Source of the DNA: Pseudoleptotrichia goodfellowii
Lineage (GTDB): Bacteria > Fusobacteriota > Fusobacteriia > Fusobacteriales > Leptotrichiaceae
Length of the DNA: 64,000 nt
Assembly: GCF_007990505.1 (NCBI RefSeq)
Contig: NZ_AP019822.1
Location: 1,240,001 to 1,304,000, forward strand
Reading direction: 5' to 3'
This document shows positions 1 through 64,000 of this stretch, one piece after another. The notes below the pieces were generated by a model. It was not told where the DNA came from and did no database searches. It saw only the letters and a list, made by a program, of their open reading frames with translations. Each line of letters starts with the position of its first letter. The first letter of the stretch is position 1. Both the position numbers and the translations under genes were made by a program.

Positions 1-2616
1 AAGTCCCAATATGAGAAGCTGTTTTAGTCTTTTGTCAAATTCATCTCTTTTCTCAATAAAAAGTTTTTCGTATTTTTCAGAAATTTTATGGCCGTATAAA
101 GTGTTTTCCAATATACTGTCTTCAACTAATTCTGAAAAAATTCTGTTTATTAAATATATCTTTTTAAATTCCGATTTTATATTGTAATAATTTTTATAAT
201 TTCTTAAAAGTATTTCAGAATTTATATAATTTATATTTCCGTTTTTAAAATTTTGGCTTTCAAATTTCGTTTCTAAGAGATTTTTTATTATCAAATAAGT
301 AAAAGGTTCGACTAATTTTATTTTTTTCTCTATATAAGCCAAAAATTCCGTTTCTTCATTTTTTAACGGATATTTTTTCTCAAAATCGACTTTTTCAAAA
401 TAAATTTGAGCGTTATAAAATGATCCTGTCTTTAAAATTAATTCCGTAAATAATTCCATATTTGAATCAAAATCTGAAATCTCCAAAATATCGTCATGAG
501 ATTTTCCTATTTCTGCTTTATATTCATCATACATATCTTTTAAAGTATTTCTAGAATTAAAATTAATTTTTTCAATTTTATTTATAATTCTTTCCTGACA
601 TATTCTGTCGAGCTCAATATATGATCCTCCCGGAATATTTGAAAACTGATTTTTGATTTCATCTATTATTTTCTGTTTCTTGTCATATAAAAAATTTTTA
701 CTGTGAATTTCTTCTGAAAAACTTTTAGTTATTAAATAGTCTTTTTTGTGATTTCCGATAAAATCGATGATTGTAACAAAATCTTTGTTACTTGATTTTC
801 TAAGTCCTCTACCAATTTGCTGAATAAAAACTGTAGATGATAATGTCGGTCTTAAAAACAGTAAAAGATTTATATCGGGAATATCTATTCCTTCGTTTAA
901 TATATCTACAACACATAATATTTCAAATTCCTTATTTCTAAAGCTTTCTAAGATTTTAGACCGTTTAGTCTTATTTGTTTTTGCGGTTAAAACTTTAGAT
1001 TTATATCCTCTTTTTATAAACTCATTTTTCATATATGACGCATGTTCTATATTTTGGCAAAAAGCGATTCCACTCATTTTATTTCCGTCATATCCGAATT
1101 TTTCAATTTTCTCAACTATATAATCAGTTCTGACAGATTGAGAAAGATTTTCTAAAAGTATTTCCCCGTTATATACACCGTTTTTATAGGGAATTTCTTC
1201 ATAATCTACAGTTTCATCATTAACACCGAAATAATGAAAAGGAGCTATAAGATCTTTTTCCATAGCCTTTTTCAGTCCTATTTCTCCGACTAAATTATAA
1301 TCGCATAAAGCCAATATTTCTTTTCCGTCCATCCTTTCAGGAGTAGCCGTAAGACCGAGCAGAAACTTCGGAGAAAAATGATTGATTACTTTATTATAAC
1401 TGTCGGCACTTGCATGATGAAATTCATCTATTATTATATAGTCAAACCTATCTTTTTTAAATTCTTTGTAACAGCTTCTCAGGGACTGGATTGAAGCAAA
1501 TATCATTTCAAAATTTGTTTCTTTTTTTCCTCCGAACATTTTTCCGAAGTTATTTTCAGGAACTTCAAGTATATTTGAAAAAACTTTCGCTGCATTTTCG
1601 AGAAGTTCTTCTCTGTGAGCAATAAAAAGAAATCTTGCTTTTTCTCTATTGTGTCCGATAATATTTTTACTTTTAAAAAACTCTTTTATATCCATTGCTG
1701 CCAAATAAGTTTTTCCTGTTCCTGTAGCTGCTACTACCAAGCCTTTTTTATTCCCGTTTTTTCTTGTGATTTTAAGTTTTTCCAATATCTCTTTCTGCAT
1801 ACTGTTAGGCTCAAAATTCTTTTTTTGAACCTGTAATTTTTTATAATCAAAAGTATTTTGGGGCTTGTTATTATTTCTGTAATCATCATATTTTTCAATA
1901 AAATCTTCTGATAATTTGACAGCTTCATTACTGTTCCAAAGCTTTTGAAATTGTACTAAAGATTTTTCATAAATATCCAAAAATGAACTGTTTACAAGTT
2001 TAACATTCCATTCTTCGGCAGAATATAAAGCACTTTGGCTTATGTTTGAGGAACCTATTATACAGGTATGATATTTTTCTTTTTCAAATAAATAAGCCTT
2101 TGTGTGAAAGCTCTCATTGGAGTTGTTATATATTTTTACTTTTATATTTTTATAAGATAACAGTTTTTTCAAAGCTTTAGGGTCAGTTATATTCAAATAT
2201 ACCGATGTAATAATTTCTCCCTGTATTCCCTTTTCTTCCAATTCATCCAGTATACTAATAAGTAGCTGAATCCCGGAATATTTTATAAAACTGACTATAA
2301 AATAAAACTTTTTGCAGGATAAAAGCTCTTTTTTCAAATGAACAAAAAAATTCATAAATTTGGCTTTTTCATTGATAATAAGAGTATTCAATTTATCATT
2401 GGAAACTCTTTTTTCATCTATTCTGAGAGGGATTTCAAATTTTTTATCAAGCTGATTTTCTATATATTCCATTGCTCTCTGATAATCATTTTTCTCAATA
2501 AGCGAAGAAATATTATTTGAAAAATATTCTGAAATCTCAAATTTCAGGACTTCAGAATAATTTTCTATATTTATTATTTCTCCGTTTTTATTGCCTTTTT
2601 CAAGTAAAATTCCCAT
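1..2616 (-). CDS. PLD-nuclease / SF2 helicase fusion protein (3' end beyond window)
   Basis: The reading frame is open from ATG at 2616 to the window edge (872 codons), so the C-terminus is missing. I see an N-terminal phospholipase-D-type nuclease motif, HTKAYLF followed by GSSN, near residue 170. A superfamily 2 helicase core follows: Walker A ATGTGKT near 300, DEFHHA (a DEAH-box variant) near 398, GLTATPERMD, and motif VI QQIGRGLRKS near 600. The long tail fits DUF3427-type proteins, but that is recall, not a search. Such fusions are often annotated as restriction or DNA-repair helicases and occur in defence islands; here the gene sits 29 bp behind an exonuclease gene in a lepA operon, which argues for a resident DNA-metabolism role. 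GGAGT lies about 5 bases before the ATG. Exact function unknown. Confidence 0.85.
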   Translation of the reverse strand, partial: MGILLEKGNKNGEIINIENYSEVLKFEISEYFSNNISSLIEKNDYQRAMEYIENQLDKKFEIPLRIDEKRVSNDKLNTLIINEKAKFMNFFVHLKKELLSCKKFYFIVSFIKYSGIQLLISILDELEEKGIQGEIITSVYLNITDPKALKKLLSYKNIKVKIYNNSNESFHTKAYLFEKEKYHTCIIGSSNISQSALYSAEEWNVKLVNSSFLDIYEKSLVQFQKLWNSNEAVKLSEDFIEKYDDYRNNNKPQNTFDYKKLQVQKKNFEPNSMQKEILEKLKITRKNGNKKGLVVAATGTGKTYLAAMDIKEFFKSKNIIGHNREKARFLFIAHREELLENAAKVFSNILEVPENNFGKMFGGKKETNFEMIFASIQSLRSCYKEFKKDRFDYIIIDEFHHASADSYNKVINHFSPKFLLGLTATPERMDGKEILALCDYNLVGEIGLKKAMEKDLIAPFHYFGVNDETVDYEEIPYKNGVYNGEILLENLSQSVRTDYIVEKIEKFGYDGNKMSGIAFCQNIEHASYMKNEFIKRGYKSKVLTAKTNKTKRSKILESFRNKEFEILCVVDILNEGIDIPDINLLLFLRPTLSSTVFIQQIGRGLRKSSNKDFVTIIDFIGNHKKDYLITKSFSEEIHSKNFLYDKKQKIIDEIKNQFSNIPGGSYIELDRICQERIINKIEKINFNSRNTLKDMYDEYKAEIGKSHDDILEISDFDSNMELFTELILKTGSFYNAQIYFEKVDFEKKYPLKNEETEFLAYIEKKIKLVEPFTYLIIKNLLETKFESQNFKNGNINYINSEILLRNYKNYYNIKSEFKKIYLINRIFSELVEDSILENTLYGHKISEKYEKLFIEKRDEFDKRLKQLLILGL

Positions 2617-2645
2617 TAATTCACTCCAAATTTATGAATTTATTA

Positions 2646-3233
2646 TTAATCTTTTTCAAGAAATCCTGCTATTCTGGGCTTTCCGAAAGGATTTTTCGAC
2701 ATTTTATAAAATACTCTGAAAGTAATCAGAACGTCATACAGACTTTCATGAAGCTGTTCTTCATCCATAGGTACATTATAAAACTTGGCACATTCCATTA
2801 ATTTAGGCCATTTATAAGAACCGTATTCGTTTATTCCCGCTCTTACTATGTCAATATTTTCCATCATCGTATCAAACTGATTTTTTAACGGAAACGGAAT
2901 AAAACTCCTGTCAAATTTTATATTATGAGCCACAAAATGCTTCGTATCCTGACAATACAAATAAAACGAATCCAAATCTTCTTTAAAAGTCGACGGATAA
3001 TCGACATTTTCTCTTTTTTCTGCTATTACTTCGTCAGTCAGTCCGTTGACATTTATCGCACCGAAATTTACCGGTTCTCCTTCATTCCTGAAATAAAATC
3101 TGTCATATTCGGAAACTTTTTCCCAACTGTTTTTTTCAAAATCATAACTTACTTTAATTGCCGATATTGATAAAACAGAACTTCCCATTTTTCCGTTTGT
3201 TTCAACATCGAAAAATATTATATTTTTTTTCAT
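2646..3233 (-). CDS. DnaQ-like 3'-5' exonuclease (DEDDh family)
   Basis: This 195-residue protein has the DEDDh exonuclease signature: D9 and E11 in FFDVETNG, D108 in HNIKFD, and H162/D167 in HESLYDV. These residues bind two metal ions and hydrolyse DNA or RNA from the 3' end. The protein is one exonuclease domain with no helicase or polymerase part, so it could be a proofreading-type subunit, an oligonucleotide-degrading enzyme or a repair nuclease; the sequence does not decide. It lies 15 bp after lepA and 29 bp before the PLD-helicase gene on the same strand, so the three are probably cotranscribed. Confidence 0.85.
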   Translation of the reverse strand: MKKNIIFFDVETNGKMGSSVLSISAIKVSYDFEKNSWEKVSEYDRFYFRNEGEPVNFGAINVNGLTDEVIAEKRENVDYPSTFKEDLDSFYLYCQDTKHFVAHNIKFDRSFIPFPLKNQFDTMMENIDIVRAGINEYGSYKWPKLMECAKFYNVPMDEEQLHESLYDVLITFRVFYKMSKNPFGKPRIAGFLEKD

Positions 3234-3248
3234 AATAAACCTCTAATT

Positions 3249-5045
3249 TTAGTCATTTAGTTTTAATACCGATAAAAATGCTTCCTGCGGTATTTCTACA
3301 TTACCGATAGCCTTCATACGCTTTTTCCCCTCTTTTTGTTTCTCAAGCAGCTTTTTCTTACGTGTAATATCTCCTCCGTAACATTTAGCCAATACATTTT
3401 TTCTAAGTGCTTTTATCGTCTCTCTTGCTATTATTTTAGTACCGAGTGCCGCCTGTAACGGTATCTCAAACTGCTGTCTCGGTATAACTTCTTTCAGTTT
3501 TTCCACAATAGCTCTTCCTCTGTAATAGGCATTATCCTTATGGGCAATAAATGAAAAGGCATCTACAGGATTTCCGCTCACAAGAATATCCACTTTTACA
3601 AGGTCTGACTCTTTGTATCCTATCATTTCATATTCAAAGGAAGCATATCCTTTTGTTCTTGATTTCAGCTTATCGTAAAAATCTATTACTATTTCTGCCA
3701 AAGGTAAATCATAACTAATCATTGTACGGGTATCATCCAGATAATTCATTGTCAGAAATGTTCCTCTTTTTTCCTGACAAAGCTCCATAACGTTTCCCAC
3801 ATAATCTTTAGGAACAATTATTGTCCCTTTGACATAAGGCTCTTCTATATATTTTTTACCTGCAGGAAATTCTGCAGGATTATCTATTATCATCATCTCT
3901 CCTACTTCGGGAGTTACATGATATTCAACAGACGGAGCTGTGGAAATAAGGTCAATATTAAACTCTCTTCTCAATCTTTCCACTATAATTTCCATGTGCA
4001 GCAATCCCAAAAATCCACATCTGAAACCGAACCCCAAAGCCAATGAAGTTTCAGGTGTATAAGTCAATGAAGCATCGTTTAGCTGCAATTTTTCCAGTGC
4101 TTCTCTCAAATCCTCGTAATCATCTGTGGAAATAGGATAAACTCCCGCAAAAACCATACTTAATGCAGGTCTGTATCCTGCAAGAGCTATAGCCGTAGGA
4201 TTTTTAACATGAGTTATCGTATCCCCTACCTGTGTATCTTTTATGGATTTGATTCCTGTAATTATATATCCTACCGAGCCGACTGTAAGTTCAGGTACTT
4301 CTTTCATTTTAGGTGAAAAGATCCCGACTTCCAATACGTCAAATTCTTTTTCAGTAGACATAATCTTGATTTTATCTCCTTTGGAAAGCTTTCCTTCTAC
4401 TATTCTTATATAAGTAATCACTCCTCTGAAGTCATCATAATGAGAGTCGAATATCAGGGCTTTCAATGGAGCATTGACATCTCCTTTGGGAGCAGGAATG
4501 TACTCGATTATCGATTCAAGCAAATCTTCTATTCCCAATCCTGTTTTTCCCGATACAAGAGCTGCATTATCCGAAGGAAGCCCGATAACATCTTCTATTT
4601 CAAGTTTTACTTTATCAGGATCTGCCGACGGCAAATCGATTTTATTTATAACAGGAAGTATTTCCAAATCATTCTCCAAAGCTAGGTAGACATTTGCAAG
4701 GGTTTGAGCTTCTATTCCCTGAGCCGCATCTACTACGAGCAAAGCTCCGTCACACGCGGCAAGAGATCTGGAAACTTCATAAATAAAATCTACGTGTCCC
4801 GGAGTATCTATTAAATTAAACTCATAAGTTTCTCCGTTTTTTGATTTATAGTTAAGAGTTACCGCCTGAGCCTTTATAGTTATTCCTTTTTCACGCTCCA
4901 AATCCATACTGTCAAGTAACTGGTCTTTCATCTCTCTTTGATTCACTGTACCTGTTATTTCGAGCAGTCTGTCTGCAATGGTAGACTTTCCATGGTCTAT
5001 ATGTGCTATTATAGAAAAATTACGTTTATTTTTTTGATCCAACAT
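3249..5045 (-). CDS. lepA: Elongation factor 4 (back-translocating GTPase LepA)
   Basis: Full length (598 aa). LepA binds ribosomes in the cytoplasm and hydrolyses GTP, affecting elongation and initiation. The G1 motif AHIDHGKST is at residues 14-22, followed by DTPGHVDF and NKIDLP. The C-terminal LepA-specific domain is present, with [20 protein letters not shown] near the end. The start is supported by GGAGG 13 bases upstream and by a good promoter. It is the first gene of a probable operon with the exonuclease and helicase genes. Identity is secure. Confidence 0.98.
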
Positions 5046-5088
5046 TTAAAATATTCCTCCGGTCAATATACTGTTTACTTTTCTAAAT

Positions 5089-5117
5089 ATTATATAATAT
5101 GTAGAGATTTATTTCAA
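5089..5117 (-). promoter_or_regulatory. Promoter of the lepA operon
   Basis: On the minus strand, TTGAAA (5112-5117) and TATAAT (5089-5094) are separated by 17 bases and lie about 45 bp upstream of lepA. It diverges from the mscL promoter. Confidence 0.65.
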
Positions 5118-5118
5118 G

Positions 5119-5147
5119 TTGCTTTTTTTTAAAATATAATTTATAAT
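5119..5147 (+). promoter_or_regulatory. Promoter of mscL
   Basis: TTGCTT (5119-5124) and TATAAT (5142-5147) are separated by 17 bases. The predicted transcript starts just downstream, which excludes the upstream ATG at 5148 as the mscL start and supports the ATG at 5178. Confidence 0.6.
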
Positions 5148-5177
5148 ATGTCATATTTAAGAAAGGAGAAAAACTTG

Positions 5178-5579
5178 ATGTTTAAAGAATTTAAAGAATT
5201 CATTTCAAAAGGAAATGTTATGGATTTGGCAGTCGGAGTAATTATAGGAGGGGCATTCGGTAAAATAGTAACTTCATTAGTTGATGATATGATTATGCCT
5301 GTTTTGGGAATTATTTTAGGAAAAATCAATTTCAGTGCTTTAAAACTTATTATTACCCCTGCCGAAGGAGATAAACCTGAAGTTGCAGTATTATACGGAA
5401 GTTTTATACAAAATGTTGTAAACTTTTTAATAATGGCTTTTGTTATTTTCTTAATGGTAAAAGCTATAAATAAATTGAGAAAACCTGCTAAAGAAGTTGC
5501 AGAAGAAATCGTTGAAGAAGTTCCTTCAAAAGAAGAAAAATTACTGACTGAAATAAGAGATATACTTAAAAGCAAATAA
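5178..5579 (+). CDS. mscL: Large-conductance mechanosensitive channel MscL
   Basis: This inner-membrane channel opens under membrane tension to release solutes during hypo-osmotic shock. From the chosen start it has 133 residues, the usual family length. It begins MFKEFKEFISKGNVMDLAVG, with the conserved first transmembrane helix containing the IIGGAFGKIV pore region, a second helix (LIMAFVIFLMVKAIN) and a charged C-terminal helix. An in-frame ATG 30 bases upstream (5148) is unlikely because GAAAGGAG sits between the two starts. A terminator follows, so the gene is probably monocistronic. Confidence 0.97.
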   Translation: MFKEFKEFISKGNVMDLAVGVIIGGAFGKIVTSLVDDMIMPVLGIILGKINFSALKLIITPAEGDKPEVAVLYGSFIQNVVNFLIMAFVIFLMVKAINKLRKPAKEVAEEIVEEVPSKEEKLLTEIRDILKSK

Positions 5580-5608
5580 AGATACTGAATTTATATTTAC
5601 AAAAAAAT

Positions 5609-5646
5609 CGACCCCTTTCGTGAATAATAATCCGAAGGGGGTTTTA
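5609..5646 (+). terminator. Terminator after mscL
   Basis: A GC-rich stem CCCCTTtCG/CGAAGGGG with a 12-base loop is followed by a short T-rich tail. Confidence 0.7.
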
Positions 5647-5713
5647 TAATATTTATTTTTATAATTATATTTAAAATTGGTATCATTGACTTTCTATTTA
5701 TTTCGTGATAAAT

Positions 5714-6418
5714 CTATATTTCATTTTTTTCAAACTTTATCCCCTGATCCATTGCAGCGAACACACATCCGCAATAGCACTGTCTATAAACATCGTATTC
5801 TTTGCATATCTCTACAGAACGGCTGTAACCGTTATTTTTCTTGAAATCCGACGGCAAATATTTCACATCAAAAATCTCCTGAACTTCAAGTCCGATATTA
5901 TTAATAAGTTCACTGTTTTTTTTCGGACTCAATGTCAAAGCACTTCCGAAATAATCATACCCCAGTTCCTGAGCTCTTCGTGCAACAATATCAAGCCGCA
6001 TTTGAAAACACACTGTACATCTCGCTCCGCCTTCTTTTTCTCTTTCCAGTCCTCTTACTTTCCTGAAAAAATCCACAGGCTTATATTCATCTTCTATAAA
6101 GCCCACGTTATTGCCTGTTCTTTTATTAAATTCCTCGATAAATTCTTTTTGAACTAATGCCCGTTTTCTGTACTCGGCTTCGAGGTGAATATTGGAATTT
6201 GCAAACAATATAGTTACATCGGCATATTGAGTCATAAACTCGAGAGTATAAGTACTGCACGGAGCACAACAGCTGTGCAGCAGTATTTTAGGTCTTAATT
6301 CTCTGCTTTTCCAGTCGGAAATGAGCTTTGTCAATATTGTGTGATAGTTTATTTTTTGATTGGGATTCATTCTGCTTAAAATATCTTTTGCATCTTTTAT
6401 ATCCTTTTCGTCTAACAA
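5714..6418 (-). CDS. queH: Epoxyqueuosine reductase QueH
   Basis: QueH reduces epoxyqueuosine to queuosine in tRNA, the last step of queuosine synthesis, as a non-orthologous alternative to QueG. The 234-residue protein has the diagnostic metal/cluster cysteines: C50-C51 and C54 in HSCCAPC, C134 and C137 in CTVC, and a further cysteine cluster CYCGC near the C-terminus. The start is TTG at 6418, chosen because AAGGAG lies six bases upstream. It follows the aminotransferase gene by 22 bp on the same strand. Confidence 0.92.
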   Translation of the reverse strand: MLDEKDIKDAKDILSRMNPNQKINYHTILTKLISDWKSRELRPKILLHSCCAPCSTYTLEFMTQYADVTILFANSNIHLEAEYRKRALVQKEFIEEFNKRTGNNVGFIEDEYKPVDFFRKVRGLEREKEGGARCTVCFQMRLDIVARRAQELGYDYFGSALTLSPKKNSELINNIGLEVQEIFDVKYLPSDFKKNNGYSRSVEICKEYDVYRQCYCGCVFAAMDQGIKFEKNEI

Positions 6419-6440
6419 AGTATACTCCTTATAATTTCTG

Positions 6441-7643
6441 TTATTTTTTAACGTTTTTATACTCTTCTAAAGCTTTTTTCAATACTTTCATTCCATTTTC
6501 TATTTCTGTCAGATTGTGAGTGCAGAAAGAAAATCTTGCTTCTTTCATTCCTTTTCCTTCTTCAGAGTAAAATCCCGGTCCCGGTGCAAACATCAATGTC
6601 TGATTTTTATATCTGTATTCTGTCAAAAGCCAAACTACAAATTTTTCGATGTCGTCTACAGGAAGTTCCGCAAATATGTAAAAAGCACTGTCAGGTTTAA
6701 AGGAAATAACTCCCGGCATTTCTTTCAAGTGATTATACATCAAATCTCTTCTTACTTTATACTCAAGTTTAACATTGTCAATGTACGTATCTAGAGTATT
6801 TATCAGATTTGTACTTGCAAACTGTTCGATTGTCGAAACAGCAAGCCTTGCCTGACATAATTTAAGGGCCTGTGCGATAAATTCTTTATTTTTTGAAGCG
6901 ACTACCCCTATTCTTGCTCCACATGCACTGTAATGTTTGGAAATACTGTCTATCAATATAGTTCTGTCACTGACTTCAGGCACTGTCATAAATGATTTAT
7001 ACTCTATATCGTCATCATATATAAACTGTCTGTAAACTTCATCAGTAATTATATATAAATTATGCTCCAGAGAAATTTCTTTAATCATTTCCATTTCTTT
7101 ATTTGTAAAAACTATCCCTGTAGGATTGCTCGGATTGGAAAACATAATCGCCTTAGTTTTCGGAGTTATGAGTTTTACTATTTCTTCTTTTTCAGGCAAG
7201 TGATAATTATTTTCAATAGTAGTTTTTATAGGTACCAAAACTGCTCCTGCAGATTTTAAAAAACTGTCATAGTTTGAATAATAAGGCTCAGGAACCAAAA
7301 CTTCATCTCCAGGATTACATATAGTCTGGAGTGTTATCTGAATAGCTTCACTTCCTCCGTTAGTTATAAGGATTTCTCCCGGTAAAATATTCATTCCTGA
7401 ACTTATATATGATTTTGAAAACGAATCTATAAGTTCGGCTAATCCTGCAGAATTTGCATATTTTACAATTTTTTCCTTATAGTTGTTCAATCCGTCAAAA
7501 AATGTATCCGGAGTCTGAACATCAGGTTGCCCTATGTGAAGTTCATACACTCTTACTCCTTCTTTTTTAGCTGCATCTGCATAAGGTACAAGTTTTCTTA
7601 TCGGTGAGTATTGCATACTCAAAATTCTGTTTGAAAATTCCAT
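6441..7643 (-). CDS. PLP-dependent aminotransferase, class I/II (aspartate aminotransferase-like)
   Basis: The protein has 400 residues with a fold-type I aminotransferase pattern: SNPSNPTG at 169-176, D201 and Y204 in ITDEVYR, the PLP-binding lysine K236 in SISKHYSACGARIG, and the substrate-binding R244. It most likely transfers amino groups between an amino acid and 2-oxoglutarate or oxaloacetate in the cytoplasm. Substrate cannot be assigned from motifs. It is probably cotranscribed with queH downstream. Confidence 0.9.
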   Translation of the reverse strand: MEFSNRILSMQYSPIRKLVPYADAAKKEGVRVYELHIGQPDVQTPDTFFDGLNNYKEKIVKYANSAGLAELIDSFSKSYISSGMNILPGEILITNGGSEAIQITLQTICNPGDEVLVPEPYYSNYDSFLKSAGAVLVPIKTTIENNYHLPEKEEIVKLITPKTKAIMFSNPSNPTGIVFTNKEMEMIKEISLEHNLYIITDEVYRQFIYDDDIEYKSFMTVPEVSDRTILIDSISKHYSACGARIGVVASKNKEFIAQALKLCQARLAVSTIEQFASTNLINTLDTYIDNVKLEYKVRRDLMYNHLKEMPGVISFKPDSAFYIFAELPVDDIEKFVVWLLTEYRYKNQTLMFAPGPGFYSEEGKGMKEARFSFCTHNLTEIENGMKVLKKALEEYKNVKK

Positions 7644-7769
7644 TTTATATTAACAATAAAGACAAAGAATTATATACACACACTGAAAGCTGACAAAGTT
7701 TAAAAAATGCAGTTAGCAGGAATATGAATTTTATTGACACCCTTAAATTCTCTATCTTTATTCTCCTTT

Positions 7770-8624
7770 CTATTTATATTTTTCGTTTAATGCTTTTAAT
7801 ATCGAATAAGTTTCCAAATCCATTTTTCCGTCAAATAATTCAGGTCTGAAATGATGTTGGAAAGCTCTTATTACATTTTGTGTCTGTTTATCCCACTGAT
7901 TTGTTATCTCAATAGAATATCCGAATTTTTTAAGTTCTTTTTGGACTTCCGACACAGGTAAAGCATAAAAAGTCTGTATATACTGATTTTTAAAGGATTC
8001 TTTTACAGCATCATCATACCACATTCCTATATTGTAATCGGTATAAAGTTTTTTCCAAGGCATAAGCGGTCCCGGATCCTGCTTTCTCTGAGGAGCGATG
8101 TCCGAATGTCCTAAAATATTTGTCGCAGGAATCTGATATTTTTCCGATAAATATTTTATCAACACCGCAAGTTCTTTAATCTGAAAATCTTTATAAGGAA
8201 CGAACTCATTTTCTTTTATATATCCGGGATTTACTATTTCTATTCCTAAAGAACTGTCATTCAGATTCTTTGAAGTTTTCCATTCACTTACTCCGGCATG
8301 CCATGCTCTTCGGTTCTCATCAACTAAAGCATAAACAGGATCTTTTTCCTCATCGGATATTAAAAAATGGGCACTGACTTCCTGAGTAGTCAAAACTTCC
8401 AACGAACGGTTTCTGTCCAATGCCGTATAATGAACTATTATAAATCTTTCTCTGAAATTCTGTCCTTTTGAATTATATTCTCTGTCCAGAGTTATTTTTC
8501 CCGCATCGTTACTTATAACTTCTGTAGTCTTTTTTACTGCAGGAGGTCTCTGAATATCTTTGGACATATCTTTATTTTGTGAATAACTTACGTTTGCCAA
8601 ACATAATATTGAGCATAAAAACAA
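7770..8624 (-). CDS. N-acetylmuramoyl-L-alanine amidase (Amidase_2) with peptidoglycan-binding domain
   Basis: This is a secreted cell-wall amidase. The catalytic domain shows the zinc ligands in IVHYTALD, GHSDIAP and the aspartate of KQDPGP, resembling AmiD/AmpD enzymes that cut the bond between muramic acid and the stem peptide. The last ~60 residues form a peptidoglycan-binding-like helical domain. The start is uncertain. TTG at 8624 is the only standard start, but it gives a signal peptide without positive charges. The frame is open upstream to a stop at 8654-8652, and an ATA at 8648 would give an N-terminus IEKNIKKILFLCSILCLANV, a typical signal peptide. The upstream membrane-protein gene ends in the same frame at that stop, so translation may be coupled. 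Confidence 0.85.
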   Translation of the reverse strand: MFLCSILCLANVSYSQNKDMSKDIQRPPAVKKTTEVISNDAGKITLDREYNSKGQNFRERFIIVHYTALDRNRSLEVLTTQEVSAHFLISDEEKDPVYALVDENRRAWHAGVSEWKTSKNLNDSSLGIEIVNPGYIKENEFVPYKDFQIKELAVLIKYLSEKYQIPATNILGHSDIAPQRKQDPGPLMPWKKLYTDYNIGMWYDDAVKESFKNQYIQTFYALPVSEVQKELKKFGYSIEITNQWDKQTQNVIRAFQHHFRPELFDGKMDLETYSILKALNEKYK

Positions 8625-8651
8625 TATTTTTTTTATATTTTTTTCTATATT

Positions 8652-9200
8652 TTAATCACTCTCCCCAAAAGTTTTATTTTTAGACATTATCATAAATATT
8701 ATGGCCGATATTCCGATTATCAGCCTTATAATCCCGTTTATTCCTGAATCAAAATCAACCCAAATTAAAATCGCACATACAAGATTTAAAATCGAAATTA
8801 TGATTAAAAATATATTTTTAGTATCAAAAAAGTAAAATATATTCATAATAGCTGCAAAAATAAAAGCAACTCTTATAATTCCGATTATATAAGCCAATAC
8901 TATATTTGCATTCAGCAAATCATTTATATAAGGTGAACTTATTAAAAAAATTCTGCTTAATCCTACTCCTGCCAATGTTCCTAAAAAGAGCAACTCGACT
9001 GAACTTTTTCTTTCGCGTCCGTCAGATGATAAAAATAACATTCCCCAAAACAGTACTTCAAAAACAAATAAAATTGTTGACGAAAACAGTAAAATAATAT
9101 TGGCATAATCTCTGTCGGCTGTTTTTAAAAATAGTAAGTCGGATATAATGTAACAAAGAAAAATAATTATGCTTATGGATTTTTTTGATGTAATATTCAT
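8652..9200 (-). CDS. Multi-pass membrane protein of unknown function
   Basis: The 182-residue protein is almost entirely hydrophobic, with about six predicted membrane segments and a short charged loop (SSDGRERKSS). I recognise no family. GAGGTG lies upstream of the ATG. Its stop codon is in the same frame as, and directly precedes, the amidase reading frame; together with the TPR-protein gene 27 bp upstream this looks like a three-gene envelope operon. Confidence 0.75.
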   Translation of the reverse strand: MNITSKKSISIIIFLCYIISDLLFLKTADRDYANIILLFSSTILFVFEVLFWGMLFLSSDGRERKSSVELLFLGTLAGVGLSRIFLISSPYINDLLNANIVLAYIIGIIRVAFIFAAIMNIFYFFDTKNIFLIIISILNLVCAILIWVDFDSGINGIIRLIIGISAIIFMIMSKNKTFGESD

Positions 9201-9227
9201 TAAAATCTCACCTCTTTACTATTTCTG

Positions 9228-11162
9228 TTAATCCTCATTCACATAATCCAAAAACTTATTGACCCAGTCTATATACAAAGGATTTTCTTCATTTAAAGTT
9301 TCCATATAAGCGTCATAATTAGCTTCGTCATTATACACATTAAATATAATCGGAACTAAAAGCCTTGACACTTTGGATTTGAAAATTCCTCTCGAAACCA
9401 TATTATATATGGAAGGTTTTTCACATTTCAGTAATTGACTGTTTGTCTTGCTTATTTCATATAAAAGAGCTACAAGATTAACTTTTTTCAATTCATTTTC
9501 TCTGTCATCCAGCACAACTTTTATCTGTTCAAAGAGCAGTTTTTTATATTTCCATGACAGAAACTCTTTATATTTGGGATTTCCTATAAGAAATTTTATT
9601 TTCGGAGAATACAGTAACAAATTCTCGGAATTTGTTTCAGTTACTTCAAAATTTTTATCTATACATTCAAAGAAATTATTAAACTTATTTACAACATCTT
9701 TTTGTACTTTATATACTTCGTCCTTTTTATACGATGCATCTATAAGTTTAATTTTCATTTCATTGGAACAGTCGTAAAGATAAATCTCAATTTCAAATAT
9801 TTCTTCCTTATCTTCATTAACATTTTTTACTACATTTCCTGAAAGTACATAATCTAAATGAGGATTCTGACTTTTTATCAGTTTCATATAATCTGTACTG
9901 TATCTCTTATTGGCAATTTTAAGATAATCTCCCTCGTAAGCAACAGCCAACTGATAATTCAAATCAGTTTTATAATGTAAAACTTCATTTATAAACAGCG
10001 GTATTGAAACAGCCAGATTTCTTGATGTTTTATCATAATCTCCTATGGAAGTAAAAGAAAGAATGAGTAAATTCGGAGATGTTCTTTTCTTTTTATTTAA
10101 GATCCATGCAGGGTTGTTGAACTCATAATACCAGATAGGTATATTTGTAGTAAAAAACTTCTCCTGAGGTTTTTCAATATAAAAATTTTCCTCTTCTATT
10201 TCTTTATCAGCTCTTATTTTCATATTTAAAAATATTTTTTCATAATTTATAAAATTATCGGTAAATTCAAACCATGCAAATTTTGATGCAAATTTACAAA
10301 GTTCCAGACCTTTTTCAAAATCTTCGTTTCTTTTATAATATTCAAGTATGTTCATCGCAGTATATGCACTGTGTTTTTCAGGATTGAAATTAGGAAGAAT
10401 CTCATTTTCAAATTCTTCAAATAAACTGTTCATTCCGTAAATTCCCGAAGCCATAGACATAACTTCCGAATCGTATTCGGACTCCTTCAAAGCCTTATTT
10501 AAAAGTTCTTTTCCTTTTTCGATTTCATTACTTTTAAAATATTTTACGGCAAGAGTAAGTTTTGCTCTCCATGTGTCCTCCAAATGGGCAAATTCTTCCA
10601 GTTTCGTATTATACTCAGCTATATTTCTTTTTTTAATATTGTCGAAATATTTTTTAAAAGCATTTGATGAATTGGGATTCAGGTTTAATGCTTTTAAATA
10701 AAGCTTTTCTGCTTCTTCATGATTTCCTTTTTTTTCAAGAACTTTTGCATAATTGGAATAAATAGCTTCAGACGGTTTTTCGTAAAAAGTATATTTTTTG
10801 TACAAATCTATCGCCTGATCGTATTCTTTATTTTTTATGTAATATATTCCCAAAACATTTGTTCTTCTCTCTTTGTTATTATCGAGAGAATATATCCTAA
10901 GACACGCATCTTTAGCCTCATAGTAAACATTTTTGGAAAAGGCATCCATTACTATTGAATAGAGTTCCTCAACATCATTCCAGTTTTTTTCAACTGCCGG
11001 CTTTAAATGATGATTTACCCATTCCGATTTAAGTATTTTCTGTTCTTTTCCGAACTCATCCAAATATGAAATTTCCTGATTTTCATTCATTATATTTTCC
11101 AAAATTTCCGGTTTCTGATCTTCTTTCTCAACCGAACGTTTAAATAAATTGAAGATCTTCAT
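9228..11162 (-). CDS. Large TPR-repeat protein of unknown function
   Basis: The protein has 644 residues and no signal peptide, so it is probably cytoplasmic. Residues ~85-190 contain tetratricopeptide repeats, for example YSNYAKVLEKKGNHEEAEKL and LYLKALNLNPNSSNAFKKY, a fold used for protein-protein contacts. The second half (~330-644) has no repeat I recognise and contains IPIWYYEFNNPAWIL and a glycine-poor mixed domain. AGGAGG precedes the ATG. It heads a probable operon with the membrane protein and the amidase. Confidence 0.8.
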   Translation of the reverse strand: MKIFNLFKRSVEKEDQKPEILENIMNENQEISYLDEFGKEQKILKSEWVNHHLKPAVEKNWNDVEELYSIVMDAFSKNVYYEAKDACLRIYSLDNNKERRTNVLGIYYIKNKEYDQAIDLYKKYTFYEKPSEAIYSNYAKVLEKKGNHEEAEKLYLKALNLNPNSSNAFKKYFDNIKKRNIAEYNTKLEEFAHLEDTWRAKLTLAVKYFKSNEIEKGKELLNKALKESEYDSEVMSMASGIYGMNSLFEEFENEILPNFNPEKHSAYTAMNILEYYKRNEDFEKGLELCKFASKFAWFEFTDNFINYEKIFLNMKIRADKEIEEENFYIEKPQEKFFTTNIPIWYYEFNNPAWILNKKKRTSPNLLILSFTSIGDYDKTSRNLAVSIPLFINEVLHYKTDLNYQLAVAYEGDYLKIANKRYSTDYMKLIKSQNPHLDYVLSGNVVKNVNEDKEEIFEIEIYLYDCSNEMKIKLIDASYKKDEVYKVQKDVVNKFNNFFECIDKNFEVTETNSENLLLYSPKIKFLIGNPKYKEFLSWKYKKLLFEQIKVVLDDRENELKKVNLVALLYEISKTNSQLLKCEKPSIYNMVSRGIFKSKVSRLLVPIIFNVYNDEANYDAYMETLNEENPLYIDWVNKFLDYVNED

Positions 11163-11219
11163 TTTTCCTCCTAAATAATTTATATATATAACTGTTTTTT
11201 ATTCTATGTTTCTATTTTA

Positions 11220-12179
11220 TCAATTTTCTGAATTATTTTCAAATAAATTATTTTTAGGTAAATTTTTTTTATTTTCAATTTCATTATTATCATCAGACTG
11301 ACTGTCGTTATATTTCTTTAAATCCATGTATTCCACATTGAGATAAATAACGACTGTCAATACACATGAAAATGTTGATAAAAATGTAGTCAGAATAGAA
11401 CTTAATAATATAAATACTATCTGAAAATTATTTAATGTAATAAAGTTTATTATCTGAAAGGGAATAAAGAAAAACCATTGAAAAACAAATAATATTATTC
11501 CTGGCAATATTATTCTCAGTCTGTTTCCTTTGCATAAATGAAAATTATAATAAACAGCTTCTTTAAATTTAACATTTCTCAAGTAAAATAAAGGTCTGAA
11601 ATACAGAAGTTTAAGCCATATTACAGTACAAACTGTTATATAATAAATAAAAAGTATAATTCCGAAAACTATAAGAACAGGCAGTATTTCCTCTCTCGGA
11701 TCATGTGCGGAAACTTTACTCAGAAATATTGTTGCTCCGGTAATCATCAAAATAAACGGAATAATATTCGCAATTATATACACTATGATATCAAACAGAT
11801 AAACTATAAAAAACTTTTTTATCACTTCAACTAAATTGAACTTACTTTTCTCTTCAATAAGAATAGCAGCTTTTTTCATAATCACAACTAAAATAACAGT
11901 CGTTGCAATGGCACATGGGGTAATAAGAAAATTTATTCCGTAATATTGAGAAAGATTTTCAGGATAGTAATCGCTTCCTACCTCTACCATATCCTTTATA
12001 ACACCCAGTGATTCAATAATTTTCTGATTTACCGTAGCTAAAATAAAAACAGCTAAAAATAATCCTCCTGTAAGTAATTTATTCTGAGAAATGATCTTCT
12101 TAAGCACTTCAAAAGAGATATTAAAATAATCTCCAATTTTCAAATAATTTTCAGATAATTTTTCTTTTATTTCTTCCAT
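11220..12179 (-). CDS. Multi-pass membrane protein of unknown function
   Basis: About 319 residues with six or so hydrophobic segments and a charged, asparagine-rich tail. I recognise no specific family. I chose the ATG at 12179 (MEEIKEKLSENY) rather than the in-frame ATG at 12209: AAGGAG lies just before 12179, and a TATAAT box at 12218-12223 puts the expected transcript start at about the first ATG. It is followed after 57 bp by the TPR-protein gene on the same strand. Confidence 0.75.
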   Translation of the reverse strand: MEEIKEKLSENYLKIGDYFNISFEVLKKIISQNKLLTGGLFLAVFILATVNQKIIESLGVIKDMVEVGSDYYPENLSQYYGINFLITPCAIATTVILVVIMKKAAILIEEKSKFNLVEVIKKFFIVYLFDIIVYIIANIIPFILMITGATIFLSKVSAHDPREEILPVLIVFGIILFIYYITVCTVIWLKLLYFRPLFYLRNVKFKEAVYYNFHLCKGNRLRIILPGIILFVFQWFFFIPFQIINFITLNNFQIVFILLSSILTTFLSTFSCVLTVVIYLNVEYMDLKKYNDSQSDDNNEIENKKNLPKNNLFENNSEN

Positions 12180-12217
12180 ACTATAAATATTCTCCTTTTT
12201 TATATTCATTTTATAGA

Positions 12218-12223
12218 ATTATA
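12218..12223 (-). promoter_or_regulatory. -10 box of the 12179 gene
   Basis: TATAAT on the minus strand, preceded by GTGG. No clear -35. It decides the start of the membrane-protein gene, because the upstream ATG at 12209 would be at or before the transcript start. Confidence 0.5.
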
Positions 12224-12285
12224 CCACATTTTGCTTTGATATTAAATACTCAAATGAAATTTTAATTTTTATTTTTTCAAAAAAG

Positions 12286-12294
12286 TGCTATAAT
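12286..12294 (+). promoter_or_regulatory. Extended -10 promoter of the MORN-protein gene
   Basis: TGCTATAAT, an extended -10 element, about 20 bp before the ATG, with GGAGG between. No convincing -35 box is present. Confidence 0.5.
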
Positions 12295-12314
12295 ATTTTT
12301 CGGAGGTTAGGCAA

Positions 12315-13244
12315 ATGAAAAAAACATTAAAAAAATCAATATTAATCTTATTTTCGTGTATTGTATTGAGTAGCTTGTCATTCTCGGAAAATATAAATAT
12401 GAATCCGAAAAGATCCCAAGACTATTCTTCCCTTTACACAGAAGCTATGAATTCGGTTTATTCTACACCTGAAACAGTATCACTCTCAAACAATTTTGCG
12501 ATTACAAAAGAAGATTCCGCTCCTTTTACCGGAAAACTTGTAGAATTTAATAAAAATTCCGAAATTAAATCAGTGAAAAATTTTAAAAACGGTCTTTATG
12601 ACGGAAAAATGTATTTTTACTTTGATAATGGAAATTTATTAAAAATACTGGAATACAGTCAGGGAGTGCAGACAGGAGAAGAAATAGAGTTTTACTCTGA
12701 CGGAATCTCAAAAACAGTAAAAAATTACAAAAACGGATTATTAAACGGCGTTTCTTATGAATATGATCCTACAGGTGTTCTTACATCTGTTACAAACTAT
12801 ACAAATAACAGAAAAGACGGGAAAGAATTGACTGTTTCAAACGGTGTTATTGTGCTTGAAAATAATTATAATAACGGTGTTTTGAGCGGATTATCCACTT
12901 CTTATTATTTAGACGGAACTCTAAGATCTACAGGAAATTACGTAAATAATTTGAGAAATGGTGAATGGGTATGGAAATATCCCGACGGAACTGTAAAACT
13001 CGTAGAAAATTATCAAAATGGTAAAATTTCCGGAAATATTACAGGGTATTTTCCTGACGGTAACAAAGAACGTGTATTTCAGGTAACAAACGGAAACGGA
13101 AGTTTCACTCAATACTATGACAACGGAAAACTTAAAGCTAAAGGCTCTATTGTAAATTACAGTTCTGCCGGCGACTGGGTTTTCTATGATAAGAACGGAA
13201 ATGTAATGACTACAAATCCTTATTTTGAGGAAGTAGTAAGATAG
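12315..13244 (+). CDS. Secreted MORN-repeat protein
   Basis: The 309-residue protein starts with a clear signal peptide (MKKTLKKSILILFSCIVLSS, cleavage likely after SFS). It then consists of about ten MORN-type repeats of the form YxNGxLxGxxxxYYxDG. The repeats resemble YwqK-type proteins that databases often label toxin-antitoxin antitoxin; that label says little about function, and an exported envelope or surface role is more likely. GGAGG precedes the ATG, and a terminator follows. Confidence 0.85.
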   Translation: MKKTLKKSILILFSCIVLSSLSFSENINMNPKRSQDYSSLYTEAMNSVYSTPETVSLSNNFAITKEDSAPFTGKLVEFNKNSEIKSVKNFKNGLYDGKMYFYFDNGNLLKILEYSQGVQTGEEIEFYSDGISKTVKNYKNGLLNGVSYEYDPTGVLTSVTNYTNNRKDGKELTVSNGVIVLENNYNNGVLSGLSTSYYLDGTLRSTGNYVNNLRNGEWVWKYPDGTVKLVENYQNGKISGNITGYFPDGNKERVFQVTNGNGSFTQYYDNGKLKAKGSIVNYSSAGDWVFYDKNGNVMTTNPYFEEVVR

Positions 13245-13269
13245 AAAATCAAATTTTATTCTTATTTTT

Positions 13270-13308
13270 AAACTCCCGTAATTTTAATATGATGCGGGAG
13301 TTTTATTT
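13270..13308 (+). terminator. Terminator after the MORN-protein gene
   Basis: Stem AACTCCCG/CGGGAGTT followed by TTTATTTTT. Confidence 0.75.
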
Positions 13309-13315
13309 TTCAATG

Positions 13316-13344
13316 TTGCACTTTTATTAAAAATAAGATATAAT
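13316..13344 (+). promoter_or_regulatory. Promoter of the GNAT two-gene module
   Basis: TTGCAC (13316-13321) and TATAAT (13339-13344) with a 17-base spacer, about 30 bp before the 55-aa gene. AAGGAGA at 13361-13367 is the ribosome-binding site. Confidence 0.6.
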
Positions 13345-13374
13345 TAATTATATTTTGCGAAAGGAGATATAAAA

Positions 13375-13542
13375 ATGGCAACTAAAAGTTTCACAGCAGA
13401 AATGACATTTGATAAAAAATCTATAAACAGCTTAATAAAAGCCTTAGATAATGAAAAATCTCCAAATAGAAAACCTGTAAAAAATGTAGAAATTATAAAA
13501 GATGGTGAGTTAATTCAAAAAGCATTTGGAAGAAAAAAATAA
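13375..13542 (+). CDS. Small 55-aa protein, partner of a GNAT gene; possible antitoxin
   Basis: The frame begins MATKSFTAEMTFDKKSINSL and ends KAFGRKK; it is basic and has no membrane segment. It has its own promoter and a good AAGGAGA site eight bases before the ATG. The stop TAA (13540-13542) is directly followed by the ATG of the acetyltransferase-like gene, so the two are translationally coupled. Size, order and coupling resemble toxin-antitoxin pairs with GNAT toxins, where the small first gene is the antitoxin. I recognise no characterised antitoxin fold, so the role is inference. Confidence 0.7.
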   Translation: MATKSFTAEMTFDKKSINSLIKALDNEKSPNRKPVKNVEIIKDGELIQKAFGRKK

Positions 13543-14139
13543 ATGTATATAGAAAATGTAAAAATTATTTCATTACAGGATTTATTAGAGGAGTTAAAAG
13601 ATAAAGAGCTTGTAATAGACATTTTAAAAAAATTTAGAAGTAAATATAATAAAGATGTTGAAGATTTTCTACATACTAAGGCAATTGAATTTGAAAATTC
13701 AGGATTATCAAGTACACATCTAGTTTTTGATGAAAATTTTATTTTATTAGGATTTTTTTCTTTAGCAAATAAACCTTTATTAGTTTCTGAAAAAAACTAT
13801 AAATTATTAACTAAGAATCAAAGGAAAAAACTTTGCCAAAACGGAAAAAAATTATTGTCAGACGGTTATATAGTAAATAGTTATTTATTAGGACAATTAG
13901 GTAAAAATTATTCAGAAGAAATTAACGAAAATAATCAAATTAGCGGAATGCAATTACTGACACTGGCATATGATACATTAATGGAAGCTAAAAAAATAAT
14001 AAATGTCAGGTATGTTTGGTTAGAATGTGAAGACAAAGAAAAATTATTAAGTTTTTATAAAACTTTTGGTTTTGAAGAAATAGAAAATTTTACATCTGTA
14101 AATAATTTAAAAGTTTTAATAATGAAACTAAAAAAATAA
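13543..14139 (+). CDS. GNAT-family acetyltransferase-like protein; possible toxin of a two-gene module
   Basis: The protein has 198 residues. The C-terminal half has GNAT features: YLLGQLGKN in the place of the central strand, QISGMQL where the acetyl-CoA pyrophosphate loop lies, and LLSFYKTFGFEEIEN, the characteristic last helix and strand. The N-terminal ~60 residues (LQDLLEELKDKELVIDILKK) are not typical and may bind a partner. GNAT toxins in two-gene modules acetylate charged aminoacyl-tRNAs; whether this one does is unknown. It begins immediately after the stop of the 55-aa gene and has no ribosome-binding site of its own. A hairpin at 14143-14170 probably ends the transcript. Confidence 0.75.
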   Translation: MYIENVKIISLQDLLEELKDKELVIDILKKFRSKYNKDVEDFLHTKAIEFENSGLSSTHLVFDENFILLGFFSLANKPLLVSEKNYKLLTKNQRKKLCQNGKKLLSDGYIVNSYLLGQLGKNYSEEINENNQISGMQLLTLAYDTLMEAKKIINVRYVWLECEDKEKLLSFYKTFGFEEIENFTSVNNLKVLIMKLKK

Positions 14140-14142
14140 ACA

Positions 14143-14170
14143 GTCATAGCAAAAAGCTGTGATTTTTTAT
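14143..14170 (+). terminator. Terminator after the GNAT module
   Basis: Stem TCATAGC/GCTGTGA with one G-U pair, followed by TTTTTTATT. Confidence 0.55.
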
Positions 14171-14180
14171 TAAACACAAA

Positions 14181-14220
14181 AAACCTTCCGATTTTTATTT
14201 TTCGGAAGGTTCTATTTTTA
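14181..14220. terminator. Bidirectional terminator between convergent genes
   Basis: Stem ACCTTCCG/CGGAAGGT flanked by A-rich and T-rich sequence on both sides, between the GNAT gene (+) and the secreted protein gene (-). Confidence 0.7.
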
Positions 14221-14226
14221 TTCAAA

Positions 14227-14631
14227 CTACATTTTAAAGCTTCCCTGCTCTCCTGAATTTGCTTTGTTAATCAAAAACTGTATTAACTGTTTAAATTCGG
14301 ATAATGCTTCGGAATTTTTTACTCCGCTCACAGAATTTATATCCTGAGTGCTTACCAATGTTCTCGTCATAGAAAAACTCGAATCCCTAAAACTCTCTCC
14401 GAATTTCGATTTATATTTCTCATTTTCTTTCTGATCTATTGATAATAACTCTCCTGTACCGTTTTTTCTGTCATATTGAGCACCTATAATTTTATTTCCT
14501 TTTACTGTTATTTTTGCAAATGCTTTCCAGTTTCCCCCGTTAGCTTTTTCAACATAATATATTCCGTCCTGTAATGCCGAAAATGTCAAAGCACCTACTA
14601 AAAACATCAATAACATTATTATTTTCTTCAT
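14227..14631 (-). CDS. Secreted FMN-binding-domain-like protein lacking the flavinylation threonine
   Basis: About 134 residues from the ATG at 14631, chosen because GGAGG lies eight bases before it; a GTG three codons upstream overlaps that site. A signal peptide (KKIIMLLMFLVGALTFS) precedes a domain resembling small FMN-binding or 'major membrane immunogen' proteins: DGIYYVEKAN, ITVKGNKIIGAQYD, and SVSGVKNSEAL where the family has SGATxSS. The threonine that carries covalent FMN is absent, so covalent flavin attachment is not expected. Family assignment is by recall and moderate. Confidence 0.6.
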   Translation of the reverse strand: MKKIIMLLMFLVGALTFSALQDGIYYVEKANGGNWKAFAKITVKGNKIIGAQYDRKNGTGELLSIDQKENEKYKSKFGESFRDSSFSMTRTLVSTQDINSVSGVKNSEALSEFKQLIQFLINKANSGEQGSFKM

Positions 14632-14740
14632 CAATTTCACCTCCGTTAAAGCAAGTAGAATAATTTAAAATAACTTCCTGCTTCCACGTCTATTTTATAA
14701 TAATTTTAAATAAATTACAAGCTTTTTTTATTTTATCTTA

Positions 14741-14780
14741 TGAGGGCTCATTGCAGTCCTCATACTCCCGCTATAATAAC
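14741..14780. repeat. Short hairpin repeat, copy B
   Basis: TGAGGGCT and AGTCCTCA form a stem, followed by TACTCCCGCTATAATAAC. A similar unit lies at 19505-19539. Here it directly abuts the stop codon of the gene at 14781-15662 and may serve as its terminator. Confidence 0.5.
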
Positions 14781-15662
14781 CTATTTCCCTATTTTCTCCA
14801 ACAGCAAAGATTTCGTCATTTTATAAAGGAATATCAGAAGCAATAGCGGCATTATTATATAAGATAAAAGAGTAATCCCTATTATTACAGGTGTGTAATC
14901 CGATAAATCTTTTGAAACATTGCTTATTTCATTTCCGAGATTGGAAAATTTATTTTTTGTGCTTTCTATCTGTCCCGGAATGTTGAATATACTTTTAGAC
15001 TGTTCCATTACGAACAAGTCGTCTTTTACTTTATTCAGCTTATTTACGCTTTCGTTTAATCTCACTATTGCAGGCTCCTTGTACTCCTTTTCAAAATAAT
15101 CGGATACGGCTGAACTCACAAGTATAGTTCCCGGTAACAAAACATATACAAATGCCAAAGCCAACAATGAATATTTGGATATTTTCTTAAATATTTCGGT
15201 TACTGTATTTTGATAAAAAGTATACGGAAAATAAGTAACCAAAGATATAAATATCAGTATCGAAGCAAGTTTCACTTTAAATATCTCATAATATATTGTT
15301 TCCAGTTTCAAAACTACAACACTTGCAAGAGAAATTTTCCAAAGTATATCTATTATATCGTATATGGGCTGCACCAAATCCCCTATCTGAATGTTCATTC
15401 CCAAAATAACATTGACATTTACCGTGCTTCCTTCAATTACATCGGTAGTTCCTTTTAATAAAGACAATGTTATAAAGAGTTTTTTCGATTCTTCATAAGC
15501 TCTTTCCAAATAAGGTTTCGTCATATTTTTAAAAAAATTGAAAATTGTAAATTCAAATATTTTATTCATCAATCCGAATATACAAAGTAAAATCCCTACA
15601 ATTATAGCTATTTTTATTATTTTATTTTTATTCTGCTGCAAAATTTTCAACAATTTTATCAC
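14781..15662 (-). CDS. Membrane protein of unknown function
   Basis: A 293-residue protein with about five hydrophobic segments: one near the N-terminus, three between ~100 and 190, and one at the C-terminus. A central soluble stretch (~195-250) is predicted helical. The start is GTG with GGAAAAG upstream, six bases after the stop of tcdA on the same strand, so it is probably cotranscribed with tcdA. I recognise no family. Confidence 0.7.
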   Translation of the reverse strand: MIKLLKILQQNKNKIIKIAIIVGILLCIFGLMNKIFEFTIFNFFKNMTKPYLERAYEESKKLFITLSLLKGTTDVIEGSTVNVNVILGMNIQIGDLVQPIYDIIDILWKISLASVVVLKLETIYYEIFKVKLASILIFISLVTYFPYTFYQNTVTEIFKKISKYSLLALAFVYVLLPGTILVSSAVSDYFEKEYKEPAIVRLNESVNKLNKVKDDLFVMEQSKSIFNIPGQIESTKNKFSNLGNEISNVSKDLSDYTPVIIGITLLSYIIMPLLLLIFLYKMTKSLLLEKIGK

Positions 15663-15668
15663 CTTTTC

Positions 15669-16424
15669 CTATTCTATTTCCAATAAAACTCTTATTACAT
15701 AAGAAGACATTATAAGTCCTGCTGTTCCCGGCACGAAAGCATTACTTCCGGGTGTTATTTTATTGGGAAGTTCGTTATTCATTCTGAAATCCGTAGGCTC
15801 TTCCGAAGAATAGTCATCCGATTTATCGGGAACAAGTGCTTTTTCTTTGGAATAAACTACAGGTATATTTTCTATATTTTTATTTCTCAATATTCGCCTT
15901 ACAGTTCTTGCCATCGGACAAACCGATGTATTTTCAATAGTAGATATTTCAATCATCTCAGGATGCATTTTATTTCCGAAACCCATAGAAGAAATAATAT
16001 TTATATTGTTTTCGTAACAATATTCTATGAGTTCTATTTTTGAGTAAATCACATCTATCGCATCTACTGCAAAATCGTATTTTTCATCATTATCCTCAAA
16101 GAATGTATCAATATTTTTAAATGCAAGTTCTTTTCTTAATTTCACATTGCATTCAGGATTAATATCAAGTATTCTCTGTTTCATAATTTCCCCTTTTGAC
16201 ATTCCTACTGTACTGTGCAAAGCATGAAGCTGTCTGTTTATATTCGATTCGGATATTTCGTCATAATCCACTATCGTCATACTTCCTATACCTGATCTCG
16301 CAAAAGATTCTACAGCATATGAACCTACTCCTCCTATGCCGAAAATTATTATATTTGAATTTTTTAACTTATCTAATGCTTTTTCTCCTACCAACATTGA
16401 AAAACGTGAAAATATATGTTTCAT
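15669..16424 (-). CDS. tcdA: tRNA threonylcarbamoyladenosine dehydratase TcdA
   Basis: TcdA uses ATP to cyclise t6A37 of tRNA to ct6A. The 251-residue protein is an E1/ThiF-type adenylating enzyme: FGIGGVGSYAVESFARSG is the nucleotide-binding loop, followed by DYDEISESNINRQ. VDAIDVIYSKIELIEYC and the C-terminal GTAGLIMSSYVIRVLLE match the TcdA subgroup rather than ThiF/MoeB. The membrane-protein gene follows closely downstream. Confidence 0.92.
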   Translation of the reverse strand: MKHIFSRFSMLVGEKALDKLKNSNIIIFGIGGVGSYAVESFARSGIGSMTIVDYDEISESNINRQLHALHSTVGMSKGEIMKQRILDINPECNVKLRKELAFKNIDTFFEDNDEKYDFAVDAIDVIYSKIELIEYCYENNINIISSMGFGNKMHPEMIEISTIENTSVCPMARTVRRILRNKNIENIPVVYSKEKALVPDKSDDYSSEEPTDFRMNNELPNKITPGSNAFVPGTAGLIMSSYVIRVLLEIE

Positions 16425-16450
16425 TTATGTTTCCTTTCTTATGTAAATAA

Positions 16451-16480
16451 AATGAGGGCTTAATCTTTCTTACCCTCATA
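16451..16480. terminator. Hairpin between the 17101 gene and tcdA
   Basis: TGAGGG and CCCTCA form a short stem around 14 bases, downstream of the 16538-17101 gene on the minus strand. The T-tract is weak, so terminator function is uncertain. Confidence 0.35.
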
Positions 16481-16537
16481 TTTCCGTTATTTCTGCTCTC
16501 TACTGTGCGGGAAACGGTAACAATACTCAAAATCAGT

Positions 16538-17101
16538 TTATTCAGCCGTTTCTACTCTTACTTCTTCTCCTCCGCCTCTATTTGTCTGACCGAAATTATT
16601 TTTATAATCGGATAATTTTTGAATTACAGCTGCCAATCTTTCATTGAATATTCTCTCTGCAGAAGATTTTACAAGTTGTTTGTCAATAGTGTAAAGAACT
16701 ACAGTTTCATTTTTACTTGTAGTCCATGAGCCTCTTCTTTGAGCGTTAGGTGCTACTTCCTTAGCTACTTCATTGGCAAATTCTCTCATTTTAAAAGTAT
16801 TAAATCCTGGACCACTTACCAATGAACCGTTTAAGTATTCATTTAATATTTCGTAAGCATAATCTCTTGCTCCGTTTTGAACACCTTTTTTTGCATCTGT
16901 ATCGGCTTTGGAAACAGCATCTTCTCCTTTTCCTTTTATTTTGGAAACAGCTGCTATTTCAGTATCAAGATTATACTGATTGAAAACTAGATTTTTAATT
17001 TCTTTATTTGTAAAAAAAGATCCTACTTTATTATTCAATACTTGTGCTGAAAATCCGTTTATTGTAAATACCGTTATCATCAAAATAATAATTTTTTTCA
17101 T
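16538..17101 (-). CDS. Secreted protein of unknown function
   Basis: The 187-residue protein has a signal peptide (MKKIIILMITVFTINGFSA, probable cleavage after FSA). The mature part is charged and mostly helical with no cysteine and no recognised domain; it ends in GGGEEVRVETAE. AGGAGG lies upstream of the ATG. It looks like a small periplasmic protein. I cannot assign a function. Confidence 0.75.
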   Translation of the reverse strand: MKKIIILMITVFTINGFSAQVLNNKVGSFFTNKEIKNLVFNQYNLDTEIAAVSKIKGKGEDAVSKADTDAKKGVQNGARDYAYEILNEYLNGSLVSGPGFNTFKMREFANEVAKEVAPNAQRRGSWTTSKNETVVLYTIDKQLVKSSAERIFNERLAAVIQKLSDYKNNFGQTNRGGGEEVRVETAE

Positions 17102-17179
17102 ATATCCTCCTGTAATTTGTTTATTATATTTTTCTAAATTATACTATTATTATCTTTAAATATCATTTGATTTTTTATG

Positions 17180-18178
17180 TTATTTTATTTTATCCGCAGG
17201 AAATATTATTCCTATTTTCTTCCTCGCTTCATCCATTATTTTCATAACAGTCTGCATCAGAGCAAAATTATTTACAGGCGATTCTTTTTTCCCTTCATTG
17301 AATAATTCTATAAAATGTTTCAGTTCATAATACATTCGATTTTCCTTTGCTTGAACTGTCAAATCAATTTTTTCATTCTTGTTTTTTCTGTCTATAAAAT
17401 ACAATTTATCCATTTCCGAAGGATGTTCTATTATTAAAGATCCCTTTTCTCCCATAATTTCACTCGGTACAAAAGAATCGGAAATTTTTGAAAATAATAC
17501 AGTTACATCCATATCTTTATAATACATATTTATATTTCCCTGTGCATCTATCCCTTTCCCTTTTTCCAGTATCAATCCTCCTGCATTAATATTTTCGGGA
17601 TTCCCGAACATAGAAATCGCTAAAAACAAGGGGTAAACTCCTATATCCATCAATGCTCCATTGGAAAATTCAGGCTTAAAAGCATTTTTTATATCTCCTT
17701 TTTTATAATCTTCGTATCTTGAAGAATACTGGCAATATCCCAATACTGCTTTTCTTATTGTTCCGACTCTATAAAGATTTTCTTTTAATACATTATACGT
17801 AGGAATAAACGGTATTTTCATTGCTTCCATGTATAATGTATCATTTTCTTCTGCAGTTTTTATAACTTCTTCAAGTTCCCTCGAATTTGAAGTTGCAGGT
17901 TTTTCACATAAAACAGCCTTTTTATTTTTCAAAAACATTATACTCTGACTGCTGTGAAAAGAGTTGGGAGATGCTATATAAACACCATCTATTTTATCAC
18001 TTTCAGCCATTTTTCCCAAATCCGTAAATATTGTATCTACCTCGTATTTATCGGCAAAAGCTCTTGCGGTTTCCTCTTTTCTCGAATAAACTGCAGCCAG
18101 TTCAAAATCTTCAATTCCTTTTCCTGCATCTATCAGTTTGTCTGTTATCCAATTCGTTCCTATTATCCCGAATCTCAT
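17180..18178 (-). CDS. Gfo/Idh/MocA-family NAD(P)-dependent oxidoreductase
   Basis: A 332-residue protein with an N-terminal Rossmann fold (FGIIGTNWITDKLI), ASPNSFHSSQSIMFLK, and the family motif CEKPATSN in which the lysine is catalytic. The C-terminal half is the usual alpha/beta dimer domain. Family members oxidise sugars, inositols or related alcohols; the substrate is not evident, and no sugar gene lies beside it. It diverges from the MFS gene at 18297. Confidence 0.9.
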   Translation of the reverse strand: MRFGIIGTNWITDKLIDAGKGIEDFELAAVYSRKEETARAFADKYEVDTIFTDLGKMAESDKIDGVYIASPNSFHSSQSIMFLKNKKAVLCEKPATSNSRELEEVIKTAEENDTLYMEAMKIPFIPTYNVLKENLYRVGTIRKAVLGYCQYSSRYEDYKKGDIKNAFKPEFSNGALMDIGVYPLFLAISMFGNPENINAGGLILEKGKGIDAQGNINMYYKDMDVTVLFSKISDSFVPSEIMGEKGSLIIEHPSEMDKLYFIDRKNKNEKIDLTVQAKENRMYYELKHFIELFNEGKKESPVNNFALMQTVMKIMDEARKKIGIIFPADKIK

Positions 18179-18260
18179 AAATCTTTCACTTCCTCATCTG
18201 ATTATTTTTTTAATTTTAACATAATTTGACATAAATGTCTTTAATTTATTTTCGATATTA

Positions 18261-18269
18261 TGCTATAAT
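18261..18269 (+). promoter_or_regulatory. Extended -10 promoter of the MFS gene
   Basis: TGCTATAAT 28 bp before the ATG, similar to the element before the MORN-protein gene. A TTGACA at 18226 is too far away (32 bases) to pair with it. Confidence 0.45.
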
Positions 18270-18296
18270 ATTGGAAAAATCGGGGAGCTGAAATTT

Positions 18297-19508
18297 ATGA
18301 CAAACAATAACAACTGGAAAAGTAAAATAACTTTATTTTTATTCAGCCAGACAGTATCTACATTAGGCTCGTCTGTAGTAAATTTTTCCATTTTATGGTA
18401 TATAACATTGAAATATTCATCGGGAACATTTATCACAATACTTGTTTTATGTACTTTTGTACCGCAAATATTAATTTCTCTTTTTGCAGGAGTTTGGGCT
18501 GACAAATACAACAAAAAATTTATAATAATGTTATCGGACTCTTTTATTGCTTTGGCAACATTTATTATTGTTCTATTTTTCCTTGCGGGAAATCATTCGC
18601 TGTATATAATGTACGCTGCGACAATCGTACGTTCCATAGGCAGCGGAATACAGACACCGGCAATATCGGCGGTAATTCCGGAAATCACTCCTGAAGATAA
18701 GCTGCTTAAAATAAACGGTATAAATAATACTCTTCAGTCTGTAGTTGCTTTACTTTCTCCTGCCATTGGAGGGGTAATTCTGGGCAGCTTGGGGATAATT
18801 TATTCTTTAATGTTTGATATAGTTACCGCTGTAATCGGTGTGGGAATATTAAGTTTTCTGAAAATTTCCGAAAATCAGAATAAAACCGAGATTCACGAAT
18901 CAGGATATTCTCAACTAAAATCGGGACTGAAATATGCCAAAAACAACATTGCTATAAACAGAATGTTAAGATTTTTCACTGTTATTTATATTTTAGTTAC
19001 TCCTATTGCTTTTTTATATCCACTTCTGATTAAGCGTGTATTCGGAGATGATATAGGAAAACTGACTCTGACCGAAGTTTTATGGTCTATAGGAATGATT
19101 TTAGGAGGACTTGCAGTTACTTTTACTAAAAATGTAAAAAACAAGATTAAACTTTTTTTGATTGTCTATTTTATTATCGGAATTGATTTTTATATTTTAG
19201 GATTAACAAGAGATTTTAATGTACTTCTGATTACTTTATTTTTAGGAGGAATTTTTGTAATAATAGGCGATACTGCCGAAATGACTTTTATTCAGGAAAA
19301 TACTGATCCCGAAATGATGGGGCGGGTACTTTCCATGATAAATCTTATAAGAGTATTTATTTTTCCTGTTTCGATTTTATTTTTCGGACCTTTTGCCGAT
19401 AAAATCAGACTGGATTACCTGATTGCAGGAACTTCTTTTTTAATATCGATATTTGCTTTAACAAAATTTTTTAATAAAGAGTTTATGAAAATGGGAAAAA
19501 GATCGTGA
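18297..19508 (+). CDS. MFS transporter (macrolide-efflux MefA-like)
   Basis: A 403-residue, twelve-segment major facilitator protein. GVWADKYNKKFIIMLSD is the conserved loop between helices 2 and 3, and the mid-protein sequence TPAISAVIPEITPEDKLLK resembles the MFS_3/MefA efflux group. Substrate unknown. GGGGAGC precedes the ATG, and an extended -10 TGCTATAAT lies at 18261-18269. The stop codon overlaps the start of the hairpin repeat at 19505. Confidence 0.85.
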   Translation: MTNNNNWKSKITLFLFSQTVSTLGSSVVNFSILWYITLKYSSGTFITILVLCTFVPQILISLFAGVWADKYNKKFIIMLSDSFIALATFIIVLFFLAGNHSLYIMYAATIVRSIGSGIQTPAISAVIPEITPEDKLLKINGINNTLQSVVALLSPAIGGVILGSLGIIYSLMFDIVTAVIGVGILSFLKISENQNKTEIHESGYSQLKSGLKYAKNNIAINRMLRFFTVIYILVTPIAFLYPLLIKRVFGDDIGKLTLTEVLWSIGMILGGLAVTFTKNVKNKIKLFLIVYFIIGIDFYILGLTRDFNVLLITLFLGGIFVIIGDTAEMTFIQENTDPEMMGRVLSMINLIRVFIFPVSILFFGPFADKIRLDYLIAGTSFLISIFALTKFFNKEFMKMGKRS

Positions 19509-19539
19509 GGACTTGCCGTCCTCACACTCCTGCTAACGA
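19505..19539. repeat. Short hairpin repeat, copy A
   Basis: Perfect stem GTGAGGAC/GTCCTCAC followed by ACTCCTGCTAAC. It starts within the stop codon of the MFS gene and resembles the unit at 14741-14780. A half-copy reading GTTAGCAGGAATATGA lies near 7712. Confidence 0.5.
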
Positions 19540-19542
19540 CCC

Positions 19543-19634
19543 CAAATTTTACATACTCAAAAATGCCCGTTCGCTATGAAAACAAAAAAGATGTTTTCAT
19601 TACGCTCACTAACACATTTTTCACATTGTAAAAT
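19543..19634. repeat. Long imperfect palindrome repeat, copy 1
   Basis: About 92 bp from CAAATTTTACATACTC to TCACATTGTAAAAT. It is nearly identical (four substitutions that I count in the first ~90 positions) to the reverse complement of 35410-35504. The two ends can pair with each other, and the centre pairs ATGAAAAC with GTTTTCAT. It fits a mobile palindromic (MITE- or REP-like) unit. Confidence 0.75.
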
Positions 19635-19723
19635 CTAAAGGTCGGTAACAGGATATTTTTGTATAAATTTCTGAAAAGCTTAATTCTTAAAATGTTAGAT
19701 AAGCTTATTTTCTTGAGAAAAAA

Positions 19724-19756
19724 CTACCTGTTCTTTATTAAATCTGATACAGGTAG
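19724..19756 (-). terminator. Terminator of the ProX/YbaK gene
   Basis: Stem CTACCTGT/ACAGGTAG; on the minus strand it is followed by AGTTTTTTCTC. Confidence 0.7.
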
Positions 19757-19776
19757 TAAAAATCTTAAATGCTGTT

Positions 19777-20268
19777 TTATTCAAATTTTACTTCTTCATA
19801 TTCAAATCCTATATTTTTAATAAACTTCAACATATCATCAATACCTATAAATATTGTTTTTGTATTATCGTTCGGATGAAAACTTATTCTTTTTTCTTTT
19901 AATATTTTAGTATCAAAATAAAGTTTAATATCTTTTTCCGGGTTATTCAGCAATCCAAAAATAGAAACAACTCCCGGCTGAAGTTTCATTTTTTTGTATA
20001 AACTGTCGGAGGAAGCAAATTTTAAACGCTTTGCTCCGACTATTTCTTTAAATTCATTCATATCCAGTTTATCATGATCGTCCATAATCAGCAAATAATA
20101 AGCTGTCTTTTTATCATTAGTCAGAAATAGAGATTTTGTGAGAACTCCTTCAATCCCTTCAACATATTTGTCGGCTTCTTCGGTTGTTGTTGCTGCTGGA
20201 TGTTCTACAGCTTCAAAAGAAATATTCAATTCATTCAGTTTTTCATAAACTTTTTCAAACTGTTCCAT
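19777..20268 (-). CDS. Prolyl-tRNA-editing-type protein (YbaK/ProX family)
   Basis: Members of this family hydrolyse misacylated tRNA (Ala- or Cys-tRNAPro) in trans. The protein matches the PrdX/ProX type: FEAVEHPAATTTEEADKYVE at the N-terminus, LTKSLFLTNDKK, and the C-terminal GIDDMLKFIKNIGF. I start it at the ATG at 20268 (163 aa) because AGGAG lies eight bases before it; the GTG three codons upstream overlaps this site. It lies 31 bp after pepD on the same strand and is the last gene before a terminator. Confidence 0.85.
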   Translation of the reverse strand: MEQFEKVYEKLNELNISFEAVEHPAATTTEEADKYVEGIEGVLTKSLFLTNDKKTAYYLLIMDDHDKLDMNEFKEIVGAKRLKFASSDSLYKKMKLQPGVVSIFGLLNNPEKDIKLYFDTKILKEKRISFHPNDNTKTIFIGIDDMLKFIKNIGFEYEEVKFE

Positions 20269-20299
20269 TTTTACCACTCCTTTTTCTGAATTTTCGGCT

Positions 20300-21736
20300 T
20301 TATTTCAACTCTTCCAGTAATTTAACAACATAGCTATATATTTTTTCTGTAGAAGCTATGTCCAGTTTTTCTTCAGGGGTGTGAACATCCTGCATATCAG
20401 GACCTAAACTTATAAAATCAATATCGGGATAATTATGATATATAGCTCCGCATTCAAGCCCTGCATGAATTACTTTCACTTCCATTTCTTCTCCCGTCAA
20501 TTCTTTCCATACCTCTACCGCTTTATCTCTTAAAGTCGATACAGGACGGTATCTCCATTCAGGATAATTAGCGGAAAATTCATAATCTGCTCCGTATTTT
20601 TGGGCTGTAGCCGCCATATTTTCTTTGATTTTTTCAAGCACTTCAGGCTCGGAACTTCTCATGGATATTGCTATTCTTATATTTTTTTCTTCGGTTGTAA
20701 CTATCGCAATATTGTCCGATGATTCCACTATATCTGGATATTCTTTCATCCATGTATTTACTCCCGTAGGAATATCTTCAATCAAATCAATATATTTTTT
20801 TAGAACTTCTTTTTCAAATACCTGACCGTTAAATGCCGTTTCTTCAAAAAACAGTTCTGTCTGAGGCTCTGATTTTACATAAGATTCTTTTATTTCGCTC
20901 AATATTTTTCCTAAAGTCTGTTTTATATCTTTCGACGAAGTAATAACCGCTTCTGCAACTCTCGGAATAGCGTTATCTTTACTTCCTCCCGATACAGAAA
21001 CTAAGTAAATATCTTCTTTTTCATTTAAAGATTTTAAAACTTTGTTCATGGCTTTGTTGGAATTTTCTCTGTCTTTATGAATTTCAGCTCCCGAATGTCC
21101 TCCTGCGAATCCCTGAAGTTTTACTTTGTAAGTAAACCCTTCTTTCAGTTCAGTTTTTTTCACAGGTAACAAAATGTCTATATTTTCTCCTCCTGCAGAC
21201 CCTACTGTCAATATCCCTGTTTCTTCAGAATCCAGATTTATAAACATTTTACCCTGTAATATTCCCGGTTTTAGAGCCATCGCTCCTCCAAGGTCTATTT
21301 CTTCGGAAGTTGTAATTAAAAATTCCAAAGGACCGTGTTTCAGGCTGTCATCTTCTACAATAGCAAGCATCATCGCCACAGCAATACCGTTATCTGCTCC
21401 CAGTGTAGTTTTATTTGCTCTCAGATAATTTCCGTCCACTATTAATTCTATAGGATCTTTAGTAAAGTCGTGATTACTGTCTTCAGTCTTTTCACAGACC
21501 ATATCCATATGTCCCTGTAAAATAATCTTTTCGGCATTTTCATAACCGGGACTTGCTTTTTTTCTTAAAACCACATTGTAAACTTCATCCTGATAGCATT
21601 CAAGATTATGTTCTTTTCCGAATTTTACAAGATAATCACTTATTTCCTTTTCTTTGTATGAATCTCTCGGTATTTTTGAAATTTCTTCAAAATAGTAAAA
21701 GACTCTTTCAGGTTTTATATTTTCCAATTTTCTCAT
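20300..21736 (-). CDS. pepD: Aminoacyl-histidine dipeptidase (PepD, M20 family)
   Basis: A 478-residue zinc dipeptidase that cleaves Xaa-His and other dipeptides in the cytoplasm. The metal-binding motifs are GHMDMV (near residue 81), LGADNGIAVAMML, and TSEEIDLGGA with the catalytic glutamate. HAGLECGAIYHNYP is near the C-terminus, with HTPEEKLDI providing the last ligand. GGAGGTATAT precedes the ATG. It follows the YfcC-type carrier by 21 bp, which suggests import and breakdown of peptides or amino acids as a unit. Confidence 0.95.
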   Translation of the reverse strand: MRKLENIKPERVFYYFEEISKIPRDSYKEKEISDYLVKFGKEHNLECYQDEVYNVVLRKKASPGYENAEKIILQGHMDMVCEKTEDSNHDFTKDPIELIVDGNYLRANKTTLGADNGIAVAMMLAIVEDDSLKHGPLEFLITTSEEIDLGGAMALKPGILQGKMFINLDSEETGILTVGSAGGENIDILLPVKKTELKEGFTYKVKLQGFAGGHSGAEIHKDRENSNKAMNKVLKSLNEKEDIYLVSVSGGSKDNAIPRVAEAVITSSKDIKQTLGKILSEIKESYVKSEPQTELFFEETAFNGQVFEKEVLKKYIDLIEDIPTGVNTWMKEYPDIVESSDNIAIVTTEEKNIRIAISMRSSEPEVLEKIKENMAATAQKYGADYEFSANYPEWRYRPVSTLRDKAVEVWKELTGEEMEVKVIHAGLECGAIYHNYPDIDFISLGPDMQDVHTPEEKLDIASTEKIYSYVVKLLEELK

Positions 21737-21757
21737 CTATATACCTCCTATATATTT

Positions 21758-23266
21758 TTAGAACATTGTATTAATTACAAGCATGACTGCAGAGAAAGCA
21801 GCTATAATTCCGAATAACGGTAAGACAAATTTCAGCCATTTATCAAAAGTAACTCCGACCATTTCAAGGAACACAAGAACCAATCCTGTAGGAGTGATAA
21901 AGGACATTAATCCTTGTCCCCAGCTATATGCATTGATTATAATTTCTCTTGATACTCCTGCATTATCGGCAAGGGGTGCCATAATAGGCATTGAAAGTAC
22001 CGCAAGTCCCGAAGATGATTGGATAAATATACCCAACACAGAGAATATACCGAACTGCATTAAAGCAAAGATTCCGCTATTCATACCTGCTACAAGATGA
22101 CTAAAAAAATCCAATAGTGTATCCGAAATATATCCGTTATCCATTATAACATTTATTGCACGTGCCAATCCCACTGCCATAGCTACACCTATAAGATCAC
22201 CGGCCCCCTGAATAAAGGCACTTACAGATTTCTTTTCAGGTAATCCGGAGACAACCATAATAACAATTGCAACTGTCAGAAACAATGCGGACATTTCTCC
22301 GAAATACCATCCTTCTATTGAAACTCCCCATATCATAACAGGAAAAGCCATTGCGAATATTAACAAAGATAATTTTTTTCTCAATGTAAACTCGGATTTT
22401 GAACCTTCTTCATAGTTACTTAAAAATCTTTCTCTAATTTCTTTTTCCTGATCATAAACAACAGATTTTGTTCTGTCTTTTTTTACTTTTTCTGTATATC
22501 TGTAAATATATATTATTGTTATCGCAGCTGCCAATATTAAAGCAATTATACGAAATACAAGACCTTCAGTAAAAGATATTCCCGCAGCATTGGAAGCTAT
22601 AATCATTGAGAAAGGATTTATCGTCGAAAACATACTTCCTATAATTGAGCCTAACGAAATAGCTGCAATACAAGTCATGGCATCAAAACCGCTCACAAGA
22701 AATATCGGCATCAGGATAGGATAAAATGCTATCGTTTCTTCTGCCATACCGAAAGTTGTTCCTCCCAATGTAATAAGAGTAAAAATCATAAATGCAAGAA
22801 TAAATTCTTTTCCTTTTGTTTTCTTTGAAAGAGCAGCTATTCCTGCATCAAAAGCTCCTATTTTATTGATAATTCCTATAATTCCTCCTAAAATTAAAAC
22901 AAAAATCATAATATCCACAGAATCTGTTATTCCGGCAATCGGTGCCTGAATAATCTCCATAAATCCTTGAGGCTGTTGAGGAATCCTTTTATAGCTTCCC
23001 GGAATAGACATCGGTTTTTTAATAATCTCTTTGGTAAATTTTTCTAAAGGAAGGTCAATATTCAATTCTTTTAAAACTTCCTGTGTAGCAGGTTTTGCAG
23101 TAGTTTCTCCCTGTTGGTCCGTTATTACAAATTCATTGGATCCTCTGTCGTAAACCAACTTTGAAAATCTTCCCGAGGGAATTAAATAAGTCAGCACTGC
23201 AGACAGTACCATTATAATAAATAATACTGTAAAAGCTGACGGAAATTCAAACTTTTTCTTTTTCAT
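21758..23266 (-). CDS. YfcC-family (AbgT/C4-dicarboxylate-carrier-like) membrane transporter
   Basis: About 502 residues with twelve or so membrane segments, starting MKKKKFEFPSAFTVLFIIMV. GGTTFGMAEETIAFYPILMP is the family hallmark, and the same motif occurs in the second copy inside the arginine cluster (55664-57061). Members are annotated as putative basic amino acid antiporters or dicarboxylate carriers. I start at the ATG at 23266 since AGGAG lies nine bases upstream and overlaps the TTG at 23275. Next to pepD, a peptide or amino acid substrate is plausible but not shown. Confidence 0.88.
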   Translation of the reverse strand: MKKKKFEFPSAFTVLFIIMVLSAVLTYLIPSGRFSKLVYDRGSNEFVITDQQGETTAKPATQEVLKELNIDLPLEKFTKEIIKKPMSIPGSYKRIPQQPQGFMEIIQAPIAGITDSVDIMIFVLILGGIIGIINKIGAFDAGIAALSKKTKGKEFILAFMIFTLITLGGTTFGMAEETIAFYPILMPIFLVSGFDAMTCIAAISLGSIIGSMFSTINPFSMIIASNAAGISFTEGLVFRIIALILAAAITIIYIYRYTEKVKKDRTKSVVYDQEKEIRERFLSNYEEGSKSEFTLRKKLSLLIFAMAFPVMIWGVSIEGWYFGEMSALFLTVAIVIMVVSGLPEKKSVSAFIQGAGDLIGVAMAVGLARAINVIMDNGYISDTLLDFFSHLVAGMNSGIFALMQFGIFSVLGIFIQSSSGLAVLSMPIMAPLADNAGVSREIIINAYSWGQGLMSFITPTGLVLVFLEMVGVTFDKWLKFVLPLFGIIAAFSAVMLVINTMF

Positions 23267-23290
23267 GTAAATCAACTCCTAATATGATAT

Positions 23291-25051
23291 TTATAATTTT
23301 GAATTATTATTAATTTGAATAAACTCAACTGCTTTATCTAAAACATCTCTTTGCAGCTTGTATGTTATCAATTTCATTGCTTCTTCATAATTACACCATT
23401 TAAACTCTTCAATTTCCTCTTTGTCTATTTTTACTTCTTCATTTTCAGCAGTTCCGAGGAAAAAAACTACTTTTTTTAATGTTGATTCATTAGGAACATA
23501 TTTTACAGTTTCTCTGAATCCGTTTATCAGTTTAACTGAAATTCCTGTTTCTTCTTTTACTTCCCTGATTGCTGTTTCTTCTTCATTTTCATTCATTTCC
23601 GTATGCCCTTTGGCAAATCCCCAGTTACCGTGATACATCTTAACAATAAGAAATTCTTCATTTTTCTCACGTATAATAACAGCTCCGCAGGATTTTTCAT
23701 GTTTCATCTTTTTTGAAATATTATATTTTCCGCTTAAATATTTCAATATTTCTTCTTTTTCATTTTTCACAGTTTCATCAAGGACCTGTTCATAAATATC
23801 GTTTTTGATTTCTCCTATATTTATCGGCTCAAATCCCAAGTTTATCAAATCCGCTCCTGTTATATCCAGCTCTCTCAAACTCGGTATATAACCTCTGCTT
23901 TTTATTTCCTCTATTCTTTTTTTGAGCTTTCCGACAGGATTTTCTTTTTTATATTCATTGCTATTTTTACACAGAAAATCGGCATTGAACAAATCGAACA
24001 GTCTGGCGAGATCCTTTTCACCAAGATTAATAATAAGTTTTTTTATTTCCCTATCGGAAATTTCCTGATATACAATCATATGATTTAATACTATTTTTTT
24101 TACTGAATGCAGAAAATCATTGGGAACTCTAAGTTCTTTCAGACAGTTTTCAGCTATTAACACACTTTCTTTTTCATGACCGTAATAATGAAATTTCCCT
24201 TTTGCATCAATAGACTTTGTACTTATTTTCCCTAAATCATGAAACAGTGCTGCAAATCTTGTAATCAAATCGGTAGGACATAAATCGGTAACTTTTATTA
24301 TATGCTCAAAAAGCAGATCTTTTTTATAAGAATTATTCTGATCAAAATCATAAGCGTAATCAAATTCAGGAATAATCATTTCCAAAACACCGCATTTTTT
24401 CATCATTCTTAACGCTCTCTTCATATACGGTCCTAATAAGATTTTGCTTAATTCGGTAAAAATTCTCTCTTTGGAAATTTTATTCAGAAACTTCTTTTTC
24501 ATATAGATTGCTTCGGAAGTCTTTTTATTGAGTTTAAATCCGAGCTGCGAAATAAATCTGAATGCTCTCATTATTCTGAGAGCGTCTTCTTCTATTCTTA
24601 TCTTCGGCTTACCGACAAATCTTATAATTCTGTTTTCAATATCCTTTTTCCCTCCGAACAAATCTGTCAATCCCTGAATTTCATTATAAGCCATTGCATT
24701 TACAGTGAAATCTCTTCTCGATAAATCTTCTTCTATAGTATCTATAAATCTTACGTTTTTCGGATGTCTACTGTTCAAAACTCCTGTTTCTTTCCTGAAT
24801 TTTGCAATTTCATAATGTTTTCCGTTTACTTTTATCATTAATATTCCGAAATGTGCACCTATTTCTTTGGGAGAAAAATCTTTGAATATTTCTTTCAATC
24901 TTTCATATTCAATATTCGTAGCAAAATCATAATCATAAGGCTCTTTTCCCGTAATTAAATCTCTTACCGCTCCTCCTACCAGAAATCCCGTTCCGTTATT
25001 ATTTAATTGTTCCAGTATAAATTTTACATTGCTGTTTAACTTAAACTGCAT
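23291..25051 (-). CDS. cca: CCA tRNA nucleotidyltransferase fused to a C-terminal Nudix hydrolase
   Basis: Residues 1-~445 form a class II CCA-adding enzyme that adds or repairs the tRNA 3' CCA. It has FLVGGAVRD, metal-binding D40 and D42 in YDYDF, RRDFTVNAMAYN, EEDALRIMRAFRF, and an HD domain with LFHDLGKIS. From residue 449 (MKHEKSCGAVIIR) to 586 there is a complete Nudix domain with the box GHTEMNENEEETAIREVKEE at about 482-501, continuing TGI. The frame is continuous, with no stop between the parts. The Nudix part resembles diadenosine-polyphosphate or (d)NTP hydrolases. It sits between rsmB and a transporter gene. The combination is not one I know as common. Confidence 0.9.
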   Translation of the reverse strand: MQFKLNSNVKFILEQLNNNGTGFLVGGAVRDLITGKEPYDYDFATNIEYERLKEIFKDFSPKEIGAHFGILMIKVNGKHYEIAKFRKETGVLNSRHPKNVRFIDTIEEDLSRRDFTVNAMAYNEIQGLTDLFGGKKDIENRIIRFVGKPKIRIEEDALRIMRAFRFISQLGFKLNKKTSEAIYMKKKFLNKISKERIFTELSKILLGPYMKRALRMMKKCGVLEMIIPEFDYAYDFDQNNSYKKDLLFEHIIKVTDLCPTDLITRFAALFHDLGKISTKSIDAKGKFHYYGHEKESVLIAENCLKELRVPNDFLHSVKKIVLNHMIVYQEISDREIKKLIINLGEKDLARLFDLFNADFLCKNSNEYKKENPVGKLKKRIEEIKSRGYIPSLRELDITGADLINLGFEPINIGEIKNDIYEQVLDETVKNEKEEILKYLSGKYNISKKMKHEKSCGAVIIREKNEEFLIVKMYHGNWGFAKGHTEMNENEEETAIREVKEETGISVKLINGFRETVKYVPNESTLKKVVFFLGTAENEEVKIDKEEIEEFKWCNYEEAMKLITYKLQRDVLDKAVEFIQINNNSKL

Positions 25052-25068
25052 TCCGATTTTTCCTTTCT

Positions 25069-26394
25069 CTATAGCTGTTTTTTCCTTAATTTTGCTATAT
25101 AAAATCCGTCATTATATATATTTTTATGAGTTATATATACTCCTCCCCATTGATCTTTCCTTATATCTACATTTTCAGGAATAACAACTTCTTCAATGAC
25201 TAAATCTCTATATTTTTCGATAAAATATTCCAGATTATTTGTATTTTCATTTATTGAAAATGTACATGTGCTGTAAAGTATAATTCCGTTTTCTTTCAGA
25301 GAATTATAAGCACTGTCAAATATCTTTTTCTGTAGTTTTTTCAGACTTTTTATCAGCTCTCCTGTCAAATCGTATATTTTTTCGGGCTTTTTCCTTAACA
25401 CGCCTAATCCGCTGCAAGGTACGTCCAATAATATTTTATCAAATTTTATGTTAAGACTTTCTATTTGTGTTGCATCATTCAAAACAACTTTAAGATTTGA
25501 AAAATTATATTTCTTTTTCATATTTTCTAAAATCTTTATTTTATGTTCATGAATATCCTCAGCTACAAGAAGTTCCGGCTCGAAATTCTGCAAAATCGCC
25601 AATGATTTCCCGCCCGGAGCGGCACAGGCATCAAGCACCGTATCTCCTTTTGCAACATTAAGATTTTTCACTGCCAGATAAGATGAAGCATCTTGAATTA
25701 TGATTTTTCCGCTTTTATATTCTTCTGTTTCAAATATATTTGAATTTGACAAATAGTATACTTCATCCACCGAAAATAATATTTCCGTTTTTACTTCCGA
25801 TAATATTTTTTCAAAATTATCTTTTGATAATTTTTTTGAATTATATCTCACCGATAAATAACTTCTTGATTTGTAAGATTTCATTATATCAATGTAATCT
25901 TCAGAATAATCCGCTTTCAGCTTGTTCACAAACCATTGAGGATAAGAATACAAAATAGCGTCTTTTCTGTCTTTGGGAATATTTTCAATAATCTCATCTC
26001 TGTTTCTCAAAACCGACTGTAATGTTGCATTTACAAATCCCGCTTGATGTTTATTCAATATTTTTGCAATTTCTACTGCTTCATATAATACTCCTGCCTT
26101 ATCAGTTTCTGTGAAAAACAGCTGAGCGACAGATATTCTTAAAAGTTGTTTTATTTTCCTTTTCTGTATATTTTTTACGGTTTTTTCAAGCAGATAATCT
26201 ATATAAATCAAGTTTCTTATTGTTATGTTTATAATGTTTGTTATAAACAACTTTTCCTTTTTTAAATAATTTTTTGTTTTAAAATAATGATTTAATTGAA
26301 TATTACTGTATTTACCGCTCATAATCTCATCAAGAAGATTTACAATATCTATTTTTATATTATTATTCATATTTTTTATTATTTCCATTCCCAT
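25069..26394 (-). CDS. rsmB: 16S rRNA (cytosine-967-C5)-methyltransferase RsmB
   Basis: RsmB methylates C967 of 16S rRNA using S-adenosylmethionine. The protein has an N-terminal NusB-like domain (~1-140), the SAM-binding sequence VLDACAAPGGKSL, the first catalytic cysteine in DVPCSGLGVLRKKPE and the second in LYSTCTF. It has 441 residues from the ATG at 26394, which overlaps the last codons of scrB; a second in-frame ATG at 26370 is an alternative start. Overlap with scrB suggests coupling. Confidence 0.93.
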   Translation of the reverse strand: MGMEIIKNMNNNIKIDIVNLLDEIMSGKYSNIQLNHYFKTKNYLKKEKLFITNIINITIRNLIYIDYLLEKTVKNIQKRKIKQLLRISVAQLFFTETDKAGVLYEAVEIAKILNKHQAGFVNATLQSVLRNRDEIIENIPKDRKDAILYSYPQWFVNKLKADYSEDYIDIMKSYKSRSYLSVRYNSKKLSKDNFEKILSEVKTEILFSVDEVYYLSNSNIFETEEYKSGKIIIQDASSYLAVKNLNVAKGDTVLDACAAPGGKSLAILQNFEPELLVAEDIHEHKIKILENMKKKYNFSNLKVVLNDATQIESLNIKFDKILLDVPCSGLGVLRKKPEKIYDLTGELIKSLKKLQKKIFDSAYNSLKENGIILYSTCTFSINENTNNLEYFIEKYRDLVIEEVVIPENVDIRKDQWGGVYITHKNIYNDGFYIAKLRKKQL

Positions 26395-27839
26395 TTTTCT
26401 ATTTTTATATTTATGTTATTTTCGGAGAAAACTGTTATTTTGTCAGCATCTTTTTCAGGGAAGATTCTTGAGGAAAACACTTCTTCTCCTCCGTTAATAA
26501 ACACTTCCACAGACGAATTGTCTACGAAAATATTTAATTCCAATGTTTTTATATCTCCCAGATAGACCTTTCTCAAACTCTTATCAGGCTGCTCGCCATG
26601 ACTTCTGTCCAAAATAAATTTTTTCTCTTTATAATCGAATTTTAAAATCGTTTTACTTTTTTCTCTTACTCTTAATTTCAATCCAAAATCCGAAGAAATT
26701 TCTGAAAATTCGGCTTTCAGTTCATAAGCAGTTCCTTTGCCTATTTCTTTTTCTCCTTTTACTAATCCTGAAAATTCCGATTTTTCTCCTCTTATTGCTT
26801 CCATTTCTTTAATCGGAACCTGATAAAGTTTCCCGTTTTTCAGTTTCAGCTCTCTCGGCAATGTCAGACAATGCAACCATTCATTTTTAACAGTAGGATA
26901 ATCTTCCTGTTCGGGAACTCCCATCCATCCGATCATCAGTCTTCTTCCTTTGTCATCTTCCATTGATTGAGGTGCATAGAAATCATGTCCCCTGTCAAGT
27001 TCTATAAAATCGTTTTCAATAATAAATTCAGGCTTTTTATAGTCCATTTTTCCTATAAAATACCCACTCTGAAACACATTATTGTATAAATCGCCGTGAG
27101 CCTCAAGCCCTTGAGGACAAGCTGCAAGGACATCTTTTATTTCAGATGTTTTTTCATCTTTTAACTGAAAATAGTCAGGACATTCCCACATATAGCCGAA
27201 TTCTCCCAATTTTCCTTTGTTTCCTCCTGCTATTTCTCCTAAAAATTTCCAGTCATGTATATTCTGTGAGCTGAAAAGAGCTGCTTTTCCTTTCAAATCT
27301 TCGCTCTGAATTCCTATAATCATATAATATGTTCCGTCTTTTTCCCACACTTTCGGATCTCTTATATGTCTTGTATAGCCTTCAGGCTGATTCGTTATTA
27401 CAGGCTCTATTCTCTCAAAATGTTCTCCGTCTTCGGATATTGCGATACACTGATACGAATCTCTATTTCCTTCTTCATCTTTCACATTCCCTGTATAAAA
27501 TAAATAAAGTTTATCATTTATTACAAGTCCGCTTCCCGAATAGACACCGTTTTTTGAATACACTGTTTCGGGCCTTAGAGCCGTCTTTTTTCTTTTCCAG
27601 TGCAACAGATCTTCACTGACACTGTGTCCCCAATATTTCGCAGTATGATCTGTTTTTAAAGGATTCCATTGATAAAACATATGATATTCGCCTTTAAATT
27701 GGGAAAAGCCGTTAGGATCATTTATAAGTCCTGCTATTCCTTGTATATGATACTTCTGTCTCCAATAATCACTATTTACTTTTTCTTTTTTCTCGGATAC
27801 CGATTTTTCTTCATTTTCTTTAACATGCTTAAAATCCAT
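26379..27839 (-). CDS. scrB: Sucrose-6-phosphate hydrolase / beta-fructosidase (GH32)
   Basis: A 486-residue cytoplasmic GH32 enzyme with no signal peptide. D41 in LINDPNG is the nucleophile, RDPKVW gives the transition-state aspartate, and MWECPDYF carries the acid/base glutamate. A C-terminal beta-sandwich domain follows (~350-486). It hydrolyses sucrose-6-phosphate or sucrose to glucose(-6-P) and fructose. No sucrose PTS gene is adjacent, so the uptake partner is elsewhere. Its end overlaps rsmB. Confidence 0.93.
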   Translation of the reverse strand: MDFKHVKENEEKSVSEKKEKVNSDYWRQKYHIQGIAGLINDPNGFSQFKGEYHMFYQWNPLKTDHTAKYWGHSVSEDLLHWKRKKTALRPETVYSKNGVYSGSGLVINDKLYLFYTGNVKDEEGNRDSYQCIAISEDGEHFERIEPVITNQPEGYTRHIRDPKVWEKDGTYYMIIGIQSEDLKGKAALFSSQNIHDWKFLGEIAGGNKGKLGEFGYMWECPDYFQLKDEKTSEIKDVLAACPQGLEAHGDLYNNVFQSGYFIGKMDYKKPEFIIENDFIELDRGHDFYAPQSMEDDKGRRLMIGWMGVPEQEDYPTVKNEWLHCLTLPRELKLKNGKLYQVPIKEMEAIRGEKSEFSGLVKGEKEIGKGTAYELKAEFSEISSDFGLKLRVREKSKTILKFDYKEKKFILDRSHGEQPDKSLRKVYLGDIKTLELNIFVDNSSVEVFINGGEEVFSSRIFPEKDADKITVFSENNINIKIEKWEWK

Positions 27840-28006
27840 ATACTCACCCCATAATAATTTTTTATTGTCTTACTATATAATATACCACATTTTGCGAGAA
27901 ATACCAGAAAAATTTAGAAAACATTTGAAATTTTTATTATAATATCCATAGACTATAAATAATAAATATGTTAAAATACTTAAAAAATATATAATTAGGA
28001 GTTTAT

Positions 28007-28408
28007 ATGTTAATAACAATTTTTTCTTTTTTATCAATTTTAATGATTTTTGTAAGACTTTATTCTATGAATTCAGTATTCTCCATAACAAGAGAGAAAA
28101 ATAAATTTTCCGAAAGAATTACGGTTTTTGTCCTTATATTTGAAATTTTGACTATAGGATTTTTTGTGTTTTTTTCTTCTTTCAGATATTTATTGCCTCC
28201 TGCACTTTTATTTTTAAGAACACGTCAATTTCACTATCTCATATTTGAAAATTTAAGTGTCGGGCTTATTGTATATGTTTTAATTGATTTTTTTCTGCTT
28301 TCTACATTTTATCCTTTAAATCATATATTGAAGTTTTTTAACAGAACTGTTTTGACTTTTGTCTTTTTACTTAATATTCTGCTCGGTGCAATGATGTTTA
28401 TGATATAG
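28007..28408 (+). CDS. Small membrane protein of unknown function
   Basis: A 133-residue protein with about four hydrophobic segments, beginning MLITIFSFLSILMIFVRLYS. TAGGAG lies upstream of the ATG. It is transcribed divergently from scrB and followed by a terminator, so it stands alone. No family recognised. Confidence 0.7.
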   Translation: MLITIFSFLSILMIFVRLYSMNSVFSITREKNKFSERITVFVLIFEILTIGFFVFFSSFRYLLPPALLFLRTRQFHYLIFENLSVGLIVYVLIDFFLLSTFYPLNHILKFFNRTVLTFVFLLNILLGAMMFMI

Positions 28409-28429
28409 GTACACGATAAATAAACAAAA

Positions 28430-28476
28430 TAAAAACAATCGTATTCTTATTCTACTAAGAAAAGATTGTTTTTTAT
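28430..28476 (+). terminator. Terminator after the small membrane-protein gene
   Basis: Stem AAACAATC/GATTGTTT with an inner TTCTTA/TAAGAA stem and a T-rich tail. Confidence 0.65.
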
Positions 28477-28555
28477 TATTTCTTTTTTTCAATATTTCAA
28501 TTCAAAAAATCCCTTAGGCATTTCATTTTTAAATGTTCCTAAAACATTAAATTGT

Positions 28556-29599
28556 CTAATCTTTTTCCAATCCGTAATTTATTATTTCAGTCATTAATCT
28601 TAGCTGTTCTTCTTCATCTACTAAATTAAGGCTTCCTGTTTCCAACATATATATTTTATTTTCTTTTAAATCATATACTACATCATGATTCCATTTCCAT
28701 TTATTTATATATCCTAATATTAAAGATATATTTGAGCCATTATCACTTACTCCGAATGTTATCAAAGTATTTTCTTTATTCAAAGAAATTATTCCTTTTA
28801 TTTCATTATGTGCCTTATATAGAATTTTTTCTTTTTTTATTTTCAAATTTCTTTTTATTAGTAAATTACCTTTAGAATATATTATATTTTCATCATCTAA
28901 TTTCAAACAGGAGTTAAAAAAACATTTTGAATCATCATCTGATATTTTTTTCTTTCTTATTTTTCCATTTTTAAAATTATAAATATAGATTGATTCTTCT
29001 TTTTCCCTATTTGGTGATAAATATAATTCTTCCTTCTGTTTACTAAAATCATATATATAATTTTCTTCTTTTATTATTCTTTCATTGTTTTTAAAACCTC
29101 CCTCATTTGAGATATTATAATAAACATTATTTTCTATTACATAATTTATAGTATCTACATTTTTAATTTTCTTGCCTCCTTTATTAATATTTTTATATTC
29201 ATCTATATCATCAAATACATATTCATAATCATTAAAAGATTTCAAATTAAAATCTTTATCATAATAAAATATTTTAGCTCTCTCAGGTTCTGCCCCTATG
29301 TCTATATTTTTATAAAACAATAAATATAGTTTACCATTATCATAGTTTAAAAGAAAAGAATGCCTATCCTTTAAATCTTTATTCTCCTTTTCTCTATTAA
29401 CTAAAGTCTTTTTTACTAATTTTCCACCTTCTCTTTCTATAATATACAACTCCAATCTATCTTCAGGAGATGTTGTACCACCTTTAGTAAAAAATTTTCT
29501 GTCTATTTTTTCTGTGAAACTATAATTATTATATACTATTTCAGGTTTGCTGCAACCTAGACTCAGAGATAACATCATAAAAATTATTACTCTTTTCAT
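28556..29599 (-). CDS. Lipoprotein of unknown function
   Basis: A 347-residue protein with lipobox SLGC (lipidated C16) after a short signal peptide. The mature part is rich in lysine, aspartate and asparagine and alternates strands in a way that suggests a beta-propeller-like fold (repeated IYIYNFKNGK, NKWKWNHDVVYDLKENKIYM), but I recognise no family. GAGGTG precedes the ATG. Codon use is AT-richer than the neighbours. Confidence 0.7.
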   Translation of the reverse strand: MKRVIIFMMLSLSLGCSKPEIVYNNYSFTEKIDRKFFTKGGTTSPEDRLELYIIEREGGKLVKKTLVNREKENKDLKDRHSFLLNYDNGKLYLLFYKNIDIGAEPERAKIFYYDKDFNLKSFNDYEYVFDDIDEYKNINKGGKKIKNVDTINYVIENNVYYNISNEGGFKNNERIIKEENYIYDFSKQKEELYLSPNREKEESIYIYNFKNGKIRKKKISDDDSKCFFNSCLKLDDENIIYSKGNLLIKRNLKIKKEKILYKAHNEIKGIISLNKENTLITFGVSDNGSNISLILGYINKWKWNHDVVYDLKENKIYMLETGSLNLVDEEEQLRLMTEIINYGLEKD

Positions 29600-29648
29600 T
29601 ATTCACCTCCAGTATTTTTTAAAATATGTTATTTTATGTATTTTCTTC

Positions 29649-30047
29649 CTACTTCTCCACTAATTTTATAGTCTTTACCATTAATAAGAAACTGAAAAAA
29701 GAGAATAAAAGTATAAATATACCAAATATTGCCATTACATTCCTGATATTATATAAAAAACAAAGCCATAAAATGAAAGCGGCTGTTAATACAGTCATTA
29801 AATATGCTATGATTACTACTCTAATATTCGGCTTCAATTCCAAAAATATTTTATCCTTTCCTGAGCATTTTACGATCATATTTTTACTTTTCATAGAAAA
29901 CATAGAAAAATAGATCTTCGCTTCTTCTTTCCAAGTCGAAAAAACAATTTCAGAATTATATTTTAAATGATATTCTTCCTCATCTATCCAAATTCTGATA
30001 TAGTCATATCGCCCTAAAATTTTGTTTTTTACAGTTATTTCAGTCAT
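29649..30047 (-). CDS. Small protein with two membrane segments, unknown function
   Basis: A 132-residue protein with an N-terminal soluble domain of ~75 residues followed by two hydrophobic helices (VVIIAYLMTVLTAAFILWL and AIFGIFILLFSFFSFLLMV). GAGGTAAG precedes the ATG. It lies 49 bp upstream of the lipoprotein gene on the same strand, so the two may be cotranscribed. No family recognised. Confidence 0.65.
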   Translation of the reverse strand: MTEITVKNKILGRYDYIRIWIDEEEYHLKYNSEIVFSTWKEEAKIYFSMFSMKSKNMIVKCSGKDKIFLELKPNIRVVIIAYLMTVLTAAFILWLCFLYNIRNVMAIFGIFILLFSFFSFLLMVKTIKLVEK

Positions 30048-30325
30048 TTTTCTTACCTCATATTTATATTAAATTCTATTTCATTTTTTATAATATATCA
30101 AGCATCATCAGTAAAAAAAGCTATTTTTTAAAATGCTATATTTAAACAATTGTTCTATAATTATTATAATTTCTATATTTTAAATATAAAATAACTTTTA
30201 AATTAAAAATCAACCTTATAATTTTACACCTGAAAATGTACTGTTCAAACATTTAATACTATATTTAAACGATAAATATACATTTCCAAGCGGTTAAAAT
30301 TCATGGTTGATTTATTAGGCTATTA
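30048..30325. other. Gene-free AT-rich spacer
   Basis: About 280 bp between two same-strand genes. A TATAAT-like box at 30101 could serve the 30047 gene. I see no gene and no repeat. Confidence 0.5.
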
Positions 30326-31534
30326 TTAATTCATCCTATTGTCAGTTACTTCGTCGATTCCTATATTATAATTCTGTTTTTCTCTTGCAGTGCTTTGTTT
30401 AGCTTTTCTGTTCACTGTTGAAGCTGCATTCGTATTTGTACTTACAGAATTTTTGGTACTCGAATCGGATGTCGGTGTATTGTTATCTTTTTTCGTTTGA
30501 GCCAATGTGTTCGTAATATTAGTTTTTGATTTATCAGATTTTTCAACATTAAGAAACTGATTAACTCCTTTTCCTAAATTACTTGCAGTTTTATTTCCTT
30601 CTATTTCAGCCACAGTTTCTTTAGCTTCCTTATCACCGTTTTTCGCAGCTATTTTATACCATTTCAAAGCTTCACTCATATTATTTTCTTTATGATAAGA
30701 AATCGCTATAGGCATAGCCAATCCTTTATTTCCCGAATTATATGCTTTCATCAGATAGCTTCTTGCTTCCACCTGTCTGCCCGTATCAAAAAGAATAGCC
30801 CCGATTTCAAGGTTTGCTTCTTTTACTCCACGATTAAGTGCGAGTTTAAACCATCTTACAGCCTCATCATAATTTTTCATCTGTTTATTTAAAAGAGCAA
30901 CCTGAATATCTGCTTCTCTGATTCCCTGTCTGTAAGCAGTTTCAAACTGTGCTTTGGCTTCTTTATAGTTCTTAGCTTTTACAAAATTTATCCCTTTGTT
31001 ATAGGCTTCCGCTCCGGGAGCCAACTGTCCGTTTGCACTGTTTTTCGGTAATCTTGCCATTAATTTATTAGCTTCGGCAATATTTCCTTCTTCTTTCAGC
31101 AATACTGCCAAATTATAAATAGCTTCGGGATAATTTTTATCTACTCCCATTTGAAGATATTTTTTAGTTTTAGCATTGTCTTTCAAACCGTAATACAGAT
31201 GTGCCAATGAGAGTATGGCTTCTTTATTGCCGCTCTCCGCATCTTTTATCGCTTGAGAAACTTTTGCAGGATCTATTTTATTGTTAATTAAATTTTGCTG
31301 TTCTTCAGCAGTAAGGTTCTGTATTTGTGTCTGATTATTCTGCTGCTGACCGTCATTTTTTCCTAAATTAAAAATATCCCCGCTTGTTTTTGAAGTTGTA
31401 TTCTCTGTAGCCGAAGTACTGTCTGCCCCGTTTGTATCAGAAGATTTTTTTTCTTCTTTATTTTTAAAACAGGACACTGTAAATAATCCTATAATTACCA
31501 ATAAAAGAAAAAATGTCTTTTTTTTCAATCTCAT
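30326..31534 (-). CDS. Sel1/TPR-repeat lipoprotein
   Basis: About 402 residues. A signal peptide ends in a lipobox TVSC. A Ser/Thr/Asn-rich linker (~25-75) follows, then Sel1/TPR-type helical repeats such as YYGLKDNAKTKKYLQMGVDK and EALKWYKIAAKNGDKEAKET to ~320, then a low-complexity Thr/Ser/Asn tail. It is probably anchored in the envelope and used for protein contacts. I start at the ATG at 31534; the GTG one codon earlier lies inside the ribosome-binding site. It is a paralogue in architecture of the protein at 37329-38552. Confidence 0.8.
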   Translation of the reverse strand: MRLKKKTFFLLLVIIGLFTVSCFKNKEEKKSSDTNGADSTSATENTTSKTSGDIFNLGKNDGQQQNNQTQIQNLTAEEQQNLINNKIDPAKVSQAIKDAESGNKEAILSLAHLYYGLKDNAKTKKYLQMGVDKNYPEAIYNLAVLLKEEGNIAEANKLMARLPKNSANGQLAPGAEAYNKGINFVKAKNYKEAKAQFETAYRQGIREADIQVALLNKQMKNYDEAVRWFKLALNRGVKEANLEIGAILFDTGRQVEARSYLMKAYNSGNKGLAMPIAISYHKENNMSEALKWYKIAAKNGDKEAKETVAEIEGNKTASNLGKGVNQFLNVEKSDKSKTNITNTLAQTKKDNNTPTSDSSTKNSVSTNTNAASTVNRKAKQSTAREKQNYNIGIDEVTDNRMN

Positions 31535-31555
31535 CACCCTGTCTATAAAATTTAT

Positions 31556-33064
31556 TTAAAATGAACCTAATTGTGTAGCATCTAAAATTTTATACATAAA
31601 GTCGGAAAATCCACCTGTAGTAGGCTCGTCTTCAAAATTTATAGTATATATACCGTCTTTATTGTCCCATAGTCTATTAAAATAAGCATATATATCTTTT
31701 GTCAACTTTGAATCCTTATTTGTCAATATTCTGAAATCCGCATCCATTATGTATCCTCTTATATTTTTTTTAATAAAGTTAGCTGAACCTGCGGTTATTA
31801 TAACATTTCCGTCTGTTTTTTTCATTAGTAAAATCTTAGTATGATACTGTTCATTATTTGTAAAATACCACTTTATGTCTATTTTCCCTTTTGTTTTCTT
31901 TTTTAATTTTTTTGATACAGGTTTATTGGGAAGTCCGTTTGTACTCATTCCGAAAGCATCTTTACTTCTGTCCAGTATAAGTCTTATTTTCACTCCTCTG
32001 TTTGCAGCCTTTATTAATCTGTCAATTATACCCTTATCAGCAAGAAAATACATTCCCATTAAAAGTTCATCTCCTGCCTGCAAACTGTCGATATCTTTAT
32101 CCAGATGTTTTCCTATCATTGCTTCGGAAATAAACTGTATTTTATAGTTTTCCCCTTCATCATCGGTAATTGTATCGGTTTTTTCCTCATTTTTTTTCAA
32201 AGATTTTTTTTCTTCGTTTTTGCTTGTATTTTCAGTATTTTCCGAAGATTTACCCACATTAATTTCTGAATCTGAAAATTTAGCTACAAGCTGTAAATTA
32301 TCAAGTACATCTTTTGTTATTTCTCCGTCAGTATGAATAGCAATATTCTCGTGATAATAACTCGGATCATGTATATTTGCACTGGAAACCACAACTTCTT
32401 TTTCATTTAAGAATATTTTTTTATGATCGGCTTTTACATTCAAAGCTCTGAATAAATTTCTCAATGTCAATTTCGGCCACATAGGACCGTAAAAATTACC
32501 TATCCAACCTTTATTTTGAGGATTTCCTGCAGGCTCTATGACCGTTCTCCAGAGAGGCGAGTACCACGGAAAAGTATCTTTAAGTTTAAATATATCAACT
32601 ATTATTATATTTATTCCCGCATTTTTCATTTCAGTTATGAAAGGATGCTCAAATGCACCGTACATATTATTATTTTCATCTAAAATTGCATATACTTTCA
32701 AGTTAGGATTTTCTTTCTGTTTTTTCACAAGTCTTGCCGTATATTCTTTGGCAAATTCAGGAAATCTTTCCTTGTTTTTATTATAAATATCGTTAAAAAG
32801 GAACATTTCTATAATCAGATAATTTTTCGCATTGTCAACTACTTTATAAGTAGCATCCCAAATATTTCTGTCATACTTTATATTTCCGTCTTTATCAAGA
32901 TAAGTCAAATCATAATGAAAATCAGCAGTCTTAGTATCTCTTAACGGACTTTCATAGTTCACTCCCAAAGGCGGAGTTTTTATTATCGAACACGACATTA
33001 GCAAAATCGCTGTTCCTGTTACCAAATATCTGTTTATTTTTCGAATGTTCTCAAATATCATCAT
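31556..33064 (-). CDS. Phospholipase D/cardiolipin-synthase-like lipoprotein
   Basis: A 502-residue PLD-superfamily protein with lipobox LMSC (C25). The two catalytic motifs are ADHKKIFLNEKEVVVSSAN near residue 215 and YHTKILLMKK with GSANF near residue 430. A charged low-complexity insert (NTENTSKNEEKKSLKKNEEK) sits between the two halves. It may act on membrane phospholipids outside the cytoplasm. GGGAG precedes the ATG, and the Sel1 lipoprotein follows 19 bp downstream. Confidence 0.85.
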   Translation of the reverse strand: MMIFENIRKINRYLVTGTAILLMSCSIIKTPPLGVNYESPLRDTKTADFHYDLTYLDKDGNIKYDRNIWDATYKVVDNAKNYLIIEMFLFNDIYNKNKERFPEFAKEYTARLVKKQKENPNLKVYAILDENNNMYGAFEHPFITEMKNAGINIIIVDIFKLKDTFPWYSPLWRTVIEPAGNPQNKGWIGNFYGPMWPKLTLRNLFRALNVKADHKKIFLNEKEVVVSSANIHDPSYYHENIAIHTDGEITKDVLDNLQLVAKFSDSEINVGKSSENTENTSKNEEKKSLKKNEEKTDTITDDEGENYKIQFISEAMIGKHLDKDIDSLQAGDELLMGMYFLADKGIIDRLIKAANRGVKIRLILDRSKDAFGMSTNGLPNKPVSKKLKKKTKGKIDIKWYFTNNEQYHTKILLMKKTDGNVIITAGSANFIKKNIRGYIMDADFRILTNKDSKLTKDIYAYFNRLWDNKDGIYTINFEDEPTTGGFSDFMYKILDATQLGSF

Positions 33065-33076
33065 CTTCTCCCTAAT

Positions 33077-34447
33077 CTAATGATTTATTACCAAATTGTT
33101 TATCCATTTTTTGCTTTTAAGTCTTCTCAAACACGGATATACTTTCAGCATTTCGTCACTTCCCGAACACAAATAAACCAATGCTACCGGAAGTCCGAGT
33201 TTTATCCCTGCAATATAAGTCAAAGGTATCGCAAAAAGCCATAAAGGTATCAAATCCGCAAACATAGTCCACAAAGTATCTCCTCCTGCCCGCAAAATAC
33301 CCACTATGAGCAAAGTACCCGCTGTTTTGACAATTATAAGTATTCCTTCAGAAAGAACGATTTTTCCTGTAAGAGCATAAAGTTCAGGTTTTACTCCCAT
33401 AAATCTTAATACAAGAGGACTTATCGCACACACAAACAGTGCTATTATAATCCCTATAAGCATTGACATTTTCAGCATTTCCACTGCATATCTGTAGGCA
33501 TTTTCTTCGTTTCCCGCACCTATTTCGTGACCGATTATTGCTGAAGTACCGCTTGACAATCCGAATATAAGGGTAAATACCAGATTACTTATGGATTTTA
33601 CTATCTGTATAGCTGCTGCCGGCTCTGTCCCCATTCTTCCGTATATAATAACGTATACACTGACTCCTGATACCCACATTATTTCATGCCCGAATACAGG
33701 TAATGATATTTTCAGCATTTTAACAACAAAATCCCACGAATGAGTAAATAATTCCGAAAAAGTTCCTGCTATCGGCAATTTCATCTTGTAAATCATAATA
33801 ATAATGTATGATGTACTTATGATTCTTGCAATTATTGTCGCTATTGCCGCTCCTTCTATCCCTAAAGCCGGAAATCCGAATTTTCCGAAAATCAAAGTAT
33901 AATTTCCGACCATATTTATAATTAATCCCATTATGCTCGAATACAGAGAATATTTTGTCTGTCCTATGGCACGCAGCTGCATATTAAACGCAAATCCCAC
34001 TCCTATGAGCGGATATGTCCATGCCACTACTCTTAAATATCTTGCCCCGAGATTTATAACTTTCGTATCTTTGGAAAATACCCCTATAACAGCTTCCGGC
34101 ATGAGAAGCCCCGAAGCCAGAAACAACAATGAAAGTAAAAAACCTACTATTATGGTTATTCCAAGACATTTTTTCAAATTTTTATAATCTTTGCTTCCGA
34201 AATACTGAGCTGCCAATATTCCGCCACCACTGTTCATTCCGAATAACGACACCATAAAAATCATAAACATCTGATTGGCAAACCCCAATCCTGCTACTGC
34301 TGCTGTTCCCAATCCCAACACCGGATTTTCCACTCCGACCATAAATACGTCTATAAAATTCATCAAACTGTATATCATGTTCTCGAATGAAACAGGTAAC
34401 CCTATTGTAAATACCTTTTTATATACTGTTTTTACTGTACTGTCCAT
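33077..34447 (-). CDS. MATE-family efflux transporter
   Basis: A 456-residue protein with twelve membrane segments in two homologous halves: NMIYSLMNFIDVFMVG and GSGTSAI-type sequence at LSSGTSAIIGHEIGAGN. MATE proteins export drugs or metabolites in exchange for Na+ or H+. It lies between the endonuclease-like lipoprotein gene and the PLD gene on the same strand with short gaps. Substrate unknown. Confidence 0.92.
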   Translation of the reverse strand: MDSTVKTVYKKVFTIGLPVSFENMIYSLMNFIDVFMVGVENPVLGLGTAAVAGLGFANQMFMIFMVSLFGMNSGGGILAAQYFGSKDYKNLKKCLGITIIVGFLLSLLFLASGLLMPEAVIGVFSKDTKVINLGARYLRVVAWTYPLIGVGFAFNMQLRAIGQTKYSLYSSIMGLIINMVGNYTLIFGKFGFPALGIEGAAIATIIARIISTSYIIIMIYKMKLPIAGTFSELFTHSWDFVVKMLKISLPVFGHEIMWVSGVSVYVIIYGRMGTEPAAAIQIVKSISNLVFTLIFGLSSGTSAIIGHEIGAGNEENAYRYAVEMLKMSMLIGIIIALFVCAISPLVLRFMGVKPELYALTGKIVLSEGILIIVKTAGTLLIVGILRAGGDTLWTMFADLIPLWLFAIPLTYIAGIKLGLPVALVYLCSGSDEMLKVYPCLRRLKSKKWINNLVINH

Positions 34448-34468
34448 ATTTCTCCTTTATTTATCCGC

Positions 34469-35335
34469 TCAATCCGAATCATTTTCAACAGAATACTCTG
34501 AAAATATAAGCAAATGATCTGAAACATATTTCTTTATTTCACTGTTATTGTCTTTTATAAAATTATAAACTCCGTAATTTCCTGTAAATTCTTTTGTTCT
34601 TTCTTTATTTATAAAAAAATTGTCATAAGAATTTGCCAGTCTTGTATCGGAAATTGTAGTGAGATTTTCCTCGGGATTCAGCAGATAAAAGACATTATTT
34701 TTCTCAAAGAGATTTTTAAATGCCGGACTGTCAGCCGACGTATTAAAATCACCTGCTATTATTATATCACTTTCCTGAGATATATTCAAAAAATATTCGT
34801 ATACATTTGAGTAACCTGCAGCCTCAATCAATCTCTGTTTTTCTTTATCTCCGAAAATCGAATGACAAATAACATACACAAAATCAAAATTTCCCGCTTT
34901 AAAATAGGCTCCGTAAGGCTCTCTCATAAATTCATTTTTATTTTTCTCTTTATAAAATCCTATCTTTTTTACTTCCTGAAACTTTTTCTTTCTGTAAATA
35001 TATCCGTAATATTCCCTGTAGTTTTCACTTCCTACAGACTCGTCGGATATCAAATATTCCCACTCTTCTCCTGTAAGTTTTATCAAATGGGCTTTCAATT
35101 TTTTTAATCCTTTTTCATGCATAACTTCTTCTATCCCGATTAAATCGAATTTTGACAGAATTTTTGCCGTTACTTCATAATTTTTAGGTTTTTCTCCTAA
35201 CCTCATCGCATTAAAAGACGCAATCAGTATCGTCCCTTTTCTTTCTGAATCTTTATTATTATTTTTTTCATTATTACAGGAAAAAACAAAACAAAATAAT
35301 AATAAAAAAATTAACCCTCTTTTTATATTTCTCAT
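34469..35335 (-). CDS. Endonuclease/exonuclease/phosphatase-family lipoprotein
   Basis: A 288-residue protein with lipobox FVFSC (C20). The mature part has the EEP fold motifs: ASFNAMRLG, IGIEEVM (metal-binding Glu), IIAGDFNTSADSP (metal-binding Asp and Asn) and SYDNFFI with a terminal SDHLLIFSE. It probably acts outside the cytoplasm as a DNase or phosphoesterase; the substrate is not determinable. GGGGG precedes the ATG. It is first in a run of envelope genes. Confidence 0.82.
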   Translation of the reverse strand: MRNIKRGLIFLLLFCFVFSCNNEKNNNKDSERKGTILIASFNAMRLGEKPKNYEVTAKILSKFDLIGIEEVMHEKGLKKLKAHLIKLTGEEWEYLISDESVGSENYREYYGYIYRKKKFQEVKKIGFYKEKNKNEFMREPYGAYFKAGNFDFVYVICHSIFGDKEKQRLIEAAGYSNVYEYFLNISQESDIIIAGDFNTSADSPAFKNLFEKNNVFYLLNPEENLTTISDTRLANSYDNFFINKERTKEFTGNYGVYNFIKDNNSEIKKYVSDHLLIFSEYSVENDSD

Positions 35336-35409
35336 AAAAACCCCCGCTTTTATTATTTTATATTTTTTAAATTTAAAACCCCTTTAAATCTGACATTTCT
35401 CTCAACATT

Positions 35410-35504
35410 CAAATTTTACAACGTGAAAAATGTGTTAGTGAGCGTTATGAAAACATCCTTTTTGTTTTCATAACGAACGGGCATTTTTGAGTATGTAAAA
35501 TTTG
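35410..35504. repeat. Long imperfect palindrome repeat, copy 2
   Basis: A 95-bp unit, inverted relative to the copy at 19543-19634. Its core is a perfect 12-bp stem CGTTATGAAAAC/GTTTTCATAACG, and its outer ends CAAATTTTAC/GTAAAATTTG also pair. Confidence 0.75.
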
Positions 35505-35647
35505 TGTTGATTAGTTTTTTGCTGCTTTTTTTCTAATAAAAGCAGATAAAAATTTTGAGTTGTTTTTTCGCTTCCTTTTTTGTAAAAAGGAAAATTGAAA
35601 TATCTTTTGCTATTTTTTCTAAAAAATCAGATATATATTTTTTTGAA

Positions 35648-35672
35648 AAAGAAGAAAGCCCTTTACTTTCTT
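35648..35672 (-). terminator. Terminator of efp
   Basis: Stem GAAGAAAG/CTTTCTTC; on the minus strand it is followed by TTTTTC. Confidence 0.65.
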
Positions 35673-35691
35673 CTCATCTTCAATATTCTAT

Positions 35692-36267
35692 TTATCCGTT
35701 TGCTCTTTCCATGTATTCGCCTGTTCTTGTATCAATTTTGATTTTATCTCCTATTACTACAAATAACGGCACCTGTAAAGTGTACCCTGTAGAAATTGTA
35801 GCAGGTTTTGTAGCCCTTCCTATTGTATCTCCTTTTAATCCCGGTTCAGTATAAGTAACTTCTCTTACTACAGTATTAGGTAATTCAACTCCTACCGGTG
35901 TTCCTTCGTACATCAACACTTGTATTACCATTTCTTCCACAAGGAAGTTTACTGCATCTCCCAAATCTTCTTCTGTTAATGCAATCTGCTCAAATGATTC
36001 CTGATCCATAAAGAAATATTCTCCTTCGGACTCATATAAAAACTGCATTTGATTTCTGTCCAGTATAATATCGTCCATCATTTCAGTAGATAAAACTGTT
36101 ATTTCCTGAACTTTCCCCGACATCAAATCTTTTATTTTAAATTTCATTTCAGCTGCTCTTGCTTTTTTCCCCGAAGTAGACTGGTGTCTGTCAGCTCTTA
36201 ATATTAAATAAGGTACTCCGTCCTTTCTGTATGTACTTCCTTGTCTTAAATCCATTGCGGCTTTCAT
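35692..36267 (-). CDS. efp: Elongation factor P with an atypical tip loop
   Basis: EF-P binds between the ribosomal P and E sites and relieves stalling at polyproline. The 191-residue protein has the three-barrel family pattern with PNTVVREVTYTEPGLKGDT and the C-terminal signature GDKIKIDTRTGEYMERA. The domain I loop reads HQSTSGKKARAAEMKFK: G33-K34 align with the modified lysine position of E. coli, but the surrounding PGKG motif is replaced and K35 and R37 are also close. No modification enzyme gene is in the window. AGGAGG precedes the ATG. Confidence 0.95.
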   Translation of the reverse strand: MKAAMDLRQGSTYRKDGVPYLILRADRHQSTSGKKARAAEMKFKIKDLMSGKVQEITVLSTEMMDDIILDRNQMQFLYESEGEYFFMDQESFEQIALTEEDLGDAVNFLVEEMVIQVLMYEGTPVGVELPNTVVREVTYTEPGLKGDTIGRATKPATISTGYTLQVPLFVVIGDKIKIDTRTGEYMERANG

Positions 36268-36294
36268 TTCTCTGTTTCCTCCTAAATTTTCTTT

Positions 36295-37014
36295 TTATTT
36301 TATTGTGTCAATCGAATATGTTACAGTTACGACCGATCTTAATTTTTTATACATTTGGTTTTCTGCAGGTTCATCTATACGTTTGGGATCTTCTCTATCC
36401 TCAAGAACTTCAAACTGTCCCTGCGTCATTGATTTCACTTCTCCAACCTTGTTTTTATTTACTTTCAGCATTTCAAAAGCTCTTGATTCGGCATTTTTCG
36501 ATGCTTCTATAAGTAAATCTTTTTTATATTTTTCGATTCCTGTTATATAAAACTCAGGTTTTATAACTTCCAAATTATTAAAAGTTAAAGTCAATTCAGA
36601 TAATTTTTCATAAATCTGATCTATTTTCTCAACTTCCTTCAAGTTTACTGAAATTGTCTGAGTTATTTCATAATCGGTTATTTTGTCGGTATCACCTGCA
36701 AAATTCGGCTTTATCTTCAAATTTCCCGTATCATAATTTTCTTCTTCTATTTTTTCGGAGGTCAATATTTCATTTACCGCCGTTTCTTTTTCAGCTATAA
36801 TTTTTTTCGCATCTTCAAGATTTTTATTTTTGGCAGTGAGTATAACTCTTACAACAGCTCTGTCGGCTTTTATTCTTCTTTCCGCAACACCTTTTACAGT
36901 TATCTGATTTTCACTTTTATTTACTTTGTCCAATGCATTGGAAATCAAGGCTCCCGAAACGATAAGACCGAATGTCAGTATTGTGGAAATTATTATAAAT
37001 TGCACTTTTTTCAT
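36295..37014 (-). CDS. SIMPL-domain (DUF541) envelope protein
   Basis: A 239-residue protein with an N-terminal membrane anchor or signal segment (MKKVQFIIISTILTFGLIVS), then a SIMPL domain starting ITVKGVAERRIKADRAVVRV and including ITQTISVNLKEVEKIDQ. Such proteins are periplasmic or membrane-attached; their biochemical role is unclear, with links to oxidative stress in some bacteria. It has an excellent promoter at 37075-37103 and lies 27 bp upstream of efp. Confidence 0.85.
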   Translation of the reverse strand: MKKVQFIIISTILTFGLIVSGALISNALDKVNKSENQITVKGVAERRIKADRAVVRVILTAKNKNLEDAKKIIAEKETAVNEILTSEKIEEENYDTGNLKIKPNFAGDTDKITDYEITQTISVNLKEVEKIDQIYEKLSELTLTFNNLEVIKPEFYITGIEKYKKDLLIEASKNAESRAFEMLKVNKNKVGEVKSMTQGQFEVLEDREDPKRIDEPAENQMYKKLRSVVTVTYSIDTIK

Positions 37015-37074
37015 TATTAAATCACATACTTTCCTGTATATTCAAAATTTTATTTTATCTGAATTTTCCCTTGA

Positions 37075-37103
37075 ATTATAATTTATTTTAATAAAAATGT
37101 CAA
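37075..37103 (-). promoter_or_regulatory. Promoter of the SIMPL-protein gene
   Basis: Consensus TTGACA (37098-37103) and TATAAT (37075-37080) with a 17-base spacer. The -35 box overlaps the stop codon of the truncated Abi_2 frame. Confidence 0.8.
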
Positions 37104-37207
37104 CAAAACTCTTTAAATTCTTCTTCATTTTCTATTATCATTCCTCTTTTTTTAAATAATTCTACCTGCTGCTTAAATGTTAAAAAAGTTATTGATTTTT
37201 CACACAT
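37100..37207 (-). pseudogene. Truncated Abi_2 (AbiF/AbiD-type) gene, 35 codons left
   Basis: The frame begins at ATG 37207 and encodes MCEKSITFLTFKQQVELF followed by KKRGMIIENEEEFKEFC and a stop. It matches by recall the conserved start of Abi_2 proteins (pattern F.E/KQ...L..RGL.I.....A..FL). Full-length members have about 300 residues; everything after the first helical segment is missing. The stop lies inside the -35 box of the next gene, consistent with a deletion that joined the remnant to that promoter. AGGGGG lies upstream of the ATG. A peptide could still be made. Confidence 0.6.
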
Positions 37208-37221
37208 AATTTCCCCCTAAT

Positions 37222-37274
37222 AAAAAGCCCTGCATAGGTCGGAACCTTGTATTATTTAAAATACTGCAGGGGGA
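37222..37274 (-). ncRNA. abiF-like structured RNA upstream of the Abi_2 remnant
   Basis: On the minus strand CCCTGCA (37265-37271) pairs with TGCAGGG (37228-37234), enclosing two small hairpins: GTATT/AATAC, and GGT/ACC around TTCCG-type loop sequence. This gives a compact three-way junction. A conserved RNA motif called abiF is known upstream of Abi_2-domain genes; position and form fit, but I cannot run a covariance search. The leading CCCCC could alternatively pair with the GGGGG of the ribosome-binding site (37213-37217). Confidence 0.5.
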
Positions 37275-37286
37275 TTGATATAATTC

Positions 37287-37315
37287 ATAGTACATTATTT
37301 TCTTCAAAATGTCAA
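37287..37315 (-). promoter_or_regulatory. Promoter of the structured RNA / Abi_2 remnant
   Basis: TTGACA (37310-37315) and TACTAT (37287-37292) with a 17-base spacer. The expected transcript begins a few bases before the RNA structure. Confidence 0.65.
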
Positions 37316-37328
37316 TCAAAATTTCAAC

Positions 37329-38552
37329 TTATTTCTCTATATTTTCCAGAACCGCATCGGCACCGTCTTTTATGTCCCACGTCAGATTTTCCAGACCCGA
37401 ATCGTTCAATATTTTATTTGCCCATTTTTTTGCATTTTGATTGTCTTTTTTATCCTCAAAATAAAGTAACATCAGATTATACATCGCTTCGGCATCTTTC
37501 TGATTGGCAGACAGTATATAATATTTTTCAGCTTCTTTCAGATTCTTTTTTTTATAATAATGCAGTGCAACCATATACTGTGCCGATGAATCTCCTTCAT
37601 CAGCTGCAATCTTATACCACTTATATGCTTCTTCAGGCTGTTTTTCGCTCTCATAAATTAATCCCAAAGCGTAGGCTGCTATGGAAAGTTTTCGATTGTA
37701 AGCCTCCTCCAAAACTTTTTTTCCTTTTTCTTTATCACCTACATCATAATAGTAAAATGCACCTAATTCAAAATAGGCTCTTTCTGAATATTTTTCAGCT
37801 TCAATATATTTTTCTTCAGCTTCTTTATATTTTGATTCATCAATAAAATTTTCCGCCTCTCTTGACAAATAAAAATATTTTTCATCTTTTTCACTTCCGG
37901 TCATATAATCTATCCATGTTTTCTGGCTTCTTGTAATACCTATAAGACCTTTTGTCCCCAAAAATCTTCTTTTCCACTCTCTTACTTTCTCTTTATTACC
38001 CTTGAGAAAATTAAGAAAAATAACTTTATACATCGCATCACTGTCATTATTTTCGGCAGCTTCTATATACCATTTTTCAGCTTCTTCGAATTTTTTTTCA
38101 TTTTCATATATTCTTGCCAGTTCATATTGAGCATCCGAATCTCCGTCTTTCGCTGCCAACGTATACCATTTTTTTGCTCCTGCAATATCGTTTTTCTCAT
38201 ATGCCTTATATCCTAAAAAATTTGCAGCATCGACTACTTTATGTATATTATAGGCTTCCTCCATTTTTTTTATTCCCGTTTCTCTGTTTACATTGTAATA
38301 GTACATTACCGCTATTTTATAATATCCGTATTTATTGTAAGCAGTAGCCATTTTATAATATTTTTCAGCTTTTTTAAAATCTCCCTTTTTTTCATATTTT
38401 AAAGCTATTTCGGATAATTTGGAGTATTCCTTATTTTTCTCTTCCTGATCCATAAATGCTGCTCCGCATTGAATAAACATAAGCAAAATGACTAAAATTG
38501 TCATAATTCTTTTTAAAGCTGAATTTTTTCCTTCTTTTTGACTTCTTTTCAT
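37329..38552 (-). CDS. Sel1-repeat lipoprotein
   Basis: A 407-residue protein with a signal peptide and lipobox FIQC (C29). Nearly the whole mature part is Sel1/TPR repeats, for example AGAKKWYTLAAKDGDSDAQY, EEAEKWYIEAAENNDSDAMY and EEAYKWYKIAADEGDSSAQY. Sel1 proteins are scaffolds in envelope or signalling complexes. It shares design with the lipoprotein at 30326-31534. Function unknown. Confidence 0.85.
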   Translation of the reverse strand: MKRSQKEGKNSALKRIMTILVILLMFIQCGAAFMDQEEKNKEYSKLSEIALKYEKKGDFKKAEKYYKMATAYNKYGYYKIAVMYYYNVNRETGIKKMEEAYNIHKVVDAANFLGYKAYEKNDIAGAKKWYTLAAKDGDSDAQYELARIYENEKKFEEAEKWYIEAAENNDSDAMYKVIFLNFLKGNKEKVREWKRRFLGTKGLIGITRSQKTWIDYMTGSEKDEKYFYLSREAENFIDESKYKEAEEKYIEAEKYSERAYFELGAFYYYDVGDKEKGKKVLEEAYNRKLSIAAYALGLIYESEKQPEEAYKWYKIAADEGDSSAQYMVALHYYKKKNLKEAEKYYILSANQKDAEAMYNLMLLYFEDKKDNQNAKKWANKILNDSGLENLTWDIKDGADAVLENIEK

Positions 38553-38680
38553 AGTTTTTTATCTCCACATTTTCTATTTTATCTGTTTTTTTATTTATTT
38601 TCAATTAATTTACTTTTCTACATATATTCCATTAAAATTTCACATTCCTTTTTACTTTTATCTTTAAAAATTTGTTTTAA

Positions 38681-39184
38681 TCATATATAGTAACCTTCTG
38701 TCACTTCCAAATTCAAAGCGAAGCAGTCATTATTATCACGCAAAATTTCTATTTTTAATTCATCATTTTCCTGATTTTTTTCGTATTTTTCCTGTTGCTG
38801 ACTATAACGATCCATTATTTCTTTTTCATTTTGTGAATTACAAAATTTGAGAATAGAAAGTACAACAAAAATAATCGTCCACCATGTGACTCTTTTCTTT
38901 TTCTTTGAATACTCACTTTCTGTATTTCTTTTAAAAAGAAATTTATCATCATTATTCTGATTTTCCGTTTCATTAGAAACTTCTTTATTTTTTTCCGTGT
39001 CGGAACTTTCCGAACTCACAGTATTTTCTTGCGAATTTTCGTCAAATTTTTCCGTTTTGTTATCCTTAATTTCTCTTATCCCGTATTTCTCTTCAAATTT
39101 TTCTCTGCTTTGAAGTATTTTGTCTTTCGGCTCATTATCCTGAATCCTTAATTTTCTTTTCTTTTTTATCGGAAAAGTCGTCAA
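38681..39184 (-). CDS. Charged single-pass membrane protein of unknown function
   Basis: A 167-residue frame starting at TTG 39184. About 95 highly charged, Asn/Glu/Lys-rich residues are followed by one hydrophobic segment (VTWWTIIFVVLSILKF) and a charged tail. Its first 50 bases overlap the 47-aa frame upstream. No ATG and no strong ribosome-binding site support the start, so it may depend on coupling to the upstream frame. No family recognised. Confidence 0.5.
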   Translation of the reverse strand: MTTFPIKKKRKLRIQDNEPKDKILQSREKFEEKYGIREIKDNKTEKFDENSQENTVSSESSDTEKNKEVSNETENQNNDDKFLFKRNTESEYSKKKKRVTWWTIIFVVLSILKFCNSQNEKEIMDRYSQQQEKYEKNQENDELKIEILRDNNDCFALNLEVTEGYYI

Positions 39185-39278
39185 GTTCTTTCATTTTTCT
39201 TCTTTCTTTGTAAAGAGACAACCCTAAAATTCCTACTGCAACCATTGCAACTATTATCCAAATATCATAATCTCCCAT
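39135..39278 (-). CDS. Small 47-aa membrane protein
   Basis: MGDYDIWIIVAMVAVGIL forms one transmembrane helix, followed by a basic tail (YKERRKMKELDDFSDKKEKK). AGGAGAG lies six bases before the ATG, which makes this the best-supported start in the area. It overlaps the 167-aa frame in another register by 50 bases across the run GATAAAAAAGAAAAG. The two may be overlapping genes or one gene broken by a single-base change. Confidence 0.55.
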   Translation of the reverse strand: MGDYDIWIIVAMVAVGILGLSLYKERRKMKELDDFSDKKEKKIKDSG

Positions 39279-39357
39279 AATTGCTCTCCTTTCATACTAT
39301 ATTGTATTTATATAATTTTACCTTTAATTTTAATAATTTTCAAGAAAATATTTTTTA

Positions 39358-39386
39358 TTGTATCAATCCCGAATTTATGATACTAT
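39358..39386 (+). promoter_or_regulatory. Promoter of thrC
   Basis: TTGTAT (39358-39363) and TACTAT (39381-39386) with a 17-base spacer, 38 bp before the ATG. Confidence 0.45.
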
Positions 39387-39423
39387 TTACCATAATAAGT
39401 ACATAACTGAAAGAGGTGTATAA

Positions 39424-40914
39424 ATGAATTACAAAAGTACAAGAGGCGGCGAATTGCAATCATCTACTTTTGCTGCATTACATGGACTTGCAAATAACGG
39501 GGGACTTTACATTCCGGAAAATCTTCCCGATATAAAATTATCTTATGAAGATTTAAAAGATTTATCTTATCAGGAGCTGTCCGAAAAAATTATTAAACTG
39601 TTTTTCACAGAATTTTCCGACGAAGAAATAAATCAGGCTGTAAATAACGCATATAACAGTAATACATTCACGAACGAGGAAATTGTTCCTTTACATAAAT
39701 TAAATGAAAAAATTAGTCTTGGAGAACTGTTTCACGGAAGAACATTGGCTTTTAAAGACTTGGCTCTTTCACTTTTTCCGTATTTACTGCTTTTAAGCAA
39801 AGAAAAACAAAATGAAAAAAAAGATATACTTATTCTTACTGCAACTTCAGGAGATACAGGAAAAGCTGCTTTAGAAGGATTTAAAGATATTGACGGTATA
39901 AATATAGTTGTTTTTTATCCTAAAAACGGTGTCAGTCCTATGCAGGAAGAACAAATGAGAAAGCAAAAAGGAAAAAACGTTGAGATTGTTGCTGTAAACG
40001 GAAACTTTGACGATGCTCAAAGTGCTATAAAAACTATATTTTCATGTGGTGATTTCAAAAAATATGCGAAAGAACACGATATTATGTTTTCCAGTGCAAA
40101 TTCCATAAATATCGGAAGACTGTTTCCTCAAGTTATTTACTATATTTCCACATATGTAAATCTTGTTAAAAACGGAACGCTGAAAGCGGAAGAAGAATTT
40201 AATGTCGTAGTTCCTACAGGAAATTTCGGTAATATATTGGCTGGATATATTGCTAAAAAATTAGGAATCCCTATAAGAAAATTTATTTCCGCTTCAAATA
40301 AAAATAATGTTTTATCCGATTTCTTTCAAACGGGAACTTATGATAAAAACAGGGATTTCTATATGACAAATTCTCCGTCTATGGACATTTTACTTTCTTC
40401 AAACTTTGAAAGATATCTGTATTACAGCACAGGGGAAAATTCCGAAAGAGTAAACGAACTTATAAACTCTCTGATTTCTGACGGAAAATTATCGATTTCT
40501 TCCGAAGAACTTGCAAATATACAAAAAGAATTTTACGGAGATTTTGCCGATGATAAAGCTACAGTTAAAGCTATAAAAGATGTTTACAATGAATATAAAT
40601 ATCTTATGGATCCCCATACTGCAGTTGCTTACGCTGTGTACGAGAAATTGGATAAAGAACTGGACAAAGATATTCACACTGTTATAATGTCCACGGCTCA
40701 TCCATTTAAATTTCCTGTTCCTGTTGCTGAAGCTTTAGGATTAGATAAAGAAAAAGATCCGTATGAAATTTTAGAAGAAGTTTCTTCAATTACAGGTATT
40801 AAAATCCCTGAAAAGCTTGAAGAAGTAAGAAAATCCGAAATAAGATTCTCAAAAGTAATAGATAAATCCGAAATTTCCGATTTTGTAAAAGAATATATAA
40901 AAAACATTAAATAA
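39424..40914 (+). CDS. thrC: Threonine synthase
   Basis: A 496-residue PLP enzyme that converts O-phosphohomoserine to threonine. It is of the longer, E. coli-like type: MNYKSTRGGELQSSTFAALH at the N-terminus, PLP lysine K111 in GRTLAFKDLALS, TSGDTGKAALEGF, and NIGRLFPQVIYY. GAAAGAGGTG precedes the ATG. No other threonine gene is adjacent, so it is probably transcribed alone. Confidence 0.96.
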   Translation: MNYKSTRGGELQSSTFAALHGLANNGGLYIPENLPDIKLSYEDLKDLSYQELSEKIIKLFFTEFSDEEINQAVNNAYNSNTFTNEEIVPLHKLNEKISLGELFHGRTLAFKDLALSLFPYLLLLSKEKQNEKKDILILTATSGDTGKAALEGFKDIDGINIVVFYPKNGVSPMQEEQMRKQKGKNVEIVAVNGNFDDAQSAIKTIFSCGDFKKYAKEHDIMFSSANSINIGRLFPQVIYYISTYVNLVKNGTLKAEEEFNVVVPTGNFGNILAGYIAKKLGIPIRKFISASNKNNVLSDFFQTGTYDKNRDFYMTNSPSMDILLSSNFERYLYYSTGENSERVNELINSLISDGKLSISSEELANIQKEFYGDFADDKATVKAIKDVYNEYKYLMDPHTAVAYAVYEKLDKELDKDIHTVIMSTAHPFKFPVPVAEALGLDKEKDPYEILEEVSSITGIKIPEKLEEVRKSEIRFSKVIDKSEISDFVKEYIKNIK

Positions 40915-40930
40915 AAATTATATTTTTGTA

Positions 40931-40959
40931 TTGACAAAAAGTAGTTTGTAATGTATACT
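40931..40959 (+). promoter_or_regulatory. Promoter of a probable small RNA
   Basis: TTGACA (40931-40936) and TATACT (40954-40959) with a 17-base spacer, just downstream of thrC. Confidence 0.65.
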
Positions 40960-40965
40960 GATTAT

Positions 40966-41054
40966 AGAATATATGCTCGTATAGCAAGCGAGCAGGATAA
41001 TATAAAGAAACGCTGAATGATTATAAAATCCTGTCGATTCGGCAGGATTTTTTT
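40966..41054 (+). ncRNA. Probable ~88-nt small RNA or leader
   Basis: A strong promoter is followed within 90 bases by a hairpin GCTCG...CGAGC and a strong intrinsic terminator AAATCCTG/CAGGATTT with TTTTTTT, with no supportable gene between them. A short TCGG/CCGA alternative pairing spans the terminator tail, which would allow attenuation control of what follows. What follows is only a doubtful 64-aa frame, so an independent small RNA is the simpler reading. I do not recognise the RNA. Confidence 0.5.
41025..41054 (+). terminator. Terminator of the small RNA
   Basis: Near-perfect stem AAATCCTGTCG/CGGCAGGATTT followed by seven T. Confidence 0.8.
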
Positions 41055-41126
41055 ACCGACGAAGCCAAAACATGCGGATTAGATTACAGCAAAGTTGTAT
41101 TAATAATAAATATTAAATATATAGAT

Positions 41127-41321
41127 ATGAGTCGATATACAATAATTAATGGTAAAGAGTATACAAAAATTGTTAAAAAAGAAACTTTTATAAAGAAAAA
41201 ACTGAAAGCATATATAAATTTATATAAAAAAGCATATGAAAATCAAGATATACATAAAAATAAAACTATATGCAGTATGTCCTGTTTGCAGTATTTTCAT
41301 AAAGAATTGAATATACATTAA
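41127..41321 (+). CDS. Doubtful 64-aa lysine-rich reading frame
   Basis: MSRYTIINGKEYTKIVKKET begins a basic frame with no ribosome-binding site and no recognised family. It lies between a terminator upstream and another downstream (41346-41390). It may be a gene remnant left between the small RNA and the insertion sequence. Confidence 0.25.
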   Translation: MSRYTIINGKEYTKIVKKETFIKKKLKAYINLYKKAYENQDIHKNKTICSMSCLQYFHKELNIH

Positions 41322-41345
41322 GTATGCAAAATTGAAGTTATCATC

Positions 41346-41390
41346 AAAAAGAGCTGTCTCAATAAGCCGATTGAGATAGCTTCTTTTATT
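41346..41390 (+). terminator. Terminator before the insertion sequence
   Basis: Stem GAGCTGTCTCAAT/ATTGAGATAGCTTC followed by TTTTATTT. A similar AGCTGTCTC stem occurs at 62462. Confidence 0.65.
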
Positions 41391-41432
41391 TAACTGATAA
41401 TATGGTTTTTTTATACGTGTCATTACTATTAA

Positions 41433-43170
41433 CCTAAATTTCCGAAGAAATAAACATATGAAGTAGAAAAAAGATTAATTTTATTGCTTTTTTCTACATT
41501 TTTTTCTTGACTTTTTCTTTATTTCTATGTATAATTATACATAGGTGATAATCTTATGGCTTCTTTAGTTTTTCTATATAATAAAAAATACAATAAAACT
41601 TATGTTTATGAATCTATTAACTATTGGGATAAATCTGAAAAAAAATCTAAATCTAAAAGAAAATTAATCGGTATTAAGGACCCTCTTACTGGACAAATTG
41701 TACCTACTCCACCCTCAAAAAAAAAGAAATTGGAAGAAAATAAAGCTCAAAATGATAAGCGTAAATTTTATGGTGCTAATCTGCTTTTAAATCTTATTGC
41801 TAAAAAATTGGGACTGACTTCTAATCTTAAAGAATGTTTTCCTGATTTGTACAAAGAAATTTTATCTGTTGCACAATATCTGATATTAGAAAAAGATAGT
41901 CCTATATCAAGATATGAAAAATGGAGTAAAATTCATAAAACATTTAACAGAAGTGAACTAACTTCTCAAAGAATAAGTGAAATGTTTTCAGAAATAAATG
42001 AAAGCGGAAAAAACAATTTCTTTAAATTACAGGCTGAACAGTTGAAAGAAGATGAGTATTGGGCTTATGATACAACAAGCATATCATCTTATTCAAAAGC
42101 TATTAATCAAATGAGATACGGATATAATAAGGAAAATGATACATTAGCACAAATCAATCTTGCAATTTTGTATGGAGAAAAGTCAAGATTGCCTTTTTAC
42201 TATAGAGTTTTACCAGGAAACATTGTTGATGTGTCAACAGTTAGAAGATTAATAAAAGATGTTCAGTATATAGGAGTTAAGAAACCTAAATTAGTGATGG
42301 ATAGAGGATTCTACAGTAAAAACAATATAGATGAACTCATGAATAATAAATTTAAATTTATTGTAGGAACAAAGTCATCATCAAAAATAATAAAAGAAAG
42401 AATAGAAAAAGTAAAAGATATTAAGAAATTTACTAATTATATAGCTGAATATAATATATATGGTAAAAAGAAATACTTATGTGGGACGATACAGACAAGG
42501 AAAATAAGAAGTATCTTTACTTGTATGTGTTTTTTGATGATGAAAAAGCTTTAAAAGAAGATAAAGATTTTACAGAATACCTGATTAAATTAAAAACAGA
42601 TATAGAAAATAATGTAGAAAATGAAAAAAGAGTCGAAGACTATAGGAAATATTTCGATATTAAAGTTGAAAAAGAAAATATAATTGCTGTAGCAAAAGAT
42701 GATATTATAGAAAAACATATGAAAAAATATGGTTATTTCAGTTTGATAAGTAATGAAAATCTTGAAGCAAGAGAAATATTAAGTATATATAGACAAAAAG
42801 ATGTAGCAGAGAAAGCATTTCATAATATAAAAGACCGACTTGATGCAAGAAGATTAAGAGTATCATCAAAACCTACAATGGATGGAAAAATATTTGTAAC
42901 ATTCGTGTCATTAGTAATGCTATCGTATATAAAAAATAAGATGAGTGAAAAAGAATTATATAAGAAATACACAACACAGGAACTTCTTGATGAATTGGAC
43001 TTGATAGAAAGTTATGAAAGAGGTAATGAAAAACTTAAATTGGGAGAAGTAACAAAGAAACAGAAAGAAATATTTAAATATATGGATATTAAATTTCCTG
43101 AAGAATTATTATAGAAAAAGACTAATTCTATGTCCTTTTTTCATATGTATAATTCTTCGGAAATTTAGGT
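41433..43170 (+). mobile_element. IS1634-like insertion sequence (1738 bp)
   Basis: Terminal inverted repeats begin ACCTAAATTTCCGAAGAA at 41433 and, on the other strand, from 43170, and extend with mismatches to CATATGAA. The flanks carry a 4-bp ATTA on both sides (41429-41432 and 43171-43174), a probable target duplication. It encloses one transposase gene split into two frames. The right end is 14 bp from the stop codon of the MFS gene. Confidence 0.85.
41556..43114 (+). pseudogene. IS1634-family transposase, interrupted by a -1 frame change
   Basis: The first frame (41556-42554) carries the N-terminal region and the DDE aspartates in WAYDTTSISSYS and LVMDRGFYSKNN. The second frame (open from ~42470, to 43114) continues with MWDDTDKENKKYLYLYVFFD and holds the catalytic glutamate region, IYRQKDVAEKAFHNIK. 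The frames are joined by a -1 shift around 42466-42480 (GGTAAAAAGAAATAC). No ideal slippery heptamer is present, so a one-base loss in the A-run is more likely than programmed frameshifting, though the latter is possible. GGTGATAAT precedes the start. Confidence 0.8.
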
Positions 43171-43183
43171 ATTAAGCTAGAAG

Positions 43184-44389
43184 TTACTCATACATTCCCT
43201 CTTCCCTTGTAACATCCAATCCCTTTTTAATAAATATCCTGTTAAACATTATTATATACAAAACTGCTCCTATGACTGAAAATAATGACCAGGTATTTGT
43301 CATTCCTATTTTATCTGAAAAAATACCTTGTATGATGAGTAAAATTCCGACTATACAGGAATTTAAAAAATTAAATGTAGAAATTGAAGTGTTTCTGTTA
43401 GCATCATCTTTAATAATATCCGAATGCAGATAGCTTATATTTACTCCTAAAATAATTGTATTGATAATTACATGCAAAATAAAGAAAATAATTCCTGTAT
43501 AGATGCTTTTTTTATCAAAGAAATTCAGAAGTAAAATAATTACAACATCCAATATTATTAATTTCAGTATTTTTTCCTGTTTTATTTTAGTTTTTGACAC
43601 TATATAATTTCCGAATACAAATGCACCGACTATTATAATTTGTATAAAACCTAAAATATTTGTTTTTCTGTAAACTATGCTCCATTGATTTACGGGTCCC
43701 ATATCCATTATAAAAGGAATTGTAAAAAACAGACTTATAAACAGAAATTTTTTATCAATTATTCTGAAATATTGAGTTACTACATTAGTCAAGTTACTAT
43801 TTTTCCTGTTAAAATTTTTATATTCATCATTAAATATAAATACAAAAAATAATAGACAAATTATATATGCAATAACTGATAAATATATCGGATAATTTTT
43901 ATTAATCTTATAAACAATTTGTAACATTAAAAAAGAGAATAATAATGACACAATGCTGCAAAATATATTAGATCTTGAAAATACTTTTTGAATAATCTCC
44001 TGTTTAAAAGAATCTTTTAATTCTATTTTTAAGCTGTTTACTATCCAACTCGATAAACAGCCTGAGTTGGCAGCAGTTGACACACCAAAAATTGCAGCAC
44101 ATATAAGTAATGTCGGAACATTCGTTCTAACTATCAATAGCCCTAATCCGCAAATACTTAAAACATTTGATAAAATCATAGTTATCTTTGTTCCGTATTT
44201 ATCTGTAAATATGCCGAAAGGAATTTCAAATATCCCGGATACAATCCATAATATAGAAATACTTACTCCAATTACCGAAAGATTTAATCCGTTATCCATA
44301 TAAAATAAATAAGACACCGGATTAAATAGTGATGTTGCTGTAAACAGTAATATTTGAGATATGTAATAAATAATAACTTTATTTTTCAT
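43184..44389 (-). CDS. MFS transporter of unknown substrate
   Basis: A major facilitator protein with about twelve segments; the loop GIFTDKYGTKITMILSN is the MFS hallmark. Two starts are possible. TTG at 44416 lies within the loop of a hairpin and has no close ribosome-binding site. ATG at 44389 (MKNKVIIYYISQILLF) is 43 bases from AAGGAGGT on the linear sequence, but a perfect 12-bp stem between them reduces the effective distance to 10 bases. I prefer the ATG (401 aa). The insertion sequence lies directly behind its stop codon. Confidence 0.8.
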   Translation of the reverse strand: MKNKVIIYYISQILLFTATSLFNPVSYLFYMDNGLNLSVIGVSISILWIVSGIFEIPFGIFTDKYGTKITMILSNVLSICGLGLLIVRTNVPTLLICAAIFGVSTAANSGCLSSWIVNSLKIELKDSFKQEIIQKVFSRSNIFCSIVSLLFSFLMLQIVYKINKNYPIYLSVIAYIICLLFFVFIFNDEYKNFNRKNSNLTNVVTQYFRIIDKKFLFISLFFTIPFIMDMGPVNQWSIVYRKTNILGFIQIIIVGAFVFGNYIVSKTKIKQEKILKLIILDVVIILLLNFFDKKSIYTGIIFFILHVIINTIILGVNISYLHSDIIKDDANRNTSISTFNFLNSCIVGILLIIQGIFSDKIGMTNTWSLFSVIGAVLYIIMFNRIFIKKGLDVTREEGMYE

Positions 44390-44396
44390 ATTTTTC

Positions 44397-44447
44397 AATA
44401 AATTACGAGATTTCAACTAAAAATTCGTAATTTATTGATACCTCCTT
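44397..44447 (-). promoter_or_regulatory. Shine-Dalgarno-bridging hairpin of the MFS gene
   Basis: AAGGAGGT at 44440-44447 is followed by ATC, then AATAAATTACGA (44425-44436), a 16-base loop, and TCGTAATTTATT (44397-44408), then GAAAAAT and ATG (44389). If the stem forms, the spacing between ribosome-binding site and ATG is 10 bases. Confidence 0.6.
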
Positions 44448-44540
44448 ATAATTCAATTTTTCTGATAATCTTACATTTAATTTCCGATTTTTAAAATCAA
44501 TATCTTGAAGTTCAGGAACTATCTTTCTAATTATACATCT

Positions 44541-44571
44541 ATTATATGCCATATTATTATTTATTTGTCAA
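44541..44571 (-). promoter_or_regulatory. Promoter of the MFS gene
   Basis: TTGACA (44566-44571) and TATAAT (44541-44546) with a 19-base spacer; this gives a leader of ~145 bases. Confidence 0.5.
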
Positions 44572-44588
44572 GCTATACTAATATACAA

Positions 44589-44636
44589 AATAAAAACGAT
44601 AACTCACAGAAATCTCTTTCCGGTTATCGTTTTATT
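44589..44636 (-). terminator. Terminator of nox
   Basis: Stem AAAACGATAAC/GTTATCGTTTT with T-rich sequence on both sides; probably bidirectional. Confidence 0.7.
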
Positions 44637-44648
44637 TTAATATTTTAA

Positions 44649-45980
44649 TTATTTCAAAGAATTTAATCCTGCAAGATTTATAAAGTTCCAAGGTTTATTG
44701 TAATGAGGCTGGAAGAAGAAATCTATAAACGCAAGCTCTTCTACAGTCATTCCGTTTTGGATACATACGGATATAGTGTTAATAGACTGTGTCAAATCAG
44801 CTTTTGATGTCAACTGTGCTCCCACTATTCTTCTTGAACTTTTTTCATATACTACTTTGAAAGTCACTTTTTCATAAGTAGGCATAAACTCAGGTCTGTA
44901 GTTGTCCACCGCATAAACAAAATCAACATCCAATCCTTCACTTTTTGCTGTTTCATAAGTTAATCCTGTAGAAGACATATTGTTTTCATATATTTTGATT
45001 CCTGATGTTCCCTGAGTTCCCGGATGTTTTATTTTATTTTCGCTTAAATTCAAGGCCGCCAAAGTTCCCATTCTCACTGCATTTGTCGCAAGAGGAATAT
45101 ATCTGTATGTTTTCAAAGGATTGTAATAAACCGAACAGCAATCTCCTGCAGCCATTACATCATAATCGCTAGTTCTCATGTATTCATCCACTTTTATAGC
45201 TCCGTTAGGCAACATATCCAACTGTCCTTTAAATAATTGTGTATTCGGCACAAATCCTACACACATGATTACCATATCAGTTTCATATTCGTTTTTATCT
45301 GTAACTACTTTTGTTACGTTTCCGTTCTCACCTTCAAATCTGACTACTTTTTCTCCTGTAGCTATTACTATCCCTCTTTGTCTGAAAGATTCTTCAGCAA
45401 TGTCCGTATATTCTTTATCAAAATATTTACTTAAAATTCTTTCTTCGGCATCTACAAGAACTACTTCTTTTCCGTTATCTCTGAATGCTTCTACCAGTTC
45501 CACTCCGATATATCCCGCACCTACAACAATTATCTTTTTGGAATGTTTTGCTCTTTCAATTATTTCATTTGAATGATTGAAGTTTTTTGAAAGCAAAATA
45601 TTATTCAAATCTATCCCCTTAATAGGAGGAATTATAGGCCACGATCCCGAAGTAATGATCAACTTGTCAAAAGTTTCGTTAAATTCAATTCCTGTTTCCA
45701 TATTTACTACACGAACTTTTTTACCTTTTATGTCAACATTTTTAACATCATGTTTCATTCTTGTATCTACATTTAATTCTTTCAATTTTTCAGGCGAACA
45801 GTAGAACAAACCTTGAGGATCTTTTACTACGCCTCCGACATACAATGCTATTCCGCATGAAAGGAACGAAATATTGTCATTTCTTTCAAATACTGTTATT
45901 TCAACATCCGGATTTATTCTTTTCAAGTTAAGAATTGCTGCTGTCCCCGCATGTGTACACCCTATTACAACTACTTTCAT
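44649..45980 (-). CDS. nox: Water-forming NADH oxidase / CoA-disulfide-reductase-family flavoprotein
   Basis: A 443-residue FAD protein that reduces O2 to water with NADH, protecting an anaerobe and regenerating NAD+. VVIGCTHAGTAA is the FAD-binding loop, C42 in FLSCGIALYVGG is the redox-active cysteine, VVGAGYIGVELVEAF near 152 is the NADH-binding loop, and the C-terminal dimer domain ends FQPHYNKPWNFIN. The closely related CoA-disulfide reductases share these motifs; the fold and length fit Nox slightly better. GAAGGAGAG precedes the ATG. Confidence 0.88.
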   Translation of the reverse strand: MKVVVIGCTHAGTAAILNLKRINPDVEITVFERNDNISFLSCGIALYVGGVVKDPQGLFYCSPEKLKELNVDTRMKHDVKNVDIKGKKVRVVNMETGIEFNETFDKLIITSGSWPIIPPIKGIDLNNILLSKNFNHSNEIIERAKHSKKIIVVGAGYIGVELVEAFRDNGKEVVLVDAEERILSKYFDKEYTDIAEESFRQRGIVIATGEKVVRFEGENGNVTKVVTDKNEYETDMVIMCVGFVPNTQLFKGQLDMLPNGAIKVDEYMRTSDYDVMAAGDCCSVYYNPLKTYRYIPLATNAVRMGTLAALNLSENKIKHPGTQGTSGIKIYENNMSSTGLTYETAKSEGLDVDFVYAVDNYRPEFMPTYEKVTFKVVYEKSSRRIVGAQLTSKADLTQSINTISVCIQNGMTVEELAFIDFFFQPHYNKPWNFINLAGLNSLK

Positions 45981-46032
45981 TTTTTCAAACTCTCCTTCGC
46001 AAATTATTTATTTCTTTTTTATATACAACCTT

Positions 46033-46061
46033 AGTATACTATAAAATTTGAAAAATGTAAA
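46033..46061 (-). promoter_or_regulatory. Promoter of nox
   Basis: TTTACA (46056-46061) and TATACT (46033-46038) with a 17-base spacer. Confidence 0.55.
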
Positions 46062-46235
46062 ACATAAAAATGAAAATATTTTAAATTTTTTCTTGTTTTT
46101 AATCCGATTTATTCAAAACCTTTTATTTTAGGTTTAAAAAATGTTTTTTTATAAGACTTTTTACTCAACACTGTAATTTGCTAACCTTATCATTATAAAA
46201 TTCTTTAAAATTACTGATTTTTTTCATAATTATCT

Positions 46236-47225
46236 CTATTCACTAAAATCTTTTACTTCTTTCAGTAATCTTCTTAAAGTATGAGAATCAGCTTGAGGAG
46301 CATTTATTTCTCTTTTCCAGTATTTACTTCCTTTTACCCCGTGAAAAAGTCCGTGAGTGTGCATCAAAAATAAATGCGGTCTTTTATTCTCTCTTTCCAT
46401 TTTTTCCACATACAAAATCATTTTTTCAATTATTTCTTCTCTTGTAATTTCTATATTTTTTCCGTAATATTTTCCGAACTTACTTAATATCATAGGATTA
46501 TCATATATTTCTCTTCCGAGCATCACAGCATCCACATATTTCAAATGTTCATCAATCTGCTCTGTTGTTTTTATCCCTCCGTTCATTTCAATATGCAGTT
46601 CAGGCTTTTCCTTTTTCAATCTGTATACTTCTTCATATCTCAGTGGCGGTATTTCTCTGTTTTGTTTAGGATCAAGTCCTTCAAGAACAGCTATTCTGGC
46701 ATGAACAACATATTTTTTTACTCCTGCCTTCTGAGTGATATTGACAAAATTCAGCATATCCTCATATTTATCGAGTAAAGTCCTTTTAAAAGTTTCAGGC
46801 AATATATTTTTCCCATCAATTCCTATTCTGTGCTTTATAGAAACAGGTTTATCAGTAGCTTTTTTAATTTCCGCCACTATCTCAGCTACTGTTTCAGGAA
46901 AAGCCATTAAATAGGCTCCCATCATATTACCCGACACCCTGTCTGAAGGACATCCTACGTTCAGATTTATCTCGTCATAATTATACTTTTCGGCAATCTT
47001 TATCGCTTCGTATGCCTCTTTTTTATTTGTAACAGCAAGCTGAAGAACAATAGGATGTTCCGTATCATCAAATTCCAAAATATAGTCACTGTCGCCGTTT
47101 ATGACAGCCTGTGCCGTTATCATTTCAGTATATAACAGCACATCTTTATTTATCATTCTCACAAAATTTCTGAAATTTCTGTCGGTTCTGTCTACCATAG
47201 GTGCAATACTTATAATATTTTTCAT
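46236..47225 (-). CDS. dusA: tRNA-dihydrouridine synthase A
   Basis: A 329-residue FMN enzyme that reduces uridine to dihydrouridine (D20/D20a) in tRNA. ISIAPMVDRTDRNFRNF is at the N-terminus, followed by LNVGCPSDRV with the catalytic cysteine, SIKHRIGID, and MNGGIKTTEQ. The C-terminal helical domain includes HTHGLFHGVKGSKYWKR, typical of DusA. It is downstream of the M48 lipoprotein gene by 26 bp. Confidence 0.94.
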   Translation of the reverse strand: MKNIISIAPMVDRTDRNFRNFVRMINKDVLLYTEMITAQAVINGDSDYILEFDDTEHPIVLQLAVTNKKEAYEAIKIAEKYNYDEINLNVGCPSDRVSGNMMGAYLMAFPETVAEIVAEIKKATDKPVSIKHRIGIDGKNILPETFKRTLLDKYEDMLNFVNITQKAGVKKYVVHARIAVLEGLDPKQNREIPPLRYEEVYRLKKEKPELHIEMNGGIKTTEQIDEHLKYVDAVMLGREIYDNPMILSKFGKYYGKNIEITREEIIEKMILYVEKMERENKRPHLFLMHTHGLFHGVKGSKYWKREINAPQADSHTLRRLLKEVKDFSE

Positions 47226-47251
47226 GTAAATCTTTCTTTTCCGATCTTCAA

Positions 47252-48061
47252 TTATTTTTTATAATATTTCATAGCTTCAGGTAAAAAGTTTTTCAATGCT
47301 TCTATTCTCTTTTCCGTAGACGGATGTGTCGACAATATTTCTACATTTCTTCCTTTTTCCATTGCCATCATTCTTTCCTGAGCTTTTATAGCCTCTTCAG
47401 GATTATATCCTGCCATTGCCATAAATATCATTCCGTATTTGTCGGCTTCATATTCCTGTGTTCTGCTGAACTTCAAGAGTCCTACTGAAAGTCCCTGACC
47501 CACCAAATCATTATTTACAACAGAAGTTGCTCCTCCTGTAAGAGCATCGGCTACTTCTTTTCCAAGCATAATCAATCCTGCAGCTGTTCTTCCGCTCTGA
47601 CTTTCTGCATGATGTCCTCCTATTACGTGACCTATTTCATGCCCCATAACAAAAGCTACTCCTGCATCGGTTTTTAATACCGGCATTATCCCTGTGTAAA
47701 AAGCTATTTTCCCGCCGGGAAGTGCAAAAGCATTAATGTCTTCACTTTTTATAAGATTAAACTCCCAACTCAAATCTTTTACTTTATTGCTCATTCCGTT
47801 TTCATTCATAAATTTTTCCACAGATGTCGATATTCTTCTCCCTATTGCAGCAAGTCTACGCCCGTCAGGTGTATCATTTGCAATCATGTTTTTGGAACGC
47901 AGCTTACTTATAAACTCTGAATATTGCTGTTTCGACTCTGCCACAAGACTATCATCACTTACAAGTTTAAGTTGCTTTCTCCCCGTCAAAGGTGCTGTGG
48001 TACAGCTTACAAGTGCCGTCACCCCCGTTAAAATCATTAAAATTTTAAAAATTTTTTTCAT
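47252..48061 (-). CDS. M48-family metalloprotease lipoprotein (LoiP/BepA-like)
   Basis: A 269-residue protein with lipobox LVSC (C20) and the zinc motif HEIGH (H141, E142, H145); a downstream QEYEADKYG supplies the third ligand. It is probably an envelope quality-control protease attached to the outer membrane. STHPSTEKRIEALKNFLPEA closes the domain. It is cotranscribed with dusA and probably the small membrane protein upstream. Confidence 0.9.
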   Translation of the reverse strand: MKKIFKILMILTGVTALVSCTTAPLTGRKQLKLVSDDSLVAESKQQYSEFISKLRSKNMIANDTPDGRRLAAIGRRISTSVEKFMNENGMSNKVKDLSWEFNLIKSEDINAFALPGGKIAFYTGIMPVLKTDAGVAFVMGHEIGHVIGGHHAESQSGRTAAGLIMLGKEVADALTGGATSVVNNDLVGQGLSVGLLKFSRTQEYEADKYGMIFMAMAGYNPEEAIKAQERMMAMEKGRNVEILSTHPSTEKRIEALKNFLPEAMKYYKK

Positions 48062-48078
48062 ACTTTCCTCCCGTTAGA

Positions 48079-48456
48079 TCATTTATAGTAAATAAAAAAT
48101 ATATAATATAATAAAATTATTATACTCACAATGTCAGATAAAATAAAGATTTTATAAAATTTTTTTATATTTCTTTTTATCAATAATACAATAATTGCAA
48201 TAAGTTTTACAACTCCTGTTATAGCCATAATTAAAAGCATATAATCTTCAATTTTAAATTTATAATTTTCCCCAAAACCCGGTGAATTATACATATTCAC
48301 CACTATCATTCCAAATCCGAATAAGATTTGCCAATACACAGTAATTAGTATATAATCTACTAATAATAAATTACTGATTATTTTTTTCAATTTATCATTT
48401 TTATTAAAGACTATTTTCAAAATTAAAAGCAATACTGTTGCAATTATAGTAATCAT
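48079..48456 (-). CDS. Small membrane protein of unknown function
   Basis: A 125-residue protein with about four hydrophobic segments. I start at ATG 48456 (MITIIATVLLLILKIVF), since AAGGAG lies just before it; the in-frame ATG at 48480 lacks such a site. No family recognised. It precedes the M48 lipoprotein gene by 17 bp. Confidence 0.65.
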   Translation of the reverse strand: MITIIATVLLLILKIVFNKNDKLKKIISNLLLVDYILITVYWQILFGFGMIVVNMYNSPGFGENYKFKIEDYMLLIMAITGVVKLIAIIVLLIKRNIKKFYKIFILSDIVSIIILLYYIFFIYYK

Positions 48457-48635
48457 AAATTTCTCCTTAATAATTTTCATATATTTTACAATTTTTTCCC
48501 TTTTTTTTCAATATATTAATCTTTATCTTGACAATGAAAATCAAAAATAAGATTTTTAAATAATATTCATTGAAAAATAAGTTTTTATATATTATAATTA
48601 GGATATAAAAGTAATTTTTAAAAAAGGAGAATATA

Positions 48636-49499
48636 ATGTTTGAAAACAGTTTAAAAACAGGATTGCTTATGACAGGACTTGTAGCTTTATTTGTAGCAAT
48701 CGGAAGTTTATTCGGACGGGAAGGAGCATTATTGGGACTTTTAATTGCCGGAGGAATGAGCTTTTTCAGTTACTGGAACAGTGACAAACTGGTTTTAAGC
48801 TCATACAGGGCACAGGAAGTCACAGAAGTAAATAATCCGAGGTTATACAGAATGGTACAGAATCTGGCTAAAAATGCCGGTCTTCCCATGCCGAAAATTT
48901 ACATTATACCCGAACAGCAGCCTAATGCTTTTGCCACAGGAAGAGATCCCCAACATGCTGCCGTAGCCTGTACACAGGGATTACTTGAAATAATGAACGA
49001 TGAAGAATTATCAGGAGTCTTGGGACACGAATTGGGGCATGTAAAACATAGAGACATTTTGATAAGTACCATTGCAGCAACTTTTGCCGGTGCTATTTCC
49101 AATATAGCAAGATTTTTGCCTTATTACGGTGCAGGAACAAGGCGTCGTCGTAATGATGATAACGGAGGAACTGCAGCATTGGCGATGTTACTTTCATTAT
49201 TGGCTCCTATAGGTGCTTTAATAATTCAGATGTCTATTTCAAGAAAAAGAGAATTTATGGCAGACAGAGCCGGTGCCGAATTTTCGGGAAATCCGTTATA
49301 TTTAAGAAACGCTCTTGTAAAGCTTGAAACTTACAGTCAAAGAATACAGATGAATAATAGAAATCCTGCTTATTCTCATATGTTCATAGTAAATCCTTTG
49401 GCAGGATTGTCAGGCTTGGCAAATTTATTCAGAACTCACCCTTCTACCGAAGAAAGAATAAGCGAACTTGAAAAAATGGCAAGAAATAAAGGATATTAA
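48636..49499 (+). CDS. htpX: Membrane protease HtpX
   Basis: A 287-residue inner-membrane M48 zinc protease that degrades misfolded membrane proteins. Two N-terminal membrane helices precede the motif HELGH (H131, E132, H135). Two further hydrophobic segments (~145-200) and SRKREFMADRAGAEFSG, the third zinc ligand region, follow. THPSTEERISELEKMA is the family C-terminus. AAAGGAGAAT precedes the ATG. It is divergent from the second M48 gene, and the GNAT gene follows closely. Confidence 0.94.
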   Translation: MFENSLKTGLLMTGLVALFVAIGSLFGREGALLGLLIAGGMSFFSYWNSDKLVLSSYRAQEVTEVNNPRLYRMVQNLAKNAGLPMPKIYIIPEQQPNAFATGRDPQHAAVACTQGLLEIMNDEELSGVLGHELGHVKHRDILISTIAATFAGAISNIARFLPYYGAGTRRRRNDDNGGTAALAMLLSLLAPIGALIIQMSISRKREFMADRAGAEFSGNPLYLRNALVKLETYSQRIQMNNRNPAYSHMFIVNPLAGLSGLANLFRTHPSTEERISELEKMARNKGY

Positions 49500-49520
49500 T
49501 TTTAAGAGAGGTGAATTTTA

Positions 49521-49952
49521 ATGGCTTGGATTTGTAAAGAGTTTAACGAACTTGATGTAAATGAACTTTTTCTTATTTATAAAGAAAGAGTTGCTGTATT
49601 CGTTGTAGAACAGGAATGTCCTTATCAGGAAGTTGATGATAATGATTTAATCGCAACTCATCTTTTTAAAATCGATAATAATAAAATTACTGCTTATTGT
49701 CGTATTATTCCTGAAAATGACGGTATTCACTTAGGACGGGTATTAGTTGCAAAAAACGAAAGAAAATCGGGGGCAGGACGTGAACTTGTTTCCGAAGCAT
49801 TGAAAGTTATAAAAGAAAAATGGAAAGATATGCCTATTCATGCACAGGCACAGGCGTATTTAGAGAATTTTTACAATTCTTTCGACTTTAAAGCCGTTTC
49901 GGACGTTTATCTTGAGGATAACATTCCTCATTTGGATATGATTTTGAAATAA
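49521..49952 (+). CDS. GNAT-family N-acetyltransferase (ElaA-like)
   Basis: A 143-residue protein matching the ElaA group: FNELDVNELFLIYKERVAVF at the N-terminus, VVEQECPYQEVDDND, and LGRVLVAKNERKSGAGREL, the acetyl-CoA binding loop. The last part LENFYNSFDFKAVSDVYLED is typical. The substrate is unknown. It lies 21 bp after htpX, so it is probably cotranscribed, and ends at a terminator. Confidence 0.88.
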   Translation: MAWICKEFNELDVNELFLIYKERVAVFVVEQECPYQEVDDNDLIATHLFKIDNNKITAYCRIIPENDGIHLGRVLVAKNERKSGAGRELVSEALKVIKEKWKDMPIHAQAQAYLENFYNSFDFKAVSDVYLEDNIPHLDMILK

Positions 49953-49960
49953 ATTTCAAA

Positions 49961-49996
49961 GGAAGTATATGAGAATTAAACTGTCTCTATACTTCC
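49961..49996. terminator. Bidirectional terminator between the GNAT gene and arcT
   Basis: Stem GGAAGTATA/TATACTTCC followed by ATTTTTTATATTTT. It closes the arginine cluster from the other side. Confidence 0.7.
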
Positions 49997-50014
49997 ATTT
50001 TTTATATTTTCAGA

Positions 50015-51139
50015 TTAATGATTATCAAACTCTCTCAAATATTCTGAAAGAGCTTTTAATCCGTTTTTCAATGTTTCGGTGTGAGTACAATAACCTAATC
50101 TTGCGTATCCCGGCATATCAAAACGATTTCCGGGAACAAGAAGAACTCCTTTTTCTTTAAGCAATTTAATACAAAATTCCTCGATTTCCAAAGGTATATC
50201 CAATTTAATAAAAGAAGTGGATACATGTCTCGGAAAAATTAATGAAACTCTCGGTTCATTTTTTACCCATTCTTTTACTATATTCAGATTTTCCGATACT
50301 ATTTTTCGATTACGTTCCAAAACTGCTTCTTTATTTTTCAGTACATAAGCAGCAAGATAATCATCAAAAACTCCCATACAAATCATAGTATAATCTCTAT
50401 ATTTACGAAAAATATCGGTTATTTCCGGATTAGCTGCAGTCCAGCCTATTCTTATTCCGGGAATGGAATAAGTTTTGGAAAGACTGTTTGCAGAAATTCC
50501 TTTATCATATATGTCTGCAATAGCAGGTATATAAAGCCCTTCCTCCAACGGTTTGTAAACTTCATCTGAAAGAATGTAAGCACCGCAGGATTTTGCTATT
50601 TCTACCAGTTCTTTTAAAAACTCTTCTTCCATTACCGCCCCTGTAGGATTATTCGCATTATTAATACAAATCATCTTTGTATCAGGTCGAATCATTTTAT
50701 GTAATTCATCCAAATCAGGCAGCCAATTTTTTTCTTCTCTTATATGCCACAAATCAACTTCTGCTCCTAAAGAACGGGGAATGTCGTATAATTGCTGATA
50801 CGTAGGGTAAAGTGAAATCACATGATCTCCCGGCTCAATTAAAGAATATAGAGCCAGAAAATTTGCTCCCGTAGCTCCATTTGTCTGTAAAATCTGTTCA
50901 GGCGAAATATTTTTATACAGCATACTTACCTGTTTTTTAAATTCGGGAGAGCCTTCTATCCAGCCGTAATTCATTTTTTTATTCAATAAATCACTAAAAA
51001 ATTCTTCCTGTGTTTTGCCCCCTATTTTAATAATTTCTTCTAAAGTAAACGAGGCTATTGAACTTCCTGCAATATCATAAACAGCATCATTTTCCCATAC
51101 ATTCAGCCACTCTTCCACTCCGAAATTTGCTATTTTCAT
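50015..51139 (-). CDS. arcT: ArcT-type aminotransferase of the arginine deiminase cluster
   Basis: A 374-residue fold-type I PLP protein: NATGANFLALYSL-like region at 87-101, NNANNPTGA (160-168), SDEVYKPLEE, and the PLP lysine K222 in SLSKTYSIPGIRIGW with R230. Arginine deiminase clusters of lactobacilli include arcT, a putative transaminase of unknown role; position and size agree. It is the last gene of the cluster, 18 bp after the antiporter. AAGGAG precedes the ATG. Confidence 0.82.
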   Translation of the reverse strand: MKIANFGVEEWLNVWENDAVYDIAGSSIASFTLEEIIKIGGKTQEEFFSDLLNKKMNYGWIEGSPEFKKQVSMLYKNISPEQILQTNGATGANFLALYSLIEPGDHVISLYPTYQQLYDIPRSLGAEVDLWHIREEKNWLPDLDELHKMIRPDTKMICINNANNPTGAVMEEEFLKELVEIAKSCGAYILSDEVYKPLEEGLYIPAIADIYDKGISANSLSKTYSIPGIRIGWTAANPEITDIFRKYRDYTMICMGVFDDYLAAYVLKNKEAVLERNRKIVSENLNIVKEWVKNEPRVSLIFPRHVSTSFIKLDIPLEIEEFCIKLLKEKGVLLVPGNRFDMPGYARLGYCTHTETLKNGLKALSEYLREFDNH

Positions 51140-51157
51140 ACTATCATCTCCTTACTT

Positions 51158-52567
51158 TTAAACGGCTATCTGTCCTGTAAAGAGCATATAAATTGATAAT
51201 AATGCTCCTATTACTATAAAAATTATTACAATGGATTCCTTTTGTGAAAATACTTTTGAAATCCCGTTTTCTTTTCTTGCTTTTGCATAAAGATATATTC
51301 CTAATATGTATACTGTCAAGCACAAAAGAAAATATCCTATTCCCGATGCCCAAATAGCCCAAAGATAAAATACCGATCCGAAGAGTCCTATAAAAAGCTG
51401 ACTCCACTCTTTATTTTCATATGAATATATTACCTGATACAGAGTTACAAACAACCATGAAACAAATATTGCTGCAGTACACAATGAATACGCAAAACTG
51501 TAAGCTTTATCCGTAAACAAAAGAGTAAATACAAATGCCTGTGTCAATACTGTCATAAATAAAAGCGAGAAAGTCGGAGCTTTTTTCTCGTTTAACTCTC
51601 CGAATTTTTTAGGCAGAAGATTTCTTTTTGCCATAAGAAGTGTAGTTTCTGCAGGTAACATTGTCCATGAAAGCCAGCAACCGAAAATCGAAATAATTAA
51701 TGCGATATTTACAAGAGCTGCTCCCCATGTACCTACAAGAGCCTGAAGTATATAACCCATTGCAGGTTGTCCTAATTTCGACAGTTCTTCTCTTGTCATT
51801 AACCCATAAGGCAGAATAGACGCCAAAATATATACGATTAATAATCCTGTCAATCCTAAAATTGTGGATTTTCCTACTATTGATTTCTTTTCAGCACGAT
51901 CCGACATCATTGCCGCTCCTTCAATACCTACAAATACCCACATTAATACCATCATACTTTTCTGTATTTGAGAGAAAACCTGAGAAAATTCAAAATTTCC
52001 CGAAACTGTTCCCCAAAAATTTGCTGAAAATACGTCGGCTTTAAAAGATATTACCGCAATAACGATAAATAAAACTAAAGGAACCAATTTACAAACAGTA
52101 ATAACGGCATTTAATATTGCGGCACTTTCCACTCCTCTGTTTACAAGGTAAAACATTAACCACAAAATAACACTTGCCGATAAAATAGATATCAGATTAT
52201 TTCCCTGCCCGTATGCAGGCACAAAATAAGCTACTGCACTCATCATCATTGTAGCAAAAGCTACGTTTCCAAGCCAGGAAGATAACCAATATCCCCAACC
52301 GCTTATAAACCCTCCGAAAGGACCAAATCCTGTTTCTGCATAACTGAATATACCGCTTAAATCGGGACATTTTTCATTTAAGTTGGTTAAACTCAAACAT
52401 AACATTAATACACCGAATCCTACAATTACCCAAGCCAGTAAAGCAGCACCCGGACCGGCACTTGATGCCATATCGCCCGATATACCGAAAATTCCGCTTC
52501 CCAGAGAAGAACTTATTACTAATGCTGTCAAAGCAAAAATCCCTAATTTTTTCTGTTTATTTGGCAT
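51158..52567 (-). CDS. arcD: APC-family arginine/ornithine antiporter (ArcD type)
   Basis: A 469-residue amino acid-polyamine-organocation carrier with twelve segments; SSSLGSGIFGISGDMA is the substrate-binding helix 1 motif. WVFVGIEGAAMMSDRAEKK is in helix 6, typical of basic amino acid antiporters. It would exchange external arginine for ornithine without energy cost. AGGAGGAG precedes the ATG. It lies 46 bp after argS. Confidence 0.88.
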   Translation of the reverse strand: MPNKQKKLGIFALTALVISSSLGSGIFGISGDMASSAGPGAALLAWVIVGFGVLMLCLSLTNLNEKCPDLSGIFSYAETGFGPFGGFISGWGYWLSSWLGNVAFATMMMSAVAYFVPAYGQGNNLISILSASVILWLMFYLVNRGVESAAILNAVITVCKLVPLVLFIVIAVISFKADVFSANFWGTVSGNFEFSQVFSQIQKSMMVLMWVFVGIEGAAMMSDRAEKKSIVGKSTILGLTGLLIVYILASILPYGLMTREELSKLGQPAMGYILQALVGTWGAALVNIALIISIFGCWLSWTMLPAETTLLMAKRNLLPKKFGELNEKKAPTFSLLFMTVLTQAFVFTLLFTDKAYSFAYSLCTAAIFVSWLFVTLYQVIYSYENKEWSQLFIGLFGSVFYLWAIWASGIGYFLLCLTVYILGIYLYAKARKENGISKVFSQKESIVIIFIVIGALLSIYMLFTGQIAV

Positions 52568-52613
52568 AATTTCTCCTCCTCTATTTAATTTGAATATTAT
52601 TTATAATTCTGTT

Positions 52614-54341
52614 TTACATCCTGTCGACCACTTCTATCCCTAATAATTGTAACCCTTCTTTTATTATATAAGCTGTTTTTTCCGCAAGTAAAAGTTTCAT
52701 ATAAAATCTGCTTTTATCTTCTTCTTTTAATATGGATTCTGTTGCATAAAATGTATTAAAAATTTTGGCTGTTTCAAACAGATAATCCGCTATCAGATTC
52801 GGTTTATAAGCCTCACATGCTTTCATGACCGAATAAGGAAACTTCAGTAATGCAGTAGCCAGTTCTCTTTCTTCTCCGTTAAAGTTTTCGGAAATCTGCC
52901 TATAATTTTTGTTATAATCAATATTATTTTCCTTAATTTTTCTGAAAATGGACATTATTCTCACATATGTATACTGGAGATAAGGCGAAGTATTTTCTTC
53001 AAAATTCAGAACTTTATCCCATGAAAAAGATATCGGAGTCATTCTGTTCTGACTTAAATCAAAGTATTTTACAGCTCCTATCCCTACAATTTTTCCAATT
53101 TCCTTCTTTTCTTTTTCGGACAAATCGGGATTCCTCAAATCAATGATTTTTTCGGCTTCTTTTACTGCCTGTTCAAGTATATTGATAAGCCTTATATTAT
53201 TTTCTTCTGTTGCCGACGAGATAATATCATCTTCAAATCTCATAATTCCGAACCATACATGAGTTTTCTCATAAGCATATTCTTTTCCTGCCATTTCGGA
53301 TATTTTAAATACCTGTCTGAAATGCTCTTTCGGCCTTTCATCCATCACATATATAGCATTTTCAATATTCAAAACATCTTTTCTGTATTTTATTGTTGCC
53401 AAATCCGTTGAAGGATAAGAAATATAATTACCGTCTTTTCTTTGAAGTATACAAGGTGTTATTTTTTCCTCTTTGGCAAAATATACTGTCAGTACACCAT
53501 CATCAAGCACTGCAATTTTCTTATTTTTAAGAGATTCGAGTATTTCCGGTATCATTTCTGCATAAAAAGATTCCCCGTTATACATATCAAATTTTACGTT
53601 TAATATATTGTACACTTTTTCAAATTCTTTCAATGAGCATTTTACAAAATTTTTCCATAATTTTACGTTTTCTTTATCTCTTGCTTTCAATTTTTCCCAT
53701 TCTTCTTTTGCCGAAACCTCCAATTCCGGATTTAATTGAGCCTCATCGGAAAACTTTATATATATTCTTTCCAATTCTCCTATAGGATTTTTCTTATACT
53801 CTTCTTCATCCAGCCATTTATTACATCCCACTATCAGCTTTCCAAAATGGCTTCCCCAATCTCCTAAATGATTATCTCCCAACACTTTAAAACCTACATA
53901 TTCCAATATACGCTTTAAAGAATCTCCGATTATTGTACTTCTCAAATGACCTATATGCATCCTTTTGGCTATATTCGGCGAAGAATAGTCTATAATTGTC
54001 TTTTTGGAAGTATCAATCGGAAAAATATATTTTCCTTCTCCTATTTTTTTTAGTTCCTCAATAATTTTTGAATTTTTTATATATATATTTAAAAATCCGG
54101 GATCTGTAATTTCAAATTTATCGATAATATCGTTATCTTCAAATTTATCCGCTATTTCTGCGGCAATCTCTCTCGGATTTTTTTCTATTATTTTTGAATT
54201 TATCAAAGCAAAATTAGTCTGAAAATCGGCAAATTCCTTCTTTGACGAATATTGAATTTCGACCTTTTGAGAATTTTTACCGAATATCTTCTCAATATTT
54301 TTATTTAATATATCTTCGACTTTAATTATTATCGGTTTCAT
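52614..54341 (-). CDS. argS: Arginyl-tRNA synthetase
   Basis: A class I synthetase charging tRNAArg. The HIGH motif is in RMHIGHLRST; a KMSKS motif is not evident, as in many ArgRS. An N-terminal tRNA-binding domain (~1-100) and a C-terminal anticodon-binding helical domain ending LLGIEVVDRM are visible. I start at the ATG at 54341 (575 aa), because GGAGG lies just before it and overlaps the upstream ATG at 54353. Its place inside an arginine catabolism cluster is unusual. Confidence 0.95.
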   Translation of the reverse strand: MKPIIIKVEDILNKNIEKIFGKNSQKVEIQYSSKKEFADFQTNFALINSKIIEKNPREIAAEIADKFEDNDIIDKFEITDPGFLNIYIKNSKIIEELKKIGEGKYIFPIDTSKKTIIDYSSPNIAKRMHIGHLRSTIIGDSLKRILEYVGFKVLGDNHLGDWGSHFGKLIVGCNKWLDEEEYKKNPIGELERIYIKFSDEAQLNPELEVSAKEEWEKLKARDKENVKLWKNFVKCSLKEFEKVYNILNVKFDMYNGESFYAEMIPEILESLKNKKIAVLDDGVLTVYFAKEEKITPCILQRKDGNYISYPSTDLATIKYRKDVLNIENAIYVMDERPKEHFRQVFKISEMAGKEYAYEKTHVWFGIMRFEDDIISSATEENNIRLINILEQAVKEAEKIIDLRNPDLSEKEKKEIGKIVGIGAVKYFDLSQNRMTPISFSWDKVLNFEENTSPYLQYTYVRIMSIFRKIKENNIDYNKNYRQISENFNGEERELATALLKFPYSVMKACEAYKPNLIADYLFETAKIFNTFYATESILKEEDKSRFYMKLLLAEKTAYIIKEGLQLLGIEVVDRM

Positions 54342-54368
54342 CTTGCCCTCCATTTCCGTTAAGTATTA

Positions 54369-55633
54369 TCAAATTTCTGCTTTCACATTTTTCCTCAAAT
54401 CTGTAGGCGTTATATTTTTCAATTTAAAAAAATTATTATTAAATGTTTTAACGGTATTATATCCTAATTCAAAAGAAATATCAATAATACTTTTGTCGGT
54501 TGTAACCAATAATTCACAGGCTTTATTAATTCTTAAAAAATTCAGAAAGTCGATAAATCTTTTGCCGGAATACGACATTAAAATCTTATTCAATTTTGTA
54601 TCGGTAATATTGAATTTGTTTGTTACATCGTTAATAGTGATTTCCTGAGTATAATTATTCTGAATATAATTTACTATTTCATAGACGAGCTTCTGTTCTT
54701 TTTCATTAAATATTCTATATATATTTTTGTAATATTCCCTATAAGCATTAGGCTTCATCTGTAAATATTTATTACATAATTTGGATATATGTGCTCCGTC
54801 TACAAACCCTACGGAATAGGCTATTTCTTCAATATTAAGATCAGTATATACAAGCAGATTCAATGCTTTAGAAATCCTCATATGCCTTAATAACTCGTTA
54901 AATGTAAATCCTGTAACTTCTTCCAAATATTTTGTTATAGACGACTCACTCATAAAAAACATTACTGAAAGTTTATTTAATGTCAATTTTTCATTTAGAT
55001 GTGCATAGATGTACTTAATAATATTATTTTCGATTATCTTTTTTTTTTTGGCAGATTATCTTTTTCGGAAATAATCTTTTTAGCGATAAGTATTACTAAT
55101 TCTGTTAATTTATTTGTTATATATACTTTACTTAAATCAAAATCATTTTCTTCATCAAATTTTTTCTTATCGGAAATTTTATCAAAATTCGAAAATGATT
55201 CTATTTCTATTTCATTTTTTATTTCGTAAAATATATTTTTTATAATTTTTGCTTCTTTATCATCAAAATATACAAAAGGAATTTCTTTTATAAGTGAAAA
55301 AATATGTGTCTTATTTTTTTTGTACCTGTTCAACACATTTAATATTAAACTATTAAAAATCGAATTATAAGATATTTCCATTATTTCCAGCGATTCGTTC
55401 ACTTTTGTTATTTCCACTATTTCCCAAGGAAAAACAGCCAAGAGAGTATTGGGAATAATCTCATACTCTCTTTCATAGACTTTTATTTTTCCTGTCCCTT
55501 TACTGAAAAAGAACAATTTCGATACGCTGTATATAGTCGGTGAAACCGGATTTTCAACATATTCGGCATCAAACGAATACAATTTATAATGTTTGTAACT
55601 CGACTGAAATTGTAAATCCAATTCGTTAAACAT
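54369..55633 (-). pseudogene. AraC-family regulator with two DNA-binding modules, split at a run of 11 A
   Basis: Two frames form one protein. The first starts at ATG 55633 and ends at 55034 after NLPKKKR. With one more A in the tract at 55039-55049 the frame would continue as NNIIKYIYAHLNEKLTLNKL into the second frame and give 421 residues. Domains: an N-terminal cupin-like sensor (~1-150, SVSKLFFFSKGTGKIKVYER), then AraC-type HTH module 1 (NELLRHMRISKALNLL, YSVGFVDGAHISKLC), then module 2 (FIDFLNFLRINKACELL, FELGYNTVKTFNNNFFK). It sits between the YfcC carrier and argS, so it probably controls the arginine cluster. Expression may be phase-variable, rescued by slippage, or lost; a sequencing error is the alternative. 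Confidence 0.8.
55039..55049 (-). repeat. Homopolymer tract A11 inside the regulator gene
   Basis: Eleven A on the coding strand, the longest coding homopolymer I noticed in the window, exactly at the frame break. Nine or twelve A would restore the frame. Confidence 0.9.
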
Positions 55634-55663
55634 CAAATTTCCTCACTATATCTAATTTATTTA

Positions 55664-57061
55664 TTATCTGATAAACATCATTGCTGCTGTTAATATAACT
55701 ACATCAGCAATAATTATTGCTGCAATAAGTTTTCCTACAAATTTTAACCATGTTCCGTATTGCATTTTACCTATTGCAAGACCTCCCATAACAACCCCTG
55801 ATGTAGGTGTTATAAGGTTTATAACTCCTGAAGCCGCACTGAATATTAATACCATAACTTCAGCACTGTATCCTAAAGTAGATGTCAAAGGTCCCAATAC
55901 AGGGAATGCAACTGAAGCCAATCCCGATGTAGAAGGAATTAAGAATGACAATACCAAGAATAACACATATGAAGCCGGTGCAAATATAACAGGGGATAAT
56001 CCTTTTAATGCTGTTGAAGCAGATTCCAAAATAAATGTATCAAATTTTGTAGCAGCCATTAATACAGAAGCACCTCTAGCAACTGCTATTATCAATACAA
56101 CACTTAGTATATCTTTTACTCCGTCCATAAAAGAATCTATAATTTCAGATTCTTTAAATCTGTTAATTACACCTATTACAATTGCAGCAATTAAGAACCA
56201 CATTGATAATTCACCAAAATACCATTTTCCTAAAGGAGTTCCTGTTAAGAAACTGGACCAACCTACAAAAATATTTATTCCAAAGTTTTCCCATGGTATT
56301 AATGAAATTACCATTATAATAAATGTTATCCCGAATACTATTAATGTAGCTCTTGTTTTTCCTGTAAATTCTATATTATCAAAATTTGCATGTCCAAAAT
56401 GCTCATGCATATCATTTTGTTCCTGTAATGACAAAATAGTAGAACCTTTTTCAGCTTTTACTTTTTTAGCATATCTTAACACATAGAAAATAGCCATTAA
56501 TAGAGCAGTAAGCCATAATATAGCTCCCAATACTATTACAGTTGCACTATTATATTGGATTCCTTTTTCTTTTAATGCATCAAGAGCAACTCCCACTGCA
56601 AACGGATTTACTGTAGATCCTAAAACTCCGACTCCTGCACCAAGCATTATTGTTGCAACTCCCACAGTAGTATCAAAACCTGCAGCAACCATTGTAGAAC
56701 AGATTAACACATAAAATGCAACTGTTTCTTCTGCCATTCCGTAAGTAGTTCCACCTATGGAAAATAAAATCATCAATATAACAATTAAGACAAGTTCATT
56801 TCCTTTAAGTTTTTTTACTAAAGCTCCTATTCCTGCATCTAAAGCTCCTGTTTTAGTAACTACTCCTAAAAATCCTCCAAGTAATAATATAAATATACAT
56901 ACATCAATAGCTTCTTTAAATCCGTTAAAAGGTGCCATTACTACTGTTGCCAACGAAGCATCTTGTACTTGAGGAAATAGATATGTTAAAATTGCCAAAG
57001 CAAATATTATTAAAAACAATATCGAAAAAGCTGATAACTGAATACCTTTTTTCTTAGCCAT
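55664..57061 (-). CDS. YfcC-family carrier of the arginine cluster
   Basis: A 465-residue membrane protein with about twelve segments and the family motif GGTTYGMAEETVAFYVLICS; it is related to the carrier at 21758-23266 but shorter at the N-terminus. SFLIPSTSGLASVAFPVLGP is in the second half. YfcC proteins near arc genes are often annotated as arginine/ornithine or basic amino acid antiporters, so the cluster has two candidate exchangers of different families. TAGGAG precedes the ATG. It lies 19 bp after arcC. Confidence 0.88.
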   Translation of the reverse strand: MAKKKGIQLSAFSILFLIIFALAILTYLFPQVQDASLATVVMAPFNGFKEAIDVCIFILLLGGFLGVVTKTGALDAGIGALVKKLKGNELVLIVILMILFSIGGTTYGMAEETVAFYVLICSTMVAAGFDTTVGVATIMLGAGVGVLGSTVNPFAVGVALDALKEKGIQYNSATVIVLGAILWLTALLMAIFYVLRYAKKVKAEKGSTILSLQEQNDMHEHFGHANFDNIEFTGKTRATLIVFGITFIIMVISLIPWENFGINIFVGWSSFLTGTPLGKWYFGELSMWFLIAAIVIGVINRFKESEIIDSFMDGVKDILSVVLIIAVARGASVLMAATKFDTFILESASTALKGLSPVIFAPASYVLFLVLSFLIPSTSGLASVAFPVLGPLTSTLGYSAEVMVLIFSAASGVINLITPTSGVVMGGLAIGKMQYGTWLKFVGKLIAAIIIADVVILTAAMMFIR

Positions 57062-57080
57062 ATTTTTCTCCTACTTTCAT

Positions 57081-58016
57081 TTAAAATTTAATAACAGTTC
57101 CTGTATTTCCTGCCAAAGCAGAACCTGCATTTTGTAATGAAGTTATTATTGCCTGTCCATTTTTATTATTTTTTACATATTCTACACAAGCTTCTATTTT
57201 CGGTAGCATACTTCCTTTGGCAAAATGACCTTCATCAATATATTTTTTAACTTCTTCAGTATTTATAACATCCAATTCTTTTTGATCAGGTTTATTATAG
57301 TTAATATAAACTTTGTCAACTGCTGTCAATATTACAAGCATGTCAGCTTTTAAGTCAGCAGCAAGTTTTGAACTTGATTTATCTTTGTCTATAACAGAGT
57401 CAACACCTTTGTAACGACCATTTTCTTCTATTACAGGTATTCCTCCTCCGCCTACAGTTATTACAACTGTACCATTATTTACAAGTGTTTCCACTTCTTC
57501 AAGTTCAACTATTCTTTTAGGTAACGGAGAAGGTACTACTCTTCTGTATCCTCTTCCCGCATCTTCTACAAATGTAAATCCTTTTTCGGCTGCTATTTTG
57601 TCAGCTTCTTCTTTACTGTAGAACATACCTATAGGTTTTGTAGGATTAGTGAAAGCAGGGTCATCTTTATCGACAACTACCTGAGTAACTAATGTTACAA
57701 CACCTTTTTTAATATTTTGAGCCTGCAATTCTTCTCTTATTGCCTGTTGAAGATGATATCCTATATAACCCTGACTCATCGCGCCGCATTCTGCAAAAGG
57801 CATATAAGGAGTTTTTACTTCTCCGTTTGCAGCGTAATCCATTGCCAAGTTTATCATTCCCACTTGAGGACCGTTTCCATGACCTATTATAACTTCATAT
57901 CCCTCTTTGATCATATCAACGATTGATTTTGCAGTATTTTTTACTAATTGCAACTGCTCTTCAGGAGAATTTCCTAAAGCGTTTCCGCCAAGTGCTACTA
58001 CTACTCTTTTCGCCAT
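57081..58016 (-). CDS. arcC: Carbamate kinase
   Basis: A 311-residue amino acid kinase-fold enzyme that transfers phosphate from carbamoyl phosphate to ADP, giving ATP, CO2 and ammonia. [10 protein letters not shown] is the N-terminal motif, followed by [10 protein letters not shown], and [20 protein letters not shown]. The ATG follows the argF stop by two bases and has no ribosome-binding site of its own, so translation is coupled. Confidence 0.96.
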
Positions 58017-58018
58017 TA

Positions 58019-59011
58019 TTATTTCAATGTAGCATACATAACTGCTTTAATTGTATGCATTCTGTTTTCAGCTTGGTCGAATACTTTTGATTGAGGGCTT
58101 TCAAAAACTTCGTCTGTAACTTCCATTTCAGGCAATCCAAATTTATCGTTAATTTCTTTTCCGATAGTTGTTTTCAAATCGTGGAATGAAGGTAAGCAGT
58201 GCAAGAAGATTGTTGTATCTTTAGCATAGCTCATAGCCTGTTTGTTTACTTGGAATTTTTTCAATTCTTTAATTCTTTGTTCCCAAACTTCATCAGGTTC
58301 TCCCATAGATACCCATATGTCAGTGTAGATAACATCAGCATCTGTACATGCTTCTTTTACATCTTCAGTAAATCTTATTTTACTTCCGCTTTCTTTTGCA
58401 ATAGCTTCAGCTTGAGCTATCAATTCAGGAGTAGGTTTTAAATCTTTAGGTCCGCATGCAGTAAAGTTCAATCCCATTTTAGCACATGCTATTAATAAAG
58501 AGTTACCCATATTGTTTCTTGTATCTCCCATGTAAACAAAGTTGATTCCTTTTAAGTATCCGAAGTTTTCTTCGATTGTTAATAAGTCAGCTAACATTTG
58601 AGTAGGATGAAATTCGTTTGTCAATCCGTTCCATACAGGTACTCCTGCATTTGCAGCCAATTCTTCAACTATAGTTTGATCAAATCCTCTATATTCGATA
58701 CCGTCATACATTCTTCCCAAAACACGTGCAGTATCTTCGATGCTTTCTTTTTTACCCATTTGAGAACTTCCCGGATCAAGGTAAGTAACTCCCATTCCTA
58801 AATCCATTCCTGCTACTTCAAATGAACATCTTGTACGTGTAGATGTTTTTTCAAATAAAAGAACTATGTTTTTTCCTTCCAAATATTTGTGAGGTGTTCT
58901 TGTTAATTTTAATTCTTTAAAGTTTTTTGATAAGTCCAACAAATATCTTATATCGGAACTTGTGAAATCCAACAATTTCAAATAATTTCTTCCTGCTAAA
59001 TTTTTAGGCAT
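58019..59011 (-). CDS. arcB: Ornithine carbamoyltransferase (catabolic)
   Basis: A 330-residue enzyme that in this pathway splits citrulline into ornithine and carbamoyl phosphate. [13 protein letters not shown] binds carbamoyl phosphate, [10 protein letters not shown] and [12 protein letters not shown] follow, and [10 protein letters not shown] carries the catalytic cysteine. It is second in the arc cluster. The anabolic enzyme argF is homologous; the surrounding genes define the catabolic role. GAGAGAGGATG precedes the ATG. Confidence 0.95.
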
Positions 59012-59053
59012 TTAAATCATCCTCTCTCTTATTTTTAAAATTATTTTTACAAC

Positions 59054-59091
59054 CAATCAACCGGCTATGAAATAGTCGGTTAATTGATTTT
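59054..59091 (-). promoter_or_regulatory. Intercistronic hairpin between arcA and arcB
   Basis: An imperfect long stem (AATCAATTAACCGACTA with TAGCCGGTTGATTGGTT) around TTTCA in the 116-bp gap. The T-tract is weak, so partial termination or mRNA processing that sets arcA above the downstream genes is more likely than full termination. Confidence 0.5.
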
Positions 59092-59127
59092 ATTATAGCA
59101 TATTTTTGTTATTTTGAATTTAATTTT

Positions 59128-60342
59128 TTAGTCTTCTCTGACTAAAGGCATACTCATACATCTAGGGCCTCCACGTCCTCTGGACAATTCAGCACTCGGC
59201 ATTTCAAGAACTTTTAATCCTGCACGTCTTAAAAGTTCATTTGTTACATCGTTTCTTTCATAAACGACGATAACTCCCGGAGCTATACATAATGTATTCG
59301 ATCCGTCGTTCCATTGTTCTCTTTCAGCAGCGATTCTGTCTTCTCCACCGCATTTGATCAATGTAACATTAGGTACTCCCAAGTATTTTTCAAGGATTGA
59401 TTTTAATGTATCCTGTAATAATTTAACTTCTATTTTATTTCCATTTTTAGTTAATTCGTAAACTTCCAACGGTCCCATAATATTAGGGTGAATAGTAAAT
59501 TTATCATGATCTATTTGTGTAAATACTGTATCCAAGTGCATGAACGCTCTTGTTTCAGGTATTTTAAACGCTAATATAGTTTTTATAGAGCTGTCGCTTG
59601 AATCAAATATATTTTTAGCAATCTGATCTATTGCTGCAGCTTGAGTACGTTGAGAAATACCTATTGCAAGAACTTTATCATTCAAGTTAAGTATATCTCC
59701 ACCTTCAATATGGAATTGATTATCTCTTTCATAGAAATAAGGTACTTTTCCTTTATAATCATTATGATGTTTGAAAATGTAATCTGCATAAATTGTTTCT
59801 CTGTTTCTTGTTACTGAATACATTTTATTCAAACTCACTCCGTGCCCTATTGAAGCGAAAGGATCACGCGTGAAATATAGGTTAGGCATAGGATCCAAAA
59901 TTAATTCATTTTCATCAATTAATTTTGAAATCAATGAATCGGAATTTAATTTTAATTCTCCGTATTTTACCCCTTCCATTGTTTTCATAATCAGTTCTTT
60001 GTTATCAGTATAAGATTCAAAAAGTTTCATTAAAGCTTCTCTATATTCAGGAACTAAAACTCCGCCTTCTGTTATAAATTGTTCAAGAAACTGTTTTTTC
60101 AAATCAGGACATTGTGATATTGTTTCAGCTGCCAAATCTTCAAGATACACAACTTCTACACCGTTTTCTCTAAGAATTTGTGCAAAAGCATCGTGTTCCT
60201 GTTGTGCAACTTTTAGGAAAGGTATATCATCAAATAACAATCTTTCCAAAGTATCCGGTGTCAAGTTCAACAATTCTTTTCCCGGTCTGTGCAATAAAAC
60301 TTTTTTCAACGGTTTTATTTCACTTTTTACATTAATTGCCAT
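59128..60342 (-). CDS. arcA: Arginine deiminase
   Basis: A 404-residue enzyme that hydrolyses arginine to citrulline and ammonia, the first step of the pathway. [33 protein letters not shown] and [12 protein letters not shown] are all present; C395 is the catalytic cysteine. GAGGAGG precedes the ATG. It is first in the cluster and has its own promoter and leader. Confidence 0.98.
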
Positions 60343-60428
60343 GTTTAACTTACCTCCTCGTAAGAAAATGAAATTTTATTTTACCGAAACTTATTTCACT
60401 TCTTACCTGCTTCAATAGTAAAAAGCCG

Positions 60429-60451
60429 AAAATGAAATATTTTTTCATTTT
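60429..60451. promoter_or_regulatory. Inverted repeat in the arcA leader
   Basis: AAAATGAAA and TTTCATTTT around five bases, downstream of the predicted transcript start. It resembles but does not exactly match the spacing of ARG boxes (TGAA..6..TTCA; here seven bases). A candidate operator for an arginine-responsive or AraC-type regulator. Confidence 0.4.
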
Positions 60452-60478
60452 TGAAATAATTTCTGTAATTACATTTTT

Positions 60479-60506
60479 ATTATACTTTCAAAAAAGAAAA
60501 TTGTAA
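60479..60506 (-). promoter_or_regulatory. Promoter of the arc cluster
   Basis: TTACAA (60501-60506) and TATAAT (60479-60484) with a 16-base spacer; leader of about 130 bases. Confidence 0.5.
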
Positions 60507-60672
60507 GGAAATTTTTCCCTCTTTTTTTTGTATAATTAATATTTTTAATTTTTTCATAAATTTTTTTTATGAAAAAAGTGATTTTTATAATTTTATTCAA
60601 TGTAATATTTTGTTTTATTTTATATATGTTGAATTTCATTTTTCAGTAATTGTCATTTCTAAATCATTAACA

Positions 60673-60694
60673 ATATATATATATATATATATAT
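60673..60694. repeat. AT dinucleotide microsatellite (11 units)
   Basis: (AT)11 bounded by CA and TG so that the whole reads as a palindrome; it ends six bases before the -35 box of the next gene. Confidence 0.85.
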
Positions 60695-60700
60695 TGTATA

Positions 60701-60728
60701 TTGACTTTTTCTGAAAACATGTTATAAA
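60701..60728 (+). promoter_or_regulatory. Promoter of the 60791 gene
   Basis: TTGACT (60701-60706) and TATAAA (60723-60728) with a 16-base spacer, right after the AT microsatellite. Confidence 0.5.
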
Positions 60729-60790
60729 TAATTTAAATAAGTTTATTTAAAAAAAATACTTGAAATTAAGGATAAGGAGGTGAACATATT

Positions 60791-61099
60791 ATGTCTTTGG
60801 ATCCTAAAACTATACTTTCTCCTAAGGGTAAAGTAGAAAATATTGAAATAATAGAACAGAACACTGATTATACAATTGCTATCTTAAGCTGGGAAGGAAA
60901 AGATACCATTGCTGCCAGATGGAATCCTACTGAAGAAAATACAATGGGAATTCCTCAATCAAGAGGTTATGCGACTTGGTTTATACTTCCCGATACTATC
61001 TTAAAGTCATATTTAAAAGAAAATACGGATAATCCTGTAATTAAAAATTCAGTGCGGATTTTAAATCTATTAATTCATTTATTAAAAAATGAAAAGTAA
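60791..61099 (+). CDS. Small conserved-looking protein of unknown function
   Basis: A 102-residue soluble protein beginning MSLDPKTILSPKGKVENIEI and containing AILSWEGKDTIAARWNPTEE and GIPQSRGYATWFILPD. No signal peptide, no membrane segment and no recognised family. AAGGAGGTG lies 11 bases before the ATG, the strongest type of ribosome-binding site, and a terminator follows, so it is a real, separately expressed gene. Confidence 0.75.
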   Translation: MSLDPKTILSPKGKVENIEIIEQNTDYTIAILSWEGKDTIAARWNPTEENTMGIPQSRGYATWFILPDTILKSYLKENTDNPVIKNSVRILNLLIHLLKNEK

Positions 61100-61102
61100 A
61101 AA

Positions 61103-61131
61103 AAGCCGAATTGAAATTCGGCTGATTTTTT
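61103..61131 (+). terminator. Terminator after the 60791 gene
   Basis: Perfect stem AGCCGAAT/ATTCGGCT followed by GATTTTTTT. Confidence 0.8.
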
Positions 61132-61145
61132 TGTATACTGTATTT

Positions 61146-62291
61146 ATGACTAGTAAACACTTTATACAAAATAAACTGAAAACTATCTTCAGTAATAAAA
61201 ACATTGTACTAAATTCTTTAAACTTTTGCAAGAAAAATTATCTTAACCCTAAACACCTTCAATATATTAAATTTTCTATCTCTAAATTTCTTGCTTGTAG
61301 AGATTTATCCAAAGGCTTCGTTTCTTTCAAATGCCCTAACTGTCCTATTACTCACAAATTCCCTCTTTCCTGTAAATCCAGACTCTGTCCTTCTTGCGGT
61401 TACAAATATTCTCAACTTTGGACTGATAATATTCATAAACATATTCTAAACATTCCTCACAGACATGTTCTTTTTACTATTCCTAAAGCATGCAGAATAT
61501 TTCTAAAAAGAATAAAAGAATTAATAAAATTTCCAAATCTTCTAAATATTACTTCACTGATTCTGATATTCTTCATTATGGTCTTATTTCTGTTATTCAT
61601 ACTTTCGGGCGTGATTTAAAATGGAATCCTCATATTCACGCTATCGTTTCTCTCGGAGGATTTAATAAAAATTTTGATTTTAAAAAACTTGAATACTTTA
61701 ATGTTGATACTATTGCAGCTCAATGGAAATATCACGTCCTTGATATTATTTCTAAGGGAACTATCCTAATCAAAAATTAAAAGATTAGCTAAAATTACTG
61801 TCAATAAGCTATATAGTCAAAATGCAAGATTCTTTTTTAATGTCAGAAGCGGTGATGTCAATAACACCAAAGGTATTATCAAATACTTAGGTCGATATCT
61901 TGCACGTTCTCCTATTGCTGAGTATAAAATTACTGATATTACTGACAATGAAGTTACTTTCTTTTACAATGATTTAGCTAATGATAAACAAAAAACATTT
62001 ATTACTATGCCTATTCAAAAATTTATTTCCCAAATTTTAATCCATGTACCTCCTAAAAATTTTAAAATGGTTAATAGATATGGACTATATGCAAGACATA
62101 TTTCCAATAAGCTAAAAAGAGCTGTTATTCCTTTTAAGAAGAATATTGTCCCTAATAAATTTTCTTTTTATCAAAGACAAACATTTAAAACTTTCGGTAT
62201 AAATCCTTTCTATTGTCCTATATGTAACATTAGAATGATTGTATGGGAATTTTATCATTATTTATATCCCAAACCTAAAAGATATTATTAA
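61146..62291 (+). pseudogene. Decayed IS91-type (HUH, Y2) transposase
   Basis: Three fragments in different frames make up one transposase. The first (61146-~61500) carries the zinc-binding region C..C, SCKSRLCPSCGYKYSQLW, and HRHVLFTIPKA. The second (~61490-61780) has the HUH motif in WNPHIHAIVSLGG. The third (~61790-62291) has YLGRYLARSPIA, the tyrosine motif. At least two frame breaks, both near A-rich runs, separate them, so no intact enzyme can be made. IS91 elements move by rolling-circle transposition. Confidence 0.8.
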
Positions 62292-62300
62292 ATCTTTTTA

Positions 62301-62317
62301 ATCCAACTATGTTGGAT
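62301..62317. repeat. Hairpin just after the IS91-type remnant
   Basis: Perfect stem ATCCAAC/GTTGGAT with a 3-base loop, 10 bases after the last codon. It could be a termination (terIS-like) hairpin of the element or a simple transcription end. Confidence 0.4.
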
Positions 62318-62354
62318 ATTTTGTCATACATTTTTTTTGATAAAAAGATAATAA

Positions 62355-62370
62355 AGAGGCTTACGCCTCT
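62355..62370. terminator. Short hairpin, possible terminator
   Basis: Stem AGAGGC/GCCTCT with a 4-base loop; the following tail is only moderately T-rich. Confidence 0.4.
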
Positions 62371-62461
62371 TATATAATTTGCAAAACATATCATTGAATT
62401 TGATTTCTAATCATTTATTTAATCATTAAATTTAAATTTACTTTCCTTAGGAATAAAAGTG

Positions 62462-62500
62462 AAGCTGTCTCAAAATGTACTACGAGACAGCTTTAATTTT
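62462..62500 (-). terminator. Terminator of the metal permease operon
   Basis: Stem AAGCTGTCTC/GAGACAGCTT with a 12-base loop directly after the permease stop codon region; T-rich on both sides. Confidence 0.6.
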
Positions 62501-63588
62501 TATCTGATATATTCCCTACCCTTATCCGAAATTTTAAATATTCCGTTATCTACATATATAAGTTTTCTGTCTTTTGCTTTTTCCGATATTTTCTCAAAAA
62601 AACTCTTTTCCCAACGCAAATGATACTCCATTGTATCGATTCCGCATTCTTCTTTTTCTTCAGCAGTATCTTTGTGATTTAAAATATGGATTAACAGCAT
62701 TTTTGTGGAAAACTCGATTTTCTGATTTTTTTTACGTCTGAATGTGGAAACAAGTCCGCTTTTAGGGGAAACAATCAGTACAACAATAAATATTGCTCCT
62801 ATTACTACCGCAATCATTCCCGCTATGGAAACATCCCACGCACTTGCCAGGAAAAATCCGATTACACTTGATATTGCCCCTAAAACAACACTCAAAAACA
62901 TCATCATTTTCAGATTATTTGTCAATAAATAAGCTGTTATAGGCGGTCCGATCATAAATGCGACTACCAATATCGAACCTACCGCTTCAAAAGAAGCTAC
63001 TGAAGTCATAGACACAAGCGACATCAGCATATAATGGATTAATATTGGTTTCATTCCCAAAGTTGCTGCAAGAACTCTGTCAAAAGTGGATATTTTCAAC
63101 TCTTTAAAAAATATCACGACAAACAGGAAATTTATAAGAAATATTCCGAATGTAGTTACTAATCCTTTTACAACAGTAACTCCAAATATTTTTGCAGTGT
63201 TAAAAGGAGCAAAAGCCAATTCTCCCAACAATACCGAATCAACGTCCAGATGAACATTTGAAGCGTATTTGGATATTAATATTACGGCTATACTGAATAA
63301 CAAGGGAAAAACAACTCCTATTGCCGAATCCTCTTTTACAAGCCTTGTAGAATTTAAAAGTTCTACAAGATAAACTGTCAAAACTCCTACTATTCCTGCT
63401 CCTACGATAAGAAAAGGCGAACTCAAATCATGAACCATAAAGAAAGCTATTACAATTCCGAGCAAAATAGTGTGAGTTATAGCATCAGATACCATTGCCA
63501 TGCTTTTCAGTACGAGAAACGTTCCTAAAATAGAACACGATCCCGCAACACAAATAGCTATAAGTTGTATTGTCAATCCTGCACTCAT
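62500..63588 (-). CDS. Metal ABC transporter permease (Zn/Mn/Fe type, TroC/TroD-like) with C-terminal domain
   Basis: A 362-residue ABC-3 family permease. Eight or so membrane segments fill residues 1-~275; GSCSILGTFLVLKSMAMVSDAITHT and FEAVGSILVVAFMIGPPITAYL are family motifs. Residues ~285-362 form an extra soluble domain (EECGIDTMEYHLRWEKSFFE) resembling a winged helix, as in long TroC/MntB-type permeases. Its ATG overlaps the stop of the upstream permease by four bases (ATGA), so the two are coupled and probably form a heterodimer. Confidence 0.88.
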   Translation of the reverse strand: MSAGLTIQLIAICVAGSCSILGTFLVLKSMAMVSDAITHTILLGIVIAFFMVHDLSSPFLIVGAGIVGVLTVYLVELLNSTRLVKEDSAIGVVFPLLFSIAVILISKYASNVHLDVDSVLLGELAFAPFNTAKIFGVTVVKGLVTTFGIFLINFLFVVIFFKELKISTFDRVLAATLGMKPILIHYMLMSLVSMTSVASFEAVGSILVVAFMIGPPITAYLLTNNLKMMMFLSVVLGAISSVIGFFLASAWDVSIAGMIAVVIGAIFIVVLIVSPKSGLVSTFRRKKNQKIEFSTKMLLIHILNHKDTAEEKEECGIDTMEYHLRWEKSFFEKISEKAKDRKLIYVDNGIFKISDKGREYIR

Positions 63589-64000
63589 GATTTTATACCC
63601 CCTTTCAAGCTGCTCAATTCGGATTTTTTATTTTTAAGTTTTTCACTAAGCATTTTTCTTTTTTTTCTGTTCATTGAAAATTTGAATATTATTCCTCTTT
63701 TCGGAGAAAAAAGTATACTGAAAATCACTATCAGACTTATTATCAAAACTATAACAGGTCCTGTAGGAAGATTGCTTTCGGTAATACTCACAAGTGTTCC
63801 TGTCAATCCGGCAAATCCTCCGAATATCCCCGATAAAATAACCATTACCGATAGCTTGTCGGTCCACTGTCTTGCCGCTACTGCCGGAGAAATAATCATC
63901 GCACTTATCAGTATTACTCCTGCTGCCTGAATCCCTATTATAACTGTAACTACAATCAGAACAGAAATAGATATACCTATTTTTTTGCTTGGAAATCCTA
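63585..64000 (-). CDS. Second metal ABC transporter permease (5' end beyond window)
   Basis: Only the C-terminal part is inside the window; the frame is open to the right edge. ISALMIIS-type sequence (LISAMIISPAVAARQWTDKL) and GGFAGLTGTLVSITESNLPT match ABC-3 permeases. It ends in a basic tail (NRKKRKMLSEKLKNKKSELS). It is the coupled partner of the 62500-63588 permease; ATPase and binding-protein genes are expected outside the window. Confidence 0.85.
   Translation of the reverse strand, partial: GFPSKKIGISISVLIVVTVIIGIQAAGVILISAMIISPAVAARQWTDKLSVMVILSGIFGGFAGLTGTLVSITESNLPTGPVIVLIISLIVIFSILFSPKRGIIFKFSMNRKKRKMLSEKLKNKKSELSSLKGGIKS

Follow-up and report, generated by a model that had tools for sequence, protein, structure and literature searches.

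A probable remnant of an Abi_2 RNA-toxin module in Pseudoleptotrichia goodfellowii, and the family of leader RNAs to which its RNA belongs

A truncated unit between two genes

Two connected questions are raised by the short, promoter-bearing unit that lies between a TPR/Sel1 repeat gene (37329-38552, minus strand) and a SIMPL-family (DUF541) gene (36295-37014, minus strand) of Pseudoleptotrichia goodfellowii: what was this unit, and is its structured RNA kept for some use now that most of the gene behind it is missing? Positions are those of the window, the whole 64-kb stretch of DNA that was analysed. Read on the minus strand, the unit has the order promoter, RNA, ribosome-binding site and an open reading frame (ORF) of 35 codons. 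The sigma-70-like promoter (37287-37315, minus strand; TTGACA at 37315-37310, a 17-nt spacer and TACTAT at 37292-37287) matches 10 of the 12 consensus positions and thus deserves the label "consensus-like" given to it in the preliminary description. The leader RNA (37216-37282, minus strand) is resolved by folding and by a covariance model into a three-way junction with a U-run: stem P1 pairs 37271-37266 with 37233-37228, P2 pairs 37264-37260 with 37253-37249, and P3, capped by UCCG, pairs 37247-37244 with 37239-37236, all on the minus strand. Its 49-nt core has a folding energy of -15.9 kcal/mol (z = -3.6), a value equalled by one of 200 shuffled sequences, in agreement with the earlier claim of a compact three-way-junction RNA. 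Together with the U-run in the sequence on its 3' side (37222-37226, minus strand), P1 looks like an intrinsic terminator; a simple terminator scan reports none at this RNA because the P1 stem encloses two hairpins. The ribosome-binding site (37213-37217, minus strand) is GGGGG. When the full leader is folded, pairing of this GGGGG with an upstream CCCCC gives a competing structure of -18.1 kcal/mol, which had been suggested to act as a built-in switch. The relatives of the unit read AGGAG at this site, however, and the pairing is private to the window copy and not conserved.

The ORF (37100-37207, minus strand; product MCEKSITFLTFKQQVELFKKRGMIIENEEEFKEFC) is identified by profile matches as the N-terminal stub of an Abi_2/AbiD/F gene. 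It matches PHROG 2158, "abortive infection resistance protein" (E 4.7e-5, profile positions 4-32 of 315), and PADLOC AbiD (E 2.2e-4, positions 6-33 of 277), and by these alignments it resembles the first ~33 residues of AbiD/F proteins, that is, the correct end of the family. The 35-residue peptide has no match in Pfam, PF07751 included, being too short for the full Abi_2 model, and NCBIfam gave nothing useful; the proposed Abi_2 kinship is hence upheld by the two profiles and not by the Pfam model originally named for the purpose. The HEPN domain is absent, and with the HEPN motif missing from the stub, the unit in the window is a remnant and not a working member of its family.

The stop codon of the stub (TGA, 37102-37100) overlaps the TTGACA (37103-37098) of the next promoter, as had been noticed from the bare sequence. 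This promoter of the SIMPL gene (37075-37103, minus strand; TTGACA-17-TATAAT) matches the consensus at 12 of 12 positions and is ancestral: two genomes of the same genus (G002 and G001) have the SIMPL gene with the same promoter (TTGACTTTTTTAATAAAATAAACTATAAT) and lack the Abi unit. Since the SIMPL gene and its promoter occur there without the unit, the latter is best read, from this comparison, as having been inserted between the TPR gene and the SIMPL gene. A deletion then appears to have taken the gene from about codon 35 to the SIMPL -35 box, and therefore no toxin could be made. The end of the deletion at the -35 box may mark the furthest reach that would spare the SIMPL promoter. Sequence error cannot explain the deletion. 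Three other Abi_2 genes of this genome (L009, L010 and L011) have frameshifts in AT-rich DNA, for which such errors could account in part.

A family of structured RNAs upstream of Abi_2 genes

When 60 related genomes were searched at the DNA level, the promoter plus RNA turned up in eight more copies, 82-85% identical to the window's, and behind each of the eight stands an Abi_2 gene or what is left of one. Of these genes, those of G030, G018 and G012, other Leptotrichiaceae genomes, are intact and encode the HEPN motif RNLSAH; in G021 the gene contains a single TGA, in G025 a frameshift and in G032 an internal deletion, and in G024 and G027 most of it has been deleted. Throughout the window copy and these eight, the RNA core is nearly identical, and the promoter position and -35 box are common to the window and the Leptotrichiaceae copies. 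The preliminary view of the unit as truncated, with its promoter and RNA apparently intact, is borne out by the intact Abi_2 genes standing 3' of the same RNA in G030, G018 and G012. A scan of genome contigs for the exact RNA-core pattern pointed to one named genome, Leptotrichia hongkongensis JMUB5056 (G021). More broadly, ten intact relatives carry the HEPN motif RNxxAH as RNLSAH, RNLCAH, RNVCAH and similar.

The seven closest copies contain too little variation for covariation to be judged, and a wider set was needed. A covariance model built from these seven (R1) matched further Fusobacteriota copies directly upstream of Abi_2 genes, and a second model (R2) was built from 13 Fusobacteriota sequences, the window's among them. 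In the 13-copy alignment (A3) all 15 base pairs are kept, with 100% of cells paired, although the alignment was fitted to the model and so leans towards the structure. Double-sided changes occur in 10 of the 15 pairs, against 2.6 expected from shuffles (0 of 500 shuffles were as good), and sliding the pairing partners abolishes the signal. In 14 copies that had no part in model building, 98.8% of cells are paired and nine pairs show double changes. A UNCG-type tetraloop caps P3 in several copies, among them the window's (UCCG); in most copies the end of P2 is UUAAAU, and AUCAA precedes P1 in nearly all. The window RNA has the features of the family: three covarying stems, AUCAA before P1 and a U-run after it. 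It scores 89.7 bits with R2, the second highest value among the copies, its own sequence being one of the 13 from which that model was made. Every conserved element of the RNA is retained in it, an outcome that selection would give too, the species being represented by one genome.

As an independent test we have employed 12 Abi_2 loci from phage and plasmid records, chosen by protein similarity only and mostly from Bacillota: streptococcal, lactococcal (including TP712) and lactobacillus phages, plasmid records of Enterococcus, Aerococcus and Nicoliella, and one Fusobacterium record. R2 matched directly upstream of Abi_2 in 10 of the 12 at E < 0.05; the eleventh gave E 0.3, and at the twelfth a comparable hairpin is visible on inspection. 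Matches of R2 weaker than about E 0.002 were plain terminator hairpins (L184-L187). On the strength of the covariation and of these loci, the leaders form a genuine family of structured RNAs that goes with Abi_2 genes, and by the same comparison the link between RNA and toxin is independent of taxon. Scans of viral contigs with the exact RNA-core pattern and two looser ones gave no matches, and a protein search of IMG/VR returned no close homologue of this toxin subfamily. In streptococcal and lactococcal phages (L165-L168, L170, L174 and L175) the Abi_2 gene with this RNA comes immediately after the gene for lysin, close to the phage genome's end. The Fusobacterium record (L171, NZ_CP084075.1) is a 2.1 Mb Fusobacterium vincentii sequence entered in PLSDB as a "plasmid", and it looks like a chromosome.

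The preliminary description had taken the RNA for an abiF RNA. The Rfam abiF RNA (RF03085) is likewise a short structured RNA upstream of Abi_2 genes; unlike the window RNA, however, it is a 37-nt motif with the consensus CCCGCCAAGCCUCUCAACGAUGCUCAAAUCGGCGGGU, whose structure differs from the three-way junction. With membership defined as a covariance score of at least the gathering score of 37 bits, RF03085 had no match in 36000-38500 at E values up to 5, none in the genome itself, and nothing above the cut-off in 98 Fusobacteriota genomes, Leptotrichiaceae included. Given the missing match and the different consensus, membership of abiF in the Rfam sense is rejected. Nor does any family of Rfam 15 cover these leader RNAs. 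What is new here, judged against Rfam 15 and the open-access literature, is the RNA family, and the window copy itself is an ordinary remnant. Elsewhere in the window (40969-41022, plus strand) there is a match to the Rfam 6A RNA (RF02925) of 51.1 bits, above its gathering score.

Decay of the module and fate of the orphan RNA

Among 24 RNA loci of the Fusobacteriota, nine have an intact gene, four a gene with one or two small lesions, seven a large deletion or a stub, and four no recognisable gene. As these sequences stand, the relatives present a graded decay in which the RNA is still recognisable, and copies with a dead toxin and a recognisable RNA are common in Leptotrichiaceae. The 5' end alone survives in the window copy, in copy b of G024 and in copy b of G030, and no copy keeps the 3' end alone; the independent events are too few for this to count as a bias of dead copies towards retaining the 5' end. 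In G013 and G032 an in-frame internal deletion has left, 3' of an intact RNA, an Abi_2 mini-ORF of ~98 residues that joins the N- and C-terminus; at the same locus G021 has a stop codon and a broken RNA stem (L148, L133 and L163 for the three genomes together). Another RNA copy, copy b of G018, lies directly behind a co-oriented gene whose product ends in an FtsZ-like manner, and looks like a case of terminator reuse.

In the genome of the window itself R2 finds two matches, both at dead genes. The second (L011, G000:C1:182500-185200, near C1:183.4k) is a more distant copy of this class of RNA, located immediately 3' of the tmRNA gene; its Abi_2 gene is frameshifted and encodes RNLSAY instead of the HEPN motif RNLSAH. 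The only intact Abi_2 gene of the genome (L008, near C1:449.6k) has a different leader, which R2 matches with 18 bits, and then on its terminator. That leader (G000:C1:448600-451200, positions 815-955) consists of a promoter, a CUGUAUC...GAUACAG hairpin and a separate GC-rich terminator. At L009 (G000:C1:1006300-1009000) a frameshifted Abi_2 gene has upstream, at ~830-1000, a promoter-like and hairpin-rich stretch that seemingly points away from the gene. The leaders of L009 and L010 share GCGAG...GUCUUACC-like pieces, possibly belonging to a second RNA type.

How, then, is the orphan RNA to be understood? That the unit is a chance resemblance, a promoter-like and hairpin-like piece of AT-rich DNA followed by a random 35-residue ORF, has next to nothing to recommend it: such elements are short, the DNA is AT-rich and the Pfam Abi_2 model misses the stub, but alignments of 105 nt at the identity given above lead to DNA directly upstream of Abi_2 genes, the two profile matches of the stub fall at the correct positions, and the Abi N-terminal pattern occurs once in the six frames of the window. 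The homologous intact loci refute this reading. We consider it unlikely, though far less so, that the hairpin persists as the intrinsic terminator of a co-oriented upstream gene, its link to a toxin gone. Here that gene would be the TPR gene, which ends 46 nt before the RNA on the same strand, with no other terminator found there; toxin-dead RNAs in G018 (copy b), G028, G039, G024 and G027 similarly lie 20-48 nt behind a co-oriented gene, and the one in G018 (L191 1320-1400, G018:C1:317.3k) has neither a recognisable -35 box nor an Abi_2 gene. This pattern was perceived post hoc, however, in few independent cases, no obvious strong terminator is seen at the empty site of G002, which implies that one is not strictly required, and the window promoter is still good, whereas a mere terminator would not need one.

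It is less probable again that the RNA is retained as a trans-acting antitoxin, an anti-addiction RNA or decoy directed against AbiF toxins of a related kind, whether encoded in the genome or brought in by phages and plasmids. For such a role speak the fully functional look of the window RNA and its promoter, the ability of a C. difficile counterpart to neutralise AbiF in trans (PMC12373285), the fact that Bacillota phages and plasmids carry modules with the same class of RNA, and the many toxin-dead copies with a recognisable RNA. Against it, an intact toxin with this class of RNA is missing from the genome (L011 is dead and the leader of L008 differs), and the search of IMG/VR gave no close homologue of the toxin subfamily. 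Moreover, in two sets of relatives, small samples from lineages other than the window's, changes in the RNA have kept pace with those in the DNA around it. In the first set, G024 and G027, which have the same dead toxin in common, the RNAs differ at 5 of ~69 positions, the gene remnants at 11 of 515 and the flanks by 3.7-6.2%; the RNA is thus not slower and, if anything, faster than the remnant (p = 0.03), and in G027 part of the conserved AUAUCAA is lost. Copy b of G021 and G013 share an internal deletion and have diverged by 7.7% in the RNA and 8.5% in the remnant, with P1 broken in the former (-4.9 versus -11.9 kcal/mol). The earlier proposal that retention implies a use, for example as a decoy, is therefore not supported, and the sequences of the relatives lend no weight to the notion that the RNA is kept for a purpose after toxin loss. 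More doubtful still is the wider version of the idea, in which an uncatalogued AbiF antitoxin RNA class of Fusobacteriota and Bacillota phages has its orphans retained as anti-addiction RNAs, able to disarm any AbiF module of their own class on arrival.

We have good, if incomplete, confidence in a plainer account: the unit is a decayed Abi_2 (AbiD/F) RNA-toxin module and its orphan RNA a leftover. The window RNA is most likely such a leftover, at an early stage of decay and perhaps of some use as a terminator. It is probably still transcribed, because its promoter is intact, and would serve at most as the terminator of the TPR gene.

Known RNA-toxin systems and the meaning of the family

The layout of a type III toxin-antitoxin system, with RNA and toxin under one promoter and a terminator, predicted here from the sequence, between them, is seen in the window and in the intact relatives. 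ToxIN, of this type, resembles it in having a small RNA with a terminator directly upstream of an RNase gene, again under one promoter. ToxI is made up of tandem repeats, and the endoribonuclease ToxN has a different fold; the RNA class of the window, in contrast, has one copy and is paired with a HEPN-family toxin.

Closer in architecture is AbiF_Cd-RCd22 of the Clostridioides difficile prophage phi027, which has the same succession of promoter, structured RNA, terminator and Abi_2 HEPN gene; its short RNA is the main transcript, read-through supplies the mRNA, and RCd22 neutralises the AbiF_Cd toxin in cis and in trans (PMC12373285). The two differ in that the RF03085 motif occurs twice in RCd22, whose terminator hairpin stands apart (PMC12373285), whereas the window unit has one three-way junction with its own closing stem before the U-run, has a truncated gene and is known from sequence alone. 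By analogy with RCd22-AbiF, most transcripts of an intact module of the present kind would stop at the U-run, giving an RNA of ~60 nt, some would read through into the gene for the HEPN RNase, and the RNA would bind this RNase and keep it inactive. The closest solved structure to the intact G030 relative is the protein of 8VZ6 (residues 10-261, E 1.7e-20), an AbiF-RNA complex. This is PbAbiF-AbiFr of a Prevotellaceae bacterium, in which a single upstream RNA acts as a type III antitoxin (PMC12737573); the likeness to the G030 relative lies in the protein and in the single RNA upstream. The relation to Cas13 that had been evoked for the locus has a basis in the literature, where it concerns the AbiF protein family (PMC12373285, PMC12737573); for a stub without a HEPN motif it is of no consequence.

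Cas13 is held to descend from AbiF toxins with RNA antitoxins, and it is among the RNAs of these toxins that the origin of guide RNAs is being looked for. No Leptotrichiaceae locus among those searched is covered by the catalogued abiF motif. With a second AbiF leader RNA, different in structure and covarying well, now recognised in Fusobacteriota and in Bacillota phages, there are more RNAs to test, and the death of such modules may be studied in Leptotrichia, where the loci grade from the intact module to the RNA alone.
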